64,000 bases of DNA, taken from the NCBI GenBank assembly GCA_016933695.1, contig JAFGAL010000010.1, forward strand, positions 62,001 to 126,000, read 5' to 3'. The DNA comes from Candidatus Zixiibacteriota bacterium. GTDB taxonomy: Bacteria > Zixibacteria > MSB-5A5 > GN15 > PGXB01. This document shows, in pieces, positions 1-64,000 of the stretch; position 1 is the first letter of the stretch; every line of letters starts with the position of its first letter. Made by a program: the position numbers and the translations under genes. The notes beneath the pieces were generated by a model that was given only the letters and a program-made list of their open reading frames with translations, made no database searches and was not told where the DNA came from.

Positions 1-1016
1 GCGATGGAATTGATTTCCTGCAGAACCGAATACAGGGTAGTGGTTTTTCCGCTGGAAGTCGGCCCGGTAATCAGAATCAGGCCTTCTTTCAGCCGGATCA
101 ATTCCCGCCATTTTTCCAGCAGGGTTTCATCGAAACCCAGCCGCTCCAGTCCGACGTTCAACACTCGGCGATCCAGAATTCGGATGACGACTTTTTCGCC
201 GTGAATGGTGGGCAGGGTCGAAATACGCAGGTCAATATCATGTCCATCGACCGTCACCAGCATGCGTCCATCCTGCGGCAGGCGCTTTTCCGAGACGTCC
301 ATATTGGCGGCGACTTTGATACGGGAGACAATTTCCGCCTGAAGGTTCTTGGGCGGAGAGGCTTCTTCGCGCATAACACCGTTGATTCGATAGCGGACAC
401 GCAGTTGCTTTTCATCCGGTTCGATATGAATATCCGACGCCCTGTCCTTGACAGCCTGATTGATCAGCAGATTGACCAGTTTGACGACCGGCGTATCCTG
501 TTCGTTTCCCAGCGCCTGTTCCGCGGCGGCGGCATCCTCGCGGGCGCGATCCTCGGGATAGGTTCCGATAACACCCTGAAGCGAATCGGCCACGGAATAA
601 TACTGGTCGATGGATGCGATGATTTCGTTTTCGGGACTGACCACGCGTTTGATATCGCACCGGGTGAGATACTTCAATTCCTCAATGGCGATTATATTCA
701 GCGGATCGGCCATGGCGATTGTGAGGGTGTTGGCGATTTTGAATACCGGAATGAGGCCATACCGTCGCGCCACCTCGACCGGAACCATGGTAATGACATG
801 GGGATCGATAACCAGCGTATTCAGTGCGATTTTGGGGATGTTTAGCCGTTCGGACAGTGTGTCGAGGAGTTGATCCTGGGTAATTAAACCCTTTTCAACC
901 AGGATATTGCCGACCTTGGAACCGGTTTTTTTCTGATCCTTTAGCGCATCCTGCAATTCGGCCTGAGTAATCAGGCCCTTTTCGATAAGAATGTCGCCTA
1001 TTTTCTTTCGAGCCAT
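1..1016 (-). CDS. pilB: Type IV pilus / type II secretion assembly ATPase (PilB/GspE-like), N-terminal part only
   Basis: Cytoplasmic hexameric ATPase that powers pilus or pseudopilus polymerisation. About 338 residues are visible; the gene runs off the left edge of the window. Residues 1-60 contain two GxxLxxxGxIxxxQL repeats (GDILIEKGLIT and GNILVEKGLIT), typical of the MshEN N-terminal domain, which binds c-di-GMP in some relatives. The middle part carries the conserved stretch ending in DRASDIHIEP and the later GEKVVIRILDRR. The Walker A motif GPTSSGKTTT lies near residue 318, just before the cut. The start ATG at 1014-1016 gives the expected MARKKIGDILI opening, although its ribosome-binding site is weak. 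It is divergent from the Omp85-like gene. I cannot separate PilB from GspE because the C-terminus and the rest of the operon are outside the window. Confidence 0.93.
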   Translation of the reverse strand, partial: MARKKIGDILIEKGLITQAELQDALKDQKKTGSKVGNILVEKGLITQDQLLDTLSERLNIPKIALNTLVIDPHVITMVPVEVARRYGLIPVFKIANTLTIAMADPLNIIAIEELKYLTRCDIKRVVSPENEIIASIDQYYSVADSLQGVIGTYPEDRAREDAAAAEQALGNEQDTPVVKLVNLLINQAVKDRASDIHIEPDEKQLRVRYRINGVMREEASPPKNLQAEIVSRIKVAANMDVSEKRLPQDGRMLVTVDGHDIDLRISTLPTIHGEKVVIRILDRRVLNVGLERLGFDETLLEKWRELIRLKEGLILITGPTSSGKTTTLYSVLQEINSI

Positions 1017-1132
1017 ACCACAACATGCATTTAAGGGTTCACCTTCATAATCGGTCAATTGCCGTATTCTCTTAACTTTCGGTAAGGCCGGCGATATGTT
1101 AATGGTTGCATTTGTATCGGACGACCGATACC

Positions 1133-1161
1133 TTGACAGATAAACGCAGGGGAGTTAAACA
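1133..1161 (+). promoter_or_regulatory. Possible promoter of the Omp85-like gene
   Basis: TTGACA at 1133-1138 is followed after 17 bases by TAAACA at 1156-1161. The -35 box is perfect and the -10 box is weak. A start about seven bases downstream would exclude the GTG at 1165 as an initiation codon and favour the ATG at 1192. Confidence 0.35.
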
Positions 1162-1191
1162 GGCGTGTTCGACATCCGATATTGGCGGTAT

Positions 1192-2778
1192 ATGATAAAA
1201 CAGGGTATTTGGGTCGTTGTTGCGGTATTGTGGGCGGCGTTGTCCTTTGCCGATGCAACGGATTCCGCATCCTGCGGCGTGGTCATAGACTCGGTGATTA
1301 TCGACAATCGCAATATCTATGATCTTGACGATCCGCAGTATGATCACTGGATTTTCCGGTTGGCCAATGCTTTCAATATCAAGACTAAAAAGTGGGTTAT
1401 CCATCAGGAGCTCCTGCTCGACAAGGGGGACGTGTATTCCGAGGTGCTGGCAGAGGAGACCGCCCACAACCTGAGGTCGCTTCCATATATCTGGAACGCC
1501 GGGGTCTGTCTGCGGCAGGTCGACAGCGCCACCATTCTTCAGGTGACGACATCGGATCGCTGGTCGCTGGTGGGAGGACCGTCGGTTAACCGTTCGGCGG
1601 GGGAAACGACCTATCAACTCGGGTTCGAGGAAACCAATTTTCTCGGTTATGGGCATTTTGTCGGTGTGAACGTTTTCGTGCGGGATTTCGACGATGATTT
1701 TTACAGTCTGGCATATGTTTATCCGCGTTTATTTGGAGGCGGGTTGACATTTGACGGGTATCGTAATACCGCCCCCGGAATCGGTATCAGCTGGCTTCAG
1801 GTATCTTTGCCGTGGTTGTCCCTGTCACAGCGGTATTCGTTTCTGACCGCGTACGAGCATACCGACCGTCGTAATGATTACTATCGTGACGGAGTGATTG
1901 TCGCGCAGGATGAAGTCAGGGGGGATGATTTTGTCGGCAAGGTGTCGCAACGTCTCGGGGGATATCATTACAAATTCCTTACCGCGCTGTATTACAAGTA
2001 CATGGACGTGCGGTCTTGCAATCGGCGGCAGTATGCCGACGATGTTTCGGTAACATTCTCATCCGACAGCCTGTATCATTTCGCTGAAGGGCAGGTGGGT
2101 GTCGAGCATATTCAGTATATCAAGACCCGGCGAATCAATATGTTTTCCCGTGACGAGGATGTCGATCTGGTCACGGGGGTATATTTAAAACTGGGTCGGG
2201 CCTGGAATGCCGGAAGTGGGGCGAAGCTGTATGACAAATTCACGCTGGAAGCGCATCTGGACCGCTATTGGCGCCGACATTTGCTGTTGATCGATTATGA
2301 ACGCAACGAGTGGTATAACGGCGAGGTCAGCTTCAGAAAGCGCCAGGATGTTTCGATAAGGTATTATTATAACGGGCTGAAATGGCTAACGCCGCTGGTT
2401 TCGATCCAGCATACCCGCGACATCAGGCTGGATCGGATGCGGTTTTTATATCTTGGTGGAAATGAAGGAATACGGGGATATCCCCGTAATTACTGCAATG
2501 GCGAGAAGCGTTTATTGATAAATGTCGAGCCGAGGTTTTTCCCGGGGATACGAGTGATGGCACATGAGGTCGGCGCGGCGATGTTTGTGGATTTGGGACA
2601 GTGCTGGAATCACGGCGAGACACTGGAGATGTCCGATTTGAACTGGACAATCGGCGCGGGGATCCGGATCGGCGCGGAACGCATTGCGCAGGAAGAAGTT
2701 CTGCGAATCGATCTGGCGTATGCCGGACGCTCGAAAACCTGGGAGATTTCATTCGGGATGGGGCAGTTTATTAACTAA
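1192..2778 (+). CDS. Omp85-superfamily outer-membrane barrel protein (BamA/TamA-like)
   Basis: Outer-membrane protein of the Omp85 superfamily. From the ATG at 1192 it has 528 residues and opens with a signal peptide (MIKQGIWVVVAVLWAALSFA). An in-frame GTG at 1165 would add nine residues ahead of it; it has an AGGGGAG further upstream, so the start is not fully settled. One POTRA-like module is readable in the first 100 residues or so (VIIDNRNIYD ... LDKGDVYSEVLAEETAHNLRSLPYI). The rest alternates aromatic and charged residues as barrel strands do. The Omp85 hallmark G(x)RGY is seen near residue 425 (GGNEGIRGYPRN), and the C-terminus ends in a strand with ISFGMGQFIN. With a single POTRA module it is shorter than BamA (usually five), so it is more likely a lineage-specific Omp85 protein than the essential BamA. 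Confidence 0.82.
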   Translation: MIKQGIWVVVAVLWAALSFADATDSASCGVVIDSVIIDNRNIYDLDDPQYDHWIFRLANAFNIKTKKWVIHQELLLDKGDVYSEVLAEETAHNLRSLPYIWNAGVCLRQVDSATILQVTTSDRWSLVGGPSVNRSAGETTYQLGFEETNFLGYGHFVGVNVFVRDFDDDFYSLAYVYPRLFGGGLTFDGYRNTAPGIGISWLQVSLPWLSLSQRYSFLTAYEHTDRRNDYYRDGVIVAQDEVRGDDFVGKVSQRLGGYHYKFLTALYYKYMDVRSCNRRQYADDVSVTFSSDSLYHFAEGQVGVEHIQYIKTRRINMFSRDEDVDLVTGVYLKLGRAWNAGSGAKLYDKFTLEAHLDRYWRRHLLLIDYERNEWYNGEVSFRKRQDVSIRYYYNGLKWLTPLVSIQHTRDIRLDRMRFLYLGGNEGIRGYPRNYCNGEKRLLINVEPRFFPGIRVMAHEVGAAMFVDLGQCWNHGETLEMSDLNWTIGAGIRIGAERIAQEEVLRIDLAYAGRSKTWEISFGMGQFIN

Positions 2779-2814
2779 TGTTTTGGCCGGGTCAGCCGTA
2801 AGTACTTATAGGAC

Positions 2815-2842
2815 TTGACAATCACGGCTTTTGACGTACATT
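2815..2842 (+). promoter_or_regulatory. Promoter of the dockerin metalloprotease gene
   Basis: TTGACA at 2815-2820 and TACATT at 2837-2842 are separated by 16 bases. They lie about 65 bases before the preferred start codon at 2907. Confidence 0.5.
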
Positions 2843-2906
2843 ATGTGTGAGGGTAAATGGTCATATCGCGCGAATGTATGGTCTCGCCGAGTGGATAGGA
2901 AATAGC

Positions 2907-4601
2907 ATGATGACAAGATTACCGGGAAAAGCATGTATTTTTATTCTGTTTTTCGCAGTCGTTTTGCCGTTGACTGCCGTGGGAGAGATGGAACGCCGCG
3001 CGTACCCGACGTCGGTTATGACCCTGATCGATCAGGCGTATCAGGCGGGTGACCTCTCCGAAGGAGATCGCGCGTTTTTAACGATTCAGGCACTACGCGA
3101 TCCGGGCGCACTTCCGGCCGACTATCAGCCGATTAATCCGACACCGATGAAAAGCGGCACGCCATATATCTTGCAGGCGCTGAAAAACTGGGACGCTATG
3201 AGTCCGGAGCAACAGGCGCAGGCCGTGGTTATGATGGAACGTGCCCCGCTGGACTCGGTTTATATCTCGCCGGGCAATCATTTTCGTATCCGGTATGGCT
3301 TTACCAATCCCGACTCGGTGCCGGCCGATGATTTCGACAGTTCCGGCATCCCCGATTATGTCGAGCGAACGGCATTGTATGCCGACAGCGCCTACCACGT
3401 ATACCAGGAAATTTACGGTTATCTGCCGCCGCCGCTGAAGAACGATTCGCTGTATACGATCAACTTGAAGAAGTTGTTGCATGTGTACGGTCAGACCCTG
3501 CCGACGATTCCCGGCGATTCTTCGTGGGACGATTACGTTTCCTATATCGATATCGACTGCAATATGGCCAATGTCCTGCCGAACGACGATCCCGAGGGCG
3601 ATCCGATCGGCGCGTTGAAGGTAACGGTTGTGCATGAGTATTTCCATGCCACGCAGTGTGCATATGACACGTTCGAGGATGACTGGTGGATGGAATGCAC
3701 GGCGGTGTTTCACGAGGAATTGCTGTTTCCCGAGGTGAATGACAATTACAATTTCCTGCCGTACTTTTATGATTATCCCGACACGTCGCTATTGATCGAT
3801 TCGTATCACGCCTATGGCGCGTTTGTCTGGCCGATGTATCTTGTCGACCTGTACGGGTACGACGTGATCAAATCGGCTTTCGAGTATGCCCGGTATTTTT
3901 CGATCATCCCGTCGCTTGACAGCGCCCTGGCCGGGCATGACGAGACGGTGCGTTCGGTGTTTTCGGAATTCACGGTGTGGAATTATTTCACGGGGGCACG
4001 TGCGGAAACCACATCGTATTATGTCGACGCGGCCGATTATCCGATGTCGCCGTTGGATCAGACCGCGGGCAGTTGTCCGTTCATGGGTTTGACACCGGTA
4101 AAAACTCCGGATGGAATGGGGTGTAACTATATTGTCGCCTATCCCGATTCCAGTGAGAACGGGGGACTGAAATTGAATTTCGACGGCGCCAACTCGGCGG
4201 TTTGGGGATTTTCCTATGTGGCATTTGCCGATGATGACGTGCTGGTGGTCGCCGATTGCGATGTCGATTTGTACGGGCGTACCAAGGTCGCGATTTATGA
4301 TTATCTGCGGTATGATTCGCTGGTGTTTATCCCGGCGGTGATCTCTCCGTTCCAGTACAATCATACCTATGTTTTTGATATGGCAATTCTGCCGTTCGGC
4401 GATGCCGACGGCTCGGGTGAGATAAACCTTCTTGATATCCTTCTGCTGATCGGAAATTTGTACAGCGGCGGACTTCCGCCCGCTTACGACTATTACATGG
4501 GTGATGCCGACGGTTCAGGCCGAATCAATCTTCTGGACATACTGTATCTGATCGATTACGTCTACCAAGACGGTCCCGCGCCGGTGGTATATCGTCCCTG
4601 A
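2907..4601 (+). CDS. Secreted metalloprotease with two C-terminal dockerin-type repeats
   Basis: Predicted secreted zinc protease of 564 residues. The ATG at 2907 is preferred: AGGAAA lies just upstream and it opens directly into a signal peptide (MMTRLPGKACIFILFFAVV). An in-frame start at 2847 would put 20 unlikely residues ahead. The zinc-binding HEYFH is at about residues 243-247, followed by the acidic segment WWMECTAVFHEE, which may supply the third ligand, as in the MXAN_6640-type putative metalloproteases. The last 70 residues carry two dockerin-like calcium loops, GDADGSGEINLLDILLLI and GDADGSGRINLLDILYLI. In cellulosome bacteria such repeats bind cohesins. No cohesin gene is visible here, and many FCB and Planctomycetes proteins carry dockerin repeats without cellulosomes. 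The substrate is unknown. Confidence 0.8.
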   Translation: MMTRLPGKACIFILFFAVVLPLTAVGEMERRAYPTSVMTLIDQAYQAGDLSEGDRAFLTIQALRDPGALPADYQPINPTPMKSGTPYILQALKNWDAMSPEQQAQAVVMMERAPLDSVYISPGNHFRIRYGFTNPDSVPADDFDSSGIPDYVERTALYADSAYHVYQEIYGYLPPPLKNDSLYTINLKKLLHVYGQTLPTIPGDSSWDDYVSYIDIDCNMANVLPNDDPEGDPIGALKVTVVHEYFHATQCAYDTFEDDWWMECTAVFHEELLFPEVNDNYNFLPYFYDYPDTSLLIDSYHAYGAFVWPMYLVDLYGYDVIKSAFEYARYFSIIPSLDSALAGHDETVRSVFSEFTVWNYFTGARAETTSYYVDAADYPMSPLDQTAGSCPFMGLTPVKTPDGMGCNYIVAYPDSSENGGLKLNFDGANSAVWGFSYVAFADDDVLVVADCDVDLYGRTKVAIYDYLRYDSLVFIPAVISPFQYNHTYVFDMAILPFGDADGSGEINLLDILLLIGNLYSGGLPPAYDYYMGDADGSGRINLLDILYLIDYVYQDGPAPVVYRP

Positions 4602-4786
4602 TTTCACGCCAGATGACAGTATGTGACAGAGAACAGGAAATATTTTCCGGTTTTTGTCGCAATTGACCGTTCCATCACGAACATGATAACCTCAAAAAAG
4701 AAAAAAGCGCAATGGCGTGAATTGTACGGATAGTACGGTAATTCGATTTGAAATGCAAAAATATGGAGCGATTGAGATTTTTATTC

Positions 4787-4815
4787 TTGACTTAAATTGT
4801 TGAATCTGTTATAGA
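4787..4815 (+). promoter_or_regulatory. Sigma-70-type promoter in the 4602-4907 intergenic stretch
   Basis: TTGACT at 4787-4792 and TATAGA at 4810-4815 are separated by exactly 17 bases. It is the only clear feature in the 306-base gap between the dockerin protease and the zinc-ribbon gene. The resulting leader of about 85 bases ends in AGAGAGGGGG just before the ATG at 4908. I see no gene or strong hairpin elsewhere in this gap. Confidence 0.6.
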
Positions 4816-4907
4816 AAGTATGGATAGAGGATACTACATCTTAATTACCAGTCGATTGGTTCAGAGGTAACACGGAAGTTTACCTCGTCACACAGAGAGG
4901 GGGATAA

Positions 4908-5138
4908 ATGGTCGGAGGTTTCGAACCGAAGATCTTAATCTGTGAAGACTGCGGCGAGGAATTTGTTTTCACCGCCCAGGCCCAGGAATACTTCGCCGAC
5001 AAAGGGTACACGGAAGAACCCAAACGGTGCAAGCACTGCTACATGAAGTACAAGCGAGACAAGAAGGGACAAGCCACCTCACGGAACGGCAATTTTATCT
5101 CACAACAGGATGCATCGTACTTCGGTCGCGCCAAATGA
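4908..5138 (+). CDS. Small zinc-ribbon protein
   Basis: Cytoplasmic protein of 76 residues with a probable zinc-binding ribbon: CxxC at residues 12-15 (CEDCGEEFVFT) and a second CxxC (CKHCYMKYKR) about 30 residues later. The EEFVFTAQAQEYFADKGY segment is typical of the short probable zinc-ribbon family found widely in bacteria, often near stress or DNA-binding genes. The basic tail (KYKRDKKGQ) would allow nucleic acid contact, but that is inference. A strong Shine-Dalgarno sequence (AGAGAGGGGG) precedes the ATG, and the gene has its own promoter and terminator, so it is monocistronic. Confidence 0.8.
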   Translation: MVGGFEPKILICEDCGEEFVFTAQAQEYFADKGYTEEPKRCKHCYMKYKRDKKGQATSRNGNFISQQDASYFGRAK

Positions 5139-5140
5139 AA

Positions 5141-5165
5141 AGCCCCTGTCGTAACGACAGGGGCT
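5141..5165. terminator. Terminator between convergent genes
   Basis: Perfect 11-bp stem AGCCCCTGTCG / CGACAGGGGCT with a TAA loop, starting two bases after the zinc-ribbon stop codon. The T-run (TTTTC) is on the minus-strand side, so it can end the M6 protease transcript as well as block read-through from the left. Confidence 0.75.
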
Positions 5166-5173
5166 TCGCCTCG

Positions 5174-5217
5174 GACCGAGTCAGCCGCGGGGGAGGAAAC
5201 GGCTGAATAGCTCGGTC
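5174..5217. other. Long imperfect hairpin in the 3' region of the M6 protease gene
   Basis: GACCGAG TCAGCCG (5174-5187) pairs with CGGCTGA and CTCGGTC (5200-5217), giving a 14-bp stem broken by a four-base ATAG bulge around a 12-base purine-rich loop. It lies 17 bases after the protease stop codon on the minus strand and just before the terminator. It probably protects the mRNA end or helps termination. Confidence 0.6.
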
Positions 5218-5234
5218 GTGCTTTGCAAAAGGGG

Positions 5235-7010
5235 TCACTTCACGAGAATCATCTTTTTGATCCGCAACTCGCGTTCGGTTTGCAGTCGGTAAAAGTACAC
5301 ACCCGACGCCATGCGATTGCCGTCGTCATCGGTGCCGTCCCAGGTTACGGTCAGGGTTCCGGCCGGGCATGGTTCGTCGATCAGTGTCTTGACCGCGCGG
5401 CCGAGCAGGTCGTGCACGACAATCGTGGCCGTGGCGGTTGATGGCAGGAAGAAATCTATGCTGGTCTGCGGATTGAAGGGATTCGGGTAGTTTTGTCCAA
5501 GATGAATCCCAACGGGAAGCATATCGGTCGGTTCCTCTTCTTCCTCCTCCTCCTCTTCCTCACCGGTGGAAAACGAGACCTGGAAATCCATGGTCATAAC
5601 CGCCGCCGACGAAGAGATATTCGTAATGGCCAGGCCGGTATTGTCACCGGTATAGGAATTGGTGTTCGGTGTCGTGGCCGGGCTGAACATGTCGGCGTTA
5701 GTGGAGCCGGGAAATGGATCGCCGGAGTTGCCGACCGATTGCTTTTGTTCCAGTTCGAAGAGACCGTCGGCCTGTTCCAGCGCCACCAGCAGATTTCCGG
5801 AGGTGGTGTGGTCGGGATACCATTCGTCATCGTTGTCGGACTGTGTTTCGTCGATATGCCAGATCAAAAGGCCGCTTCCCGCGAGGTAAGAGTCATAGCC
5901 GGTTTTCTGGCGATTCTCTATTAAAAAGTACTCCGGACCGCCATCGTCTTCGTACCAGAGGCGGTATACCTGCGGCGTGGTCTCGATGGCGCTCAGTGAG
6001 GCACTGCTGGTGCTGTCGGAAACGACCGTGGGTGTTACAAAGCCGAGTTGAATGCGGCACCAGGCATCGAAATGCGCGGGCGAGCCGCCCATGTTACCGG
6101 CGCCGAGCCAGCTTCCGTAGGACATGATCGACCAGTTGCCGATACCGTAGGCATCGGACGGGCGGTCGGTGTCGTACAGGTCGGGCAGACCGAGAATATG
6201 GCCGAATTCATGACAGAATACACCGAGGGTGATGTCACCGGGGGACATCCAGTACTCAGGCTGGATGGAATATTTCCAGACCCGAACGCCGTCGACCACT
6301 ACCGGGCTTGCGGTTGCCCACATATGCGACCAGATATCATCGTTACTCATGGTGAACTCCGCTCCGGGGCCGGTATGCACCAAAATGACGGCGTCGACGA
6401 ATCCGTCGTTGTCGTTGTCATACTGCGAAAAATCAACCATCGGATCGATCGCGGCGACGACGTCCTCGCACAGTTTCTGACTGTTGTGCGGATAGGCGCC
6501 GGTGCCATTATTGGCGTTGCAATAGTACTCATACGTTTGCGGCGCGGTGATCCAGCCGAGTGAAGAGGGCAGATTCACCGAGACCACGTCGAAATTGTCA
6601 TACGAGACTTCGCGATAATAGTGACGCAGGGAACCCTGCTGGTTAACAAAGAGCAGGTCGTCGAATTCTGAGGCGGAAACCGAATTGGCCTGATCCGAGA
6701 ATTCAATCAATATCGCCAGCGCATGGAATTCGCCGCCATAGGCGGTACTGCGGGCGGTCAGCGACGACGTTTGCACGTTCCGCTGGTTCTGCAGGAATTC
6801 CGGACGGTGTTGCAGGTAGTACGGCATGGTCTGGCCGCCGGCCTTCAGAGTCGTGTAGGTTTCGGGATGCGGCGGCATGGCAGAAGCGGCGGCGCACCAG
6901 ATCATCAGGAATACCAGAGTGCATATAAGCCATCCGAATATGTCCCGTCGATATGCCAGAACGCCGACGGCGCCGGTTCTTTTGTTGCGATGTATAATAG
7001 TTTCACCCAT
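5235..7010 (-). CDS. M6-family secreted metalloprotease with C-terminal sorting domain
   Basis: Predicted secreted zinc protease of the immune-inhibitor-A (M6) family, 591 residues. The N-terminus has a positively charged start and a hydrophobic signal segment (WLICTLVFLMIWCAAASA). The catalytic motif HEFGHILGLPDLYD begins at about residue 267 and fits HExxHxxGxxD; the Met-turn SIMSYGSW follows. After a run of ten glutamates comes a classical Por-type C-terminal domain (GQNYPNPFNPQTSIDF ... GVYFYRLQT ... KKMILVK), so export across the outer membrane by a type IX-like route is likely. AGGGGGAG sits just before the ATG. Upstream lie two identical palindromes (7116-7158) that could control it. 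Confidence 0.9.
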   Translation of the reverse strand: MGETIIHRNKRTGAVGVLAYRRDIFGWLICTLVFLMIWCAAASAMPPHPETYTTLKAGGQTMPYYLQHRPEFLQNQRNVQTSSLTARSTAYGGEFHALAILIEFSDQANSVSASEFDDLLFVNQQGSLRHYYREVSYDNFDVVSVNLPSSLGWITAPQTYEYYCNANNGTGAYPHNSQKLCEDVVAAIDPMVDFSQYDNDNDGFVDAVILVHTGPGAEFTMSNDDIWSHMWATASPVVVDGVRVWKYSIQPEYWMSPGDITLGVFCHEFGHILGLPDLYDTDRPSDAYGIGNWSIMSYGSWLGAGNMGGSPAHFDAWCRIQLGFVTPTVVSDSTSSASLSAIETTPQVYRLWYEDDGGPEYFLIENRQKTGYDSYLAGSGLLIWHIDETQSDNDDEWYPDHTTSGNLLVALEQADGLFELEQKQSVGNSGDPFPGSTNADMFSPATTPNTNSYTGDNTGLAITNISSSAAVMTMDFQVSFSTGEEEEEEEEEEPTDMLPVGIHLGQNYPNPFNPQTSIDFFLPSTATATIVVHDLLGRAVKTLIDEPCPAGTLTVTWDGTDDDGNRMASGVYFYRLQTERELRIKKMILVK

Positions 7011-7115
7011 GTTCTCCCCCTGGGTTAATTGTTATCACCATTGGTCATGGCAATCCGGATGCCGGGTGGAGAATTGTCTGTAAGCTATAGAGTGCCATTA
7101 GGATAAGTGGGGCTT

Positions 7116-7158
7116 TATGGGTGTGCGCCCATAGTGTTCTTATGGGGATTGTCCCATA
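7116..7158. promoter_or_regulatory. Tandem palindromes TATGGG-N6-CCCATA
   Basis: Two inverted repeats with identical arms and equal six-base spacers lie at 7116-7133 and 7141-7158. A lone half-site TATGGG is at 7187-7192. They sit about 105-150 bases upstream of the M6 protease start and downstream of the barrel-gene terminator. The arrangement looks like a paired operator for a dimeric regulator. Two small RNA hairpins are the alternative. Confidence 0.5.
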
Positions 7159-7195
7159 CCGTATGGTGTATTCGGGAGTGACTCTCTATGGGTAA

Positions 7196-7226
7196 AATAA
7201 AAAAGGGCGGGAATTTTCCCGCCCTT
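7196..7226 (-). terminator. Rho-independent terminator of the 10616-7255 operon
   Basis: On the minus strand an 11-bp stem AAGGGCGGGAA / TTCCCGCCCTT with a two-base loop is followed by TTTTATTTTA. It lies 28 bases after the stop codon of the barrel gene. Confidence 0.9.
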
Positions 7227-7254
7227 GAGAGGCATGCTGTAAACGATTATTGTA

Positions 7255-8550
7255 TTACAGGCGAATGCCCGCTGAGATCGCAAAGTGCAGACCCTTGGAC
7301 TCAGAAAAATTGAATGTACTATGATTGGAGACTGCAAAGTCCATATAGGCCAGACCGAAATCGAACCCCGAGCCGCCCGACAACGCCGCGGCCTTGCCGC
7401 CACCGGCGGCATAACCGGCCCGAAGCGGCATGAAGGGGATCAGATGGTATTCCGCACCGACTGCGATGCGGGGTTTGGATGATGTCCCCGCGCCAAGGCG
7501 AAAGCCCTGTTCCCAGTCGATCGCCCAGAGCAGGCGGCCGCTGGTATTGGCGATACCCAGACGCATGACGGTCGGAAGGGAAGAGGTGAAATCGTCGATA
7601 TCGCGGGAATAATCCTCGGAGATCACAACCGAATCGTCATCCATATTGTCGGTGGTGGTGGTATCGAACTGAAAGTAATAACCGTGTTCCTGCGTTTCGT
7701 TATTCCAGGTGATATGGCTGAACAGGTTGGTAAACGTTACGCCAATCGTATAGTCGTGGGACAGCTTCAGTGCCGCACCGAGATCGAGACCATAGCCGGT
7801 GCCGCCGGTGGCGGTTCTGATATTGATATTGCCTTCACCTTCGAAACCGGTAATCAGCGTGGTGGCGCCGCCGGAGATATCGGTGACTTCCTCGTAGGCG
7901 ATACCGCGGATGTATTTGGCGGTCGCGCCGATGGAAAGCTGGCGGCTTCCCAGTTTCAAGAGTGACGTCCCGTACGAAACACCGCCGGTGGCATAGGCGA
8001 TCGCTTCACTGTACATTCCGTCCAGCGAGAACGTCTCGTTGAATCCATTACCGTTGAGAATCAGCCGCATGGCGTCTTTGCCGAGATTTGATTCGGTTGC
8101 CGCCAGGCCGTTGAAGGTCAGGGCGATATTCCCGAACGACAGCGACATCGCCGTGGCTTCGGCGTCGGCCGATATTTTCAGGCCTTCCACCGGGATTTTA
8201 TTGAGGATGGTGTTCTTGTCGTCGGTGGTCAGAATCGCACCGGTGTAGTCGTTATAGTCATTGAGCGTGAAGCTGTTGTTACTTATTCTAGCCCCGGCGC
8301 CGATAATTTCCAAACCGTTCTGGCGATACCCGTCCAGCCCGAGGTTGGCCGGATTGTACAGCCCGGCGTAGACGCCTTTGGCCAGGCCGGTATACGCGCC
8401 GCCCATCGCCACCGCGCGGGCGGAAGACAGACCATAGGCATGCGCGTCGCCGCCGACGGCCAGTATCAGCAGAATCGCGCTGAGAGCGGCAAACGCCACG
8501 GTCCGCGACCGATTCCGAAATTGTGCTTTGTAATTGCTACTGGTATTCAT
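7255..8550 (-). CDS. Outer-membrane beta-barrel protein (DUF5723/FadL-like)
   Basis: Predicted outer-membrane protein of 431 residues with a signal peptide (hydrophobic SAILLILAVGGDAHA). The mature N-terminus YGLSSARAVAMGGAYTG followed by GVYAGLYNPANL is the pattern of the PorV/FadL-like barrels common in FCB bacteria (the MGGAYTG and NPANL segments). The remainder is glycine-rich with alternating hydrophobic strands and ends in HFAISAGIRL, a plausible last strand. It is the second gene of an operon, 14 bases after the 683-residue envelope protein, with AAGAAAGAGG as ribosome-binding site. The function is unknown; relatives include type IX accessory proteins and hydrophobic-compound porins. 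Confidence 0.75.
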   Translation of the reverse strand: MNTSSNYKAQFRNRSRTVAFAALSAILLILAVGGDAHAYGLSSARAVAMGGAYTGLAKGVYAGLYNPANLGLDGYRQNGLEIIGAGARISNNSFTLNDYNDYTGAILTTDDKNTILNKIPVEGLKISADAEATAMSLSFGNIALTFNGLAATESNLGKDAMRLILNGNGFNETFSLDGMYSEAIAYATGGVSYGTSLLKLGSRQLSIGATAKYIRGIAYEEVTDISGGATTLITGFEGEGNINIRTATGGTGYGLDLGAALKLSHDYTIGVTFTNLFSHITWNNETQEHGYYFQFDTTTTDNMDDDSVVISEDYSRDIDDFTSSLPTVMRLGIANTSGRLLWAIDWEQGFRLGAGTSSKPRIAVGAEYHLIPFMPLRAGYAAGGGKAAALSGGSGFDFGLAYMDFAVSNHSTFNFSESKGLHFAISAGIRL

Positions 8551-8564
8551 GGCATGCCTCTTTC

Positions 8565-10616
8565 TTAAAATTCACCGTCAAAAATATATTCCACGCTGAT
8601 GACTCCCTGGGCGACAATATAATCCGTGCCGGATATTTTCACCGGCTGACCGCCTGAGCCGTTGAGGGTGATCACCTGGGTTGAGTACAGTATCGGATTT
8701 TCCAGAACTTGTATTTCGATGCTGTCGAGGACCACGATGTTTTCCGTGGCGGTCGCTTCGGTCACGACGCCATCGGGGCCGAAAACACCGGCGTCGACCG
8801 AGATCGGGCCGATCACGACTTCGGGATCGGCATAGATCGTGGCCGAATCACCGCTTAAATGGATTGCCACGGTGGTCCCGAGTGGCAGGTGGTTGATGAT
8901 ATTGGTCGTAAAGGTCGCTTCGACAACGTGGTCGGTAATCAGATCGATATCGTCCTGTTCGATTTCCTCGGACGACACATCACCGTCAAAGGTCGCCGTG
9001 CCGACGACAACTTCCAGCGGTGAACTGATTGTCACACGTGCGGTGACGTAATCCTCAGCGTGAATCGTCCCGGCCGTAGCACCGTCACCGAACGATGCGG
9101 CGCCGTCGACAGTAATCACCGACGGAACGGGATTCAGAAACGCCGCCAGATTGGTGTCGAGAATATACGTGTAACTCGGTTCCGCGACCGACCCGGTGGG
9201 GATGTTTTTGACATAGTGCAGAGTCTGACCGTTATTGCCGGTTACGGTGATATCAAGCTCGCCGGTCAGATCGGCGGTGTTTTCAATTTCCAGAAGCAGT
9301 TCGGCATTGACCAGCTGAAGGGAATCGAATCCCTTGGGCAAGTCGATGTCGAGATCGATATTGTCGAAGGCCGCTTCGGTCGGTTCGAAGACGCCGGTCA
9401 GCGATGAAAACGCCAGATCGCTGATATCGGCGGAGAAATGGAAATTGTCGCTCGCATCAACAACCGCCATCGCCGGGCCGGTGGAATCGATCACCGCCAA
9501 AACACTGCAGGCCACATTCTGCGGAAGAGCCTGGTCCAGCGGTTCGAAGGTATAGCCACTCAGGTCGATGAAGACGTTGTCGTAACTGTTGCCGGCTATT
9601 GTCAGATGTCTGGTTAGCGGGACGCCGTCGAGAGTAAAGTCCGGCAAATAAACATCCACGTCGGCTTCGAGCTCGGATCCGTTGGTCAGGGACAGAATCA
9701 CCGTGCCCGATTCCAGATCTGCCGACATGATAGTATTGCCGTCGTCAATAGCGACACCAGTGGTCAGGTTTTTGACGATTTCCGGTATTTTGGCCTCGGC
9801 CGCGGTGACCGAGATGGTGTTGAATGCCGCCGCGGAGGCCATTGATTTATCCGCCAGGGTCAGCACAGTCCCGCCCGGGGTATGGCAATGAATCTGCAGT
9901 TGCAGGGTATTCGATACGGTTTTGCCGGAGAGGCTGAGGAAAACCGAGTCGCGGTCGCCGACACCGACACCGCCCGGAAACGACAGTGGGGTGGGAGTCA
10001 GCGATACGGAGTTGATGACATCAAGGACGTCAAATAGCACGGTGTCCAGATTTACACCGAGATCGTTGACGATGACGATATATATGCCGCCGGACGAGAT
10101 TGTTGCCCAGCTGTAATCCTCGATGACCGGCATGTTATTGGTGACATCAAACGAACAGGCTGGAATATCATTTCCGACTGGCGTGAGGATATCTTCCAGA
10201 TCCACCGTAACCGGCGCCGGTGCACTCGGCCTGATGATCACCGCGCCCAGAGTTTCGTCGATGGACGTGGAGATGTCCGACGTATTCAGATCGTCGTCGA
10301 CGCGGACCGTGTCGATTTCCTCACTGTACGAGAAAACGATTTCACCGGTACTGTCCATGGTGATGCCGGGCTGGTCGATTTTATCGATGATTTCCGGCAT
10401 CAGATACGTGCGATTGACCAGCGGCACGGTGAGATTGGTGGTCCAGGTCGGGGACTCCGGCTTTTTGATACTGCATTGTACCATTGTCAGAAACACGAAT
10501 ATGACAATAATGGCCAGCAGGATTTTCAGGCCGTATTTGACCAGGAAGGAATCCGCGATGGCCGGGCGATTTCGTCGCCTCGGTCGCGGAATGGCAGTTG
10601 CGGATGATTCAGTCAT
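8565..10616 (-). CDS. Large envelope protein with N-terminal membrane anchor, unknown function
   Basis: Unrecognised protein of 683 residues. The ATG at 10616 is chosen because AGGGGGAGAT precedes it, the same ribosome-binding site as the M6 protease gene; a longer reading from 10703 has no such signal. Residues 1-25 are basic (PRPRRRNRPA), followed by one hydrophobic segment (ILLAIIVIFVFLTMVQCSI). The cysteine there resembles a lipobox but has Gln at -1, so a plain membrane anchor is as likely as a lipoprotein. The rest is rich in Asp, Thr, Val and Ile in repeated beta-sandwich-like units, consistent with Ig-like or adhesin modules. It is co-transcribed with the downstream barrel, suggesting a paired surface complex. 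Confidence 0.6.
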   Translation of the reverse strand: MTESSATAIPRPRRRNRPAIADSFLVKYGLKILLAIIVIFVFLTMVQCSIKKPESPTWTTNLTVPLVNRTYLMPEIIDKIDQPGITMDSTGEIVFSYSEEIDTVRVDDDLNTSDISTSIDETLGAVIIRPSAPAPVTVDLEDILTPVGNDIPACSFDVTNNMPVIEDYSWATISSGGIYIVIVNDLGVNLDTVLFDVLDVINSVSLTPTPLSFPGGVGVGDRDSVFLSLSGKTVSNTLQLQIHCHTPGGTVLTLADKSMASAAAFNTISVTAAEAKIPEIVKNLTTGVAIDDGNTIMSADLESGTVILSLTNGSELEADVDVYLPDFTLDGVPLTRHLTIAGNSYDNVFIDLSGYTFEPLDQALPQNVACSVLAVIDSTGPAMAVVDASDNFHFSADISDLAFSSLTGVFEPTEAAFDNIDLDIDLPKGFDSLQLVNAELLLEIENTADLTGELDITVTGNNGQTLHYVKNIPTGSVAEPSYTYILDTNLAAFLNPVPSVITVDGAASFGDGATAGTIHAEDYVTARVTISSPLEVVVGTATFDGDVSSEEIEQDDIDLITDHVVEATFTTNIINHLPLGTTVAIHLSGDSATIYADPEVVIGPISVDAGVFGPDGVVTEATATENIVVLDSIEIQVLENPILYSTQVITLNGSGGQPVKISGTDYIVAQGVISVEYIFDGEF

Positions 10617-10770
10617 ATCTCCCCCTGAAATCAGGTTATAGTTTTTGGGCCAGTAAGCCGCAAGCGGTGTGCCGTGTGGTGCAAACCGCTGGCGGACAGG
10701 CAAATAAGCGGAATGTGAGGTAACGGTGCCCCGGATAAAGTATGGGGAAGGGGCAATACTCAGAAGATGA

Positions 10771-10799
10771 TTGACAATGCCGCAAGCGAATAGTACTAT
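10771..10799 (+). promoter_or_regulatory. Promoter predicting a leaderless mRNA
   Basis: TTGACA at 10771-10776 and TACTAT at 10794-10799 are 17 bases apart. The expected transcription start is at about 10806, which is the A of the ATG of the WYL regulator gene. No Shine-Dalgarno sequence is present. Confidence 0.6.
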
Positions 10800-10805
10800 T
10801 AGTGT

Positions 10806-11753
10806 ATGGGAATGGGGAAATATGATCGGCTGTTGTTTATTCTTAACCTGATTCGAGGTCGAAGAAATCTGAATGCATCCATGATCGCGCGGGAATGCGG
10901 TGTGACGGAGCGGACCGTGTACCGTGACATAATGACGCTATCCGAGGCCAATATTCCCGTGTACTATGATCGGGGATATAAACTGGCATCGGACAGTTTT
11001 CTGCCGCCGCTGAATTTCACCGTGGATGAATATTTAGTCCTGAAAACCGCACTGGAATCGTCTCCTTTGAATCGCGGCGGTCCTTCGCGGCATACCATTC
11101 GCGCTATCACGTCCAAAATCGAGGCCTCGCTGTCATCGCGCGTGAGACGGGATCGTCTCGGTCATCAACCGGTCAGCGTCAGTATTAAATCTACCGCCGT
11201 GCCCGACTCCGGGACCGCGTATTATGCCGCAATCGAACGGGGTATCCGCACGCATCGGGTGGTGCGCATAGCCTACCGGTCTTTGGCCGGGGAGACCCTG
11301 ACGCGCGATGTGGAGCCGCTGTTTATGATCTTTATCGAGCGGGCGTTTTATTTTGTGGCATATTGCCGCCTGCGCGGCGCTATGCGGACGTTTCGTCTGG
11401 ACCGGGTGCAGTCGGTGACGGTTATGTCGGCACGGTTCAAACCGCGGGCGGTCGATCCGGATGCGTATTTCGCCGATAGCTGGGGAGTCTGTCACGGGGA
11501 GCCGGTCGAGGTGGAACTGGTGTTTTCCGGGAAGGCGGCGCGGGTAATCGGTTCGGGGCGGCATCATCCGGGCGAAAGGAAAACCGAACTTTCCGGCGGT
11601 CGGATTCGCTACCGGGTAAAGGTGAGCGGGACCGATGAGATCGGGCGCTGGATTTTGAGTTTTGGCGGGGAGGTTACGGTGGTTCGTCCGGACCGTCTTC
11701 GCCGGGAATTGGTGGATCACGCCCAAAAAATGATAAAAAATCACGGCGGATGA
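10806..11753 (+). CDS. WYL-domain transcriptional regulator (YafY/DeoR type)
   Basis: DNA-binding regulator of 315 residues. Residues 1-60 form a winged HTH (NASMIARECGVTERTVYRDI), with the PVYYDRGYKL turn typical of YafY-type proteins. The middle and C-terminal parts carry a WYL-type ligand domain (RVVRIAYRSLAGETLTRDVEPLFM ... FYFVAYCRLRGAMRTFRLDRV), here with FYF/YCR in place of the name-giving Trp-Tyr-Leu. WYL domains sense nucleic acids or nucleotides in several known regulators. The predicted transcript is leaderless; an ATG six bases inside (10812) is the alternative start. A second, shorter homologue follows at 11947. The target is unknown, but a palindrome at 11761 between the two genes is a candidate operator. 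Confidence 0.87.
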   Translation: MGMGKYDRLLFILNLIRGRRNLNASMIARECGVTERTVYRDIMTLSEANIPVYYDRGYKLASDSFLPPLNFTVDEYLVLKTALESSPLNRGGPSRHTIRAITSKIEASLSSRVRRDRLGHQPVSVSIKSTAVPDSGTAYYAAIERGIRTHRVVRIAYRSLAGETLTRDVEPLFMIFIERAFYFVAYCRLRGAMRTFRLDRVQSVTVMSARFKPRAVDPDAYFADSWGVCHGEPVEVELVFSGKAARVIGSGRHHPGERKTELSGGRIRYRVKVSGTDEIGRWILSFGGEVTVVRPDRLRRELVDHAQKMIKNHGG

Positions 11754-11760
11754 ATTTTTA

Positions 11761-11777
11761 CTGACATACTCTGTCAG
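11761..11777. promoter_or_regulatory. Palindrome CTGACA-N5-TGTCAG, candidate operator
   Basis: Perfect 6-bp inverted repeat with a five-base spacer, seven bases after the stop of the first WYL regulator and upstream of the second. A TATATT/TATTAT sequence follows at about 11789. It fits an operator for one of the flanking HTH proteins; as a terminator it would lack a T-run. Confidence 0.4.
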
Positions 11778-11946
11778 GGGTGTACTCTATATTATCGACA
11801 GGAAGGTTCGCCGCCGGCGAATACGGTTATTGATTCAACGAAATCGTTTAAGGCCTGATGGTGGACGATTTCAGGGTGTTGCCACTGGCAATGTTCGGGC
11901 GACGGGTTGTCGGACGGGCCGACAATCCCAAAGGGGAGGAAAGACC

Positions 11947-12576
11947 ATGACAAAAGCGGAGAGGTTGTTATTTCTTGTCAATCTCTTCCGGGTGAGGAGA
12001 CGGATAACACTGGAAGAACTGGCGAGGGAATGTGAGGTGTCAACCCGAACGATTTATCGCGATATTGTATCGCTGTCGAATCTAAACGTTCCGATCTACT
12101 ATGACGGCGGGTATCGGCTGACGAAAGGAGTATCGTTGCCGCCGCTGGCGTTTACGCGGGACGAGCAGGAAATCATCGGGTATTGCCTGCGCAATTCGCC
12201 GCTGGTCAAATCGCCTCGCCTGCGCGGTATCATCAAGAATATCGAACTGAAAATCCTGTCGACTCTCAGGGATCGCAAGCAGGGGCGTCTCAATTCTCTA
12301 TTGATCGGCTCCGACAATTCCGAGAAGCCGTTCACCCCCAAACAGGATAAGCTGATTGAATTGTTTTTCAAGGCGTGTGTGGAACACAGTGCGGTGGATG
12401 TTGTCATGCAGGGCAAACGCCGCGAGTTGACAGGAGTGTATCCGTCCGGTTTGGAGGTCTGCGGCCCCAGCTGGTGGTTTCGTTTTACCGATGCCAACGG
12501 CGGCAGGACAAAACGGGTCCAACTGGATCGGGTTGACAAAATTCGCAGTCTTCGAAGCACGGTCGGACGGGGTTGA
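11947..12576 (+). CDS. Shortened YafY-type HTH regulator with a vestigial WYL domain
   Basis: Putative transcriptional regulator of 209 residues. The ATG at 11947 has GGGGAGGAAAG just upstream; the longer frame from 11830 has no support. The first 60 residues are a close copy of the HTH of the upstream gene (ITLEELARECEVSTRTIYRDI then PIYYDGGYRL). The C-terminal part is about 100 residues shorter than in the neighbour. It keeps only a minimal WYL-like segment (VDVVMQGKRRELTGVYPSGLEV ... RTKRVQLDRVDKI) and lacks the extension domain. The two genes probably arose by duplication. It may act as a stand-alone DNA binder or a partner of the full-length protein; that is inference. Confidence 0.78.
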   Translation: MTKAERLLFLVNLFRVRRRITLEELARECEVSTRTIYRDIVSLSNLNVPIYYDGGYRLTKGVSLPPLAFTRDEQEIIGYCLRNSPLVKSPRLRGIIKNIELKILSTLRDRKQGRLNSLLIGSDNSEKPFTPKQDKLIELFFKACVEHSAVDVVMQGKRRELTGVYPSGLEVCGPSWWFRFTDANGGRTKRVQLDRVDKIRSLRSTVGRG

Positions 12577-12651
12577 TGCTTCAATAAAAGCGGCCGTCGC
12601 GAAATGCGTTTTTGGTTGACAACAACGCCGATATCCGTTTCTTGATGCAAT

Positions 12652-13149
12652 ATGGGCGTCTGGAGTGCCAAAGACGTGGCGTACGCGGGCGTCATTGCCG
12701 CGATCTATGCCGTAATATCCATCATTCTGGCTCCGGTCAGTTACGGAGTGTATCAGATACGGGTAGCCGAGGCATTGACGGTTTTGCCATTTCTGTATTT
12801 CCCCGCAGTATTTGGTCTGTTTATCGGCTGTCTGATCGCCAATATTTTCGGCGGCAACGGTCTTCAGGATATTGTCTTCGGATCGTTACTAACGCTGTTT
12901 GCCGCCTATCTCACTCATTTGACGGCCATGATAAAATCGCAAAAGCTGGGTATTGCGCTGGCACCGCTGGCGCCGGTTCTGATTAACGCTTTCGGGGTTT
13001 CCCTGTATCTGGCGCCGATTACCGGCATGCCGTATTTCTTCGTGGTGCAGATGATCGGCCTGGGGCAGGTGGGCGCCTGCTATGTGCTGGGGATTCCATT
13101 GTTGTTGTTTTTATTGCATCGAAAAGCCGTAATGCACCATCCGTATTGA
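12652..13149 (+). CDS. QueT-like membrane transporter
   Basis: Integral membrane protein of 165 residues with five or six hydrophobic helices. The opening (AKDVAYAGVIAAIYAVISIIL), the YGVYQIRVAEALTVLPFL segment and the FGLFIGCLIANIFGG motif match the QueT family, predicted S components of ECF-type transporters for queuosine precursors. I looked for a preQ1 riboswitch in the short leader and did not find one, so the substrate is only family-based. No Shine-Dalgarno sequence precedes the ATG. A TTGACA at 12616-12621 could belong to a promoter giving a near-leaderless mRNA, but the -10 box is poor. Confidence 0.72.
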   Translation: MGVWSAKDVAYAGVIAAIYAVISIILAPVSYGVYQIRVAEALTVLPFLYFPAVFGLFIGCLIANIFGGNGLQDIVFGSLLTLFAAYLTHLTAMIKSQKLGIALAPLAPVLINAFGVSLYLAPITGMPYFFVVQMIGLGQVGACYVLGIPLLLFLLHRKAVMHHPY

Positions 13150-13183
13150 ATCCGAAACCATTTATTTTACTGGGACATAAACC

Positions 13184-14467
13184 ATGAATACCTGTTTGAT
13201 CGTTTTTGAGGATGCCCGGTTCGGGAATTTCTATCCCCTGACCTATCTCCGTCCGATTTATTTTCTGCGGCCGGGGATGCGAAACCTGTGTCAGAAGCTG
13301 ATCGACAGTTTGCCGGGATGTCAGCCGTCGCTGTTCTGCCGTCCGGAAATCGAGGATATGACGCGGGAACAAACGGAATATCCGGTTAATGCCTTTAACG
13401 GCCGTCATGCCGCGGAAACGTATCTGATCAACGGGGCATTGAAACCCAACCCGGAATTCATGGCCGCCTTGAAAAAAGCCGACGCGTCGGCGGTGATTTC
13501 CACGCCGGACGGGGACATTGTCGCGGTGAAGGCGGTCGGCCAACTGACGGATTCGGAATTTGAAAACCTGATAAACGGTGATCTGGAAGGCTTTATCAAT
13601 ACCGTCGCCACGCGTGCCGAACGAATGACGATTGACATTCCGTTTTATAATTATCTCTGGGAGCTGATGCACGATCTTCCCGTACAACTGCAGGCGGACT
13701 TCGATTATATTCGGGCAAGCCGCGGCGATGGCTATATGACTCCTGATCCGGATAAATATCCCGGGGCGTCATTTATCAAGCCGGAACATATCCTGATCGC
13801 GCCGGATGCCGAGATTCTTCCGGGAACGGTGCTTGATGCCTCGCACGGGCCGATTCTGATCGAACGCGGCGGCCGGATCGAGCCGCATACATATGTGATC
13901 GGGCCGCTGTACCTGGGTGAACATTCGCGACTGGTCGGGGGCAAGATCGAGGGGAGTTCGATCGGTCCGGTGTGCCGTATCGGCGGAGAACTGGAGGAGT
14001 CGATCATTCAGGGGTATACCAACAAGTATCACGCCGGATTTATCGGGCACAGTTATGTCGGGGAATGGGTGAATTTCGGCGCGATGACCACCAATTCGGA
14101 TTTGAAGAATAATTATAAGTCGGTAGCGGTAACGGTCAACGGCCAGAGCCATGATACCGGTCTGTTGAAGGTCGGTTCGTTTATCGGGGACTTCACGAAA
14201 ACCGCCATCGGCACCCTGTTGAATACCGGCATTACCATCGGCCTGTCCTGCAATATCCTCGGAAATGGCCTGGTTGCGGAGAAAGAGATTCCGTCGTTTA
14301 CCTGGTATTCATCGCGACACAAAATGGCCTATATGATTGTTCAAGCATTGGAGACTATTGAACGGACGATGTCGCGTCGGGACAAAAAACCGACCGATGC
14401 GATGAAAAGGCGGCTGGAGGAGGTATGTCAGGCCTCCCCGATTCATGCCAAAAAGGACAGGGTATAA
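13184..14467 (+). CDS. GlmU-like sugar nucleotidyltransferase / acyltransferase (alternative bacterial GlmU)
   Basis: Protein of 427 residues resembling the alternative GlmU proteins of Bacteroidota and relatives, proposed to make UDP-N-acetylglucosamine. The N-terminal third (CLIVFEDARFGNFYPLTYLRPIYFLRPG) matches the degenerate nucleotidyltransferase half. From about residue 195 onward hexapeptide repeats build a left-handed beta helix (ILIAPDAEILPGTVLDA, IEPHTYVIGPLYLGEHSRL, VNFGAMTTNSDLKNNYK). The helix ends with the NTGITIGLSCNILGNGLV segment. It lies 35 bases after the QueT-like gene and upstream of GalT and glycogen synthase, in a sugar-nucleotide neighbourhood. Whether both activities are present cannot be decided here. 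Confidence 0.8.
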   Translation: MNTCLIVFEDARFGNFYPLTYLRPIYFLRPGMRNLCQKLIDSLPGCQPSLFCRPEIEDMTREQTEYPVNAFNGRHAAETYLINGALKPNPEFMAALKKADASAVISTPDGDIVAVKAVGQLTDSEFENLINGDLEGFINTVATRAERMTIDIPFYNYLWELMHDLPVQLQADFDYIRASRGDGYMTPDPDKYPGASFIKPEHILIAPDAEILPGTVLDASHGPILIERGGRIEPHTYVIGPLYLGEHSRLVGGKIEGSSIGPVCRIGGELEESIIQGYTNKYHAGFIGHSYVGEWVNFGAMTTNSDLKNNYKSVAVTVNGQSHDTGLLKVGSFIGDFTKTAIGTLLNTGITIGLSCNILGNGLVAEKEIPSFTWYSSRHKMAYMIVQALETIERTMSRRDKKPTDAMKRRLEEVCQASPIHAKKDRV

Positions 14468-14534
14468 AATCCCGCTGGAAATGACGATAATAGGAAAATA
14501 TGCTATTTGTGTCCGCAGGAATAAGAAATGGGGC

Positions 14535-14563
14535 TTGATCTTGTATTACCGGGATAATATGTT
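14535..14563 (+). promoter_or_regulatory. Promoter of the galT-glgA operon
   Basis: TTGATC at 14535-14540 and TATGTT at 14558-14563 with a 17-base spacer, about 25 bases before the ribosome-binding site AGAGAGGA of galT. Confidence 0.5.
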
Positions 14564-14594
14564 ACAGGTTCACACAGCTTAGAGAGGATTGCTC

Positions 14595-15641
14595 ATGCCA
14601 GAGTTTCGCAGAGATCCCGTAATCGGCCGATGGGTGATTATTTCCACCGATCGCGGGAAGCGGCCGTCGAGTTTCGGCAATGTTCCCAAGCAGGAAGAAC
14701 CCAAAATGTGCCCGTTTTGCCCCGGGAATGAATCCAGTACGCCACCGGAGGTGCTGGCATTTCGCGAAAACGGCACCCAACCGAACAAGCCGGGCTGGTT
14801 TCTTCGGGTGATTTCGAATAAATATCCGGCTTTGCGTGTTGAGGGAAGTCTCAACCGGGAGCCGATGGGATTATATGATAAAATGAACGGGGTCGGCGCA
14901 CACGAGGTGATTATCGAAACGCCGGATCATTACAAGGATCTGGCCGATTTGTCGCACGAAGAGATAAAAAACGTATTGTGGGCGTTTCGTGAGCGTTCGC
15001 TTGACCTGCAAAGGGATCGTCGCTTCAAATACGTGTTGATTTTCAAGAATCACGGTGAGGCCGCCGGCGCATCGCTGGAACATTCGCACAGCCAGCTGAT
15101 CGCGACGCCGATTATCCCGCGACGGGTTGAAGAGGAAATCGACGGGGCCAACAAGTATTATGATTTCAAGGAACGATGTATATTCTGTGATATTATCCGT
15201 CAGGAGTTAACCGACAAGGAGCGTATTATTAGTGATTACGGCGATTTTATCGCGTTTTCGCCGTTTGCCTCACGACATCCGTTCGAGACCTGGCTTCTGC
15301 CGAAACAACATCTGGCGCATTTCACCGATCTGGCGCCGAACAACTATATCTATCTTGCCGAGGCGCTTAAAGACGTGCTGAATCGACTGCGGGTGGCGCT
15401 GAACAATCCGCCGTTCAATTTTATCATTCACACCGCGCCGTTCGGCAATGAATACGACGAAGTCTATCACTGGCATTTTGAAATTATCCCCAAATTGACC
15501 AAGGTGGCCGGGTTTGAGTGGGGATCGGGGTTTTATATCAATCCCACCAAGCCGGAGGACGCCGCCGGATATATGCGGGAAATCGATTCATCGCAGGCGG
15601 AGCGGTTGTTCGGGCCGCAGGCCGCCATGAAAATGGTATGA
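14595..15641 (+). CDS. galT: Galactose-1-phosphate uridylyltransferase
   Basis: Enzyme of the Leloir pathway that exchanges UMP between UDP-glucose and galactose-1-phosphate. From the ATG at 14595 it has 348 residues; AGAGAGGA is seven bases upstream, so a TTG at 14589 is less likely. The zinc-binding CPFC is at residues 39-42, and the nucleophile motif EHSHSQ places the catalytic histidine at about 165 (family pattern H-x-H-x-Q). A second cysteine pair (CIFCD) begins the C-terminal half, and the late YHWHFEIIPK segment is also conserved in the family. The stop codon overlaps the start of the glycogen synthase gene (ATGA), so the two are translationally coupled. Confidence 0.92.
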   Translation: MPEFRRDPVIGRWVIISTDRGKRPSSFGNVPKQEEPKMCPFCPGNESSTPPEVLAFRENGTQPNKPGWFLRVISNKYPALRVEGSLNREPMGLYDKMNGVGAHEVIIETPDHYKDLADLSHEEIKNVLWAFRERSLDLQRDRRFKYVLIFKNHGEAAGASLEHSHSQLIATPIIPRRVEEEIDGANKYYDFKERCIFCDIIRQELTDKERIISDYGDFIAFSPFASRHPFETWLLPKQHLAHFTDLAPNNYIYLAEALKDVLNRLRVALNNPPFNFIIHTAPFGNEYDEVYHWHFEIIPKLTKVAGFEWGSGFYINPTKPEDAAGYMREIDSSQAERLFGPQAAMKMV

Positions 15642-17116
15642 ATGAACTGAAGATCGCCTTTGTAACGCCGGAAGCCGTCCCGTTTGCCAAGACCGGGGGA
15701 CTGGCCGACGTCTCCGGGGTGCTTCCGTCGCTGTTTGCGCAACGCGGCCACACAGTTAAGCTTATTCTTCCGTTTCATCGCTGTATTAAGGATAATTATC
15801 CGAATGCGGAACGCCTGGATGTACATCTCAATGCGGTCGTTGGAAGCAAGCAATTCGACGGCTCGCTGTATCGGCTTCATGACCGCGCCACCGGTTTGGA
15901 AGTGTATTTCATCGAGAACGGGTCGTTTTTCGATCGTTCCGAATTATATCGTGACCCGGTCACGGGCAACGATTATGAAGACAACGCCGACCGGTTTATT
16001 TTCTTCTCACAGGCGGTATTGGATGTGTTTCGCAGACTGGATTGGGCGCCGGATATCGTGCATGTCAATGACTGGCAGTCGGCACTGGTCTCATCGTTTT
16101 TGAAAACGACGGCCGGCCAGGAGTCGCTATTTCAGAAGACGAAAACGGTGCTGACCATTCACAATATGGCGTATCAGGGGCAATTCCCGATGGAAACCGG
16201 ATTAAAACTCGGCGTGGACCCGACCCTGCTTCGCGCACCGGGACCGTTTGAGTACTGGGGGAAGATCAACTTCCTGAAATCGGCCATATTGCTTTCCGAC
16301 AAGATTACGACGGTCTCTCCGAGTTATGCCCGCGAGATTCAGGAATCCAATGAGTTCGGCATGGGGCTGGAAGGGGTTTTGAAAGACCGCTGCGACGATC
16401 TGGTGGGGATCATCAACGGCGTGGATTATTCAGTCTGGTCGCCGCAGAAGGATACGGATATACCCTACAAGTACATTCCCGCGAATCTCTCCGGCAAGAA
16501 ACGCAACAAACTGGAACTGCTTCATCTGGCGGGATTGCCGCTTCGGGTCGATCAACCGCTGTTCGGGTTGATCGGTCGTCTGGACAACCAGAAAGGGCTT
16601 GATTTGATCGCGAGTATTATCGACGAGATGATGTCGCTTGATTTGCAGATGATCGTGCTGGGAACCGGTGCGGAAGAATATCATATGCTGTTTGCGCAAA
16701 CCGAACAACGCTATCCCGACCGTTTCAAGGCGTTCCTAAAATTCGACAACAAGCTGGCGCATTTGATCGAGGCGGGAGCGGATGTCTTTTTGATGCCGTC
16801 GCGTTTCGAGCCATGCGGCCTCAACCAGATGTACAGCCTCAAATACGGCACGGTGCCGATCGTTCGCAAGACCGGTGGGTTGGCCGATACCGTTGTTGAT
16901 TTTAACGAAGTGACACTTGAGGGGACCGGATTTGTTTTCGATGAATACGATTCCGGGCCGTTACTGGATGCGATCAAACGCGCTGTCCGGCTGTACGCCC
17001 GTCGAAAAACATGGCACAAACTGGTCAAACAGGGTATGCAGAAAGATTTTTCCTGGGACAATTCGGCGCGGCAGTATCTTGAGTTGTATCACGCTATCGT
17101 CCATCCCACTACCTGA
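15638..17116 (+). CDS. glgA: Glycogen synthase (GT5 family)
   Basis: GT-B glycosyltransferase of 492 residues that elongates alpha-1,4-glucan from a nucleotide-glucose donor. The start at 15638 overlaps the galT stop (ATGA). The N-terminal donor-binding loop KTGGLADVSG begins at residue 18. HVNDWQSAL, LTIHNMAYQG and GIINGVDYSVWSP follow in the usual order, and the C-terminal domain has GLIGRLDNQKG and FEPCGLNQMYSLKYG with the conserved E and the later RKTGGLADTV. Full length for the family. Downstream it overlaps the GT-C gene by one base. Coupling with galT suggests galactose or UDP-glucose flow into storage polysaccharide, which is an inference from gene order. Confidence 0.94.
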   Translation: MNELKIAFVTPEAVPFAKTGGLADVSGVLPSLFAQRGHTVKLILPFHRCIKDNYPNAERLDVHLNAVVGSKQFDGSLYRLHDRATGLEVYFIENGSFFDRSELYRDPVTGNDYEDNADRFIFFSQAVLDVFRRLDWAPDIVHVNDWQSALVSSFLKTTAGQESLFQKTKTVLTIHNMAYQGQFPMETGLKLGVDPTLLRAPGPFEYWGKINFLKSAILLSDKITTVSPSYAREIQESNEFGMGLEGVLKDRCDDLVGIINGVDYSVWSPQKDTDIPYKYIPANLSGKKRNKLELLHLAGLPLRVDQPLFGLIGRLDNQKGLDLIASIIDEMMSLDLQMIVLGTGAEEYHMLFAQTEQRYPDRFKAFLKFDNKLAHLIEAGADVFLMPSRFEPCGLNQMYSLKYGTVPIVRKTGGLADTVVDFNEVTLEGTGFVFDEYDSGPLLDAIKRAVRLYARRKTWHKLVKQGMQKDFSWDNSARQYLELYHAIVHPTT

Positions 17117-18987
17117 TGAAAAAACGAGTGCGAGACACCGGAAACAGGGGGAAGAAAACACCGCATCAGTTTCACTGGGTCGGTTCCGCTTTGCTGGTAT
17201 TTTCCGTTTTGCTGTTTCTGGCCTTCGCCGTCATGTACAATTTCACTCAGGATGATGCGTATATCACGTTTCGCTATGTTGATAATTATGTCACTGGACA
17301 TGGGTTGGTGTTTAACGTTGGCGAGCGGGTGGAGGGATATACCAATTTCCTCTGGCTGGTCCTGCTGATTCCGGTGAAGTTGGTCGGGCTTGATCTTGTC
17401 ATGGTTTCGCGCGTTCTGGGCGTTTTGTGCGGGATCGGGACGCTGTGTGTGCTGTATCTGTTGGCCGGACGGGTACTCGGAACATCATCGCCCTGGCGGG
17501 GTGTGGCCTGTGTTCTTTTGGGTGCCGCGTATTCCTTTGCCTATTGGGCGGTGGCCGGCCTGGAAACTGCGGCCTTTGCACTGGCGGTGATGACATCTCT
17601 GTATATGTATCTCAGGCGATCGTACGTGGCGGCACCGATGCTGGTGGTGGCGACATTGCTTCGCCCGGAAGGCGCGTTGGTACTGGCGTTTCTGGTCGGT
17701 TACGAAATCGTCGCATCACGGCGCCTATCGGAATTTGCCATAATCACGCTGGTTGTTTCCGCTTTGGGGTTGATACCGTATGCGGTATTCAAGCTGGTGT
17801 ATTTCGGCGGACTGCTTCCCAATCCGTTCTATGCGAAGGCGGGATTTACCGTGGCCAAGGTCGGCGACGGGATCGAGTATGTCGGAACGTATTTCTGGCA
17901 TTATCTCGGCGCGGGGGCGTTTCTGCTCCCGGCACTGTATGCCATCTTTAAAAAGAAGCAAAGAGAAACGATCTTGCTTGGGGCGTTTGCGGCGATATAT
18001 ATCGTGTATATCATTCTTATCGGGGGCGACGTATTGAAAGTGCATCGCTTTTTTGTCCCCATCATGCCGGTGCTGGCCGTGCTGGCGGTGGCGGGCTGGC
18101 GCGCCATGCCGAACCCGCGCCTGGTGGGTACGATTGGACTGGCGGGGCTGTTGGTCTGGCAGATGATCGTTCCCCGCGATCATGTCAATACCTATCATTT
18201 TTACGAAAACGAATTGACATCCAAGATGCGCAAAATGGCGGACAATCTGCGCATGATTGACAGCGGCGATTTTTCCCTGGCGGTGTCGACCATCGGAGTG
18301 ATCGGCTATTATCTTCCCGGACATATCGTTATCGACGTGCTGGGGCTGACCGATACGACCATTGCCCGGTATCCCGAAGAGCCGATCGAGGGACTTGAAA
18401 CGACCTGGCGGGAACGCCATTTCAATACGCCGTATCTCCTGTCACGCAATCCGGACTATATCCTGTTTTCCACCGGCATGAAACCGTCGGCTCCCGCCGA
18501 ACGCGCATTATTTTTATACAGCGCCTTTTTACGAAGTTATCGGACGGTGGGTTTTTCATTCGGCGGGGTTTTGCACGACGTCTACAAGCGATATTATGCC
18601 ATTGCGGAGGATGTCTCGCGTGATATCGATGTCGGCTTCGTTCAGAATTACAATAAGGGCATGAATTACCGCACTTCCGGGGAGTTTGCCCGCGGGATTC
18701 AATGCCATCAAAAGGCCGACAAATATCTCGGAGAAATGCGGTATCAGTACACCTCGTATTGCATTGCGGAGTTATATCGCCTGATGGGTGACCACCGGAC
18801 CTGTTATATGATGCTGAAGGATATCATGCAGGAGGATTCGCTGATATACCAGGTCTATAAGGATTTATATTATTACGAATATAGCATGACCAAGAACATG
18901 GCGGAAGTGGAGCACTGCCGGAAGCGTCTGCTTGATCTGGTGCCGTGGTATGTGCCCCGTCTGGATTCACTGGTGGGGAATTTGTAG
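17116..18987 (+). CDS. GT-C type membrane glycosyltransferase-like protein with C-terminal helical tail
   Basis: Membrane protein of 623 residues with ten or more hydrophobic helices in the first 400 residues. The first periplasmic loop carries QDDAYITFRYVDNYVTGHG followed by GERVEGYTNFLWL. The DDAYITFRY..N...G.G..FN.GE.VEGYTNFLW pattern is shared with polyprenol-dependent GT-C arabinosyl/mannosyl-transferase-like proteins (AftB-like). The Asp pair is the expected catalytic site. Residues 500-623 are soluble, helical and TPR-like (NYRTSGEFARGIQCHQKADKYLGE). The ATG shares a base with the glgA stop (TGATG). The likely role is transfer of a lipid-linked sugar outside the inner membrane; donor and acceptor are unknown. 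Confidence 0.7.
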   Translation: MKKRVRDTGNRGKKTPHQFHWVGSALLVFSVLLFLAFAVMYNFTQDDAYITFRYVDNYVTGHGLVFNVGERVEGYTNFLWLVLLIPVKLVGLDLVMVSRVLGVLCGIGTLCVLYLLAGRVLGTSSPWRGVACVLLGAAYSFAYWAVAGLETAAFALAVMTSLYMYLRRSYVAAPMLVVATLLRPEGALVLAFLVGYEIVASRRLSEFAIITLVVSALGLIPYAVFKLVYFGGLLPNPFYAKAGFTVAKVGDGIEYVGTYFWHYLGAGAFLLPALYAIFKKKQRETILLGAFAAIYIVYIILIGGDVLKVHRFFVPIMPVLAVLAVAGWRAMPNPRLVGTIGLAGLLVWQMIVPRDHVNTYHFYENELTSKMRKMADNLRMIDSGDFSLAVSTIGVIGYYLPGHIVIDVLGLTDTTIARYPEEPIEGLETTWRERHFNTPYLLSRNPDYILFSTGMKPSAPAERALFLYSAFLRSYRTVGFSFGGVLHDVYKRYYAIAEDVSRDIDVGFVQNYNKGMNYRTSGEFARGIQCHQKADKYLGEMRYQYTSYCIAELYRLMGDHRTCYMMLKDIMQEDSLIYQVYKDLYYYEYSMTKNMAEVEHCRKRLLDLVPWYVPRLDSLVGNL

Positions 18988-19075
18988 CTCGAATGCCTTG
19001 TGCGATGGTCGGATAGATGTGTCCCCGGAATAACAAACACTCGTCATGAAAAAAAGCGGGAACGCTTCAAAAAAG

Positions 19076-19103
19076 TTGACAAACGGTTTTTCCGATATAT
19101 ATT
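19076..19103 (+). promoter_or_regulatory. Promoter of the tRNA pair
   Basis: TTGACA at 19076-19081 and TATATT at 19098-19103 with a 16-base spacer, 15 bases upstream of the tRNA-Gly 5' end. Confidence 0.65.
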
Positions 19104-19118
19104 AGGACGAGACAACAA

Positions 19119-19196
<78 letters not shown>

Positions 19197-19200
19197 TTAT

Positions 19201-19272
<72 letters not shown>

Positions 19273-19348
19273 TTTTTTTTGCCCTGCCGCAATCTCCACC
19301 ATTTGGTAAACATGGTGCAAAAAAATGGCCGGATCGTTCTTATTTTGC

Positions 19349-19376
19349 TTTACATGACGGATAATTTTTCTATATT
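19349..19376 (+). promoter_or_regulatory. Promoter of the ferredoxin gene
   Basis: TTTACA at 19349-19354 and TATATT at 19371-19376, spacer 16 bases, upstream of the strong ribosome-binding site TAGGAGGTG. Confidence 0.5.
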
Positions 19377-19429
19377 CCTTCCTTAAAATAAATAGAACTG
19401 CCGTATTTGTTTTTAGGAGGTGCATAGAG

Positions 19430-19618
19430 ATGGCAATGCGTATTACTGATGAATGCACGGCCTGTGGGTTGTGTCTTCCGGAATGTCCGACCAGTTCGAT
19501 CGAAGAGGGCGACATCTACATCATTAATCCCGACACCTGCAACGAGTGCGAGGACCAGGAAAACGGCCCCCATTGTGTCGAGGTCTGCCCGGTTGAATGT
19601 ATCGAAAAAGCGGATTAA
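19430..19618 (+). CDS. 2[4Fe-4S] ferredoxin
   Basis: Small electron carrier of 62 residues. The first cluster motif is CTACGLCLPEC (CxxCxxCxxxC). The second is formed by CNEC and, after an insertion of about eight residues, CVEVCPVEC. The longer spacing in the second motif is typical of the YfhL/Fdx-type bacterial ferredoxins. TAGGAGGTG lies upstream of the ATG. It has its own promoter and terminator, so it is probably monocistronic, although archease and RtcB follow closely. The redox partner is unknown. Confidence 0.92.
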   Translation: MAMRITDECTACGLCLPECPTSSIEEGDIYIINPDTCNECEDQENGPHCVEVCPVECIEKAD

Positions 19619-19635
19619 ATCAGACGTAGATTCAG

Positions 19636-19670
19636 AAAAACGTCGCTTGCATGCAGGCGGCGTTTTTTTT
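19636..19670 (+). terminator. Rho-independent terminator of the ferredoxin gene
   Basis: Stem AAACGTCGC / GCGGCGTTT with a ten-base loop, followed by TTTTTTTT, 20 bases after the ferredoxin stop. Confidence 0.8.
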
Positions 19671-19680
19671 ATTGTACACC

Positions 19681-20106
19681 ATGCCATTTCGTATCAGTGA
19701 TGAACATACCAGCGCCGATGTCGGCCTGGTGATTTCCGGAAAGAGCCTGGAAGAGTTGTTTGCCGATGCCGCTTTGGGTGTGACCGCGATCATGACCGAT
19801 CCCGACCGGCTGGAGGAGAGGCGGCGTATCGAGGTGGAACTGAGTGCCGAAAACCTTGAGAATTTGTTTCTGGGGTGGCTTTCGGAAATCGTATATTACA
19901 AGGATGCCGAGTGTTTCCTTTTTAGGCGGTGCGAATTCAGCTTGCTTGATGAAAACCCGCCGCGATTGAAAGCGGAGTTGTTCGGGGATCGTATCGACCC
20001 CGACCGTCACGTGCTGATGGCGGATATCAAGGCGGTAACGTACTATAAATTCAAATTGATAAAAGGCAATCAGGATTGGCAGGCCGAGGTGGTGCTTGAT
20101 TTATGA
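19681..20106 (+). CDS. Archease (RtcB activating factor)
   Basis: Protein of 141 residues matching archease, which accelerates guanylylation of the RNA ligase RtcB and broadens its nucleotide use. The opening MPFRISDEHTSADVGLVISG is the family signature (EHTADVG), and the conserved acidic residues around WLSEIVYYKDAE and near the C-terminus (VTYYKFKLIKGN) are present. The ATG at 19681 is preferred: an upstream in-frame ATG at 19651 lies inside the ferredoxin terminator. There is no clear Shine-Dalgarno sequence. The stop overlaps the rtcB start (ATGA), so the pair is translationally coupled. Confidence 0.88.
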   Translation: MPFRISDEHTSADVGLVISGKSLEELFADAALGVTAIMTDPDRLEERRRIEVELSAENLENLFLGWLSEIVYYKDAECFLFRRCEFSLLDENPPRLKAELFGDRIDPDRHVLMADIKAVTYYKFKLIKGNQDWQAEVVLDL

Positions 20107-21557
20107 GTAGAGAAACATTCACGCAGATCAGTGATTCGGTCTGGGAAATCGCCCCGGATTACAAAGACGGTATGCTGGTCCCGGCGCGCGTACTGTCGTC
20201 GCGGGCGTTGATCGACGGGATCGATGAAAAAGTGATCGACCAGATCACCAACGTGGCCTGTCTTCCGGGGATACGCCGGTACGCTTTGTGCATGCCCGAC
20301 GGTCATATGGGATACGGTTTCCCGATCGGCGGCGTCGCGGCGTTCAGTATCGATGACGGAGTTATTTCGCCGGGCGGAATCGGATTCGATATCAACTGCG
20401 GCATGCGTCTTCTGCGAACCGATTTAACACTGGCGGAGCTTGAACCCCGCAAGGAACAACTGCTCAATGAGTTGTATCAGACGATACCGTCCGGGGTTGG
20501 GTCAAGCGGTTATGTGAAACTTAAACAGGATCAGTTTCGGGATGTCATGGAACGAGGCCTGGACTGGTGCCTGGATAATGACTACGCCGTCGATCATGAC
20601 CTGGATCATATCGAAAACCGGGGACGACTGGACGGCGCCGATTCAACGGCGGTGTCGCAGAAGGCGATTTCGCGGGGGATCAACCAGATGGGGACACTCG
20701 GTTCGGGTAATCACTATCTGGAAATCGCAGTGGCAAAGCCGGAACATATCTATGACCGTAACATTGCCAATCGATTCGGCATTGACCGCGAAAACCAGAT
20801 CGTAATTTCGATCCATTGCGGCTCACGGGGGTTCGGCCATCAGATCGCAACCGATTACCTTCAGGTTTTCTCCGACTGCGCCAAAAGATACGGTTTGGCG
20901 GTCCGTGACCGGGAGTTGCTGTCCGCGCCAGTTACCTCCACTGAGGGACAGCGGTATTTCAAGGCCATGTGCTGTGCGGCCAATGCGGCGTTCGTGAATC
21001 GTCAGTTGATAACCCACGGCGTGCGGCAGGTGTTCAGCCGGATATTCGGTCGTGATGCGGCCAAGCTCGGCATCCAGACGGTGTACGATGTGGCACATAA
21101 TATCGCCAAGCGGGAACGGTATACCATTGAAGGACGGGAACAGGAGGTCTTGGTGCATCGCAAGGGCGCGACCCGGTCGTTCGGACCGGGGCGTGATGAG
21201 GTTCCTGCGGCGTATCGGGATATCGGTCAGCCGGTAATCGTGGGCGGCTCAATGGAAACCGGCTCGGCGTTGCTGTGCGGAACGACTGTCGCCGATCGGG
21301 AGACCTTCGGATCGTCGCTTCACGGGGCCGGGCGTACCATGTCGCGGATGAAAGCCAAAAAGGCCATGCGCGGCGAGGCGGTCAAGCAACGCATGAAAGA
21401 GTGTGGTATTCTGGTCAAAACCGGGTATATGCCGGGATTGGCGGAGGAAGCCGCGTATGCGTATAAGGATATCGACGAGGTGGTCGACGCGGTGCATGCC
21501 GCGGGGATCTCCCGGAAAGTCGCTCGGTTTCATCCGGTTCTGAACGTCAAGGGATAA
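20103..21557 (+). CDS. rtcB: RNA-splicing ligase RtcB
   Basis: GTP-dependent RNA ligase of 484 residues that joins 2',3'-cyclic phosphate (or 3'-phosphate) and 5'-hydroxyl ends in tRNA repair or splicing. Seen in order: PDGHMGYGFPIGGVAAF, GGIGFDINCGMRLL, TLGSGNHYLEI, the metal site HCGSRGFGHQ, and SSLHGAGRTMSR with the guanylylated histidine at about residue 407. These cover the family active site, and the length is typical. It overlaps the archease gene by four bases. Two tRNA genes lie just upstream but on a separate transcript. No intron is visible in them, so a repair role seems more likely than splicing. Confidence 0.95.
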   Translation: MSRETFTQISDSVWEIAPDYKDGMLVPARVLSSRALIDGIDEKVIDQITNVACLPGIRRYALCMPDGHMGYGFPIGGVAAFSIDDGVISPGGIGFDINCGMRLLRTDLTLAELEPRKEQLLNELYQTIPSGVGSSGYVKLKQDQFRDVMERGLDWCLDNDYAVDHDLDHIENRGRLDGADSTAVSQKAISRGINQMGTLGSGNHYLEIAVAKPEHIYDRNIANRFGIDRENQIVISIHCGSRGFGHQIATDYLQVFSDCAKRYGLAVRDRELLSAPVTSTEGQRYFKAMCCAANAAFVNRQLITHGVRQVFSRIFGRDAAKLGIQTVYDVAHNIAKRERYTIEGREQEVLVHRKGATRSFGPGRDEVPAAYRDIGQPVIVGGSMETGSALLCGTTVADRETFGSSLHGAGRTMSRMKAKKAMRGEAVKQRMKECGILVKTGYMPGLAEEAAYAYKDIDEVVDAVHAAGISRKVARFHPVLNVKG

Positions 21558-21631
21558 GGCTTTTTATCCTCTGAATCGATCCATATAGTATAGATATCTC
21601 TGATTGATTAATTAAAAACGGTACATTAAAA

Positions 21632-21698
21632 GAGGGTGCTACTCTGGTTGGGTAGAGGGGGCTAGGAAACTACCCAGGGACAGCAGAGAGTCACCCTC
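21632..21698. ncRNA. Candidate structured RNA element of unknown class
   Basis: Three nested stems: GAGGGTG / CACCCTC (21632-21638 with 21692-21698), ACTCT / AGAGT (21641-21645 with 21687-21691) and TGGGTAG / CTACCCA (21649-21655 with 21670-21676), around a 14-base purine-rich loop. It sits in the 367-base gap between rtcB and the PAS regulator, about 230 bases before that start. I do not recognise a known riboswitch core in it. The strand is uncertain; no strong T-run follows on either side. The rest of the gap holds only AT-rich sequence and an orphan AAAAAGGAG at 21801. Confidence 0.45.
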
Positions 21699-21924
21699 GA
21701 GACTTCTTTAATTATGAAAAACTTTTGAGATTTGTCAAGCTGTTTTTTCTATTTTCGTCATCTGTCGACTAAATATTAGGTCGAAAATGCCGGTTATATA
21801 AAAAAGGAGCAAATAAACAAAGAGCTTGCCAATTTCGTATTTTATCTGCATTTTATAGGCATATGGGTCGCGGCGACACCATCTGGCAACAGACGTGGGG
21901 GCGATAGTATTAAGGGCTGACGCC

Positions 21925-24900
21925 ATGAACAAGCGCGATGAAGATTTCAACGCCTCTCGCCATACTTCATCGACGACAGATAATCACAACAGACAAGACA
22001 AAGATATACAGAAACTTATAAGCCGAGTGGTTAAGCGTAGTGATTTTTCCTCTCCGGAAGCGGCTCGGCGACTAGTCGATTCCAACGATTTAGCGGCCGC
22101 AATTCTGTCGTCAAAGGGGAATATGATAAGGGCGAGTGTTGCCCTTAGCAGTATATTCGGCTTGAAACCAGACCTGATACCGGAAAAACCTCTGATTGAT
22201 TTGCTGAATGCCGATGATATCGTCGGCGTGGAAAAGGCCATCGGCGATATTGCGGCCGGAAACACGGATACGGCGAAGTTGACGCTACGATTCAATGATC
22301 TCCCCTCAGGCGAGAATGCTTTTGCAGTGGAGCTTTATGCCATTGCCGGTTCGGACGGCCGGATCGGCATGGTTGTGCAAGGATCAGGAGTCAGTGCGGT
22401 TGACAGTGAATCCGATCCCGCTTTGAAGGGAGACCCTATTGCGGATTTGCTGGACAGCCAGACGAAAATGGGGATCATTATATTTCAGAACGACAGGGTT
22501 GTCTATGCCAATCGGGCGGCCGCACTGATTATGGAATATTCTGAAGCGGAGCTGCGGTCCAAATCCTATGACCGGATTGCACAGATCGTGCATGAGCAGG
22601 ATCGGCCCTTTGTCATGGAGCAGGCTCACCGTAAACAGCATGAAGAAAAAGGGGACGTGGTTCACCGCTATACGTATCGTATATACACCAAAAGCGGCAA
22701 ACTTCGCTGGCTGGATCAGTATTCCGCCGCCTGCAGGTATGACGGCAAAATGGCAGATTTTATCACTTTCATCGATATCACCGAGCAAAAGCGGATCGAC
22801 GGTTATTATGGCAAGGGACAGGCGCGATATCGGGAACTGGCCGACTTGCTTCCGCAGGCCTATTATGAAATGGATCTGACCGGTACCATTCAGTACATCA
22901 ACAGTTATGGCCTAAGATTGTGCGGATACACGCGCGAGGATATTGCGGCCGGTTTGTGCGCATATGATATAATGGTTTTCGAGGATCGGGAACGAATCCT
23001 GAGTGATGTGTCCAAGGTTTTACGGGGAGAGCATATCGATAAGCACGAATACCGTCTGCAACATCGGAATGGTCAGGTCTTGTCGGTATTGATTTACTCG
23101 GCTCCGATTATTGAAGACAATCGCCCGGTGGGACTGTGGGGGTTGGTCGCCGATATCACCGAAACCAAAAAAGTCGAGGAATTGCTTCGCATCAGCGAGG
23201 AACGGTATGCCCTGGCCACCTCTGTCGGGCGGATCGGCGTGTGGGATTTGGACCTGATCACCAATGAGTTCTATCTTGATCCCGGCATTAAGGCCATTCT
23301 GGGATATCGTGACGATGAAATTCCGAATGATCTCACATCCTGGGACAAACATATCTATCCCGATGATTTGGATGACGTTATGGCAGCCATCAAGGCGCAT
23401 GTCGACGGAGAGACATCCGAGTATGTGCATGAACAGCGTATGATTCACAAGGATGGTTCCGTACGCTGGGTGTTTTCGCGGGGACAGGCGATCCGGGATC
23501 GGGACGGCACGGCGATACGCCTGGTTGGAACCGATATGGATATTACGGCTCGTCGGGAGGCGGAAGCGGCCCTGCGCAAGAGCGAAGAAAAGTATCACAA
23601 CCTGTTCGAGTTTTCGCAGGGGGCGGTGATTATTGTATCGTATGACGGAGTAATACTTGATTGCAACAATGCCGCGCTGAAATTCACCGGTGCTGTCAAA
23701 TCCGATATAATCGGAAGACCGTTTTACGGTCATGACCTGTTTCAGGTCGATGATATCAGCCGGTATCTGAATATTCTGCGGCAGTTGGCCGACGGCAACG
23801 ACATCGGGCCGTTTGAAGCGAAAGTGTATATCAAAGAACAGCCCCATTGGCTGGAAATACTCCCATCACACCTGGCCGACTATAACGGAAAGCCCGCCAT
23901 TCAGATTGTGGCGCGCAATATTACTTCAAGCAAACTGACGGAGCTGACATTAAAAGAGGTCGAATCGCGGTTTACGGAAGTGCTTGAGAATTCACGCGAC
24001 GTGATGTATCGGCTGAATCTTGAGACCGAGACCTATGATTATGTTTCCCGGGCGGTAATCGACATGCTGGGATATACGCCGGAAGAGATTATCGCCGGAG
24101 GCCTGGGGTTGATGCGGACGCTGGTCCCGCAGGACGATCTGAAAAGGCAGGCATTGCACCGTCGGCATATTCTCGCGTCACAACTTGACGAACCGGTCTC
24201 AACCACCACCGAGTACCGCATTCGCGAAAAGAGAGGAACCTATCGCTGGTTGAGCGACAGCCATGTCGTATTGCGCGATGTCGCCGGAGTCCCGCGGTAT
24301 ATCATCGGGAGTGTCCGCGACATCACGGCGCAGAAGATGTCCGAGGAAGTCCTGCGAAATCGCGAAGAACACTGGCGGTCACTTTTGGATACCGCCAACA
24401 GCCTGATTTTCTGCCTCGACAAGGATGCACACATTACCGTATTCAACAAGGAATGTGAGCGGGTCACGGGGTATTTGCAGGAGGAAGTGCTCGGCAGGAA
24501 ATGGCAGGCCTTATTTCTCCCGGCTGACCATCCGCACCATCGTCTAAAAAGTTTCGCCGAGTGGGTCCGCCAACATCCCTCCGATCAATATGAAGGCCCG
24601 GTGAAAACGAAATCGGGCGAAATCAGGACCATTCTCTGGTCAACTTCCGCCATTTTCTCTGCCGATTCCGATGAGTTAACGGCCCTGGCGGTCGGGCATG
24701 ATATCACCGAGTACAAGGCCGCCCTGGAGGCGTTGGGCGAAAGCGAGGAACGCTATCGTGAGTTGACCAACCTGCTTCCGCAAACCGTCTTCGAGGTTGA
24801 TCTCGATCTTCATTTCACCCTGACCAATAAGCACGGATTTGAATTCTCCGGGTACAGTCAGAATGATATTGACCGGGGAATAAGTGTGTTCGATGTGGTC

Positions 24901-26817
24901 GTAAAAGAGGATCATCAGCGTTTGCGAGACAATCTCGAACGGCTATTCAAGGGCGAATCGCGAGACGATCACGGTTATAGAATGATCACCCGGGACGGAC
25001 GAATTGTTCCGGTGCTGATTTATTCCAGCGTTATTTATCGTAACGGTCATCCGGCTGGATTGCGGGGGGTACTGATCGACATTACGGATCGTATCCGGGC
25101 CGAAGAGGCGCTGGCGCTGAGCGAGGAACGGTATCGCACGCTGGTGGAGGATATGCCGGCATTAATGTGTCGCTTCGATGCGGACGGCATCCTGACCTAT
25201 GTCAACAGCGCGTATTGCCGCTATTTCCAGAAGTCTCCCGAACGACTGATCGGCCATAATTTCTTCCAGTTCATCCCGGAACAGGAGCGGGACAGATTAC
25301 AGGAGCAATTACGGCAGTTGTCGCCCCAACGTCCCAACCTGGTGTCGGAGCATCGGGTGTTATTGTCCAACGGTGAAGTGCGATGGCAGGAATGGCGTAA
25401 CCGGGTGCTTCTTGATGATGCCAATCAGGTTATCGGGTTCCAGTCGGTCGGGATAGATATTACCGACCGCAAACGGGCCGAAGAAATTTTGCGGGAGAGC
25501 GAGGAGAAATACCGTATTCTGGTGGAAAACGCCGCCCAGGCGATCTTTACCATTAATGTCAATGGGACGTTTTTATACTTCAACGAGGTGGCCGCGCGGT
25601 ATCTGGGCGGACGCGCCGAAGATTTTGTCGGCAAGAATATGGCTGAGCTGTTTCATCCCACCGACGCCGAATTCCAGATGAAATACCTGCGGGAGTCGAT
25701 CAGTTCGGGACGTCGGATTGTCACCGAAAGCCGAGTCTCGTTTCCGATGGGGACGCGCTGGTTTAAAACCATCATTCAACCGATTCAATCCCGCAAGGAT
25801 GATATTGCGTCGGCACTTCTTCTCGCGGAAGATATCACTGAGCGTAAAACCAACGAATTGCGCAATACCGCGCGCCTGCAGCTGCTGGACCGTCTTCGCA
25901 CGATTACCAATCTAAACGATTTGCTGGCCACCTGCTGTCTGGTTTTGCGGGAAACCGGTTTTTACAATCGGTCGGCGTTTGTCAAACTGGACAAAAACGG
26001 CAAGGTGACAAATCGCGGCGACGTGGGGTATGATTCCGGATCCGACCGGTTGATTGCCCGGCTGATGAAGGGATTGATGATGCGGGTGGTCGGAACACAA
26101 GGCGGTGAAAAATGCCGAATCAGGAAATCATATTTGATAACGGGGTCGATGTTACGGCAGGAAGCTGAACGCGGTCAAAGACAACGGGGAAAGGAAACAT
26201 CGGCAGTCGAAGAACCGGGTTTTCGCCTGTTTGTCCCGGTGATCAATGAAGAGAATAGGTATGACGGATGGCTGATGGTTGAGGGTGGACCTGATCAGGA
26301 ATCGCCGGGCAATGATGACGTGGTGTTCCTTGAGGAATTGGTGGAAATTGTCGCCAAGGATTTGCGCCGTATCGAGTGGGTGGGGCAGTTAAACCGAGAG
26401 CGGGTCGCGCTTCGCGAAAAGAATATCGCATTAAAGGAAGTGCTTGAACATATCGAAGAGGAAAAACAGAGTATCAAGCAGGAAGTCGCCAAAAACGTCG
26501 ACCAGAATATCCTTCCCGCCCTCAAGAAGGCAATGAAACCGGACGGGACGGTCAACAAGCGACTGCTCGGATTTGTGATCGATGGATTGGAGAGCCTGGC
26601 CAGTGTGTCGGGTGGTTTGATGCGTTTGCAGGCGCGCCTTTCGCCGCGCGAAGTGGAAATCTGTAATCTGATCAAGTCGGGGTTGTCATCGCAGGAGATT
26701 GCCGATACGTTGTTCGTGACAGTCGCAACGGTTAAAAAGCATCGCGAAACCATCCGTAAAAAGTTTGATATTTCCAATAAAAAGATAAATCTGGCGTCGT
26801 TTCTTAAAGATATTTAG
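21925..26817 (+). CDS. Giant multi-PAS transcriptional regulator with GAF-like and LuxR-type HTH domains
   Basis: Soluble sensor-regulator of 1630 residues from the ATG at 21925; a GTG at 21895 would add ten residues. I count about ten consecutive PAS units, most ending in a PAC-type D(I/M)T element such as FIDITEQKRI, VADITETKKV, DMDITARREA, VRDITAQKMS, IDITDRIRA or EDITERKTN. Most begin with SEE(R/K)Y helices. A GAF-like region follows (LDRLRTITNLNDLLATCCLVLRE ...), then a coiled coil (REKNIALKEVLEHIEEEKQSI). The last 65 residues form a LuxR-type HTH (LSPREVEICNLIKSGLSSQEIADTLFVTVATVKKHRETI). No histidine-kinase, GGDEF or receiver domain is present, so signal sensing and DNA binding are in one chain. 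No transmembrane helix is seen. Ligands and targets are unknown. Confidence 0.88.
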   Translation: MNKRDEDFNASRHTSSTTDNHNRQDKDIQKLISRVVKRSDFSSPEAARRLVDSNDLAAAILSSKGNMIRASVALSSIFGLKPDLIPEKPLIDLLNADDIVGVEKAIGDIAAGNTDTAKLTLRFNDLPSGENAFAVELYAIAGSDGRIGMVVQGSGVSAVDSESDPALKGDPIADLLDSQTKMGIIIFQNDRVVYANRAAALIMEYSEAELRSKSYDRIAQIVHEQDRPFVMEQAHRKQHEEKGDVVHRYTYRIYTKSGKLRWLDQYSAACRYDGKMADFITFIDITEQKRIDGYYGKGQARYRELADLLPQAYYEMDLTGTIQYINSYGLRLCGYTREDIAAGLCAYDIMVFEDRERILSDVSKVLRGEHIDKHEYRLQHRNGQVLSVLIYSAPIIEDNRPVGLWGLVADITETKKVEELLRISEERYALATSVGRIGVWDLDLITNEFYLDPGIKAILGYRDDEIPNDLTSWDKHIYPDDLDDVMAAIKAHVDGETSEYVHEQRMIHKDGSVRWVFSRGQAIRDRDGTAIRLVGTDMDITARREAEAALRKSEEKYHNLFEFSQGAVIIVSYDGVILDCNNAALKFTGAVKSDIIGRPFYGHDLFQVDDISRYLNILRQLADGNDIGPFEAKVYIKEQPHWLEILPSHLADYNGKPAIQIVARNITSSKLTELTLKEVESRFTEVLENSRDVMYRLNLETETYDYVSRAVIDMLGYTPEEIIAGGLGLMRTLVPQDDLKRQALHRRHILASQLDEPVSTTTEYRIREKRGTYRWLSDSHVVLRDVAGVPRYIIGSVRDITAQKMSEEVLRNREEHWRSLLDTANSLIFCLDKDAHITVFNKECERVTGYLQEEVLGRKWQALFLPADHPHHRLKSFAEWVRQHPSDQYEGPVKTKSGEIRTILWSTSAIFSADSDELTALAVGHDITEYKAALEALGESEERYRELTNLLPQTVFEVDLDLHFTLTNKHGFEFSGYSQNDIDRGISVFDVVVKEDHQRLRDNLERLFKGESRDDHGYRMITRDGRIVPVLIYSSVIYRNGHPAGLRGVLIDITDRIRAEEALALSEERYRTLVEDMPALMCRFDADGILTYVNSAYCRYFQKSPERLIGHNFFQFIPEQERDRLQEQLRQLSPQRPNLVSEHRVLLSNGEVRWQEWRNRVLLDDANQVIGFQSVGIDITDRKRAEEILRESEEKYRILVENAAQAIFTINVNGTFLYFNEVAARYLGGRAEDFVGKNMAELFHPTDAEFQMKYLRESISSGRRIVTESRVSFPMGTRWFKTIIQPIQSRKDDIASALLLAEDITERKTNELRNTARLQLLDRLRTITNLNDLLATCCLVLRETGFYNRSAFVKLDKNGKVTNRGDVGYDSGSDRLIARLMKGLMMRVVGTQGGEKCRIRKSYLITGSMLRQEAERGQRQRGKETSAVEEPGFRLFVPVINEENRYDGWLMVEGGPDQESPGNDDVVFLEELVEIVAKDLRRIEWVGQLNRERVALREKNIALKEVLEHIEEEKQSIKQEVAKNVDQNILPALKKAMKPDGTVNKRLLGFVIDGLESLASVSGGLMRLQARLSPREVEICNLIKSGLSSQEIADTLFVTVATVKKHRETIRKKFDISNKKINLASFLKDI

Positions 26818-26859
26818 GGCGAAGTAATCTATACGTATTACGCGGGCATATTATTAGTC

Positions 26860-26888
26860 TTGCATAATTTATTTTGAAAACATATTAT
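26860..26888 (+). promoter_or_regulatory. Promoter of the candidate small RNA
   Basis: TTGCAT at 26860-26865 and TATTAT at 26883-26888, spacer exactly 17 bases, 43 bases after the PAS regulator stop codon. No open reading frame of note follows on the plus strand before the terminator at 26983-27031. Confidence 0.6.
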
Positions 26889-26894
26889 ATTGAT

Positions 26895-27031
26895 GGTATA
26901 TGCATCTACTCTCTTGATTTGGGAGTAGCCCGGCCGCGTCCGCGGTTTGGAGTGGCTTCTGAATCAGGGGGTGAGCTTCTCTGGTGAATATTGGTCGGTT
27001 TGGGGTAAAGGTCAATATTCACCTTTTTTTT
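26895..27031 (+). ncRNA. Candidate small non-coding RNA with own promoter and terminator
   Basis: About 137 bases between a 17-spaced promoter and a strong terminator. Hairpins visible are CTACTC / GAGTAG (26906-26911 with 26923-26928), CCGC / GCGG (26934-26937 with 26942-26945) and the terminator stem GGTGAATATTG / CAATATTCACC (26983-26993 with 27013-27023) followed by eight T. The T-run is on the plus strand only, so it does not serve the convergent DUF1573 gene. It could instead be the extended 3' region of the PAS regulator mRNA. I do not recognise a known family (not tmRNA, SRP or a known riboswitch by eye; 6S RNA not excluded). Confidence 0.55.
26983..27031 (+). terminator. Rho-independent terminator of the candidate small RNA or PAS regulator gene
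   Basis: Perfect 11-bp stem GGTGAATATTG / CAATATTCACC with a 19-base loop, followed by eight T (27024-27031). Confidence 0.85.
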
Positions 27032-27048
27032 ATGGCTTAATCTGCAGA

Positions 27049-27750
27049 CTAGTAACGAACGATTTTGATCGGGACAGTCAGGCGATAAAAGACTTTATCC
27101 CCTTCATCGATAATCACCGTAAAGTTCCCGTAATGAGTTCCCTTGGGAAGGTCTTCCCGGGGGGCAATATCCAGTTCGACTGATTTACCGGCCTTGATTT
27201 CAGTCGATTCGCAGGCAATGGTAAAAATGGAGTCGCGCGAAACTTCAAGGGTAAACGGAAGGTTTTTATCCGACGAATTGCTGATGGTCACGGTTTTATG
27301 TTTGGGACTGGGCAGAAAAAACAGCGATTTCGGTTCCGCCGTATAAAAACGGTGAAAGATGCCAATATTGGCCCGGTACTCCAATTCGATAGTCGGATGG
27401 ACCGGGTCGGTCGAGGTAACCATGATGGTTTTTCTCGTCTGCCCGTAATAGTCTTTCGTGTAAAACAGCATCCGCAATTCGGTCGATTCGTTCGGCGCCA
27501 GGACGGTATCGCCGATACTGGTGATGGTGCAATCGCAATTGGGGATAATACCGGTGATAATCAGGTCGCCGGTTCCGGTGTTGGCAATGGTGTAGACGTG
27601 CACCAATCGATAATCAATCGGAACACTGCCGAAGTCATGGATTCTCTTGTCGACTGAAATAGTCCCCGATCCCTTCGAGGCGATACCGGTTGTCGTCATC
27701 GTCAGCATTACCAGTAACAGGGTAGACATCGTTTTCGGCATTTTAAGCAT
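27049..27750 (-). CDS. DUF1573 exported protein
   Basis: Protein of 233 residues with an N-terminal signal segment (TLLLVMLTMTTTGIA). The DUF1573 pattern is clear: HDFGSVPIDYRLVHVYTIANTGTGDLIITGI, then NCDCTITS with a Cys-x-Cys pair, then VLAPNESTELRMLFYTKDYYGQTRKTI. The fold is an Ig-like (ASPM/SPD-2/Hydin-type) beta sandwich, probably periplasmic or surface-attached. A second similar module follows. It begins one base after the stop of the cystathionine-synthase-like gene (TGATATG), so the two are co-transcribed. Three further paralogues lie at 46.8-49.5 kb. The function of the family is not established. Confidence 0.85.
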   Translation of the reverse strand: MLKMPKTMSTLLLVMLTMTTTGIASKGSGTISVDKRIHDFGSVPIDYRLVHVYTIANTGTGDLIITGIIPNCDCTITSIGDTVLAPNESTELRMLFYTKDYYGQTRKTIMVTSTDPVHPTIELEYRANIGIFHRFYTAEPKSLFFLPSPKHKTVTISNSSDKNLPFTLEVSRDSIFTIACESTEIKAGKSVELDIAPREDLPKGTHYGNFTVIIDEGDKVFYRLTVPIKIVRY

Positions 27751-27751
27751 A

Positions 27752-28756
27752 TCAGGTAACCTCAGCGCGTTTATATTCGGCCGCTTCCACCAAAAATCCG
27801 TTGGCGCGCATCCAGTCGTCGTTAAAGCACTTACTCAAATATTTGGTTCCGGAATCGGGGATAATCACCACCATAACGGTATTGCCGTCCAGCCGCTCGG
27901 CCACCTGCCGTGCCGCATAAACCGCTGCCCCTGACGAACCGCCTCCGAGGATTCCTTCCTCGCGGGCCAGTTTGCGGGCGGTCTGAAACGCGATCTCGTC
28001 GGAAACGGTAATTACTTCGTCCACCACGGACGGATCAAGAGCCTGCGTTTCGACATCGGAGCCGATTCCTTCGATTTTATAGGCCTGAGGGGGAACGTTT
28101 TTATGGTGTTTGATAAATTCCGAGAAAATCGAGCCGACCGGATCAACCGCGATCGCCCGGATATTCGGGTTTTTTTCTTTCAAGAAACGGGCCGCGCCGG
28201 AGAGGGTCCCGCCGGTGCCGATTCCGGCCACCAGATGGGTGATTCGGCCTTCGGTGGCATCCCAGATTTCCGGACCGGTGTGGGTATAGTGCGCCAGGAT
28301 ATTATCCTGACTATGATACTGATTCATATGGAAATAGCCGTGTTCTTTTGCCAGATTAATCGCTTTCATCACGCACCCCTCAGGGTCATCATGATCCAGA
28401 TCAGCCGGGGTGACAATAACTTCGGCGCCAAAGGCCTTAATCTGATCGACCTTTTCCTTGCTGGTCTTTTCCGGAGTGGTTAAAATCGCATTCAGGCCGA
28501 GGACAGTGGCCGCCATGGCCAGCGCCACGCCGGCATTGCCGGAAGTATTGTCAATTACAGTCCCCCCGGGCTTGATTTTCCCTTCCTTGAGGGCTTTTTT
28601 CAGGATAAAATAGGCCATACGGTCTTTTACCGAGCCGCCGGGGTTGACAAATTCGATTTTGGCAAGCAGAAGCGGCCCGCCATCCCGGCGGCCGTTGTGG
28701 ATTTTGACCAGCGGGGTATTGCCGATCAAATCAAGGATGTTGTCTCTATAGTTCAT
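27752..28756 (-). CDS. Cysteine synthase / cystathionine beta-synthase-like PLP enzyme
   Basis: PLP-dependent beta-replacement enzyme of 334 residues. The opening DLIGNTPLVKI and NPGGSVKDR are diagnostic, with the PLP lysine at about residue 44. The DNTSGNAGVALAMAA loop, GIGTGGTLSG phosphate cup and EGILGGGSSGAA are present. The C-terminal PDSGTKYLSKCFNDDWM resembles the cystathionine beta-synthase catalytic core more than CysK, but no C-terminal CBS-domain pair is attached. It may use O-acetylserine or serine with sulfide or homocysteine; sequence reading cannot decide. Strong ribosome-binding site TGAGGAGT. A DUF1573 gene follows in the same transcript. Confidence 0.88.
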   Translation of the reverse strand: MNYRDNILDLIGNTPLVKIHNGRRDGGPLLLAKIEFVNPGGSVKDRMAYFILKKALKEGKIKPGGTVIDNTSGNAGVALAMAATVLGLNAILTTPEKTSKEKVDQIKAFGAEVIVTPADLDHDDPEGCVMKAINLAKEHGYFHMNQYHSQDNILAHYTHTGPEIWDATEGRITHLVAGIGTGGTLSGAARFLKEKNPNIRAIAVDPVGSIFSEFIKHHKNVPPQAYKIEGIGSDVETQALDPSVVDEVITVSDEIAFQTARKLAREEGILGGGSSGAAVYAARQVAERLDGNTVMVVIIPDSGTKYLSKCFNDDWMRANGFLVEAAEYKRAEVT

Positions 28757-28779
28757 TATTACTCCTCAAGATTTATAAC

Positions 28780-28808
28780 ATTTTATACGATAAATGTTTC
28801 ATATGCAA
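28780..28808 (-). promoter_or_regulatory. Promoter of the cystathionine-synthase-like operon
   Basis: On the minus strand TTGCAT (28808-28803) and TAAAAT (28785-28780) are separated by 17 bases, 24 bases before the start codon. Confidence 0.55.
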
Positions 28809-28853
28809 TATAATTGTTGGCGTTCACGCACCGTTTTGGACGGTGATTTTATC

Positions 28854-28882
28854 TTGACAAATAATCGTCGGGCTTCCTTAAT
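28854..28882 (+). promoter_or_regulatory. Promoter of the SPOR lipoprotein gene
   Basis: TTGACA at 28854-28859 and CTTAAT at 28877-28882 with a 17-base spacer; the ribosome-binding site CAAGGAGG follows at about 28910. Confidence 0.6.
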
Positions 28883-28922
28883 TGCGGACAGGAATAAGGG
28901 ACGATAATATCAAGGAGGACAT

Positions 28923-29426
28923 ATGAAAAAAGTCAGTATTCCGATTCTGATGCTGTTGGCAATGGTATGCCTGATTATCGGGATGACCGGATGCAGTAAG
29001 GACTCCGATGAGGTTGCGGAGCTGGAACAGGAAGTTCTTGATCAGCAGGGAACGGATTATCTGGCCGATTCCTCCTCGGATGCGGGCGGTGAAGGTGTGG
29101 CCGTTGCCGGCGAAACCGACGAATACGCCATGACTCCCGAAGCGGCTCCCGAAGAAGACCGTCCGGCGCCGATGCCGTCGCGACCGGCCGGATCGGGATA
29201 TACCGTCCAGGTGGCGGCCGGCACCAATCCGGTATATGCCCGGGAGCAGGTCAACCTGTTTCTCGATCGGGGGTATGAAGCGTATGTCACTGAGATTCAA
29301 GTTGAGGGTGAGACATTTTATCGCATCCGGATCGGCAATTACGAGACGCTGACCGAAGCCAGGGCGATGGCGATGGAATTACATGACAAGTTTTCGGTTT
29401 CGTTCTGGATTGACCAAAATATCTGA
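28923..29426 (+). CDS. SPOR-domain lipoprotein
   Basis: Predicted lipoprotein of 167 residues. The signal peptide ([20 protein letters not shown]) ends in a lipobox MTGC with the modified cysteine at about residue 24. An acidic, low-complexity linker follows, then a C-terminal SPOR domain ([23 protein letters not shown] ... [20 protein letters not shown]). SPOR domains bind denuded peptidoglycan glycan strands at division sites, so a cell-division or envelope role is likely. Strong AAGGAGG ribosome-binding site. Its stop overlaps the yjbQ start (TGATG). Confidence 0.87.
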
Positions 29427-29839
29427 TGAAAAGCCACACGGAATATCTGACCTTTACTACCAGCAAACGCCGCGAGTATCTGAATATTACCGATCAGGTC
29501 GAGGGGGCGCTTCGCAAGAGCGGTATTCGCGAAGGATTGTTGATGGTCGGTGCGATGCATATCACCGCCGGCGTATATATTAACGATGCCGAATCGGGTT
29601 TGATTGCGGATATCGACGAGTGGTTGCAGAAGCTGGCGCCCGACGGCGTGGATTACCGTCATCATCGCACCGGTGAGGACAACGGTGATGCACACTTGAA
29701 GAATCTGTTGATCGGTCATCAGGTTATCGTTCCGATCACCGACGGGCGGCTTGATTTAGGCCCCTGGCAACAGGTATATTATGCCGAATTCGACGGGCGG
29801 CGCAACAAACGGGTGATAATCAAAATTATCGGCGAATAA
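29426..29839 (+). CDS. yjbQ: YjbQ/UPF0047 family protein
   Basis: Cytoplasmic protein of 137 residues of the UPF0047 family; some members show weak thiamine-phosphate synthase activity, but the physiological role is unclear. Seen: the opening [35 protein letters not shown], the [26 protein letters not shown] core with conserved His and Glu-Asn residues that bind metal in known structures, and the final strand [17 protein letters not shown]. Full family length. The ATG overlaps the SPOR lipoprotein stop by one base, so it depends on that transcript. Confidence 0.9.
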
Positions 29840-29841
29840 AA

Positions 29842-29870
29842 AAAGCCCGCCGTCGGCGGGCTTTCTTATT
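29842..29870. terminator. Bidirectional terminator between yjbQ and the S9 peptidase gene
   Basis: Ten-bp stem AAAGCCCGCC / GGCGGGCTTT with a three-base loop, flanked by A-runs on the left and CTTATT on the right, so it can serve both convergent transcripts. Confidence 0.88.
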
Positions 29871-29885
29871 ATCCCTGAAAAATCG

Positions 29886-31781
29886 CTATTTGTTATCCAG
29901 ATGGGTATGGAAAAACTCCATCATGGTGCGGTACACGGTCAGGTTGTTTTCCCGCTTGCCGATGCCGTGACCCTCGTCGGGAAAGATAAGTGAATCGACC
30001 ACGCCGCCAGTGATCTGAATCGCTTTAATGATCTGTCGGGCCTCATCGACCGGGACTCTCGGATCGTTTTCTCCATGAACCACCAACAGCGGCGTTTTTA
30101 TATTCGATGCCTTGTGGATGGGGGAGATCGATTCCAGGAAGGCCGAATCGGACAGCGGGCCGTATTCCGCCTCACGCAGGTACCGGCGATATTCGCTGGT
30201 GTTTTTAAGAAAGGTCACGAAATTGGCGATGCCGACTTCGTCGACCGCCGCCGCGAACAAATCGGGATACTCCGTGATACAGGCCAGCACGGCGTAGCCG
30301 CCGTAACTGCCGCCTTTGATGCCGATCATGCCTTTGCGGGTATAGTTGTTTTTAATCAGGTATTCGACGCCGGCCTTGATATCCTTGATGGAATTCAGCC
30401 GGTTCTTGTAATTGTCGAGGTTCTGATATTCAATACCGTAGCCGGATGATCCCCGGATGTTGGGAGCGAGAACACCGAAACCGTGCAGGAGCAGGTACTG
30501 GAAATTACGCTGGAAGTACGGCCGGAACTGGCTTTCAGGACCGCCGTGTATGTCCAGCACAAACGGCACCGGTTCGCCGTTGTAGTTCGGCGGGAGGTAC
30601 AGGAAAGCGGGGATTTCCAGCCCGTCGAACGATTTGAAATGTATCAGTTGCGGCTCGACGAAATTGGTGCGGTCGATGCCGGCATAATTGGCATGAGTCA
30701 GTTTGGTGAGTTCCGGTGCGTGCCAGTCCCACATCCAGATATCCGGGGCGCGGGAAGGGCTGGTGAATGACAACAGCACGCGACCGTCGTCGAGCACTTT
30801 CGCTTCCGACGTATATCCCATAAGCGGCGGTGCGGGCAGGGTCTGTCCGGTTTGCATGTCCTGCAGGTGAACCGTGGAGTACCCGTCTTTATTGATGCGC
30901 CAAATCATGTACCGGAAATTATCCGAAAAGCCGAATCCCTCAACGGTCCAGATCGATTCCGGATCGAGATATTCGAGTTTCTTGGTCTTGCTATCAAGAC
31001 GGGCACGTTTGTCGATTCCCAGTTTGTTTTTATTGCAGGTGAGATAGATGGTCTGGTTGTCCGGCATGATGGTCGGGTAGTCATAGAACACGTCGCCTTC
31101 ATGGGGGGTGAGATGTTCGTATTTACCGGATTCGAGATTAACCAGGTACAGGTCATCATCGGCATTCGAGGTCAGGTGCAGAACCAGCATGAGTGATTCA
31201 TCCGGTGACAGGCTGGCCGGATAATTGGCGCCTTCCATGTCGAAAACCTTCGTGATCGCATGATCGGACAGGTCGTGGAAGTAGACCTTGAAATCGCGCA
31301 GGTTTTCCTCGTTGGAACGGAAGAAAAACCCGCTGCCGTCTTTTTTCCAGATTATCGAGCCGAATTGCACTTCGGGCTTGTCGGTCAGTTTTTCCATGCG
31401 ACCGCTGAAGACATCCATGAGGTACATCTGGGACTGTTCCGAGCCTCCGACCGAGGCCCGAACGATGGCCTGATCTCCGGCGTAATTCAGCGATGCGCCG
31501 TCGACACCGTCGTCAAACAATGTCAACTGATACGGCCAGCCCTCTTCGGTCAGGCGGTACAGCTGTGATGCCCCGCTCATAAAACTGGAAAACAAAACGG
31601 CATCCAGACTGCGGCTGTAATCGGGAGAGCTGGCTCCGCCGATTTTCATGAAGGTGCCGATATCGGGGATGTAAGGCTCCTGTGGTTGTGATCCGGCATC
31701 ATCGGCGAAAACCGTCGCAACGCCGGCCAGCAGAACTGCGGCAATGGTGAAACACCGGAACATCGTTCGCGTGCACGTCAT
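29886..31781 (-). CDS. Exported S9-family peptidase (prolyl oligopeptidase type)
   Basis: Exported serine peptidase of 631 residues with a signal peptide (FRCFTIAAVLLAGVATVFA). Residues 40-360 form a beta-propeller with repeated strands such as LYRLTEEG, MYLMDVFSGRMEKLT and LYLVNLESGKYEHLT. The alpha/beta hydrolase follows: HGGPESQFRPYFQ oxyanion region, nucleophile Ser at about 492 in GGSYGGYA, Asp at about 573 in GENDPRVP and His at about 605 in DEGHGIG. Such enzymes cleave short oligopeptides, often after proline or with broad specificity. It is convergent with yjbQ and is probably monocistronic. Confidence 0.92.
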   Translation of the reverse strand: MTCTRTMFRCFTIAAVLLAGVATVFADDAGSQPQEPYIPDIGTFMKIGGASSPDYSRSLDAVLFSSFMSGASQLYRLTEEGWPYQLTLFDDGVDGASLNYAGDQAIVRASVGGSEQSQMYLMDVFSGRMEKLTDKPEVQFGSIIWKKDGSGFFFRSNEENLRDFKVYFHDLSDHAITKVFDMEGANYPASLSPDESLMLVLHLTSNADDDLYLVNLESGKYEHLTPHEGDVFYDYPTIMPDNQTIYLTCNKNKLGIDKRARLDSKTKKLEYLDPESIWTVEGFGFSDNFRYMIWRINKDGYSTVHLQDMQTGQTLPAPPLMGYTSEAKVLDDGRVLLSFTSPSRAPDIWMWDWHAPELTKLTHANYAGIDRTNFVEPQLIHFKSFDGLEIPAFLYLPPNYNGEPVPFVLDIHGGPESQFRPYFQRNFQYLLLHGFGVLAPNIRGSSGYGIEYQNLDNYKNRLNSIKDIKAGVEYLIKNNYTRKGMIGIKGGSYGGYAVLACITEYPDLFAAAVDEVGIANFVTFLKNTSEYRRYLREAEYGPLSDSAFLESISPIHKASNIKTPLLVVHGENDPRVPVDEARQIIKAIQITGGVVDSLIFPDEGHGIGKRENNLTVYRTMMEFFHTHLDNK

Positions 31782-31916
31782 TCTTCCTCCTCCGCGTAAA
31801 TATGACAGATAACAGTGTTGTCAACAATCATTCAATATACGAAAATACTGCCTGTCAGGCAAACCTGCAAATTTAGACGGAATGTTGGAGGAGAAGTTTG
31901 GTTTTGAGACCGAAAA

Positions 31917-32219
31917 TTACGCGAACGTAGCTGCGGTTTCGGTGACGGTGAGGTCTTCCTCGTTATGGACGCGACGGTAAAATGCGCATTCCACACAGGA
32001 TGATCTTCCGAAGCGGCACACCTGCTGTTCCAGTCCGCGGCTGTTTTCCTGTAAAAAGCGCCAGCAGACACGTCCCGCGCCCCGACCGTCATTGATGCCG
32101 TCGTATTTCATGGAGTTGGCGGCAACGGGGCAGGGACCGTAGATACGGGCAAAAATGCCGTCCGGTTCCATACCGCAATTACGGAATTCCCAGCAATTGA
32201 GTTTGTGAGTTTCCGCCAT
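31917..32219 (-). CDS. Small cysteine-rich two-CW domain protein
   Basis: Protein of 100 residues from the ATG at 32219, which lies just after the stop of the upstream gene (TGATATG), so translation is coupled. It begins NCWEFRNCGMEPDG and later has CPVAANSMKYDGIN and GRVCWRFLQE, followed by two more cysteine pairs (CRFGRSSCVECAFYRR). The two Cys-Trp elements match the two-CW family, whose members are fused to sensory domains elsewhere. Eight cysteines suggest metal or iron-sulfur binding. No secretion signal. The function is unknown, and the neighbouring large TPR protein is the only functional hint. Confidence 0.7.
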   Translation of the reverse strand: MAETHKLNCWEFRNCGMEPDGIFARIYGPCPVAANSMKYDGINDGRGAGRVCWRFLQENSRGLEQQVCRFGRSSCVECAFYRRVHNEEDLTVTETAATFA

Positions 32220-32220
32220 A

Positions 32221-34398
32221 TCAGCGATCTTCTTCCTTAATAAGCCTGATAACCGGAGCGAATCGTGAGGATGATTTGACCTCGGCCAGTTCCGCCGGCG
32301 AGGCGACGATTTTAAATTCGGCGTAGGTTTCCCGAACCTTTTTGATATTATCACGCGCCAGATAATTAAGCATCATGTACTGGTAGAGGTAGGGATCACC
32401 GGTATTGAGATCATAAGCTTTTTTAAAGTACTTCTCGGCCTTTTTATTGTTGCCGAGTTTAAATTCGCAAATTCCGGCGCCGAACAGGGCCGGATAAAAA
32501 TCTTCAGAGTATTTCAGGGCGTTTTCATAGTCCACCAGGGCCGGTCGATAATCGCCGTCATCCAGTTTGGTTCCCGCCCGCCCGGCCAGAGCATTGCTGT
32601 TTTTCGGATCATAGGTCAGAGCCGACGTGAATGAGCGCAAAGCCTGGTTTTTCATCTTTTTCATCCGGGCGATCTCACCGGCTCGAACGAAGTCCTCGAT
32701 GGCTTTGTCATTCTGATTCAATGCAATATAGGCCTCGGCCCGTTTTTCGTAGCCCTCGAGCAGGCCTGGTGACATCTCCAATGCCTTGGTGTAATCGGCG
32801 ATAGCCGCATCATAGTCGTGTTTGGAGGCGGCGTCATCACCCAGGGCAAGCAAGTCTTCGGCACCGAGAGATTTTGATGCTTTGTCCAGCGGTTTCAATG
32901 TGACTTCGAGCGTGGAAGTTTTTCCCGATTTTAACGTCATAGTGGTCTGATAGGGTTCGTATCCCGCTTTTGAGATCGTGATTTTCCGTTTGCCTGCCGG
33001 TAAACGATTGTACGTGTTATTGCCGGCCCCGATAGTCTGATTGTCGATTTCGATTTTGGCGTCGGGGACATTGGCGACCAGCTTCAGTTTGGCAAATTCG
33101 GACGAGGACGATTTATCGTCGCTCGAAGACGACACGCCTTTCTTCGCATTGGATGCAGACGATGAGGAAGAGGATTTTGCGGATGCCGCTTTTTTGTCTG
33201 CATCGGCAGACGATTTGCGATTATCGTCTGCTACCGGGCTTTTTTTTTCCGCGACGACCGGTTCGAGGTCATTGAAACTCATCAACGTGGTTTGTCCTTC
33301 GGTGACCGTGATATTGCCGGTCCCGAAATACACACCGTTGAGATCATAGACGATCTCGTAGGTTCCGGTGGGAACCTGGTCGATTCGGAAAAATCCCTGG
33401 GGATTGGTCATGACCGTCTTGTTCAGGTCCGGAAGCGTAACACGGGCGCCCTCCAGATAGGGCTGTCCGTATTCATCCAGAATCATACCGATAATGATGC
33501 CTTCACCGGAAACCGTGGGCGATATGAACTGCACCCCGATAATGGTCAGGACCACAACCAGCACCGCCGCAAAGGCGCCGATCGCGACTTTTTTGCTGAG
33601 CTTTTTGGGTCTCAGTAAATAGGGACGACCGTTGATAACGATTTCATCGCCGGAATGCAAATGCGGACTTCCGGCGACCTGGATGAAGTTATTTTTATAA
33701 TAGGCCACTCCTCGAATTCGCGGGGCCTTTTCCACCGGCGGCAGTTCCGCGGGATCCTGTATGGGAGTAATGTTATTCGGTTGTGATTTGGTTGTCTCAG
33801 CCGATTGAGGAGTCGGGGATTGCGGGATCGCGGCCGGCTTCTTATCCTGCTTGTCTTTCGGTGTGGAATAATCCTGCGATCCGTAGAGTTGTTTGCGAAT
33901 ATTCACGACTTCGTTTTGGGACAGTTTTCTGAAACCATCATCCTGTTGCTCGGATTCGTTTTCCTGCGAATGGGTCGGATCGGAAGCCGATTGGATCGAT
34001 TCCGGCGATGATTCCGACGCCAGGTGGGGCGCCGAGTCACCGATCTGAGACGCATAGTCTTCGTGATGTGAGGCCGATTGTTCCTGAAGAATATCATTGT
34101 CAAGGAGATTGGCGTTTGACGTTATCTCCAGATCGTCATCCTGATTGCGCAATTTCGATACAGTTTCAGGAGGCGTCGGCGGGTTTTCGTTTTCCGACGT
34201 CGTTTCCGACGTCGTCATTGACGGACTGTTGTCACCTGCTTCGGTGACCACAAAATCCAGTTTGTCATCCTCGGCCTGGGGCTGAGGATCGACGCTATTG
34301 GCGGTTTCCTCGACGTTTGACAGGGGCGCGCCGCAGTTGTGGCAGAATTGCGCTCCGTCAAATTCGTTTTCCGCCTTGCAATTTGGACATATTTTCAA
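32221..34398 (-). CDS. Zinc-ribbon, PEGA and TPR membrane protein
   Basis: Membrane-anchored multidomain protein of 725 residues. Zinc ribbon at residues 4-22 (CPNC ... CHNC). A long acidic and serine/proline-rich linker follows to about residue 235. A short FHA-like or regulatory patch (HSGDEIVINGRPYLLRP) precedes a single transmembrane helix (VAIGAFAAVLVVVLTIIGVQF). Outside are a carboxypeptidase-regulatory-like module (DEYGQPYLEGARVTLPDLN), a low-complexity Ser/Lys region, a PEGA module (NVPDAKIEIDNQ ... ISKAGYEPY), and about five TPR units. The architecture suggests a scaffold linking cytoplasm and envelope. It precedes the two-CW protein gene in the same operon. Confidence 0.78.
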   Translation of the reverse strand: MKICPNCKAENEFDGAQFCHNCGAPLSNVEETANSVDPQPQAEDDKLDFVVTEAGDNSPSMTTSETTSENENPPTPPETVSKLRNQDDDLEITSNANLLDNDILQEQSASHHEDYASQIGDSAPHLASESSPESIQSASDPTHSQENESEQQDDGFRKLSQNEVVNIRKQLYGSQDYSTPKDKQDKKPAAIPQSPTPQSAETTKSQPNNITPIQDPAELPPVEKAPRIRGVAYYKNNFIQVAGSPHLHSGDEIVINGRPYLLRPKKLSKKVAIGAFAAVLVVVLTIIGVQFISPTVSGEGIIIGMILDEYGQPYLEGARVTLPDLNKTVMTNPQGFFRIDQVPTGTYEIVYDLNGVYFGTGNITVTEGQTTLMSFNDLEPVVAEKKSPVADDNRKSSADADKKAASAKSSSSSSASNAKKGVSSSSDDKSSSSEFAKLKLVANVPDAKIEIDNQTIGAGNNTYNRLPAGKRKITISKAGYEPYQTTMTLKSGKTSTLEVTLKPLDKASKSLGAEDLLALGDDAASKHDYDAAIADYTKALEMSPGLLEGYEKRAEAYIALNQNDKAIEDFVRAGEIARMKKMKNQALRSFTSALTYDPKNSNALAGRAGTKLDDGDYRPALVDYENALKYSEDFYPALFGAGICEFKLGNNKKAEKYFKKAYDLNTGDPYLYQYMMLNYLARDNIKKVRETYAEFKIVASPAELAEVKSSSRFAPVIRLIKEEDR

Positions 34399-34523
34399 AC
34401 CAATGCTCCGGGCAAAAAATATAAAGAAATTTTATGATATTTATCGACCTGATCCGTCATTTCTTTAGGAGGTAAAACCTATGGCGGGATCGGCCAACCG
34501 CTTAGGAATCTCCAATTTAAGGC

Positions 34524-34552
34524 TTGACAGTAACTGGGCTATTGGGTATAAT
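34524..34552 (+). promoter_or_regulatory. Consensus sigma-70 promoter inside the 5' extension of the lipoprotein frame
   Basis: TTGACA at 34524-34529 and TATAAT at 34547-34552 with exactly 17 bases between, a perfect consensus. The expected start is near 34559. It lies inside the in-frame extension that would start at 34481, so it supports initiation at 34589. Confidence 0.75.
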
Positions 34553-34588
34553 CGTCTATTGACTAATAACATATGTATTGAGGAGGAA

Positions 34589-36208
34589 ATGAAGAGTATG
34601 AACGAGCGATCTAACCGCTTGTTTGGCACCGCCTTATTTGCGATATTGCTATTGCTGGGATTGGGATGCACTCAGTCGGATAATGTTGCCGCACCGGTGG
34701 CGTCAACTCAGATCTCCATTAATCCCCAACGCCTGCCGGCTCCTCCGGAGGGGTATGCGTATGCGCTCTGGGTTGAGCCGGTAGAGGGTGACCCCATTTT
34801 TATCGACATTTTTGATTGGAATAGTGAATTATACAAGTTCACGGATACGACCGATGTCGAGAATAATCAAATCGAGCCGGTCTGGACGCTTAACATTGAT
34901 GTTCTTCATTCCAGTTACGCTTATCTGTCGCTGACCATTGAAAAACTTGATGAATTTACGGACACGACCGAGATGGGGCCGGTGATGTTGCAATCGGATA
35001 TTCACGATCCGGAGGAAGAACCCATCAAGATGGTATTCCCGTATAATCTCTGGGACGGAACGGGTTCGTTTTGCGTGGAAACCCCGACCGACAAGAATTC
35101 CAATTCGAATGATGATGGCGGCATCTGGTTTGCCATTTATGTGTACGATTCGGTATTGGTAAACGATACTTTGGGGTTCCTGGTTTCGACACTGCAGTTT
35201 GAGGATCGCGAGCTTGAAATCGATACCACATACTGGGTTTGTAACGAGTACAGCGGCCCGGATTGTATCGATTCAACTGAAGTGACGTCGGCAGATCCAT
35301 ATGACTGGCGAATTGTCGATACGCTGAATCTTGAAGAACTGGCCAATACCCTGGATACAATCGGCTATAGAAATCTTGATACTACTCTGATCGGAAATGT
35401 GTTTGTCAGTATTCTGGATACGCTGACCGACGGACTTGGCAATGATTCGATTGTTGCCCTGGATACGTTGGCATATGAGTATATACGATATGATGTTGTT
35501 GCGACGCCGGTTAATGTCGGCACGACGAATCGAATTGACACGGTTCGGTTGATAATAACCCCATCCGGAACCACCGCGGTTACCGCAACCATTCCGCCGT
35601 TTACAGATGTTAAATGGTTTTTTTCATATGGTCTGCGAGCCCGGACTGTATTTATCGATCGATTCACCGATGCCTTTGATGACCTGCCCGATTTGCAGGG
35701 AACCGACTGGCATTACAAAGGCTGGGTGATTTCGCCGTATATCGACACGGTAACATTCGGGAAGTTGTCCAAACCGGTCTGGCTTCCTGTTCAGTATGAG
35801 GTCTTTCTCAGTCCGTCTACCGGCGGGATGATATCGACGGGATCGTTCAAGAGTTTCTATCTGCCGGACGATGAAAATCCATATTCGATGAAGGGGCGAG
35901 TGCCTCCGTATCCCGGTGAGGATTTCCTGCAGAATCTTCCGGGCGGGCATCCGCCGTTGACGCTATGCGATGCGGCGCATCCAGCGGTAGCGGGAGGAAC
36001 AGTGTTTATTACGGTGGAACCGGACAATTTTGAGTCGGACACCACCAATTTCCCGTTAATTCTCATGACCGGGGGAATACCGTCGTATCAAAACGTCTCA
36101 AACCAAGAATGGCATTCGCAGATATTCGATCTGATCAATCGCTTCCAGGCGCTTAATGACGATCCGCATGGATGGCCGGCGTTGCTGGTAACGATCGACA
36201 GAAAATAA
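34589..36208 (+). CDS. Large lipoprotein of unknown function
   Basis: Predicted lipoprotein of 539 residues. The start at 34589 has TGAGGAGGAA upstream and a perfect promoter 37 bases before it, and it opens MKSMNERSNRLFGTALFAILL with lipobox GLGC. An in-frame ATG at 34481 also has a strong TAGGAGGT, and the frame is open between them, but that would put 36 residues ahead of the signal peptide. The mature protein is rich in Asp and Thr, repeats motifs with DT(T/L) such as FTDTTDVEN and FTDTTEMGPV, and ends without a sorting domain. No family is recognised. It is divergent from the zinc-ribbon/TPR gene and followed by a terminator. Confidence 0.65.
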   Translation: MKSMNERSNRLFGTALFAILLLLGLGCTQSDNVAAPVASTQISINPQRLPAPPEGYAYALWVEPVEGDPIFIDIFDWNSELYKFTDTTDVENNQIEPVWTLNIDVLHSSYAYLSLTIEKLDEFTDTTEMGPVMLQSDIHDPEEEPIKMVFPYNLWDGTGSFCVETPTDKNSNSNDDGGIWFAIYVYDSVLVNDTLGFLVSTLQFEDRELEIDTTYWVCNEYSGPDCIDSTEVTSADPYDWRIVDTLNLEELANTLDTIGYRNLDTTLIGNVFVSILDTLTDGLGNDSIVALDTLAYEYIRYDVVATPVNVGTTNRIDTVRLIITPSGTTAVTATIPPFTDVKWFFSYGLRARTVFIDRFTDAFDDLPDLQGTDWHYKGWVISPYIDTVTFGKLSKPVWLPVQYEVFLSPSTGGMISTGSFKSFYLPDDENPYSMKGRVPPYPGEDFLQNLPGGHPPLTLCDAAHPAVAGGTVFITVEPDNFESDTTNFPLILMTGGIPSYQNVSNQEWHSQIFDLINRFQALNDDPHGWPALLVTIDRK

Positions 36209-36228
36209 CATATAGACGAATTCGACAC

Positions 36229-36264
36229 AGGCCGGAGGTCGCCACCGACACCGGCCTTTTTTTA
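36229..36264 (+). terminator. Rho-independent terminator of the lipoprotein gene
   Basis: Stem AGGCCGG / CCGGCCT with an inner GGTCG / CCGAC extension, followed by TTTTTTT, 20 bases after the stop codon. Confidence 0.85.
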
Positions 36265-36403
36265 TGGGCGGGGGATAATTTGCGATTTTCGGTTTTCTTT
36301 CCCGAATATTTTATGTTTATTGACGGTATAGGTTTTGAACCAAGTGCAACTTTTTATGCGCTCAATCGTCTAACTTAAAAAAACGACAAGGAACATGGAT
36401 ACA

Positions 36404-36443
36404 CCCGGCCACCCTTTGGTCTGAACGGGTATACCGGGCCGGG
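36404..36443 (+). other. Hairpin in the long leader region of the efflux operon
   Basis: CCCGGCC (36404-36410) pairs with GGCCGGG (36437-36443), with an inner ACCC / GGGT pair. It lies in the 320 bases between the lipoprotein terminator and tolC. No open frame and no certain promoter are visible in this stretch; TTTACA (36538-36543) and TATAGG (36562-36567) are a weak pair just before the tolC ribosome-binding site. If the promoter lies upstream of 36400, the hairpin would be in the leader of the operon mRNA. Confidence 0.4.
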
Positions 36444-36585
36444 CCGGACGGAATGTGAAGCATGGCTGATACAACAGGTAATACAACCGATCGGTATCGC
36501 GCGGGAATCCGCTTCACGAAACAATCCGCATATTTCATTTACAGTGAAACGTATGAAGTCATATAGGATATAAGGAGACAATCGC

Positions 36586-37902
36586 ATGGCCTTTCGATAT
36601 TCCCTCCTCATGATTACCGCCGTCACAATTCTATTATTGGGCGGCACCGCGGTCGGAGATGAACTCACACTTGATGATTGCCTTGAGCTGGCTTTGCAGA
36701 ATCACCAGAATATGGTCGAGGCACGGGGACAGGTGGAGATGTACAACGGGTATCTCTGGAATGCCGCCGGCAGTGCTTTTCTGCCATATATCTCGGCATC
36801 AGGCTCGGTCCGCGAGTCGCACGCCAGCGGTGCGGAAGTTGTCAGCGGGATTGAAACCGGTCGCATTGTATCGGGAGTGTCAAAGTTCTATGGTCTCGGT
36901 ATCAGCGGCAGTATGACGCTGTTTAACGGCGGACGTTCGATTTTTAACTATCTCGGCGCGCGGGCGGATAAGAAACGGATGGAATACCTGCTGGAATCGA
37001 CCGAGCAGGACATTATCCTTACGGTCAAGCAGACCTATTTCAACTACCTGAAAGCGCAGGACAACCAGAAAAACAGCGAAGAAGCCGTTAAACGCGGTGA
37101 GGAGCAGTACAAACTGGCATCATCGCGGTACGAAGTCGGTGCGGCATCGAAGTCCGACGTTTTGAAAGCACAGGTGCAGTATGGTAATGACAAACTGATG
37201 TTGCTGGCGGCCGAGAATGCCGTTAAAACGACCCATGCCAATTTGTGTTACCTGATCGGGATTGACGTCAATTCCGGTGTGGAGTTTTCCACGCAGTTCC
37301 AGCAGCGGGAATACGAAAACACCGAGGAAAACGCCCTGAAATACGGGCTGGCGCATCACCCGGGGCTTTTGGCCAGTGTCAAGAATGTCACCTCCGCACA
37401 ATACGATGTTAAGTCGGCGTGGGGACGTTTTCTGCCTTCGGTATCGATCAATGTCTCGCGCGATTATTCCGGAAGTACCTGGAGTGAGGTCAGCAAACTC
37501 GACGACATCGACGGTCAGTGGACGATCAGTACCAGTATCAGTATCCCGATTTTCGAGCAATTCGGTCGTAAGTACGAACTGTCCCGGAGCCGGGCGTTAC
37601 TGAATAACGCGCGGGTGGCGGAGTCCTATACTCGCAATTATATTGCGGCGGAAATCAAGCGGGCCTTTCTGGAACAGGAGCGGACCAAACAGGCTCTGGT
37701 GGTGGCGGAAGAAACCGTCGCCGCCGCCAAAGAGGATTTCAACCTTGTTCAGGAAAAATACAATCTGGGTGCCGCGACCATTCTTGAGGTCCTGGATGCG
37801 CAGGTCAGCTTGGTCGAAGCGGAAAATTCACTGGTGGAAGCCAGGTACGATTATAATCTATCCGTTGCCAGTTTGGAAAAGGCAATGGGGGTCAAGCGCT
37901 AA
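36586..37902 (+). CDS. TolC-family outer-membrane efflux protein
   Basis: Outer-membrane channel protein of 438 residues with a signal peptide (SLLMITAVTILLLGGTAVG). It has the internal two-fold repeat of TolC proteins: the first half opens LTLDDCLELALQNHQNMVEARGQ, and the second half has VKNVTSAQYDVKSAWGRFLPSVSINVSRDY. Long helical stretches are followed by EKYNLGAATILEVLDAQVSLVEAENSLVEARYDYN, a typical end. Ribosome-binding site TAAGGAGA. It heads an operon with an adaptor, an ABC ATPase and three permeases, forming a complete MacAB-TolC-like tripartite exporter. Confidence 0.9.
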   Translation: MAFRYSLLMITAVTILLLGGTAVGDELTLDDCLELALQNHQNMVEARGQVEMYNGYLWNAAGSAFLPYISASGSVRESHASGAEVVSGIETGRIVSGVSKFYGLGISGSMTLFNGGRSIFNYLGARADKKRMEYLLESTEQDIILTVKQTYFNYLKAQDNQKNSEEAVKRGEEQYKLASSRYEVGAASKSDVLKAQVQYGNDKLMLLAAENAVKTTHANLCYLIGIDVNSGVEFSTQFQQREYENTEENALKYGLAHHPGLLASVKNVTSAQYDVKSAWGRFLPSVSINVSRDYSGSTWSEVSKLDDIDGQWTISTSISIPIFEQFGRKYELSRSRALLNNARVAESYTRNYIAAEIKRAFLEQERTKQALVVAEETVAAAKEDFNLVQEKYNLGAATILEVLDAQVSLVEAENSLVEARYDYNLSVASLEKAMGVKR

Positions 37903-37932
37903 ACACGGAAATCAGCCACGGGGTGTATAGGT

Positions 37933-39255
37933 ATGAGTAAAGGTAAAAAACGACTGTTCATCGGCGGAGGAATCGTCGTCGTCGTGGCGATTATCATCGC
38001 CAATCTTATGGGGGGCGGCAACAAGGGAATCCACGTTCAGGCCCAGAAGGTCGAAACGCTGGATATCACCGAAGAAGTTTCGGCATCGGGGTATATCCAG
38101 CCGGAAACGCGGGTCAATATCACGTCGGAAGTGACCGCGGAAATTATCGGTCTGCCGGTTAAGGAAGGGCAGACGGTCACCAAAGGGCAGTTGCTGATTC
38201 AACTCGACACGGTGCAGTTGCAGAAAGACGTGGACCAGTTGCGCTATTCTCTCGAGGAAATGGAGGCGCGCACTGGAGCCGCCAAGGCGTCGTTCGAGCA
38301 GGCCGAACTGGTGTATGAGCGTGAGAAGAAGCTGTATGATCGCGACCATTCCTCGGAAACATTGATGGAAAACGCCGAATATTCCTACTTGAATAACAAA
38401 TATATCTATGAGGCGGCCAAGAGTCAGACTCAGCAGACAGGGGCGATGTATGAGAAGGCTCTGGACAATCTGAACAAGACCAGAATCGTGGCGCCGATGT
38501 CCGGCGTGATTACGTACATGGACGCCGAGATCGGGGAAATCGCCCCTGCCCAGACCGCATACACGCAGGGGAAAACGCTGATGACGCTGTCCAATCTGTC
38601 GCGTTTCGAGGTCCAGGTCGACGTCGATGAGACGGAGATCAACAAGGTGCGTTTCGGGCACGAGGCGAAAATCGAAGTCGATGCATTTCCCGACACGGTT
38701 TTCCAGGGTGAAGTGGTTGAAATCGGCAACACGGCCGTGATCAGCGGCGCCGGCACCACCGAGCAATCCACCAATTTCAAAGTGAAGGTTTTGTTCAAGG
38801 ATACCGACGTGCCGATTCGCCCCGGAATGTCGGCCACGGTTGATATTATCACCAATACTCGTATCGATGCGTGTGCGGTTCCCTACGGGGCAATTGTCAT
38901 GCGGTCGCTTGATCCCGACTCCCTGGCCAATGCCGATCGCCATTCCGACAGTTCCGGCGGCCTAGTGCAATCGGCGCATGCCGCCGAACAGGGGCCCGAC
39001 TCGTTAACCGAAAAGCGTCATAACGGCAAAGAGAAAGAAAAGAAGGATGTCAAGGGGGTGTTTGTCATCCGGGACGAGAAGGCGGTGTTCGTACCGGTGG
39101 AAACCGGCATTGCGGATCAGAAAAACATCGAAGTAATGACCGGTATCACCAGGGACGACATTGTCATAACCGGACCGTTCCGAACGCTTCGGACTCTGGA
39201 AAGCGGCGCCACGATCAACTACAATCTGGAGTCGGAAGAGGAGAAATCGTTTTGA
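37933..39255 (+). CDS. MacA/HlyD-like periplasmic adaptor
   Basis: Membrane-fusion protein of 440 residues. One N-terminal membrane helix ([20 protein letters not shown]) anchors it. The lipoyl-like domain opens with [23 protein letters not shown] and [20 protein letters not shown] coiled-coil hairpin of about 90 residues follows, then [16 protein letters not shown] and a beta-barrel ([30 protein letters not shown]). A charged His/Lys/Glu insert lies at about 340-375. The C-terminal membrane-proximal domain ends [20 protein letters not shown]. It lies 30 bases after tolC. It connects TolC with the MacB-type transporter. Confidence 0.9.
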
Positions 39256-39971
39256 TGGCACTGATTGATACCAAGGATCTGTGGAAAACGTTCGAAATGG
39301 GGGCTGTTCAGGTCCATGCGCTTCAGGGGATTACTCTGGCGATCAATAAGGGCGACTACGTGGCCATCATGGGGCCGTCCGGTTCCGGCAAATCGACGCT
39401 GATGAACCTGATCGGATGTCTGGATACCCCGACCAGCGGGGAGTACTTTTTGAACGATAAACTGGTCAGTACGTTGACCGATGACGAGCTGGCCTATATT
39501 CGCAACAAGGAAATCGGGTTTGTCTTTCAAACATTCAACCTGTTGCCCCGTGCCACTGCCCTGCACAATGTCGAACTGCCGCTGGTGTACAGCGGGAAAT
39601 CCCGGACGGTGCGGGAGGCGATGGCCAAAAAGGCACTGGAACAGGTGGACCTGGCGGATCGCATGACCCATCGTCCCAACGAATTATCCGGCGGACAGCG
39701 ACAGCGGGTGGCGATCGCCCGCGCCCTGGTCAATGAACCGTCGCTGATTCTCGCCGACGAGCCGACCGGTAACCTGGACTCCAAAACCAGTCTGGAAATT
39801 ATGGACTTGCTCGCTCGTCTGCACCAGGACGGCAACACGATTATCGTGGTGACGCACGATCACGAAGTGGCGCAGTTTGCCAACCGGGTGTACCATATTC
39901 GCGACGGCATGATCGAGCGCGAGGAATTTATCGATAAAACGGGCCAAACCACAAGTGAGACGCGGCAATGA
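39255..39971 (+). CDS. ABC transporter ATP-binding protein (MacB/LolD type)
   Basis: Soluble ABC ATPase of 238 residues. Walker [10 protein letters not shown] at about residue 38, the Q-loop [22 protein letters not shown] typical of the LolD/MacB group, signature [15 protein letters not shown], Walker [13 protein letters not shown] and the switch histidine in VVTHDHEVA. The ATG shares one base with the adaptor stop (TGATG), and its own stop overlaps the first permease (ATGA). It is the only ATPase for the three permeases that follow, so it probably energises more than one of them. Confidence 0.95.
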
Positions 39972-41188
39972 TTTTCTGGGAAGTGTTCAAAATGTCGGTG
40001 TCGGCGCTGAACACCAATCGTCTGCGCGGCTTTCTGACTCTGCTGGGTGTCATTATCGGGGTTACCAGTGTGATCACGATCATCTCCGCACTGGAGGGAT
40101 TGTCGCAGTCGATTCGGGCCGAACTCGAAGCGCTGGGACCGTCGACGTTTATCGTGACCAGATTCGGCATTATCCGCAGTGAAGAGGAGTTTCTGGAGGC
40201 GGTCAAGCGAAAACCGCTGAAGTACGAACATATGGAGGCCATTCGCGACGGGTGTGATTTGTGTGAACGGATGGCGGTGGCGTCGCATTTTCGGGTCGAA
40301 GCCAAGCATGACAACCGCAAACTGCGGCGGGTTCTGGTCGAGGGAGCGTCGGCGGGGATTATCGACATTGTTGACACAGAAGTCGAGTATGGCCGTTATT
40401 TCTCGGAAGAAGAGGAACACACCCGCAGTCGGGTGGCCTTTATCGGTTCCAACGTTCAGGAAGAACTCTATCCGGGCGTCGATCCCATCGGTAAATGGAT
40501 CAAATTGAACAATATCAAGTACCGGGTGATCGGTGTGGCCAAAGAAAAAGGATCGACATTCGACGACAATTCCGATCGTTTCGTCTCGATTCCGTACGCG
40601 ACCTTTGTCAAGGATTTCGCCTACCGCGGCATGGGATTGTCCATTTATGTCAAGGCCGCTTCGGTGGAACTGCTTCCGGAGGCGATGGATCAGGCGCGCG
40701 CGGTCCTTCGCGCGTTTCGCCATGTCCCGTACAACAAGGATGACGATTTCGGCATTGTCACGGCGGATGCGGTTATGGCGGTCATCAATGATATCACCAA
40801 AGTCATTCGTTTCGGCTTGATCGGCATTTCCTCCATCGCCCTGGTGGTGGGCGGGATTATTATTATGAATATCATGATGGTGTCGGTAACGGAGCGGACG
40901 CGCGAAATCGGCATTCGCAAGTCGGTCGGCGCCAGACAGCGGGATATCCTTCTGCAGTTTCTGTACGAATCACTGATCCTGTCGCTGGGAGGCGGCCTGA
41001 TCGGCATTGCCATCGGCGTGTTTCTCGGAGACGTGCTGATCGGTTTGATCGAGATGAATATGACGCCGTCGATGTTCGCCATTTCAATCGGCCTGATTAT
41101 CTCGATGGGAACCGGTCTGTTTTTCGGCATCTATCCGGCCATGAAAGCGGCACGGCTTCAGCCGGTAAAAGCCCTGAGTTATGAATAA
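39968..41188 (+). CDS. MacB/FtsX-type ABC permease 1
   Basis: Membrane protein of 406 residues with the MacB layout: an N-terminal helix ([22 protein letters not shown]), a large periplasmic domain of about 230 residues, and three C-terminal helices. Conserved elements are [30 protein letters not shown] and [19 protein letters not shown]. It overlaps the ATPase gene by four bases. It is clearly diverged from permeases 2 and 3, which resemble one another closely. MacB proteins act by mechanotransmission, moving substrates from the periplasm through TolC, or lipoproteins in Lol systems. Confidence 0.92.
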
Positions 41189-41206
41189 AGGAAGTGACGG
41201 GCAGTT

Positions 41207-42454
41207 ATGACATTGATGGAAGTCAAAGAAGGGATGATTCTGGCGATTGGCTCGCTGTCGGCCAATAAATTTCGGTCCGGTTTGACGATTCTCGGTGTGC
41301 TGATCGGGGTTTGGTCGGTTATTGCGATGTCGTCGCTGATCAAGGGTCTTGACGACGCGGTGCAGCAATCGATCAGCTCGCTGGGAAGCAATATTCTGTT
41401 TGTCGATCGCTTTCCGCCGGAAACCCATTATGAAGACCTTACCGAGGAACAGCGTAATTATAAACACATGTCGATGGTGGAAGCGACGGCAATCAAGGAT
41501 AACTGCCCGGCCGTCCTGGCGGTTTCTCCGGAAAACCATTTCTGGGCAAACGGCGGCAATATTATCAAATACCGCGACCGCAAAGCCAGCCAGCCGGCAA
41601 TCTGTGGTATCCTGCCCGACTATCAGAAAGTCCGCGACGTAGCGGTTTCGTCGGGGCGTTTTATCACCGAGGTTGACAATAACGTCCGCGCCAAAGTATG
41701 CGTGATCGGTGCGGATATCAAAGACGCACTGTTTCCCAATGAGGACCCCATCAACAAGGAAATCCGCATCAATAACGAACGGTTCACGGTTATCGGCGTC
41801 CGCGAAAAGAATGAGACGCTGTTCGGTGAGGACGACGGCGAGAACAACAAGGCGCTGATTCCGCTGGAAACGTTTATGAAGTTGTATCCATGGGATATCT
41901 ATTTAACGCTGACGGTCGGCGTGGTTGCACCGGATCAAATGGACATCGCCATTGAACAGATGACGTCGGTTCTGCGGCGAGTGCGTAATGTTCCGTACGA
42001 CAAGGAAAACAACTTCGCCATTTTCGGGCAGGAGAATATCCGGGAGATGGTGGGAGATATAACCAAGTACATCTATATTGCGATGGTCGTGATCTCATCG
42101 GTGGGATTGATGGTCGGTGGTGTCGGCGTGATGAATATCATGCTGGTATCGGTAACCGAACGAACGCGTGAAATCGGTGTGCGCAAGGCGATCGGCGCAC
42201 GGCGCAATAATATTCTCTGGCAATTTCTGGTGGAAGCCATGACACTGTCCGGAACCGGCGGTGTGATCGGCATTGGCACGGGAATCTTGACGGCGCTGTT
42301 GATCGGTATGCTGACGCCTGTGCCGTTCGGGGTGTCGCCGCTCTTTCTTTCTCTGGGATTTCTGGTCGCAATATCGGTCGGTTTAGTGGCGGGCATGTAT
42401 CCCGCCTATCGGGCCGCCAGTGTCGATCCGATTGAATCCCTGCGCTATGAATAA
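41207..42454 (+). CDS. MacB/FtsX-type ABC permease 2
   Basis: Membrane protein of 415 residues with the same layout as permease 1. The N-terminus has NKFRSGLTILGVLIGVWSVIAM and the C-terminal part has [41 protein letters not shown]. The end is MYPAYRAASVDPIESLRYE. It starts 18 bases after permease 1 with an AAAGGAAGTGA ribosome-binding site. It aligns with permease 3 over its full length with long identical blocks, so a tandem duplication is likely. It may pair with permease 1 or 3 as a heterodimer, or form its own transporter with the shared ATPase. Confidence 0.92.
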   Translation: MTLMEVKEGMILAIGSLSANKFRSGLTILGVLIGVWSVIAMSSLIKGLDDAVQQSISSLGSNILFVDRFPPETHYEDLTEEQRNYKHMSMVEATAIKDNCPAVLAVSPENHFWANGGNIIKYRDRKASQPAICGILPDYQKVRDVAVSSGRFITEVDNNVRAKVCVIGADIKDALFPNEDPINKEIRINNERFTVIGVREKNETLFGEDDGENNKALIPLETFMKLYPWDIYLTLTVGVVAPDQMDIAIEQMTSVLRRVRNVPYDKENNFAIFGQENIREMVGDITKYIYIAMVVISSVGLMVGGVGVMNIMLVSVTERTREIGVRKAIGARRNNILWQFLVEAMTLSGTGGVIGIGTGILTALLIGMLTPVPFGVSPLFLSLGFLVAISVGLVAGMYPAYRAASVDPIESLRYE

Positions 42455-42508
42455 CCTTTCATGATTGGCAATATCGTGATCATGTTACCGGCATGAGTCC
42501 ATGAAAGG
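42455..42508 (+). promoter_or_regulatory. Intercistronic hairpin covering the ribosome-binding site of permease 3
   Basis: CCTTTCATG (42455-42463) directly after the permease 2 stop pairs perfectly with CATGAAAGG (42500-42508), which overlaps the AAAGGGG ribosome-binding site (42504-42510). Pairing would lower translation of permease 3 or make it dependent on upstream translation. Confidence 0.5.
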
Positions 42509-42516
42509 GGATATCC

Positions 42517-43758
42517 ATGACATCGGCTGAACTAAAGGACGGGGTATTGCTGGCATTGGGCTCGCTGAATGCCAACAAATTTCGATCCGGTCTGACCATC
42601 CTGGGGGTGTTGATCGGGGTCTGGTCGGTTATTGCGATGACATCGCTGATCAAGGGGCTGGATGACTCGGTGCAGGAGTCGATCAGTGCTTTGGGCAGTA
42701 ATATTCTGTTTGTCAGCAAGTATCCGCCGGATACGGATTATGAAGACCTGACCGAGGAGCAACGTCACCGCAAGCCGATAACGCAGAGGGAGGCGGATGC
42801 GATTCGGGCCAACTGCCCGGCGGTCGCGGCGGTGTCGCCCGAGGATTATTATTTTGCGCCGGGCGGCAACGTGATCAAATACAAAAGCCGCCGCGCCAGC
42901 AATCCGTATGTCGTGGGGGTAATGCCCGATTTTATCCGGGTGCACAAGACGCCGCTGGCGATGGGGCGGTTTATCAGTGCGGTCGACAATCAAAATCGAC
43001 TCAAGGTGTGTGTGATCGGCGATGATATTGTGCACTCGCTGTTTCCCGATGATGATCCTATTGGCAAACAGATTCGAATCAACAATTATCGTTTCCTGGT
43101 GATCGGCGTTTTCGAGAAAAAAGACTCGATGTTCGACGAAAGTGACAACAACAAGGCGTTTATTCCTCTGGAAACATTCATGAAGATGTATCCCTGGGAG
43201 GAGGAGTTATGGCTGGCGGTCAGTGCCCGTTCGGCGGCGGAGATCGACGAGGCGGAAGAACAGATGATTACCGCCCTGCGTCTTCTGCGTAAGGTGCCGT
43301 ATGACGCGGAAAACGATTTCGCGATATTCGGGCAGGAGAATATCCGCGAGCAGGTGGGCAATATTACCAGTTATATTTATATCGCGATGATTGTTATCTC
43401 ATCGGTGGGCCTGATGGTCGGTGGTGTGGGGGTCATGAACATCATGCTGGTGTCGGTGACGGAGCGAACCCGCGAGATCGGGGTGCGCAAGGCGATTGGC
43501 GCCCGTCGCGTCAATATCATCTGGCAATTCTTAATCGAAGCGATGACGCTGTCCGGCACGGGCGGCCTGTTGGGAATCGGTGTCGGGGTGCTGACGGCGG
43601 TCGTTATCGACCTATTGACCCCGCTTCCGTTCGGCATTTCGCTGTTTTACGTGTCGCTGGGATTTATCGTGGCGGTTTCGGTCGGGCTGATTGCAGGGAT
43701 TTACCCGGCCTATCGGGCGGCGGCGGTCGATCCGATCGAATCCCTGCGTTACGAATAA
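42517..43758 (+). CDS. MacB/FtsX-type ABC permease 3
   Basis: Membrane protein of 413 residues and close paralogue of permease 2; NKFRSGLTILGVLIGVWSVIAM and the C-terminal [19 protein letters not shown] block are identical in both. Differences concentrate in the periplasmic domain (for instance PPDTDYEDLTEEQRHRKPI against PPETHYEDLTEEQRNYKHM), which is where substrate or partner contacts are expected. It has an AAAGGGG ribosome-binding site that can be masked by a hairpin. It is the last permease before the GWxTD genes, from which 167 bases without a clear terminator separate it. Confidence 0.92.
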   Translation: MTSAELKDGVLLALGSLNANKFRSGLTILGVLIGVWSVIAMTSLIKGLDDSVQESISALGSNILFVSKYPPDTDYEDLTEEQRHRKPITQREADAIRANCPAVAAVSPEDYYFAPGGNVIKYKSRRASNPYVVGVMPDFIRVHKTPLAMGRFISAVDNQNRLKVCVIGDDIVHSLFPDDDPIGKQIRINNYRFLVIGVFEKKDSMFDESDNNKAFIPLETFMKMYPWEEELWLAVSARSAAEIDEAEEQMITALRLLRKVPYDAENDFAIFGQENIREQVGNITSYIYIAMIVISSVGLMVGGVGVMNIMLVSVTERTREIGVRKAIGARRVNIIWQFLIEAMTLSGTGGLLGIGVGVLTAVVIDLLTPLPFGISLFYVSLGFIVAVSVGLIAGIYPAYRAAAVDPIESLRYE

Positions 43759-43910
43759 TGTTCCGCCGGCATGGTTATACCCTTCGGCCGGTTATCAATA
43801 AGGTCCCGCAAGGCCGATGTCCCCTTCAGATTTTGCGTATTTATCATTGAGGGAATTAGATATTGCCTAAAGTTTAACGTCTATATAGATTAGAGAAGTT
43901 TGACCAAGGC

Positions 43911-43928
43911 AGGAGGGTTATCGTTATC
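43911..43928 (+). promoter_or_regulatory. Strong ribosome-binding site placed before an ATC codon
   Basis: AGGAGGG at 43911-43917 lies eight bases before ATC at 43926-43928. No ATG, GTG or TTG stands at a suitable distance. The following codons encode a complete signal peptide, so the ATC is the best candidate start of the GWxTD gene. Confidence 0.5.
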
Positions 43929-45236
43929 AAACGGTTATTACTCATAATCATCGCCGGATGTCTGGCAATGGCGGGCAGTGTCGGCGCCCAGCAGTTGTAT
44001 CCCATGGCCGATCCCGGGCAGAAGATCGGTTTTCATCTCGATTATGCCTGGTTCGATTCCAATCAAGAGGGGAAAATTCTGCTGGAAGTATACTACAAGG
44101 TGTTCAATAAATATCTTACGTTCGTGCGTGAAGCGGGTGAGTATCAGGCCACGTACGAGGTGACCGTTACCGTGTATACCGACCGTGACGAACAGGTCGA
44201 CGGGAATGTCAAACAGCGGACAATCACCGTTCCGTCATACAGCAAGACGCTTTCGGATGTCGATTTTCGGGTCAGTCAGGTGGATTTCGTGGTTTCGCCC
44301 GGTAAATACAAAATCAAGGGCTCGCTGGTGGACAAAAATGCCGGAACAACAATCAATCAGGAATTGAAAGCGGAATTTGACGCTTTCGACGGGCGTTTCG
44401 CGCAATTGTCGGGAATCGAATTCGTGTATATGGTCGATTCGGCCCAGGAGAACTCGCCGTTCAATAAGGATGACTGGTCGGTGATTCCGTCGGTGATTCG
44501 ATCCTACGGCGGCGATTCGGTGGTGCCGCTGATGTACTACTTCGAGATTTACCAGGGGCGCGACGGACGGGAGAACGTGTTTATCGACACGAGAATTCTC
44601 GATCATAAGTACGATCCAGTTTACTACGACACGCTGACATCGGTGTTCTCGGATCGGACGATCCGGCAGATTCGCCATGTTACGCTCAGCGGAATACCGT
44701 CCGGCGATTACTATCTCGACATCATTTTACGGGGACGGCGCAACAAGGATGTCGATCATGTCAGGACGCCGTTTCGTATCAGCTGGTCGCCGGAGGCGCT
44801 GTATCGCAATGATTTCAAGACCGCGCTGAGGCAGTTGGAATATATTGCCGAGTCGGATGAACTGGATAAGTTAAAAGCCGCGGCCACCCCGGAAGAGCGC
44901 ATGAATGCCTGGAATAATTTCTGGCTGAGGCGCGATCCCACGCCGAATACCGCCCGAAACGAGGCCAAGGAGGACTACTACCGGCGGATTGAGTACACCA
45001 ATCGGTATTTCAGCCTGTTGGGCAAGGAGGGCTGGCGCACCGATCGCGGCCGCATTTATATTCAGTACGGTGAGCCGGATCAGATCGAAGATTTTCCGTT
45101 CGAAGCGGCCAGTCAGTTCGCCTATCAGGTTTGGTATTATTATCAGATCGGCATTCAGAGAAAATTCACGTTTGTGGATCGCTGGGATGACGGTGATTAT
45201 CGTCTGCAGTATCCCTACGATGGTATAATACGATAG
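43926..45236 (+). CDS. GWxTD-domain exported protein 1
   Basis: Exported protein of 436 residues if translation starts at the ATC at 43926, which follows AGGAGGG by eight bases and gives a full signal peptide (IKRLLLIIIAGCLAMAGSVGA). The first ATG, at 43968, would remove most of that signal and has no ribosome-binding site. The body is beta-rich. The C-terminal domain carries the name-giving GWxTD motif (GKEGWRTDRGRIYIQYGEPD), found in Bacteroidota, Acidobacteria and related phyla in proteins of unknown role. A second GWxTD gene follows after 31 bases, and the efflux operon is upstream. Confidence 0.8.
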   Translation: MKRLLLIIIAGCLAMAGSVGAQQLYPMADPGQKIGFHLDYAWFDSNQEGKILLEVYYKVFNKYLTFVREAGEYQATYEVTVTVYTDRDEQVDGNVKQRTITVPSYSKTLSDVDFRVSQVDFVVSPGKYKIKGSLVDKNAGTTINQELKAEFDAFDGRFAQLSGIEFVYMVDSAQENSPFNKDDWSVIPSVIRSYGGDSVVPLMYYFEIYQGRDGRENVFIDTRILDHKYDPVYYDTLTSVFSDRTIRQIRHVTLSGIPSGDYYLDIILRGRRNKDVDHVRTPFRISWSPEALYRNDFKTALRQLEYIAESDELDKLKAAATPEERMNAWNNFWLRRDPTPNTARNEAKEDYYRRIEYTNRYFSLLGKEGWRTDRGRIYIQYGEPDQIEDFPFEAASQFAYQVWYYYQIGIQRKFTFVDRWDDGDYRLQYPYDGIIR

Positions 45237-45267
45237 CATATTGATCTGACAAGGAGAGTATGATACA

Positions 45268-46725
45268 GTGCGTTACGTGATTGCCATATCGTGTGCCGTT
45301 ATTATCATGACCGGGTGTTTGGGGCACAGCGCCGTTGCCGAAAGTCGCCTGACCATCCAGGCCGGGATCTCGGTGTATAACAATCCCGAAACCGGTCCGG
45401 AAACCTATGTCGAGTTTCCGTTTGTCATCGATCGTGCCCAGCTGACATTCCTGCCGACAGAAGGCATCGGAGGGGGAGTTCGCGCCTCGATATACGCGCA
45501 AATTCTTCTGACCGACCAGCAGGGAAGACCGGTTGATTCGGCGGAAACGTATTTTTACACGCAGGCGGGATCGATCATGCAGGCGAAACAGGCCGGAATC
45601 AAAGTCTTCAATAAACTCGTGCTGATGATACCGCCGGGGACGTACAAAGCCGTTTTAACCGTGATCGATGCGGTCAGCAAGCGGGAAGGGGCCTTTTTGT
45701 ACAATCAACTTGAGATCGACGGCCCGGTTGAAAACCGACTGACGTTGAGTACGATTGAAATGGCGTATGATATCGCCGTGGTTTCCGACTCCTCTCCGGT
45801 CAGAATGCCGCATCTGGTGAAAAACGATCGGGAGATTTTGCCGAATCCGATGGCGATTTATTCGGTTGATGATACGGTGATGTTCGTATATACGGAGTTG
45901 TATAATCTCGCGTATGATGACGGGAGTAATGATGAGCAGTTCGCGGTATCGTATTCAGTACGGCGAACCGATGGCGGACTGGCGTATGATTTCGGCACAA
46001 GCGTCAACGTCATGCCGGGCAATTCGGCGGTTCTCTGCCGGAAACTGTCGGTTGCGGGCTGGCAGCCCGGACGGTACGATCTGATTCTAACGGCGACTGA
46101 TTTGGTCTCGCATCAGGCCGACACCAGTTTCAAGCGGTTTGTAATCTTCCCGCGCACCGGGGAATTGCCGGAAGTGGTGTCGTACAGCATGAAAACGCCG
46201 CTGGACTCGGCGAGTATCAAAACCAAAAGTGAGATTATCCGTTTTCTGGTGGAAGCCGACGAATGGGTGCTGTATAACGCCCTGACGGATTCGGGCAAGG
46301 CACGTTTTGTCGAGCAGTTTTTCGTCGACCGCGATCCGTCGCCCGGCACGCCGGAAAATGAATATCTCAACGATGTGCTGGCACGATACGCCTTCGCCAA
46401 CGAGAAGTTCTCAACCCTGCCGGAGGTGCAGGACGGATGGCGAACGGATCGCGGGCGCGTGCTACAGCAATACGGACAATGGGACAACCGCGAGGAACAC
46501 ATCGCCCCCAGCTACGGGCGGCGGTATGAAATCTGGCGGTACGATCGACTGCCGGGTCAGGTCACCAGCGGCATTGTATTCGTGTTTGTCGACGTCGGCG
46601 GCTTCGGCGATTTCAAACTGGCGCATTCAACCGCCAAGGGGGAAGTCTATGATCCCGAATGGAAATACAAACTCTCGGAAGAGGATCCGGACATTCTCCA
46701 ACCGGATGAACCGTTTATTCGATAA
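45268..46725 (+). CDS. GWxTD-domain exported protein 2
   Basis: Exported protein of 485 residues starting at GTG 45268 with AAGGAGAG ten bases upstream; an ATG at 45260 is out of frame. The signal peptide (YVIAISCAVIIMTGCLGHSAVA) contains TGC, so lipoprotein processing is possible but not certain. The domain order matches the upstream paralogue: beta-sandwich modules, then a helical segment with DRDPSPGTPENEYL and the motif QDGWRTDRGRVLQQYGQWD. The resemblance to protein 1 is low except around that motif. It is last in the transcript and is followed by a strong terminator. Confidence 0.85.
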   Translation: MRYVIAISCAVIIMTGCLGHSAVAESRLTIQAGISVYNNPETGPETYVEFPFVIDRAQLTFLPTEGIGGGVRASIYAQILLTDQQGRPVDSAETYFYTQAGSIMQAKQAGIKVFNKLVLMIPPGTYKAVLTVIDAVSKREGAFLYNQLEIDGPVENRLTLSTIEMAYDIAVVSDSSPVRMPHLVKNDREILPNPMAIYSVDDTVMFVYTELYNLAYDDGSNDEQFAVSYSVRRTDGGLAYDFGTSVNVMPGNSAVLCRKLSVAGWQPGRYDLILTATDLVSHQADTSFKRFVIFPRTGELPEVVSYSMKTPLDSASIKTKSEIIRFLVEADEWVLYNALTDSGKARFVEQFFVDRDPSPGTPENEYLNDVLARYAFANEKFSTLPEVQDGWRTDRGRVLQQYGQWDNREEHIAPSYGRRYEIWRYDRLPGQVTSGIVFVFVDVGGFGDFKLAHSTAKGEVYDPEWKYKLSEEDPDILQPDEPFIR

Positions 46726-46746
46726 AACAACCCGGCTTTATAAAGG

Positions 46747-46775
46747 GGCCCGGCACATCGCCGGGCCTTTTTTTT
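46747..46775 (+). terminator. Rho-independent terminator of the GWxTD operon
   Basis: Perfect 8-bp stem GGCCCGGC / GCCGGGCC with a five-base loop, followed by eight T. It lies between convergent transcripts. Confidence 0.92.
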
Positions 46776-46789
46776 GCGGGGTGGTCGAT

Positions 46790-47539
46790 TCAATGCGAAG
46801 CGTCGCCTCGATTGGCAGGGGATGATGTCGATAAACCCACAGTGCGAATGGTGCGTTTGACCGGGATGGAAAAGCGCGTGTGTTTATCATCGTTTACCTC
46901 GATGGTGATCGACTTCTCGAATTCATCATCAAGTGCATCGTCACGCAAGGTGACCTTGCCGCCCTCGGAATCGCCGGCCTTGACCTTCTGGGGAAGATCG
47001 AGTCGGAATATTCCTTCAGGCATATAGACCAGGCTGATTGCAAGGTCCTGATCGGAGACGTTTTCAATGACGAACTTCCTTTCCTTCACTTCCATGTCTC
47101 CGAATTGCGAGATATCGAATTTGTAGGGGGCGATACGAATCGGGTAGGTGGAATCGGGCGCGGTGATGACATCGGCCTTGATTTCCACGTATTTGGCCAG
47201 TTCCCCCTCGTTGGTTTCGATACTCGGCCGTTTCGATTGCTTACCGCTCCGTCTGCCGGTCGAGAAGATGACTTCAAGATCAGTGCTGTCGCCGGAAGCC
47301 AGGACGGTCTTATTCAGCGGTGTTTTGGTACAGCCGCATCCCGGTTTGACATCGGTGATGTTCAGCGTGTCGGTCCCGGTTGAATGGAGCCAAAATGTAC
47401 AGCTGACCTGGGAATTCTGGGGCACCAGGCCGAAGTCGAAAATGGAATTGGGAATGGTCAATGCCGGATCGGACCAGGAGGTATCGACCAGGAAAATCAT
47501 TCCGATAATCACAAGGCACATCCCGTGGATTAAACGCAT
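46790..47539 (-). CDS. DUF1573 exported protein, cysteine form
   Basis: Exported protein of 249 residues with a signal peptide (CLVIIGMIFLVDTSWS). The DUF1573 domain has FDFGLVPQNSQVSCTFWLHSTG, then VKPGCGCTKTPL with cysteines at residues 68 and 70, then VLASGDSTDLEVIFSTGRRSG. A second beta domain follows (FDISQFGDMEVKERKFVIENVSDQDL). It has the same length as the upstream gene at 47711-48460 and aligns with it throughout without gaps. The Cys-Gly-Cys could be a redox or metal site. Ribosome-binding site AAAGGAGA before the ATG. Confidence 0.9.
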   Translation of the reverse strand: MRLIHGMCLVIIGMIFLVDTSWSDPALTIPNSIFDFGLVPQNSQVSCTFWLHSTGTDTLNITDVKPGCGCTKTPLNKTVLASGDSTDLEVIFSTGRRSGKQSKRPSIETNEGELAKYVEIKADVITAPDSTYPIRIAPYKFDISQFGDMEVKERKFVIENVSDQDLAISLVYMPEGIFRLDLPQKVKAGDSEGGKVTLRDDALDDEFEKSITIEVNDDKHTRFSIPVKRTIRTVGLSTSSPANRGDASH

Positions 47540-47655
47540 TACATTCTCCTTTATTGAAAATTGTCGATGGGCATATCAGGGTGATTGCGTTGTTCCTGCG
47601 GCGGGGCAAGGGCGCGGCAGGTTACTGACTGGCAACGCCGAGTGAAACCCGGACA

Positions 47656-47688
47656 ATAAAAAAAGGCCCGATGGCAATATCGGGCCTT
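47656..47688 (-). terminator. Rho-independent terminator of the putative selenoprotein gene
   Basis: On the minus strand a ten-bp stem AAGGCCCGAT / ATCGGGCCTT with a six-base loop is followed by TTTTTTATTG, 22 bases after the stop codon. Confidence 0.88.
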
Positions 47689-47710
47689 GTAATATACACG
47701 GATATCGAAG

Positions 47711-48460
47711 TTAATGAGAGCCGGTTGCGCTTTCCGGTTTGGTTGAAGCGGTTTGACCGGGGACGCGGATTGTGCGCTTAACCGGTATGGTGAATCGAGT
47801 GTTGTTGGCATCATTCAGTTCAATCGTGACCGACTTCTCGAATTCTTCTTTCAGCCATTCGTCAAGAATGACAATCTTCCCACCTTCGGATTTTCCGGCC
47901 TTAACCTTCTTGGGCAATTCCAGCTTGAACATGCCGTAGGGCATGTCGACCAGTTTTATGTCCAGATCCTGGTCAGAGACGTTTTCAATTACAAACTTGC
48001 GTTCCGCAACTTCTTTATCGCCGAACTGCGAGACATCGAATTTGTATGGCGAAATCCGAACCGGGAAGGTCGAATCGGGATTGGCGACGACTTCCGATTT
48101 AATCTGCACATACTTGGCCAGTTCGCCTTCGTTGGTCTCAATGCGCGGGCGCTTTGACTGTTTGCCCTGCCGACGTCCCGTCGAGAAAATGATCTCCAAA
48201 TCAGTGCTGTCACCGACAGCAAGCTCCTGTGTTTTAAGCGGAGCTTTTGTGCATCCTCAGCCAGGTTTTACGCTGAGGATTTTTAGATCTTCCGTGCCGG
48301 TGGAATGCAGCCAGAAGGCATGACTGATCTTGGAGTTCTGCGGAACATAGCCGAAATCGAAAATCGATTCCGGGATCGTCAGTTTCGGTTGCGCAAGGGC
48401 TACGCCGGACCAGAGGAAAATGCCGAGCATCAGTAGTAATATGCCCTTGGTATGTTTCAT
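47711..48460 (-). CDS. DUF1573 exported protein with in-frame UGA: putative selenoprotein
   Basis: Exported protein, 249 codons if the UGA at 48257-48259 is read as selenocysteine (residue 68). The signal peptide is GILLLMLGIFLWSGVALA. Before the UGA is FDFGYVPQNSKISHAFWLHSTG and LSVKPG; after it is GCTKAPLKTQELAVGDST and the full DUF1573 remainder to TGSH. The paralogue at 46790-47539 has Cys at exactly residue 68 (KPGCGCTK), the same total length and no gaps. The promoter, GGAGGATAT ribosome-binding site and terminator are intact, and no other stop or frameshift is seen. A hairpin of SECIS geometry follows the UGA. UGA is a normal stop elsewhere in the window. Selenocysteine machinery is not in this window. 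A nonsense mutation or sequencing error remains possible. Confidence 0.75.
48221..48246 (-). promoter_or_regulatory. Candidate bacterial SECIS element
   Basis: On the minus strand AAGCTCC (48246-48240) and GGAGCTT (48227-48221) form a perfect 7-bp stem around a 12-base loop that begins with G. The loop starts 17 bases after the UGA. Known bacterial SECIS elements have a loop of 3-14 bases with a G among its first two, placed 16-37 bases from the UGA, so this fits. The cysteine paralogue has no such stem at the same place. Confidence 0.6.
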
Positions 48461-48545
48461 ATATATCCTCCAAACAAACGTTTTGTTTTTCTATTCATTC
48501 GACACATTATACGCCGTACTGAATGTAATCACGGGTATTATGTGA

Positions 48546-48573
48546 AAAATAACATATACACGGAATCTGTCAA
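48546..48573 (-). promoter_or_regulatory. Promoter of the putative selenoprotein gene
   Basis: On the minus strand TTGACA (48573-48568) and TATTTT (48551-48546) with a 16-base spacer, about 85 bases before the ATG at 48460. A TATAAT closer to the gene (about 48510) lacks a good -35 box. Confidence 0.5.
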
Positions 48574-48785
48574 GGAAATTGTCCTGTTACAACGGGTTAG
48601 TTCACCCCTTCCGACTCGATTTTCTCGCCGGCGGTTATGGTGCATTCGCGATCCCGCGTACGCTATCGCCTCCCTTCGGCCAATAGGTCAGTCAGCTGTT
48701 TAGATTTTATACGCTTTTTCATCGATACGGTTTGCGGCTCTTTTCAACGTTTTGCGCGGCATAAAGTTGTTGTCGGGACGGGGTT
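48574..48785. other. Intergenic stretch without recognisable gene
   Basis: Together with the promoter region this makes a 325-base gap between two DUF1573 genes. I see no open frame with a credible start, no tRNA and no clear terminator for the gene at 48786. It is AT-poorer than the promoter part and may be a remnant of the duplication that formed the cluster. Confidence 0.5.
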
Positions 48786-49514
48786 TTATTCCGGACTGGA
48801 TGCGGGACGATAGATTTTCCGCTTGACCGGTATGGAATAATACTGCTGTTCCTCTTTATCGTTGATATACCAGAAAGTGATCGAGTTTTCAAAGCTGGTT
48901 TTCAGGCCGAGATCATTCAGGATGATTTTGACCGGAATGGTGTCATTCGGTTCGATATAGGTTGGAAATTCCAGATGGTAATAAGTGGTGTCGGCCTGGG
49001 CCAGGGTCAGAGGAATGTAGTTGTCCCAGTGGTTGACGATCGACACCTTGAATTCCCGTTGGGTTGAATCACCATATTGCGATGCGATCAGAAAGTACGG
49101 TGTCACATACACGGGAAAGAGGTTTTCGATATTGTCGATAACCCGCGCCTTGATATGCAGGCGAAGGGTACGTATCCCCGTGTTGACCGCATTGGTGTGC
49201 AGTTTGGGGTGCCGATCGCGATGCCCGACAAAGCTCTGGCTGTCGAAGACGACATGAATAAACGTGCTGTCGCCGGGCGGGATGGTGTGTTTCCCGACCG
49301 TCACGGTCAGGCAGTCGGAAAACGTTTCGACTTCGTGGATGATCAGCGGTTCATCGCCGATGGAGCGAATTTTGAAGACGTGCACGAAATGCGCGCGTTG
49401 TGGAACCAGGCCAAACTCAACGGTGTCGTTATCAATCTCGATTTTGGCGTCGGCCATGGCCGCGGTGGCGACAAGAACAAGCATGGCAAGGCAATACATT
49501 GTGGTTTTAATCAC
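48786..49514 (-). CDS. DUF1573-like exported protein without the Cys-x-Cys motif
   Basis: Exported protein of 242 residues with a signal peptide (YCLAMLVLVATAAMA). It shares the paralogues' layout: VEFGLVPQRAHFVHVFKIRSIGDEPLIIHEV, then FSDCLTVTVGKHTIPPGDSTFIHVVFDS and the second module FLIASQYGDSTQREFKVSIVNHWD. The position of the Cys-x-Cys (or UGA-x-Cys) site holds only one cysteine, so the presumed reactive pair is lost. It is the first gene of the minus-strand cluster, with its own promoter at 49560-49587. It may keep a structural role. Confidence 0.82.
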   Translation of the reverse strand: MIKTTMYCLAMLVLVATAAMADAKIEIDNDTVEFGLVPQRAHFVHVFKIRSIGDEPLIIHEVETFSDCLTVTVGKHTIPPGDSTFIHVVFDSQSFVGHRDRHPKLHTNAVNTGIRTLRLHIKARVIDNIENLFPVYVTPYFLIASQYGDSTQREFKVSIVNHWDNYIPLTLAQADTTYYHLEFPTYIEPNDTIPVKIILNDLGLKTSFENSITFWYINDKEEQQYYSIPVKRKIYRPASSPE

Positions 49515-49559
49515 GACTCTATCCTTTTGGCGAGGCTTTTATCTTCTTGTAAACCCCTA

Positions 49560-49587
49560 AGTATACGTGGTTCCGGTTAAATCGCAA
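49560..49587 (-). promoter_or_regulatory. Promoter of the 48786-49514 gene
   Basis: On the minus strand TTGCGA (49587-49582) and TATACT (49565-49560) with a 16-base spacer, upstream of the AAAAGGA ribosome-binding site. Confidence 0.5.
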
Positions 49588-49674
49588 TATTTTTCTGATC
49601 CGAACCGGCGTCGAGTTGATTTTTTGCCCGGCAATGAGTATGTTAGCGTTTTGAAGTCGCGGTTTATCCGTGCT

Positions 49675-49703
49675 TTGCATATAACGACAATTGTCTATTT
49701 ATC
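49675..49703 (+). promoter_or_regulatory. Promoter of the M20 peptidase gene
   Basis: TTGCAT at 49675-49680 and TTTATC at 49698-49703, spacer 17 bases. The ribosome-binding site TAGGGAG follows directly. Confidence 0.45.
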
Positions 49704-49718
49704 ATAGGGAGTAACATA

Positions 49719-51086
49719 ATGGACCCGAAAGCGTTTCTCGATGCTCACCAAGACGAGCGAATGGAACAGTTATTTGCCTTTTTGCGATTTCCATCGGTCT
49801 CGGCAAAAAGCGAACATACCAAAGACGTGCTGGCCTGTGCCGACTGGCTGTGTAATCATCTCAATTCGATCGGCATCGAATCCAAGGTTATGCCGACCGG
49901 GGGACATCCGGTGGTGTTCGGAAGCCGGATTGTGTCGCCGGATAAACTGACGGTGCTGTATTACGGTCACTATGATGTACAACCGCAGGAACCTTTGGAA
50001 TTGTGGAAATCAGGGCCCTTTGAACCGGTTATCAAAGACGGGTATATTATGGCACGCGGGGCGACCGACGACAAGGGACAACTCTGGACGCATGTTAAGG
50101 CACTTGAGGCGTATCTATCATCGGGCAAGGAGTTACCGATTAATATTAAAGTAATTGTTGAAGGCGAGGAGGAGTCCGGCGCGGAGAATCTGGCCAATTT
50201 CGTCAAGAAAAACGCGGATTTACTCAAGGCCGATATTATCGTCGTCTCCGACAGTGCCCAGTACGGCCGCAATCTTCCCGCGGTCACATACGGATTGCGC
50301 GGGGTGACCTTTGTCGAGGTCAAGGTGACGGGGCCGGACCGCGATTTGCATTCCGGCAGTTTCGGCGGATCGGTGGCGAATCCGATCAATGTCCTGGCCA
50401 AAATGATCGGTGCTTTGCACGATGCGAACGGACGGATTGCGGTCGACGGTTTCTATGACGACGTGATGGAGGTATCCGACTGGGAACGTGGGCAGTTTAA
50501 CAAATTGCCGTTCGACGAAAAAGAGTACCTGACCAAGACCGGCGCGAAGAAGTTAACCGGCGAAAAGGGGTATTCGGTGCTGGAGCGCATCTGGTGTCGT
50601 CCAACACTTGATGTCAATGGCATCACCGGCGGTTATCAGGGCGAGGGCGGCAAAACCATTATTCCGTCATGGGCCAGCTGTAAAATCACCTGCCGTCTGG
50701 TTCCGCACCAGAAGGAATCCGATATTGCCGACAAGCTGGAAGCCTGTCTGAAGAAGCTCTGTCCCGATACCGTCCATCTGGAAATAATCAAGCATGGCGG
50801 AGCGGCGGCGGTGGTGGTGCCGACCGACGGTCCGTGGCTGGAAGCGGCCGGACGGGCGATTAAGACCGGATTCGGTATCGATCCGGTATTCACCAAGGAA
50901 GGCGGCTCGATTCCGGTGGTGGGGACATTTAAAGAAGTGCTTGGCATCGATACTCTTCTATTGGGATGGGGGCAAAGCGATGACAATGCCCATTCGCCCA
51001 ATGAGCGGTTTGCGGTCGATGATTTCGAGCGCGGCTGTTACACCGCACTGGCGCTGATCGATGAGTTGGCGAAGGTGAAGGTGTAA
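49719..51086 (+). CDS. M20-family dipeptidase / metallopeptidase
   Basis: Cytoplasmic zinc peptidase of 455 residues of the dipeptidase group in M20. Metal-binding and catalytic elements are all visible: YYGHYDVQP (His and catalytic Asp), ARGATDDKGQ (bridging Asp), EGEEESGAEN (catalytic Glu and ligand Glu), VVSDSAQ (Asp ligand) and the late HSPNERF (His ligand). The lid domain lies between about 190 and 320 (VEVKVTGPDRDLHSGSFGG). Full family length, no secretion signal. An SDR gene follows after one base, so they form an operon. Substrates are probably di- or tripeptides. Confidence 0.93.
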   Translation: MDPKAFLDAHQDERMEQLFAFLRFPSVSAKSEHTKDVLACADWLCNHLNSIGIESKVMPTGGHPVVFGSRIVSPDKLTVLYYGHYDVQPQEPLELWKSGPFEPVIKDGYIMARGATDDKGQLWTHVKALEAYLSSGKELPINIKVIVEGEEESGAENLANFVKKNADLLKADIIVVSDSAQYGRNLPAVTYGLRGVTFVEVKVTGPDRDLHSGSFGGSVANPINVLAKMIGALHDANGRIAVDGFYDDVMEVSDWERGQFNKLPFDEKEYLTKTGAKKLTGEKGYSVLERIWCRPTLDVNGITGGYQGEGGKTIIPSWASCKITCRLVPHQKESDIADKLEACLKKLCPDTVHLEIIKHGGAAAVVVPTDGPWLEAAGRAIKTGFGIDPVFTKEGGSIPVVGTFKEVLGIDTLLLGWGQSDDNAHSPNERFAVDDFERGCYTALALIDELAKVKV

Positions 51087-51087
51087 G

Positions 51088-51879
51088 ATGGATCTGGGCC
51101 TGAAAGATAAAACGGCACTGGTTACGGGGGCATCAAGCGGGTTGGGATTCGCTTCGGCCATGGCACTGGTCCGTGAGGGAGTATCACTGGCGATCAATTC
51201 CCGTTCGAAAGAAAATCTCAGTAAAGCGGCGGATAAAATAGAGGATGAAACCGGGCGTCGGCCGATTACCGTGGTCGGCGACCTGAGCGGGACCGGAACT
51301 GCCGAGGTGATTGCCAGGGCCGCCGCCGACCGACTGGGTGCGGTCGATATCCTGGTATCGAATGCGGGGGGACCGCCGGCCGGCCCGTTTCTGAAGCATG
51401 ATCCGGACACCTGGCGACAGGCCGCCGAATTGACACTTCATTCCGCTATTGATTTAACGCGGGCGGTGCTTCCCCTGATGCAGGCGAAAAGATGGGGGAG
51501 GATTATTTATATCACCTCGATGGCGGTCAGGCAACCGGCGGATAATTTGATTATCTCAAACACCTTGCGGGCCGGGCTGACGGGATTCGCCAAAACCATC
51601 TCCAACGAGTTCGCGTCGGAGGGGATAACGGTCAATACGGTATGCCCGGGATACACCAATACCGAACGGTTGGGGTATCTGGCCAAAAATATCTCGGAAC
51701 AGACCGGACAGTCGATTGCGGATGTGTTTCGCGGATGGAAAGAGAGTATCCCCTGCAAACGTCTGGGTGAGCCGGAAGAACCGGCGGATCTCATCTGTTT
51801 TCTGGCGTCGCGACGCGCGGCGTATATTACGGGCACGGCGATTCCCGTAGATGGTGGTTATATTAAAGGGTTGCTTTAA
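51088..51879 (+). CDS. SDR-family oxidoreductase with altered catalytic motif
   Basis: Rossmann-fold protein of 263 residues of the short-chain dehydrogenase family. The cofactor loop TGASSGLG is at residues 13-20, and NAGG and the C-terminal AYITGTAIPVDGGY are conserved. Where classical members have Ser and Tyr-x-x-x-Lys, this protein reads ITSMAVRQPADNLIISNTLRAGLTGFAK: the Ser is kept, but no tyrosine is present and Arg stands at the lysine position. Such SNTLRAG variants form a recognised subgroup of SDRs annotated as FabG-like, with uncertain activity. One base after the M20 gene. Confidence 0.85.
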   Translation: MDLGLKDKTALVTGASSGLGFASAMALVREGVSLAINSRSKENLSKAADKIEDETGRRPITVVGDLSGTGTAEVIARAAADRLGAVDILVSNAGGPPAGPFLKHDPDTWRQAAELTLHSAIDLTRAVLPLMQAKRWGRIIYITSMAVRQPADNLIISNTLRAGLTGFAKTISNEFASEGITVNTVCPGYTNTERLGYLAKNISEQTGQSIADVFRGWKESIPCKRLGEPEEPADLICFLASRRAAYITGTAIPVDGGYIKGLL

Positions 51880-51934
51880 GTGACAGGGGTATCGTATAAA
51901 TTATAAGTGGTATACGCATCAAGCCGGACATGCG

Positions 51935-52840
51935 TTGCTTGACGCTGATCGAACCCCCAAACCGCCGGCACGGCCGTTTTGGTTTGTCTTCGGGGTGCTG
52001 ATTTTTCATCAGGTGATTTCCGCCTGTGCCTTTCCCTTTGCCAAAATCGGTTTGAATCAGCTTGACCCGCTGGTATATGCATTCTTTCGGTTTGTAATTT
52101 CTTCGGCCATTTATATCCCGGTTTTATACTGGCAGAATCGAAAAAGCAAGATCGCCCGTCATGATCATCTGAAATTCCTGGGAATCGGTTTGCTCTTGAT
52201 CCCGATCAATCAGCTGGTGTTTCTGATCGGTCAGTCATTGACGAGTGCGGGGCACTCGAGTCTGCTGTTTGCCACCACGCCGGTGTTTATTTATATCCTG
52301 GCGATTTTTTTCCTGAAAGAGAAAGCGTCGGCAAGACGAGCGTTCGGCATAATTATCGCGCTGGGCGGCGTGTACATTATTCTCTCCGGGGGCAATATCC
52401 GATTCGGTCGGGAGTATGTCCTGGGTGATCTGCTGGTATTGGTGGCGGTGATAGCCTGGGCGGCGGCAACGGTGATGGGCAAACCGCTGGCGAGTCGTTA
52501 TGGGGCGTTTCGGGTGACGGGCTCGGCACTGGTATATGGATCATTGGTGTATTTGCCGTTTGGTCTGTTTTTCGCCCTGCGGGCCGATTACGGCGCCGTC
52601 AACTGGCAGGGGTGGTTCTCGGTCGGATACATGGCGATTGTGATCTCAGCGGGCGCCTATGTGCTCTGGTACTGGGTTTTGAAATATCTCGAGGCCTCAC
52701 GGGCGGCAATTATGCAAAATATCCAGCCGATTGTGGCCACCGCGGTCGCGGCGGTTCTCCTCAGCGAGCCGATCACCGGCTCTTTAATTCTGGGTGGCGC
52801 AATCGTGATCGGCGGAGTGATTCTGACGGAAATTAGATGA
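51935..52840 (+). CDS. EamA/DMT-family transporter
   Basis: Integral membrane protein of 301 residues with about ten helices in two EamA repeats. The first repeat opens FGVLIFHQVISACAFPFAKIGLNQLDPLVYAFFRF, and the second begins GDLLVLVAVIAWAAATVMGKPL. The conserved end of each repeat (SLLFATTPVFIYILAIFFLKEK and AIMQNIQPIVATAVAAVLLSEP) is present. The start is read as TTG at 51935; the nearest ATG is out of frame. DMT transporters export metabolites such as amino acids; the substrate cannot be told. Confidence 0.88.
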   Translation: MLDADRTPKPPARPFWFVFGVLIFHQVISACAFPFAKIGLNQLDPLVYAFFRFVISSAIYIPVLYWQNRKSKIARHDHLKFLGIGLLLIPINQLVFLIGQSLTSAGHSSLLFATTPVFIYILAIFFLKEKASARRAFGIIIALGGVYIILSGGNIRFGREYVLGDLLVLVAVIAWAAATVMGKPLASRYGAFRVTGSALVYGSLVYLPFGLFFALRADYGAVNWQGWFSVGYMAIVISAGAYVLWYWVLKYLEASRAAIMQNIQPIVATAVAAVLLSEPITGSLILGGAIVIGGVILTEIR

Positions 52841-52856
52841 CGGAATCTCAAGCGAG

Positions 52857-53582
52857 ATGTATATTATGACGATGAACCAGAAAAATAGACAACCCCAAGA
52901 CAGGTATGTTCAGGATATGGATGATTACTTAAAAAACGATACCGGTAGTGAAACCTGGTCGGTGTTCCGCATCATGTCGGAATTCGTGGAAGGATACGAA
53001 ACCCTGCGGTATCTGCATCCGGCGGTATCCATTTTCGGATCATCGGCTCTTCCGGAAGACAGCAAGTATTACAAGCTGGCGGTCGATATCGGAAAGATGC
53101 TCAGCGATGCCGGATTCGCCGTCATTACCGGCGGTGGTCCGAGTATCATGGAGGCGGCCAATCGCGGTGCGAAAGCGGGTAAGTCCAAATCGGTCGGACT
53201 GAATATCGAAATTCCCACTGAACAGACGGCAAATCCCTATCAGGATATCTCGCTTCATTTCCGTTACTTTTTTGCGCGCAAGGTGATGTTTGTCAAATAC
53301 GCCTCGGCGTTTGTTATCATGCCGGGCGGATTCGGAACGCTCGATGAATTATTCGAATCGCTGACCTTGATGCAGACCAAGAAGATATTTAACCTTCCGG
53401 TGGTGCTGGTCGGATCGGAATTCTGGGGTGGCCTGATCGATTGGATTGTTTCCGGGCCGATAAAAAACGGCACGCTGTCGAAAGAAGATTTGTCGTATTT
53501 TTCTCTGACCGACGATCCCAAAGAGGTCGTGCGGATAATCAAGGAAGGATACGAGGAAGTGCGCCTGTCCCGCGCCATTTAG
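52857..53582 (+). CDS. LOG-family phosphoribohydrolase-like protein
   Basis: Cytoplasmic protein of 241 residues of the LOG/TIGR00730 family, which releases free bases from nucleoside 5'-monophosphates (cytokinin activation in plants; nucleotide salvage or PpnN-like roles in bacteria). Seen: VSIFGSSALPEDSKYY, GFAVITGGGPSIMEAANRGAKAGKSK, and the family motif PGGFGTLDELFE in YASAFVIMPGG context. Two close in-frame ATGs (52857 and 52866) are possible starts. An N-terminal extension of about 45 residues precedes the core. Followed by a terminator. Confidence 0.88.
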   Translation: MYIMTMNQKNRQPQDRYVQDMDDYLKNDTGSETWSVFRIMSEFVEGYETLRYLHPAVSIFGSSALPEDSKYYKLAVDIGKMLSDAGFAVITGGGPSIMEAANRGAKAGKSKSVGLNIEIPTEQTANPYQDISLHFRYFFARKVMFVKYASAFVIMPGGFGTLDELFESLTLMQTKKIFNLPVVLVGSEFWGGLIDWIVSGPIKNGTLSKEDLSYFSLTDDPKEVVRIIKEGYEEVRLSRAI

Positions 53583-53602
53583 ACAAAGCCCATATGCAAA
53601 GA

Positions 53603-53635
53603 AAAAGGCCGGATGCGTTCCGGCCTTTTGTTTTT
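53603..53635. terminator. Bidirectional terminator between LOG and M29 genes
   Basis: Ten-bp stem AAAAGGCCGG / CCGGCCTTTT with a seven-base loop, followed by GTTTTT. A-run on the left, T-run on the right, so both convergent genes can use it. Confidence 0.87.
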
Positions 53636-53650
53636 CCGTTCGGTTGGCTA

Positions 53651-54778
53651 TCAACCGGCCAGGTTCTTTTCGGAGAAGGCTTTCTCCAGTACCGGGTCGG
53701 TGAAAATACCGTCCTTGCGAATCAGCGTATCATCGAAATATATCTCACCGCCGCCGTATTCGGCGCGTTGGATCAGCACCAGATCCCAGTGGATGGCCGA
53801 GACGTTACCGTTGGGGGCCTCGTCGTAAGAGCATCCGGGCGTGAAATGGAATGAACCGCGGATCTTCTCGTCGAAAAGCGTGTCTTTCATCGGGTGCAGG
53901 ACAAAGGGATTGACGCCGATCGCGAACTCGCCGATATACCGGGCACTGTCGTCGGTATCCAGAATCTTGTTAAGCTTGTCGTTGTCGCCGGCGCAGGTGG
54001 CCTTGACGATTTTGCCGTTTTCGAACGTGAAGCTGATATCGGTGTACACCGTTCCCTCGTACAGGGACGGTGTGTTATAGGTGATCGTGCCGTTGACCGA
54101 ATCGCGCACCGGAGCGGTATAGACTTCGCCGTCGGGGATATTGCGGGTGCCGTCGCATTTTACGACGCCGATATCCTTGATGGAAAAGGTCAAATCGGTA
54201 CCGGGGCTAACAATATGGACTTTGTCGGTTTTTTCCATCAACTCGACCAGCGGGTCCATGGCTTTGGACATTTTGGCGTAGTCGAGATTGCAGACATCAT
54301 AGTAGAAATCCTCGAATTTCTCCTGGGAGGTTTCCGCAAGCTGGGCCATGGCGCTGTTGGGGTACCGCATCACCACCCACTTGGTGCGTTTGACGCGCTC
54401 TTCGAGGTGCACCGGTTTGTAGAATATTTTCTGGAAAGCCTCGCGGCGTTCCTGCGGGATATCGGCAAGATCGAACGAGTTTTCCGAGCCGCGAATGCCG
54501 ATATAGGCCGCGGCCTTTTTCATCATGTCGAGATGAAAATCGGCAAGACGTTTGAACTGGTCGTCGGTCGCGGTTTTCATATACTGCCGCATGAGTGATT
54601 CGTCGTTATAATACCAGAACGGCACGCCGCCTTTTTCGGTGGCGTGGCGAATCAATTCCTTGCCCAGTTCCAGTGCGGCCAGTCCTTTAACTTCGATATA
54701 GACGATTTCACCGGGTTGAAGATCAACCGAGTAGTCTATCAGATTCTTTGCGAGTAGCGTATTGCGTGGATCTTTCAT
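53651..54778 (-). CDS. M29-family aminopeptidase
   Basis: Metallo-aminopeptidase of 375 residues of the thermophilic aminopeptidase family (M29). The start ATG at 54778 has AGAAAGGAA upstream and begins MKDPRNTLLAKNLIDYSV; a longer frame to 54919 has no support. Recognised segments: LQPGEIVYIEVKGLAALELGKELI, GTDLTFSIKDIG, CDGTRNIPDGEVYTAPV (metal-binding Glu), YIGEFAIGVNPFV (Glu) and FHFTPGCSYDEAPNGNVSAIHWDL with the late His and Asp ligands. Family-typical length. Cleaves N-terminal residues with broad specificity. Monocistronic and divergent from the DUF72 gene. Confidence 0.92.
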   Translation of the reverse strand: MKDPRNTLLAKNLIDYSVDLQPGEIVYIEVKGLAALELGKELIRHATEKGGVPFWYYNDESLMRQYMKTATDDQFKRLADFHLDMMKKAAAYIGIRGSENSFDLADIPQERREAFQKIFYKPVHLEERVKRTKWVVMRYPNSAMAQLAETSQEKFEDFYYDVCNLDYAKMSKAMDPLVELMEKTDKVHIVSPGTDLTFSIKDIGVVKCDGTRNIPDGEVYTAPVRDSVNGTITYNTPSLYEGTVYTDISFTFENGKIVKATCAGDNDKLNKILDTDDSARYIGEFAIGVNPFVLHPMKDTLFDEKIRGSFHFTPGCSYDEAPNGNVSAIHWDLVLIQRAEYGGGEIYFDDTLIRKDGIFTDPVLEKAFSEKNLAG

Positions 54779-54900
54779 AGATAATTCCTTTCTGTTTGCC
54801 CGGAAAATAAGGCATACTATTCGGTTTGGCAAGCGATCCGGGCCGATTATCCGGGGATATTTTCGTGAACATTCACAATGCTTTGTTTGTTCTCGTAAAC

Positions 54901-55665
54901 ATGGAAGATATCCGTACACACGTCGTTCGCATTGGGACTTCGGGCTTCAGCTATAAAGACTGGCTGGGCAATTTCTATCCGCAATTCTGTCCGGCGAAGG
55001 ACTTTTTACGTTTTTATGCCTGTGTGTTTGCAACCGTGGAAATCGACTCCACGTTTTATCGCATCCCGACGGAAAAGACCGTGGCGGGATGGTATAAAAC
55101 GACGCCGGAACATTTTGTGTTTACGGCCAAATTTCCACGCACGGTAACGCATGAAGGGACGACCGCGATGCGGCTGGCCAATGCCGAACAATTCGTGAAT
55201 GCCATGAAACCGCTTGAGGAGAAACTCGGGCCGTTACTGCTTCAGTTCCCTTACAGTTTCAAGCCGTCGGAACACGGGACACTGTTGCGTGATCTGGTGG
55301 CCGATCTTCCGGGCGACGTTCGGATCGCGCTCGAAGTCCGCAATCGCAAATGGCTGACTGATGAATTTTACGGCCTGTTGAAATCACGCAACATCGCGCT
55401 GTGTCTGGTCGATCATCCCTGGATGCCAAGGGAAAGCGCCCTGACAGCGGATTTTTTATACATCCGTCTTCTTGGTGACCGCAAGAAGATCGATAACGAT
55501 TTCAGTTACATCCGTAACGATCGTATCGGAGATTTGCAGTGGTGGACGAAACTGGTCGAGGAATTCTCACGGGAACGGGGCGAGGTGTATGCGTATATCA
55601 ACAATCATTACAGCGGACATTCGCCGACCACCGCCCGGCATCTGATTGACATGCTTCAGTCGTAA
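54901..55665 (+). CDS. DUF72 family protein
   Basis: Cytoplasmic protein of 254 residues from the ATG at 54901; a longer frame from 54826 overlaps the divergent promoter region and is less likely. Typical DUF72 elements: VRIGTSGFSYKDWLGNFYP at the start, FATVEIDSTFYRIPT, FTAKFPRTVTH, PLLLQFPYSF, IALEVRNRKWLTDEFYG and a C-terminal YIRLLGDR and VYAYINNHYSGHSPTTA. The fold is a TIM barrel of unknown activity. There is no clear ribosome-binding site. Confidence 0.88.
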   Translation: MEDIRTHVVRIGTSGFSYKDWLGNFYPQFCPAKDFLRFYACVFATVEIDSTFYRIPTEKTVAGWYKTTPEHFVFTAKFPRTVTHEGTTAMRLANAEQFVNAMKPLEEKLGPLLLQFPYSFKPSEHGTLLRDLVADLPGDVRIALEVRNRKWLTDEFYGLLKSRNIALCLVDHPWMPRESALTADFLYIRLLGDRKKIDNDFSYIRNDRIGDLQWWTKLVEEFSRERGEVYAYINNHYSGHSPTTARHLIDMLQS

Positions 55666-55777
55666 CGCGTCCGTTCTCAATCCATAATTATCTTCGTAGT
55701 TGCAAATTAGCTTGTGTTCGGGATTGTTCTGATGCAAATTACCCCTAACCGGACATCGGACAGGGAAAGGATTTGTC

Positions 55778-56227
55778 ATGACTGAATACAATCGGGGTGA
55801 ACGATATTTAGAGGTGACTGTCGGTGAGCGGGCGGTATGTGTGCCGGTCTCGCATATTGACGAGATTGTCAATCCCGGTCAGGACCGCCGACTGACCGAA
55901 CAGATCGTTGCCGGCAAAAGTAATCTGGTTTTTGGCGATCGCAACCTGCCAATGGTCGATTTGCGGCGGGTATTCGATGATCCGGCGGGAGTCTCGGGCG
56001 ATTCGTGTCGCATCCTAATCGCGCATCACGGCGATCATCGGCTGGCACTACTGGTCGATTCGACGGAACGCATCCTGTGCCCGGATAATGCGCAGATCGA
56101 CGAGGTCAGCGACTCCGAATACGAACAAGGCCAAAGACCGATATCAGGCACTCTTCTCTGGGACGATCAGCGTTGTTCGGTCCTTTCGCTAGAGGGAATC
56201 CTGGCGCTGGTGCGGGCCGGAAAGTAA
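55778..56227 (+). CDS. CheW-like domain protein
   Basis: Small cytoplasmic protein of 149 residues consisting of one CheW-like fold. Seen: ERYLEVTVGERAVCVPVSHIDEIVNP, NLVFGDRNLPMVDLRRVF and RILIAHHGDHRLALLVDSTERIL, the usual strand order of CheW domains. Starts after AGGGAAAGGA. No CheA, receptor or other chemotaxis gene is near, so it may act with a remote array or as a scaffold in another pathway. The domain is slightly short and lacks obvious CheA-interface landmarks. Confidence 0.72.
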   Translation: MTEYNRGERYLEVTVGERAVCVPVSHIDEIVNPGQDRRLTEQIVAGKSNLVFGDRNLPMVDLRRVFDDPAGVSGDSCRILIAHHGDHRLALLVDSTERILCPDNAQIDEVSDSEYEQGQRPISGTLLWDDQRCSVLSLEGILALVRAGK

Positions 56228-56281
56228 TATGCAGATGCTCTGGCATGCCGCTGGCGATTTAACCGGCAAACGTCGACATTG

Positions 56282-57463
56282 ATGAAAACACCGATCCTAC
56301 ATGTCCTCTATACGGCAATCGGCAGGGGGCATCCCTATTATCTTGATGGTGTGGTGACAGCGCTGACTGCTGACTATGCGGAAAGGCCGGCGGTGCGGAT
56401 CACCGACGTATTTTCCCTGTCGCATGGATTGGCATTGACGGGATGGCGAATGGTGCGAGGGATATATCGTCGCGGCGGACAGAGGGGGATCGGGCAGGCC
56501 GTGTACCGGATATTGCGAAGTGACCACAGACCTTTTGGTTATGGCATCGGTGCGGGTTTGTTGGCCGGAGGGATTCGTAAGTATTTCACCGCTCATCCCG
56601 GGCCGACGCTGGTGGCGCATCCACTGGTAGTGCCGATGATAAAGGATTTGGTCCCGGTGTACTATCAGCACGGCGAAGTGTCTGCCCCTGTACAGGCGGC
56701 GGTTGATGGGGCACACAGGATTTTTGTCCCGACCGAGGCGTGCAAAACGCGCTTCGTTGAACAGGGGATAACGCCTGATAATCTGGTCGTGACCGGTTTG
56801 TGTATCGAATCTCCGCTGGAAAAATCGGCGCAGAATAATTACGATAACCGGCAGTTTCGTATCGAACAGGCGGCGTTTTTATCCGGGGCGTTTTTTTCAT
56901 CGGGGGCGGAACCGGCAGAACACGTGCAAAGTATTTGTACCGGGGCGCAGGCGTTGTTGCGCGCCGGACATCAACCGCTGGTGTATTGCGCGGCCGGGGG
57001 ACGGCTGGAAGCGGCATTGAGCCGAATTGCGGAGGCATTTCGGATCAGACCTGATCAGGACGGCTTTTCGTTTGAGAAGACCCTTCATGAAAGAAAGATA
57101 CTGGTGGTCATTTACAGCGGACGTGAGGCGCTGGATCGGTTGACTTCGCTGCTGTTCCGATATTTCGATTTTATCGTGGCGCCCTCGCATGAGCGCACCA
57201 ACTGGGCGATTGGACTCGGGGTGCCGATGTTCATCCTGCATCCCGTGATCGGGCCGTTTTCGCCGTTGAATCGTCGGATCATGCTCGATCAGTCAGTGGC
57301 GGTTGATCTGCATGAACCGGAAGCGCTTGGGGAAACCGTCACGGCAATGCGTACCGACGGACGTTTGGCCGCGATGGCCCGAAAGGGGTGGGGGAAATAT
57401 GAGATCCATGGCTTTGCCGCCGTTGCGGATTACCTTGTACATGACATCGGACATGTATCGTAA
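56282..57463 (+). CDS. GT-B glycosyltransferase-like protein (MGDG synthase / MurG-like)
   Basis: Protein of 393 residues with the GT-B two-domain layout. The N-terminal part opens VLYTAIGRGHPYYLDGVVTAL, comparable to the glycine-rich acceptor loop of monogalactosyl-diacylglycerol synthases and MurG. FVPTEACKTRFVEQGITPDNLVVTGLCIESPL is the expected linker. The C-terminal domain has SFEKTLHERKILVVIYSGRE, SHERTNWAIGLGVPMFI with the conserved donor-site Glu, and HPVIGPFSPLNRRIM. The start is ATG 56282. The stop overlaps the MFS start (TAATG). It may make a glycolipid; the substrate is unknown. Confidence 0.72.
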   Translation: MKTPILHVLYTAIGRGHPYYLDGVVTALTADYAERPAVRITDVFSLSHGLALTGWRMVRGIYRRGGQRGIGQAVYRILRSDHRPFGYGIGAGLLAGGIRKYFTAHPGPTLVAHPLVVPMIKDLVPVYYQHGEVSAPVQAAVDGAHRIFVPTEACKTRFVEQGITPDNLVVTGLCIESPLEKSAQNNYDNRQFRIEQAAFLSGAFFSSGAEPAEHVQSICTGAQALLRAGHQPLVYCAAGGRLEAALSRIAEAFRIRPDQDGFSFEKTLHERKILVVIYSGREALDRLTSLLFRYFDFIVAPSHERTNWAIGLGVPMFILHPVIGPFSPLNRRIMLDQSVAVDLHEPEALGETVTAMRTDGRLAAMARKGWGKYEIHGFAAVADYLVHDIGHVS

Positions 57464-58677
57464 TGCTGGCCTATTTTAAGAAATTCGATCATCGACTCTG
57501 GATACTATCGCTGGGATGGTTTTCCTCGGCGGTCGGCTTTTCGCTGTCTCTGCCGTTTATCTCGATTTATTTTCATTCCGAGCTTGGTATCTCGCTGACC
57601 GGGATCGGTCTGTTTTTCGGCATTTCGGCGGTTATCCGCACGTTTTTCCAGACAATGGGAGGCGAGCTTTCCGATCGTCTGGGACGGTACTATGTCATGG
57701 TTATTGCGCAGTCGGTACGGGCCGTTTTGTTTCTGGTGATCGCGTATGTCATGTCAAGCGGAGCAGGGTTTATCCCCATTGCGGCGCTGTTGATTTTCAA
57801 TTCGATTTTCGGGGCGTCGTTCCAGCCGGCCGCCAATGCCACCGTAGCCGATGTGGTCGACAGTAAATTTCGCACCGAGGGATACGCCATCGTGCGGGCG
57901 GCGGCGAATCTGGGATGGGCCGCTGGACCGGCGCTTGGTGGGTATATGGCAGGGATGTCATATTCAGTGCTGTTTGTCATGTCGGGCGTAATGGCGCTGG
58001 TATCGAGCTCGATCATTGCGATCTTCCTTCGGGATATTCGACACAAGCAATCCCGTCGCGATTCATTCCGTATGCGTGACGTTTTTGCCATTCGCAAGGA
58101 TCGCAACATGCTCCGTCATATCGTCCTGGTGTTCATGATTTATCTGGTGGTTGCGCAGTTAATCGCGCCGCTGTCGCTGTATGCGGTGGAACTTCGCGGT
58201 CTCACCGAAGGGCAGTTGGGCTTTTTGTACACGATCAACGGCCTGATGGTGGCGAGCCTGCAAATTCCGGTGACACGGCTGTTGCGTCCGTTGCGATATT
58301 CCAGTCAACTGGCCCTGGGAGCGGCCATTTACGGGATTGGGTATTTCTGCGTGGGGATGTCCTCGACCTTCCCGCTGTTTCTTCTGGCCATTATCATTAT
58401 CACCACCGGTGAAAACTGCATCTCACCGCCGGCGCTGTCGATCACCGCGAATCTCGCGCCGACGGGATATATCGGACGGTACATGGGAGTGTATGGATTC
58501 GCTGTTTCCGGCGGGTGGTCTTTGGGACCGCTGTTGGGGGGAACGCTTCTGGACTGGGCCAAGCCGGATTTCATGTATGCCTGGGGGATCGTCGTGGTGC
58601 TGGCGCTGATAACCGCAATCGGCTTTTTGCGTCAGTCCGGACGCATTCCGAAAGAATTCAACCTGTACCGTCAATAG
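57463..58677 (+). CDS. MFS transporter
   Basis: Inner-membrane protein of 404 residues with about twelve helices. The loop between helices 2 and 3 has GGELSDRLGRYY, the MFS signature GxLxDRxGR. RAAANLGWAAGPALGGYMAG marks helix 5, typical of drug/H+ antiporters. The central cytoplasmic loop is short and basic (RHKQSRRDSFRMRD). It overlaps the glycosyltransferase gene by one base (TAATG), so it may move that enzyme's product or substrate, or a co-regulated drug. Convergent with the large secreted protein gene two bases downstream. Confidence 0.9.
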   Translation: MLAYFKKFDHRLWILSLGWFSSAVGFSLSLPFISIYFHSELGISLTGIGLFFGISAVIRTFFQTMGGELSDRLGRYYVMVIAQSVRAVLFLVIAYVMSSGAGFIPIAALLIFNSIFGASFQPAANATVADVVDSKFRTEGYAIVRAAANLGWAAGPALGGYMAGMSYSVLFVMSGVMALVSSSIIAIFLRDIRHKQSRRDSFRMRDVFAIRKDRNMLRHIVLVFMIYLVVAQLIAPLSLYAVELRGLTEGQLGFLYTINGLMVASLQIPVTRLLRPLRYSSQLALGAAIYGIGYFCVGMSSTFPLFLLAIIIITTGENCISPPALSITANLAPTGYIGRYMGVYGFAVSGGWSLGPLLGGTLLDWAKPDFMYAWGIVVVLALITAIGFLRQSGRIPKEFNLYRQ

Positions 58678-58678
58678 C

Positions 58679-61264
58679 TTACATGATAATCACCAGCTTG
58701 CCGATCTGTTTTCCCATATCGGAATCGACCACATAGTAATATATTCCCGACATAACCGTCATCGTGTTGCGCGAAATCATATCCCATTGATCATGCGAAC
58801 TTCCCGGTGCTCCCTGGGGATAGTCGTGGAAGATTTCACGGATCAAATCGCCGTCAATGGTAAAAATGCGGATAACGCATTTATGCGGCAGATTGGCGAA
58901 ATGAATCGCGCGGGTGCGCTCGGCCGGGAGATCCGGTTGTTCCCATCCCTCGAAATGCTCACGATACCGACCGTCGATGCGGTATGGATTGGGGTATACC
59001 ACGACATTGAGTCCTTCGGCTTCAACCTTCGCCGCTGAGTTCTGGGCGAACTCCCGCTGGGCATTGGTGTATGGCGGCGTTTCCCGGGGGGTGAGGTTTT
59101 TGGCCGGGTCGCCGTGATCGAATGCCGTTACGGAAACATAGTACGGCTGTGATGGCAGAAGTCGTCGCAGACGGTAATGGTACTGGTAATACTTGAATTT
59201 GCCGTCTTCGGTCAGGACGTCGGGATAATAAATCCTGGCGCTGTCATAATCAAGCGTCGGGGGCGGCGGTTCCAGGGGATACAGTTTATGAATAAGCGTC
59301 GTATCGGTCAAAGAGGATTGATTCCAGTCATGCCGGGTGAAATAGAAAAACTCATCCTGACCGGTGCGGATATTATAAAAGGGAAACAGATTATCAATGT
59401 CGTAAAACTTGTCGGGATCGAAGTTCTCACCGTACCATCCCTGCAATTGTGCTCTGGTGAACGGCGCGTAGACAATGCCCCATTCCTCATAATCGTCATC
59501 GAATTCCCAACGATCATAGTTATCCATGTCGTATGATGACACAAGGTCAAAATCACCAGCCATTCCGGTAATGGATAAATAGACGCGATATCCCTCAAAG
59601 TCGATTGACTGGTTGAACTGGTCACGGGTGTTTTCGGTTGTCATCCCGTCCCAGTAAATGTCGATAATGCCCTGGTTCTTGTCGTTGATCCAGGCGTCAA
59701 GTGAAAACTCGGGAGCGGGCGGCGGAGCGGCGCCGGAAAAGTCGGGAACACCATCGCCGCGATACCAGAGTGTATCGACGTATTCGTACTCGGAGGCCGG
59801 TTCCTGGGGATCGTACGGGTACGGCTTGGCGGAATGTCCGCCGATGCCGTACACATGACATTCTCCGCGGTATCCGTCACCGTCGGTGTCGACTCCGGGA
59901 TTATCGTACACCCACGATGCCCACAGGGCGTTCAATTCCAGATCGCTGAAGTTCCGGGTGGGATACGGGGCAATAACGCCGTCCCGATGGAAATGCTGGC
60001 CCATGACCACAGCAAAGGTCAGGGGGATGGATTGACCGGGGCCAATGCTATAGGGTCCGCAGGAAATCAGATAATGCACGTCCGCCCCGTTATGAATACC
60101 CCATGAGTTGGGAGGCGGGGGCAACCAACCCTGGCTGGTGTGGTCATACTGGCACTCCCAGGAGTCATAATCGAACTCGTCATTGGCCATCATGTAGTAT
60201 TTGTCACCATCGGAATGCGGTGAGCCGTAATCGCCGAAGAAGGTATGGACCGGTTCGCCCTCGGCCGGGGCTTTCATCGGGCCCCAGTTATAGTTCTGGT
60301 ACCAACTGGCCGCCCACCAGTTGAAATTAAAGTCGTCGTTCTTGCGCGGTGTCCGCAAAATACTAATGGCCGCAATCGATGTGGGAGAATTCAATCCCTG
60401 AAACTGCCCGGAAACCGGATCAGGTTCGCCGTTGTTATCCGCCGTCCAGGCACAGTTGATCGTGTCTATCAATCCCGCGATGTATTTGGACGGGGTGGTT
60501 TTCTTAAAGCCGGCCCAGTCATCGTTGCCATAACTGTCATGCGTGGTCTTGCCGATATCGTTGTCGACATACAGCCCGATGTAAACATTGCTGATATTCC
60601 GGAACGTTATATTGGCAACATCCAAATCCACCAAAAGGAAGTCCTCGGCATAGTCGTACCCCCAGGCATACGAACGCTGGGTCACCTTTACGCCGATTGC
60701 CTGATGGTAGCGATTAGTATAGTGATCGTGGTGGGTAAGATTGGGATCAATGATCGTATCCATGTAATAGGCGATAAAATCCTGCTGGGATATGGCGCTG
60801 TCGAATTCCGGTGCGTTGGGATTACTGATGGAACGATAGACAATATCTCCGGACGGAAAGGAATCCGGCCAGAACTCCCGCGAAACGGCATAGACCTCGC
60901 CACCGGCGGTTGAAACCAGCGTGTCTTTCCCCACCAGAGCGCCGACCCAGAGTTGCATCTGAAACAGATAGTTGACGTTTTTGTTCTGCGGATATTCCAA
61001 CGACGGCGCCTCCAGACCGGTTAATGGATCGACCAGCGGTGTATAGGATCCGCTTCCGAATACCCCGTAATTGGTAAGGGTCATGGCAAGTTTGCCGACA
61101 TTGTGTACGGCAACCGTCTCGTATGGTTGGTGTTCGGTGTCGGCTTTGACCGACGTCAATGACTGCCGTTGCCCGTCCTGCGGCGGACAAATCGGTCGGG
61201 TCAGACCACTGGCGGCACAGAGCATTCCCGCCAATAGCAAAAGGTGATAATACACAGATTTCAT
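58679..61264 (-). CDS. Large secreted protein with Por-type C-terminal domain, paralogue A
   Basis: Secreted protein of 861 residues with a signal peptide (YHLLLLAGMLCAASG). It is rich in Asp, Tyr and Trp. The N-terminal half has GNDDWAGFKK and WWAASWYQNYNWGPMKA. A mid region contains YDNPGVDTDGDGYRGEC, a calcium-loop-like element. The C-terminal 110 residues have VVVYPNPYRIDGRYREHFEG, LPHKCVIRIFTIDGDLIREI and GIYYYVVDSDMGKQIGKLVIIM, resembling a FlgD-Ig/Por sorting domain, so type IX-like export is likely. No catalytic motif is recognised. The paralogue at 61286 precedes it by 21 bases. Confidence 0.75.
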   Translation of the reverse strand: MKSVYYHLLLLAGMLCAASGLTRPICPPQDGQRQSLTSVKADTEHQPYETVAVHNVGKLAMTLTNYGVFGSGSYTPLVDPLTGLEAPSLEYPQNKNVNYLFQMQLWVGALVGKDTLVSTAGGEVYAVSREFWPDSFPSGDIVYRSISNPNAPEFDSAISQQDFIAYYMDTIIDPNLTHHDHYTNRYHQAIGVKVTQRSYAWGYDYAEDFLLVDLDVANITFRNISNVYIGLYVDNDIGKTTHDSYGNDDWAGFKKTTPSKYIAGLIDTINCAWTADNNGEPDPVSGQFQGLNSPTSIAAISILRTPRKNDDFNFNWWAASWYQNYNWGPMKAPAEGEPVHTFFGDYGSPHSDGDKYYMMANDEFDYDSWECQYDHTSQGWLPPPPNSWGIHNGADVHYLISCGPYSIGPGQSIPLTFAVVMGQHFHRDGVIAPYPTRNFSDLELNALWASWVYDNPGVDTDGDGYRGECHVYGIGGHSAKPYPYDPQEPASEYEYVDTLWYRGDGVPDFSGAAPPPAPEFSLDAWINDKNQGIIDIYWDGMTTENTRDQFNQSIDFEGYRVYLSITGMAGDFDLVSSYDMDNYDRWEFDDDYEEWGIVYAPFTRAQLQGWYGENFDPDKFYDIDNLFPFYNIRTGQDEFFYFTRHDWNQSSLTDTTLIHKLYPLEPPPPTLDYDSARIYYPDVLTEDGKFKYYQYHYRLRRLLPSQPYYVSVTAFDHGDPAKNLTPRETPPYTNAQREFAQNSAAKVEAEGLNVVVYPNPYRIDGRYREHFEGWEQPDLPAERTRAIHFANLPHKCVIRIFTIDGDLIREIFHDYPQGAPGSSHDQWDMISRNTMTVMSGIYYYVVDSDMGKQIGKLVIIM

Positions 61265-61285
61265 GATAATTCCCGGGATGTGTGG

Positions 61286-63910
61286 CTACATAATGATGAC
61301 GATTTTTCCAATTTGGTTTCCTAACGCGGATTCCACTGAATAGTAATAAATGCCCGATACGGCGGCCTGGGTGTTGCGCGTAATCAAATCCCAGGTGGCG
61401 TGCATGGCCTGGGGATCGCCCGGGGCCTTGTTGTGTTCAATTTCACGCACCAAATCGCCGTCAATCGTAAAGATGCGGATGGTGCATTTATGTGGAAGGT
61501 TGGCAAAGTGGATGGCACGGAGTCGTTCCGGATTAATCACTCCGGTTAAGGCGTCGCGTCCCTCAAAGGAACCGCCTTCAATGTCCTGGTAATTGGCATC
61601 GATGCGATAGGGATTGGGATAGACGATAACATTCAGCTTGTCCCGTTCAACCGTTTCCGCGGAATTCTGGGCGTATTCGGAAACCATATTCAGCAGGGGG
61701 GAGGATTCCAGTGCCTGCAGACCGAATCCGGGCGAGCCGTAGTCAAAGGCGGTGACGGTGATAAAGTACAGTTGTGCCGGCAGGACATTTCTGATGACAT
61801 ATTCGTACTCGAAATACTTGAACTCGCCGCTTTCGGTCAATTCATCGGGAAACAGCACCGCCGCCTCCGCCGGGTCCAGTGTGGAAGGGTATTGCTGATA
61901 GGGGTACACTTTGTGAATCAGCATCGTATCGGTAAGGTCTCCCGTGTTCCAGTCCTGCGGCGCGAAATAATACAGCGTGTCATCGGCGTCCGGGGTGCTG
62001 ACATACAGGGGATTGTCGACGTTATAGTACAGGGGGTCAAAATCATCCCCGTACAATTCCCGCAAGGCTTCCAAGGTAAACGGCAAATCAAGCAGTCGCC
62101 AGGCGTTGCGGGACTGATCGAAAAACCACCGGTTGAAGTCGATTCTGTCATATGAAGAATGAAGCGTAAAATCGGCCGCCTGCGGCGTCAATGACGTATA
62201 TACGCGATACCCCTCGAAATCAAGATCGCCGCTGAAGGGATCGGGCGTGTTTTCCGATGCAAAACCGTTCCAGCGAATGACCAGATGCCCCCGGCTGAAC
62301 TCATCCACTTCCGGATAGATTCGCAAGTCGGGTGGCGGCGGGGGAGACGCACCGCGAAAATCGGGAACCCCATCGCCTTCGTAGTACGTCGTATCGCAGG
62401 CGCCGAAGACAATGGTCGTTTCCGGAGGTTCAACGGAATTGTCAATAATGATATTCGTATCCATACAACAAATGCGCCATTTCCCGTACAGACTGTCGTC
62501 GTTGGAATCGACGCCGGGGTTATCATATACCCATGACGCCCATACGGAATTCAGTGCCAGATCGGAGAAGTCGAGTCGCTCATAGTACTCCTCCGGAGTG
62601 TTATGGTTGAAATACTCCTCGAAATCGGTGGCCGTGACATGAAGATCTTCACCGCAGACATAGGCGAAACTGACCGGGAGGACCTCTCCCGGGGCGATTT
62701 CAAATGGCCCGAAAGAAAGCAAAAAACGGGCATCATACCCGTCGGCGTAATCGGGGGCTTCCGGTGGCGGAGCGAGCCAGCCGCTCTCGGAATGGTTTTT
62801 CCCGGTGAACAGCTGGTCGTAATCAAACTCCTGATGTTTCATGACATAGTATTTATTCCGATCGCCCAGTGGTGTTCCCAGGATACCGTTCATGTCGCGA
62901 AAAGGATCGGTGGGAGTTCCCGCGCGACGAGGTCCGAAATCCCCGGTCGGACCGGAATAGTCGGTGATCCACCAGTTAAAAGAATACTTCAGCGAATCCG
63001 ATGGTGTGCGTACGACACGCACTCCGGCCACGCTGGTGGCGCTGGTCGACGTAAACATTCCCTGATCGCTGGGGTCGCCGTCGTTGTCGGTGATATAGGC
63101 GATATTTATGGTGTCGAGAAAGCCGCATGGGGAATTGGATGGAAAATCCCGCCGGAATCCGCACACATCGTCGCCCCAGCCGGCATCTCCGGAAACCGAT
63201 TCATGATGGACGTCGCCATCGACATAAATCGCCATGTATATCTGGTTAAGCTCTTTTCTGCCGATGTTTTTTATCGAGTAATCAAACAGCACAAAGTCCT
63301 GCGCATAGGAGTAACTCCAGACATAACTGCGTTGGATGATTTCAATGTTCAGCGGGACATGGGGACGTCCGTCGTATTGATCGGAACTGACATAGGATGA
63401 ATTGGTGACGGTATCGGTGTATTTGGCGATAATATCCTGTTCCGACTTGGCAACGTCGGAGTAGAACTGGTTGCCGGGCTGGATGGAACGATGAATCATT
63501 TTGCCGGCCGGATACGGGTCGGCCCAGAATTCCTGGACACTGTAATAATCATCCACCCCCACCGAGACCAGCGTGTCACGGCCCACAATGGCGCCGATCC
63601 AGAATGCTCCGACATACAGGTGTTCGACACCGGAGTTGGTGGGAAAGATGCAGGAGGGAGCGGGATTGCCGGTTACAGGGTCAACCTGGGACTGGCCGGC
63701 AAGACCGAATTGGCCATTGTTTTTAACGGAAATGGCGACATTGCCGATCCTCATGCCATGCACACCAATATCGAGATAAGGTTCGTCAAAAGCCATATTT
63801 TTCAGGAGGGCCTGGCCCGGCCTGTTTTGTGTTGCTATTTTAGGAGATTCAAAGGCCGCTCCCAGTTGAAAGCTCATCAGGAAAATCACCGACGCCAGGA
63901 AGATTCTCAT
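61286..63910 (-). CDS. Large secreted protein with Por-type C-terminal domain, paralogue B
   Basis: Secreted protein of 874 residues with a signal peptide (FLASVIFLMSFQLGAA). It aligns with paralogue A over its whole length, for example FWIGAIVGRDTLVSVG, YDNPGVDSNDDSLYGKW, DGVPDFRGASPPPPPDL and the C-terminal VIVYPNPYRIDANYQD, LPHKCTIRIFTIDGDLVREI and GIYYYSVESALGNQIGKIVIIM. The strongest conservation is in the C-terminal sorting-type domain. An operon with paralogue A is likely. The role is unknown; cell-surface structural or binding proteins are plausible. Confidence 0.75.
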   Translation of the reverse strand: MRIFLASVIFLMSFQLGAAFESPKIATQNRPGQALLKNMAFDEPYLDIGVHGMRIGNVAISVKNNGQFGLAGQSQVDPVTGNPAPSCIFPTNSGVEHLYVGAFWIGAIVGRDTLVSVGVDDYYSVQEFWADPYPAGKMIHRSIQPGNQFYSDVAKSEQDIIAKYTDTVTNSSYVSSDQYDGRPHVPLNIEIIQRSYVWSYSYAQDFVLFDYSIKNIGRKELNQIYMAIYVDGDVHHESVSGDAGWGDDVCGFRRDFPSNSPCGFLDTINIAYITDNDGDPSDQGMFTSTSATSVAGVRVVRTPSDSLKYSFNWWITDYSGPTGDFGPRRAGTPTDPFRDMNGILGTPLGDRNKYYVMKHQEFDYDQLFTGKNHSESGWLAPPPEAPDYADGYDARFLLSFGPFEIAPGEVLPVSFAYVCGEDLHVTATDFEEYFNHNTPEEYYERLDFSDLALNSVWASWVYDNPGVDSNDDSLYGKWRICCMDTNIIIDNSVEPPETTIVFGACDTTYYEGDGVPDFRGASPPPPPDLRIYPEVDEFSRGHLVIRWNGFASENTPDPFSGDLDFEGYRVYTSLTPQAADFTLHSSYDRIDFNRWFFDQSRNAWRLLDLPFTLEALRELYGDDFDPLYYNVDNPLYVSTPDADDTLYYFAPQDWNTGDLTDTMLIHKVYPYQQYPSTLDPAEAAVLFPDELTESGEFKYFEYEYVIRNVLPAQLYFITVTAFDYGSPGFGLQALESSPLLNMVSEYAQNSAETVERDKLNVIVYPNPYRIDANYQDIEGGSFEGRDALTGVINPERLRAIHFANLPHKCTIRIFTIDGDLVREIEHNKAPGDPQAMHATWDLITRNTQAAVSGIYYYSVESALGNQIGKIVIIM

Positions 63911-63962
63911 TTTGCAATCCGCTCTTAGCCGTTACACGATATCGATTCTAATACATCAAATC

Positions 63963-63991
63963 AATGTATAACATATCGCTATTCAATGCAA
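63963..63991 (-). promoter_or_regulatory. Promoter of the paralogue B-A operon
   Basis: On the minus strand TTGCAT (63991-63986) and TACATT (63968-63963) with a 17-base spacer, about 55 bases before the start at 63910. Confidence 0.45.
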
Positions 63992-64000
63992 CAGCATTAA

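What the first reader, a model, noticed from the sequence alone, without database searches (positions are those of the whole stretch)
47711..48460. Putative selenocysteine-containing DUF1573 protein
Directly seen: one in-frame UGA (48257-48259, minus strand) at codon 68 of an otherwise intact 249-codon frame; the tandem paralogue (46790-47539) has the same length and a TGC Cys at codon 68 of KPGCGCTK. The second Cys of the motif is kept, giving a Sec-Gly-Cys arrangement. Promoter, ribosome-binding site and terminator are intact. A 7-bp hairpin with a 12-base, G-starting loop 17 bases after the UGA meets published bacterial SECIS geometry and is absent in the Cys paralogue. DUF1573 is not, to my knowledge, an established selenoprotein family, so a redox role for the CxC site in these exported proteins would follow.
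Basis: partly seen in the sequence, partly recalled or inferred. Interest (0 to 1): 0.92.

Follow-up and report, generated by a model that had tools for sequence, protein, structure and literature searches.

The report
Selenocysteine DUF1573 protein in Zixibacteria
The 'stop' codon in this exported bacterial protein is almost certainly read as selenocysteine, as it is in relatives across a whole order of Zixibacteria; the protein family was already catalogued as a selenoprotein, but the RNA signal that marks the codon looks unusual, with two back-to-back hairpins.

Summary
In detail: frame 47711-48460 (-) has one in-frame UGA at codon 68 (Sec-Gly-Cys), and its tandem paralogue has Cys there. 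The selenoprotein reading is strongly supported. The same MAG (Candidatus Zixiibacteriota) carries selA, selB, tRNA-Sec(UCA) and a UGA-containing selD. In 49 distinct homologues the UGA sits at PG-U-GC. Downstream, RNA structure is under selection in UGA copies and not in 43 Cys copies (synonymous-codon shuffles: mean z -2.9 and -4.3, against 0.1 and -0.5).

(1) DUF1573 with a UGC motif is already a catalogued selenoprotein family (PMC9312934, PMC13188914). The invariant element is a second hairpin directly 3' of it, GCUGUC-GGU-GACAGC, 42 nt after the UGA, outside the published 16-37 nt. I infer a two-part SECIS: hairpin 1 compacts the spacing and hairpin 2 carries the SelB-type GGN loop.

A tree suggests the Cys paralogue is a derived duplicate that lost Sec. 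Protein function is unproven; my best inference is a periplasmic thiol/selenol redox protein with two Ig-like domains.

The parts
47711..48460 (-). Sec-DUF1573 gene (249 aa, apparent signal peptide, two Ig-like domains; Sec68-Gly-Cys70)
   Evidence: Pfam DUF1573 86 bits; AF2 mean pLDDT 85.7
48257..48259 (-). in-frame UGA codon 68, read as selenocysteine
   Evidence: same codon is UGA in 49 distinct homologues
48221..48246 (-). hairpin 1 (AAGCUCC / 12-nt loop / GGAGCUU), inferred spacer part of the SECIS; keeps pairing through compensatory changes
48206..48220 (-). hairpin 2 GCUGUC-GGU-GACAGC, inferred SelB-binding part of the SECIS, 42 nt after the UGA, invariant pairing in 49/49
46790..47539 (-). 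tandem Cys paralogue (KPGCGCTK), sister of the Sec copy; lacks the SECIS hairpins
48786..49514 (-). third DUF1573 paralogue of the tandem array (no CGC motif)
47663..47688 (-). intrinsic terminator of the Sec gene

Best explanation
The gene encodes an exported, two-Ig-domain DUF1573 selenoprotein. The ribosome reads UGA codon 68 as selenocysteine with SelB and tRNA-Sec. The recoding signal is most likely a two-part SECIS: hairpin 1 shortens the path, and hairpin 2, abutting it without a linker, presents a GGU loop to SelB 42 nt downstream of the UGA. In the mature protein Sec68 and Cys70 are the only selenol/thiol pair and would form a selenenyl-sulfide used in periplasmic thiol-disulfide or peroxide chemistry. 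Shown by computation: UGA conservation, Sec machinery, RNA structure under selection only in UGA copies, and Cys duplicates nested among Sec copies. Inferred: actual Sec insertion (0.97), the division of labour between the hairpins (about 0.6), and the redox role (about 0.5). The confidence given is for the selenoprotein claim with a SECIS in this region.
For: Sec machinery in the same MAG: selA 485 bits, selB 326 bits on the same contig as selA, tRNA-Sec 74.8 bits with anticodon UCA, selD with 1 in-frame UGA. UGA at the same PG-U-GC site in 49 distinct homologues, with the frame conserved after it. All 49 code AVGDS as GCT GTC GGN GAC AGY, while 43 Cys copies mostly have APGDS with free codons. 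Protein-preserving codon shuffles: UGA copies z -2.93 (hairpin 1) and -4.31 (hairpin 2), Cys copies 0.12 and -0.49. Helix 2 is 100% paired; helix 1 carries nearly all of the 34 cells with changes on both sides, against 17.8 in shuffles. selA over the cut-off in 117 of 133 genomes of the phylum. DUF1573 'UGC' catalogued as a selenoprotein.
Against: No direct proof of Sec insertion (no protein or 75Se data). Hairpin 2 lies beyond the published UGA-to-loop spacing of 16-37 nt, and some homologues have a near-canonical hairpin 1 (6 of 49), so hairpin 1 could be the SelB site there. Helix 2 barely varies, so its pairing rests on synonymous constraint rather than covariation. The redox role rests only on the Sec-Gly-Cys motif.
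Confidence: 0.93

Rival explanations
1. It is a selenoprotein, but hairpin 1 is the SelB-binding bSECIS and hairpin 2 is an accessory (pausing or stability) element.
For: Hairpin 1 lies at the published distance (17-21 nt) and is under selection. Some members have GGAGAA, GGAAAA or GAAG loops there, and two lipoprotein-type Sec copies (L124, L125) lack hairpin 2 but have GGA or UGGAC loops at 19-20 nt. selD of the same genome has a GUU triloop at 20 nt (sequence, fold).
Against: Only 6 of 49 main-group copies meet the canonical model with hairpin 1, and the window copy does not, with its 12-nt loop. Hairpin 1 is weak or not clearly above shuffles in L096, L058, L103 and L031, whereas hairpin 2 with a GGN loop is in 49 of 49.
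Confidence: 0.28
2. Pseudogene or sequencing error: a stop mutation in a dying duplicate.
For: An intact Cys paralogue lies next door.
Against: The same UGA is in dozens of independently assembled genomes with the downstream frame conserved; the RNA structure is selected only in UGA copies.
Confidence: 0.01
3. UGA is read as another amino acid (reassigned code) or by plain readthrough.
For: None specific.
Against: UGA ends the adjacent Cys paralogue. tRNA-Sec(UCA), selA and selB are present. The site exchanges with Cys.
Confidence: 0.02
4. Selenoprotein whose Sec-Gly-Cys binds a metal (for example Cu or Hg) in the periplasm rather than doing redox catalysis.
For: A CxC-type site on an exported Ig-like scaffold; no thioredoxin-like or other redox-enzyme fold among the best fold matches.
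Against: No obvious further conserved ligand (Cys or other soft ligand) stands next to the site in the alignment; Sec is usually catalytic (general knowledge).
Confidence: 0.3

Closest known systems
DUF1573 (PF07610) selenoprotein, motif UGC, listed in PMC9312934 and PMC13188914 (from the Olavius algarvensis Delta 1 symbiont study, Zhang and Gladyshev 2007, cited there)
   Same: Same domain family and the same Sec-Gly-Cys motif at the CGC site.
   Different: Here a conserved trait of an order of Zixibacteria, in tandem with Cys duplicates. The SECIS of the catalogued member could not be compared; the 2007 paper is not held.
Canonical bacterial SECIS (bSECIS model described in PMC13188914)
   Same: Stem of at least 4 bp with a 3-nt apical loop beginning with G (GGU), within the coding sequence after the UGA.
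   Different: The loop is 42 nt after the UGA instead of 16-37 nt, with another selected hairpin in between.
P. gingivalis protein of unknown function, PDB 2qsv
   Same: Fold match among prokaryotic structures (Foldseek E 5e-10, TMq 0.35).
   Different: Only 15% identity and no sequence-level match; function also unknown.

Membership tests
Selenoprotein (bacterial) | In-frame UGA with conserved reading frame downstream, exchanged with Cys in homologues | tested here: met
Selenoprotein (bacterial) | selA, selB, selC and selD in the genome | tested here: met
Selenoprotein (bacterial) | Sec residue shown in the protein | not testable with these tools
   needs mass spectrometry or 75Se labelling
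DUF1573 (PF07610) | Pfam match above the gathering cut-off | tested here: met
   86.2 bits against 26.1
DUF1573 selenoprotein family | UGC motif | tested here: met
[quoted passage not shown]
Canonical bSECIS | 16-37 nt between UGA and apical loop | tested here: not met
   hairpin 2 is at 42 nt in 49 of 49 copies

The most novel reading that the evidence does not exclude
A two-part bacterial SECIS: a spacer hairpin abutting a GGN-loop hairpin lets SelB act from 42 nt downstream of the UGA, beyond the accepted range, and is fixed across an order of Zixibacteria.
Probability: 0.55. Interest if true: 0.65.

Novelty: new variant of a known kind. Interest (0 to 1): 0.5.

Why it matters
It turns a single catalogue entry (DUF1573, UGC) into a clade-wide, evolutionarily tested selenoprotein in an uncultivated phylum, shows repeated Sec/Cys exchange in tandem copies, and suggests that SECIS searches limited to 16-37 nt spacing miss real elements. 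It also gives a clear experimental handle on what the CGC motif of these DUF1573 proteins does.

Tried and rejected
Rfam scan of the locus found no SECIS or other RNA family above its gathering score. TAG and TAA 'stops' flagged in homologues proved, where I read them, to be ordinary C-terminal stops, not a second recoded codon. RNAalifold on the 49 copies kept hairpin 2 but not hairpin 1, because the register of hairpin 1 shifts; the count on a named structure recovers it. PDB sequence search found nothing; the fold search gave only generic HYDIN/Ig-like folds. The 2007 Olavius paper is not held. A first codon-comparison script matched nothing because of a pattern error and was redone.

Full report
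Observation. The frame at 47711-48460 on the minus strand is intact except for one UGA at codon 68, in the sequence KPG-U-GCTK. The tandem gene at 46790-47539 is of the same length and has Cys there. A third DUF1573 gene lies upstream. The neighbouring Cys gene ends in TGA, so UGA is also a normal stop in this genome.

Machinery. The window lies in a 2.75-Mb MAG, 82% complete. It holds selA (485 bits), selB on the same contig (326 bits), tRNA-Sec with anticodon UCA and selD, which itself has one in-frame UGA. The related records are almost all named Candidatus Zixiibacteriota. selA is over the curated cut-off in 117 of 133 genomes of the phylum.

Conservation. All 60 relatives searched have DUF1573 homologues, and in most the best one has exactly one in-frame TGA. 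Read in frame, the UGA is always the first residue of the UGC site. After removal of duplicates I have 49 distinct UGA copies and 43 Cys copies. The proteins are 52-65% identical to the window's, with many invariant residues after the UGA. This excludes a sequencing error or a dying gene.

RNA signal. The 13-codon distance from the UGA to the AVGDS motif is fixed. All 49 UGA copies write AVGDS as GCT GTC GG[T/C/A] GAC AG[C/T], which folds into GCUGUC-GGN-GACAGC. Cys copies mostly have APGDS with free codon choice, so even the valine appears to serve the hairpin. When synonymous codons are shuffled within each gene, UGA copies fold far better than shuffles in both the hairpin 1 region (mean z -2.93) and the hairpin 2 region (-4.31); Cys copies do not (0.12 and -0.49). 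Hairpin 1 varies with changes on both sides of pairs (34 cells, shuffled mean 17.8, 0 of 500 shuffles as high; UA, AU, GU and GC at columns 24-41), while helix 2 is paired in every sequence. Related sequences inflate such counts, so I rely more on the comparison with Cys copies.

Geometry. Hairpin 2 fits in loop and stem but is 42 nt away. Only 6 of 49 copies have a canonical hairpin in the hairpin 1 region, while all 49 have hairpin 2. In the window the two hairpins abut without a linker. I infer that hairpin 1 shortens the path so that SelB bound at hairpin 2 can reach the ribosome. A covariance model of this region found mainly DUF1573 copies in the relatives, judging by position; weaker hits were not followed. 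A lipoprotein-type group of Sec-DUF1573 genes exists too (L123-L129); L124 and L125 of that group lack hairpin 2 but have a G-containing loop at 19-20 nt.

Evolution. In a tree of 96 proteins the Sec/Cys label needs 12 changes, at least 8 of them forced by well-supported branches. The window Sec and Cys copies are sisters (100/99) in a clade that is otherwise mostly Sec, so the Cys copy is most simply a duplicate that lost Sec. In L018 a Cys copy still keeps GCTGTCGGAGACAGC, a likely relic. The direction depends on rooting and is an inference.

Protein. AlphaFold gives a mostly beta model (mean pLDDT 85.7), which I read with the Pfam and fold matches as two Ig-like domains; the Sec site follows a strand (residues 59-65). 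The best fold matches are HYDIN-type Ig domains of ciliary proteins; among bacterial structures P. gingivalis 2qsv, of unknown function, matches. The N-terminus looks like a signal peptide and the mature protein has only Sec68 and Cys70 as a pair, so a selenenyl-sulfide is possible. A periplasmic redox role is my best guess, and metal binding is the main rival; neither was tested.

Known or new. DUF1573 with motif UGC is listed as a selenoprotein in two reviews, so the family is not new. I found no paper in the held library linking it to Zixibacteria. The apparent two-part SECIS beyond the published spacing is the new part.

Noticed in passing
L015 (own genome C13), UGA at about 2390 on the minus strand: selD of this genome is itself UGA-containing (CAG-U-ASK), followed by GCCAAA-GUU-UUUGGC with its loop 20 nt after the UGA.
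   Followed up: partly
L123-L129: A second, lipoprotein-like subgroup of DUF1573 genes in relatives also has UGA at the same site; L124 and L125 lack hairpin 2.
   Followed up: partly
L018, Cys copy at strand position 1680 (-), genome G010: A Cys copy that keeps the complete SECIS hairpin 2 (GCTGTCGGAGACAGC), apparently a relic of a recent Sec-to-Cys change.
   Followed up: partly
   Followed up: no
window 39968-46725 (+): Three MacB/FtsX-type permease genes followed by two GWxTD-domain proteins next to the DUF1573 array.
   Followed up: no
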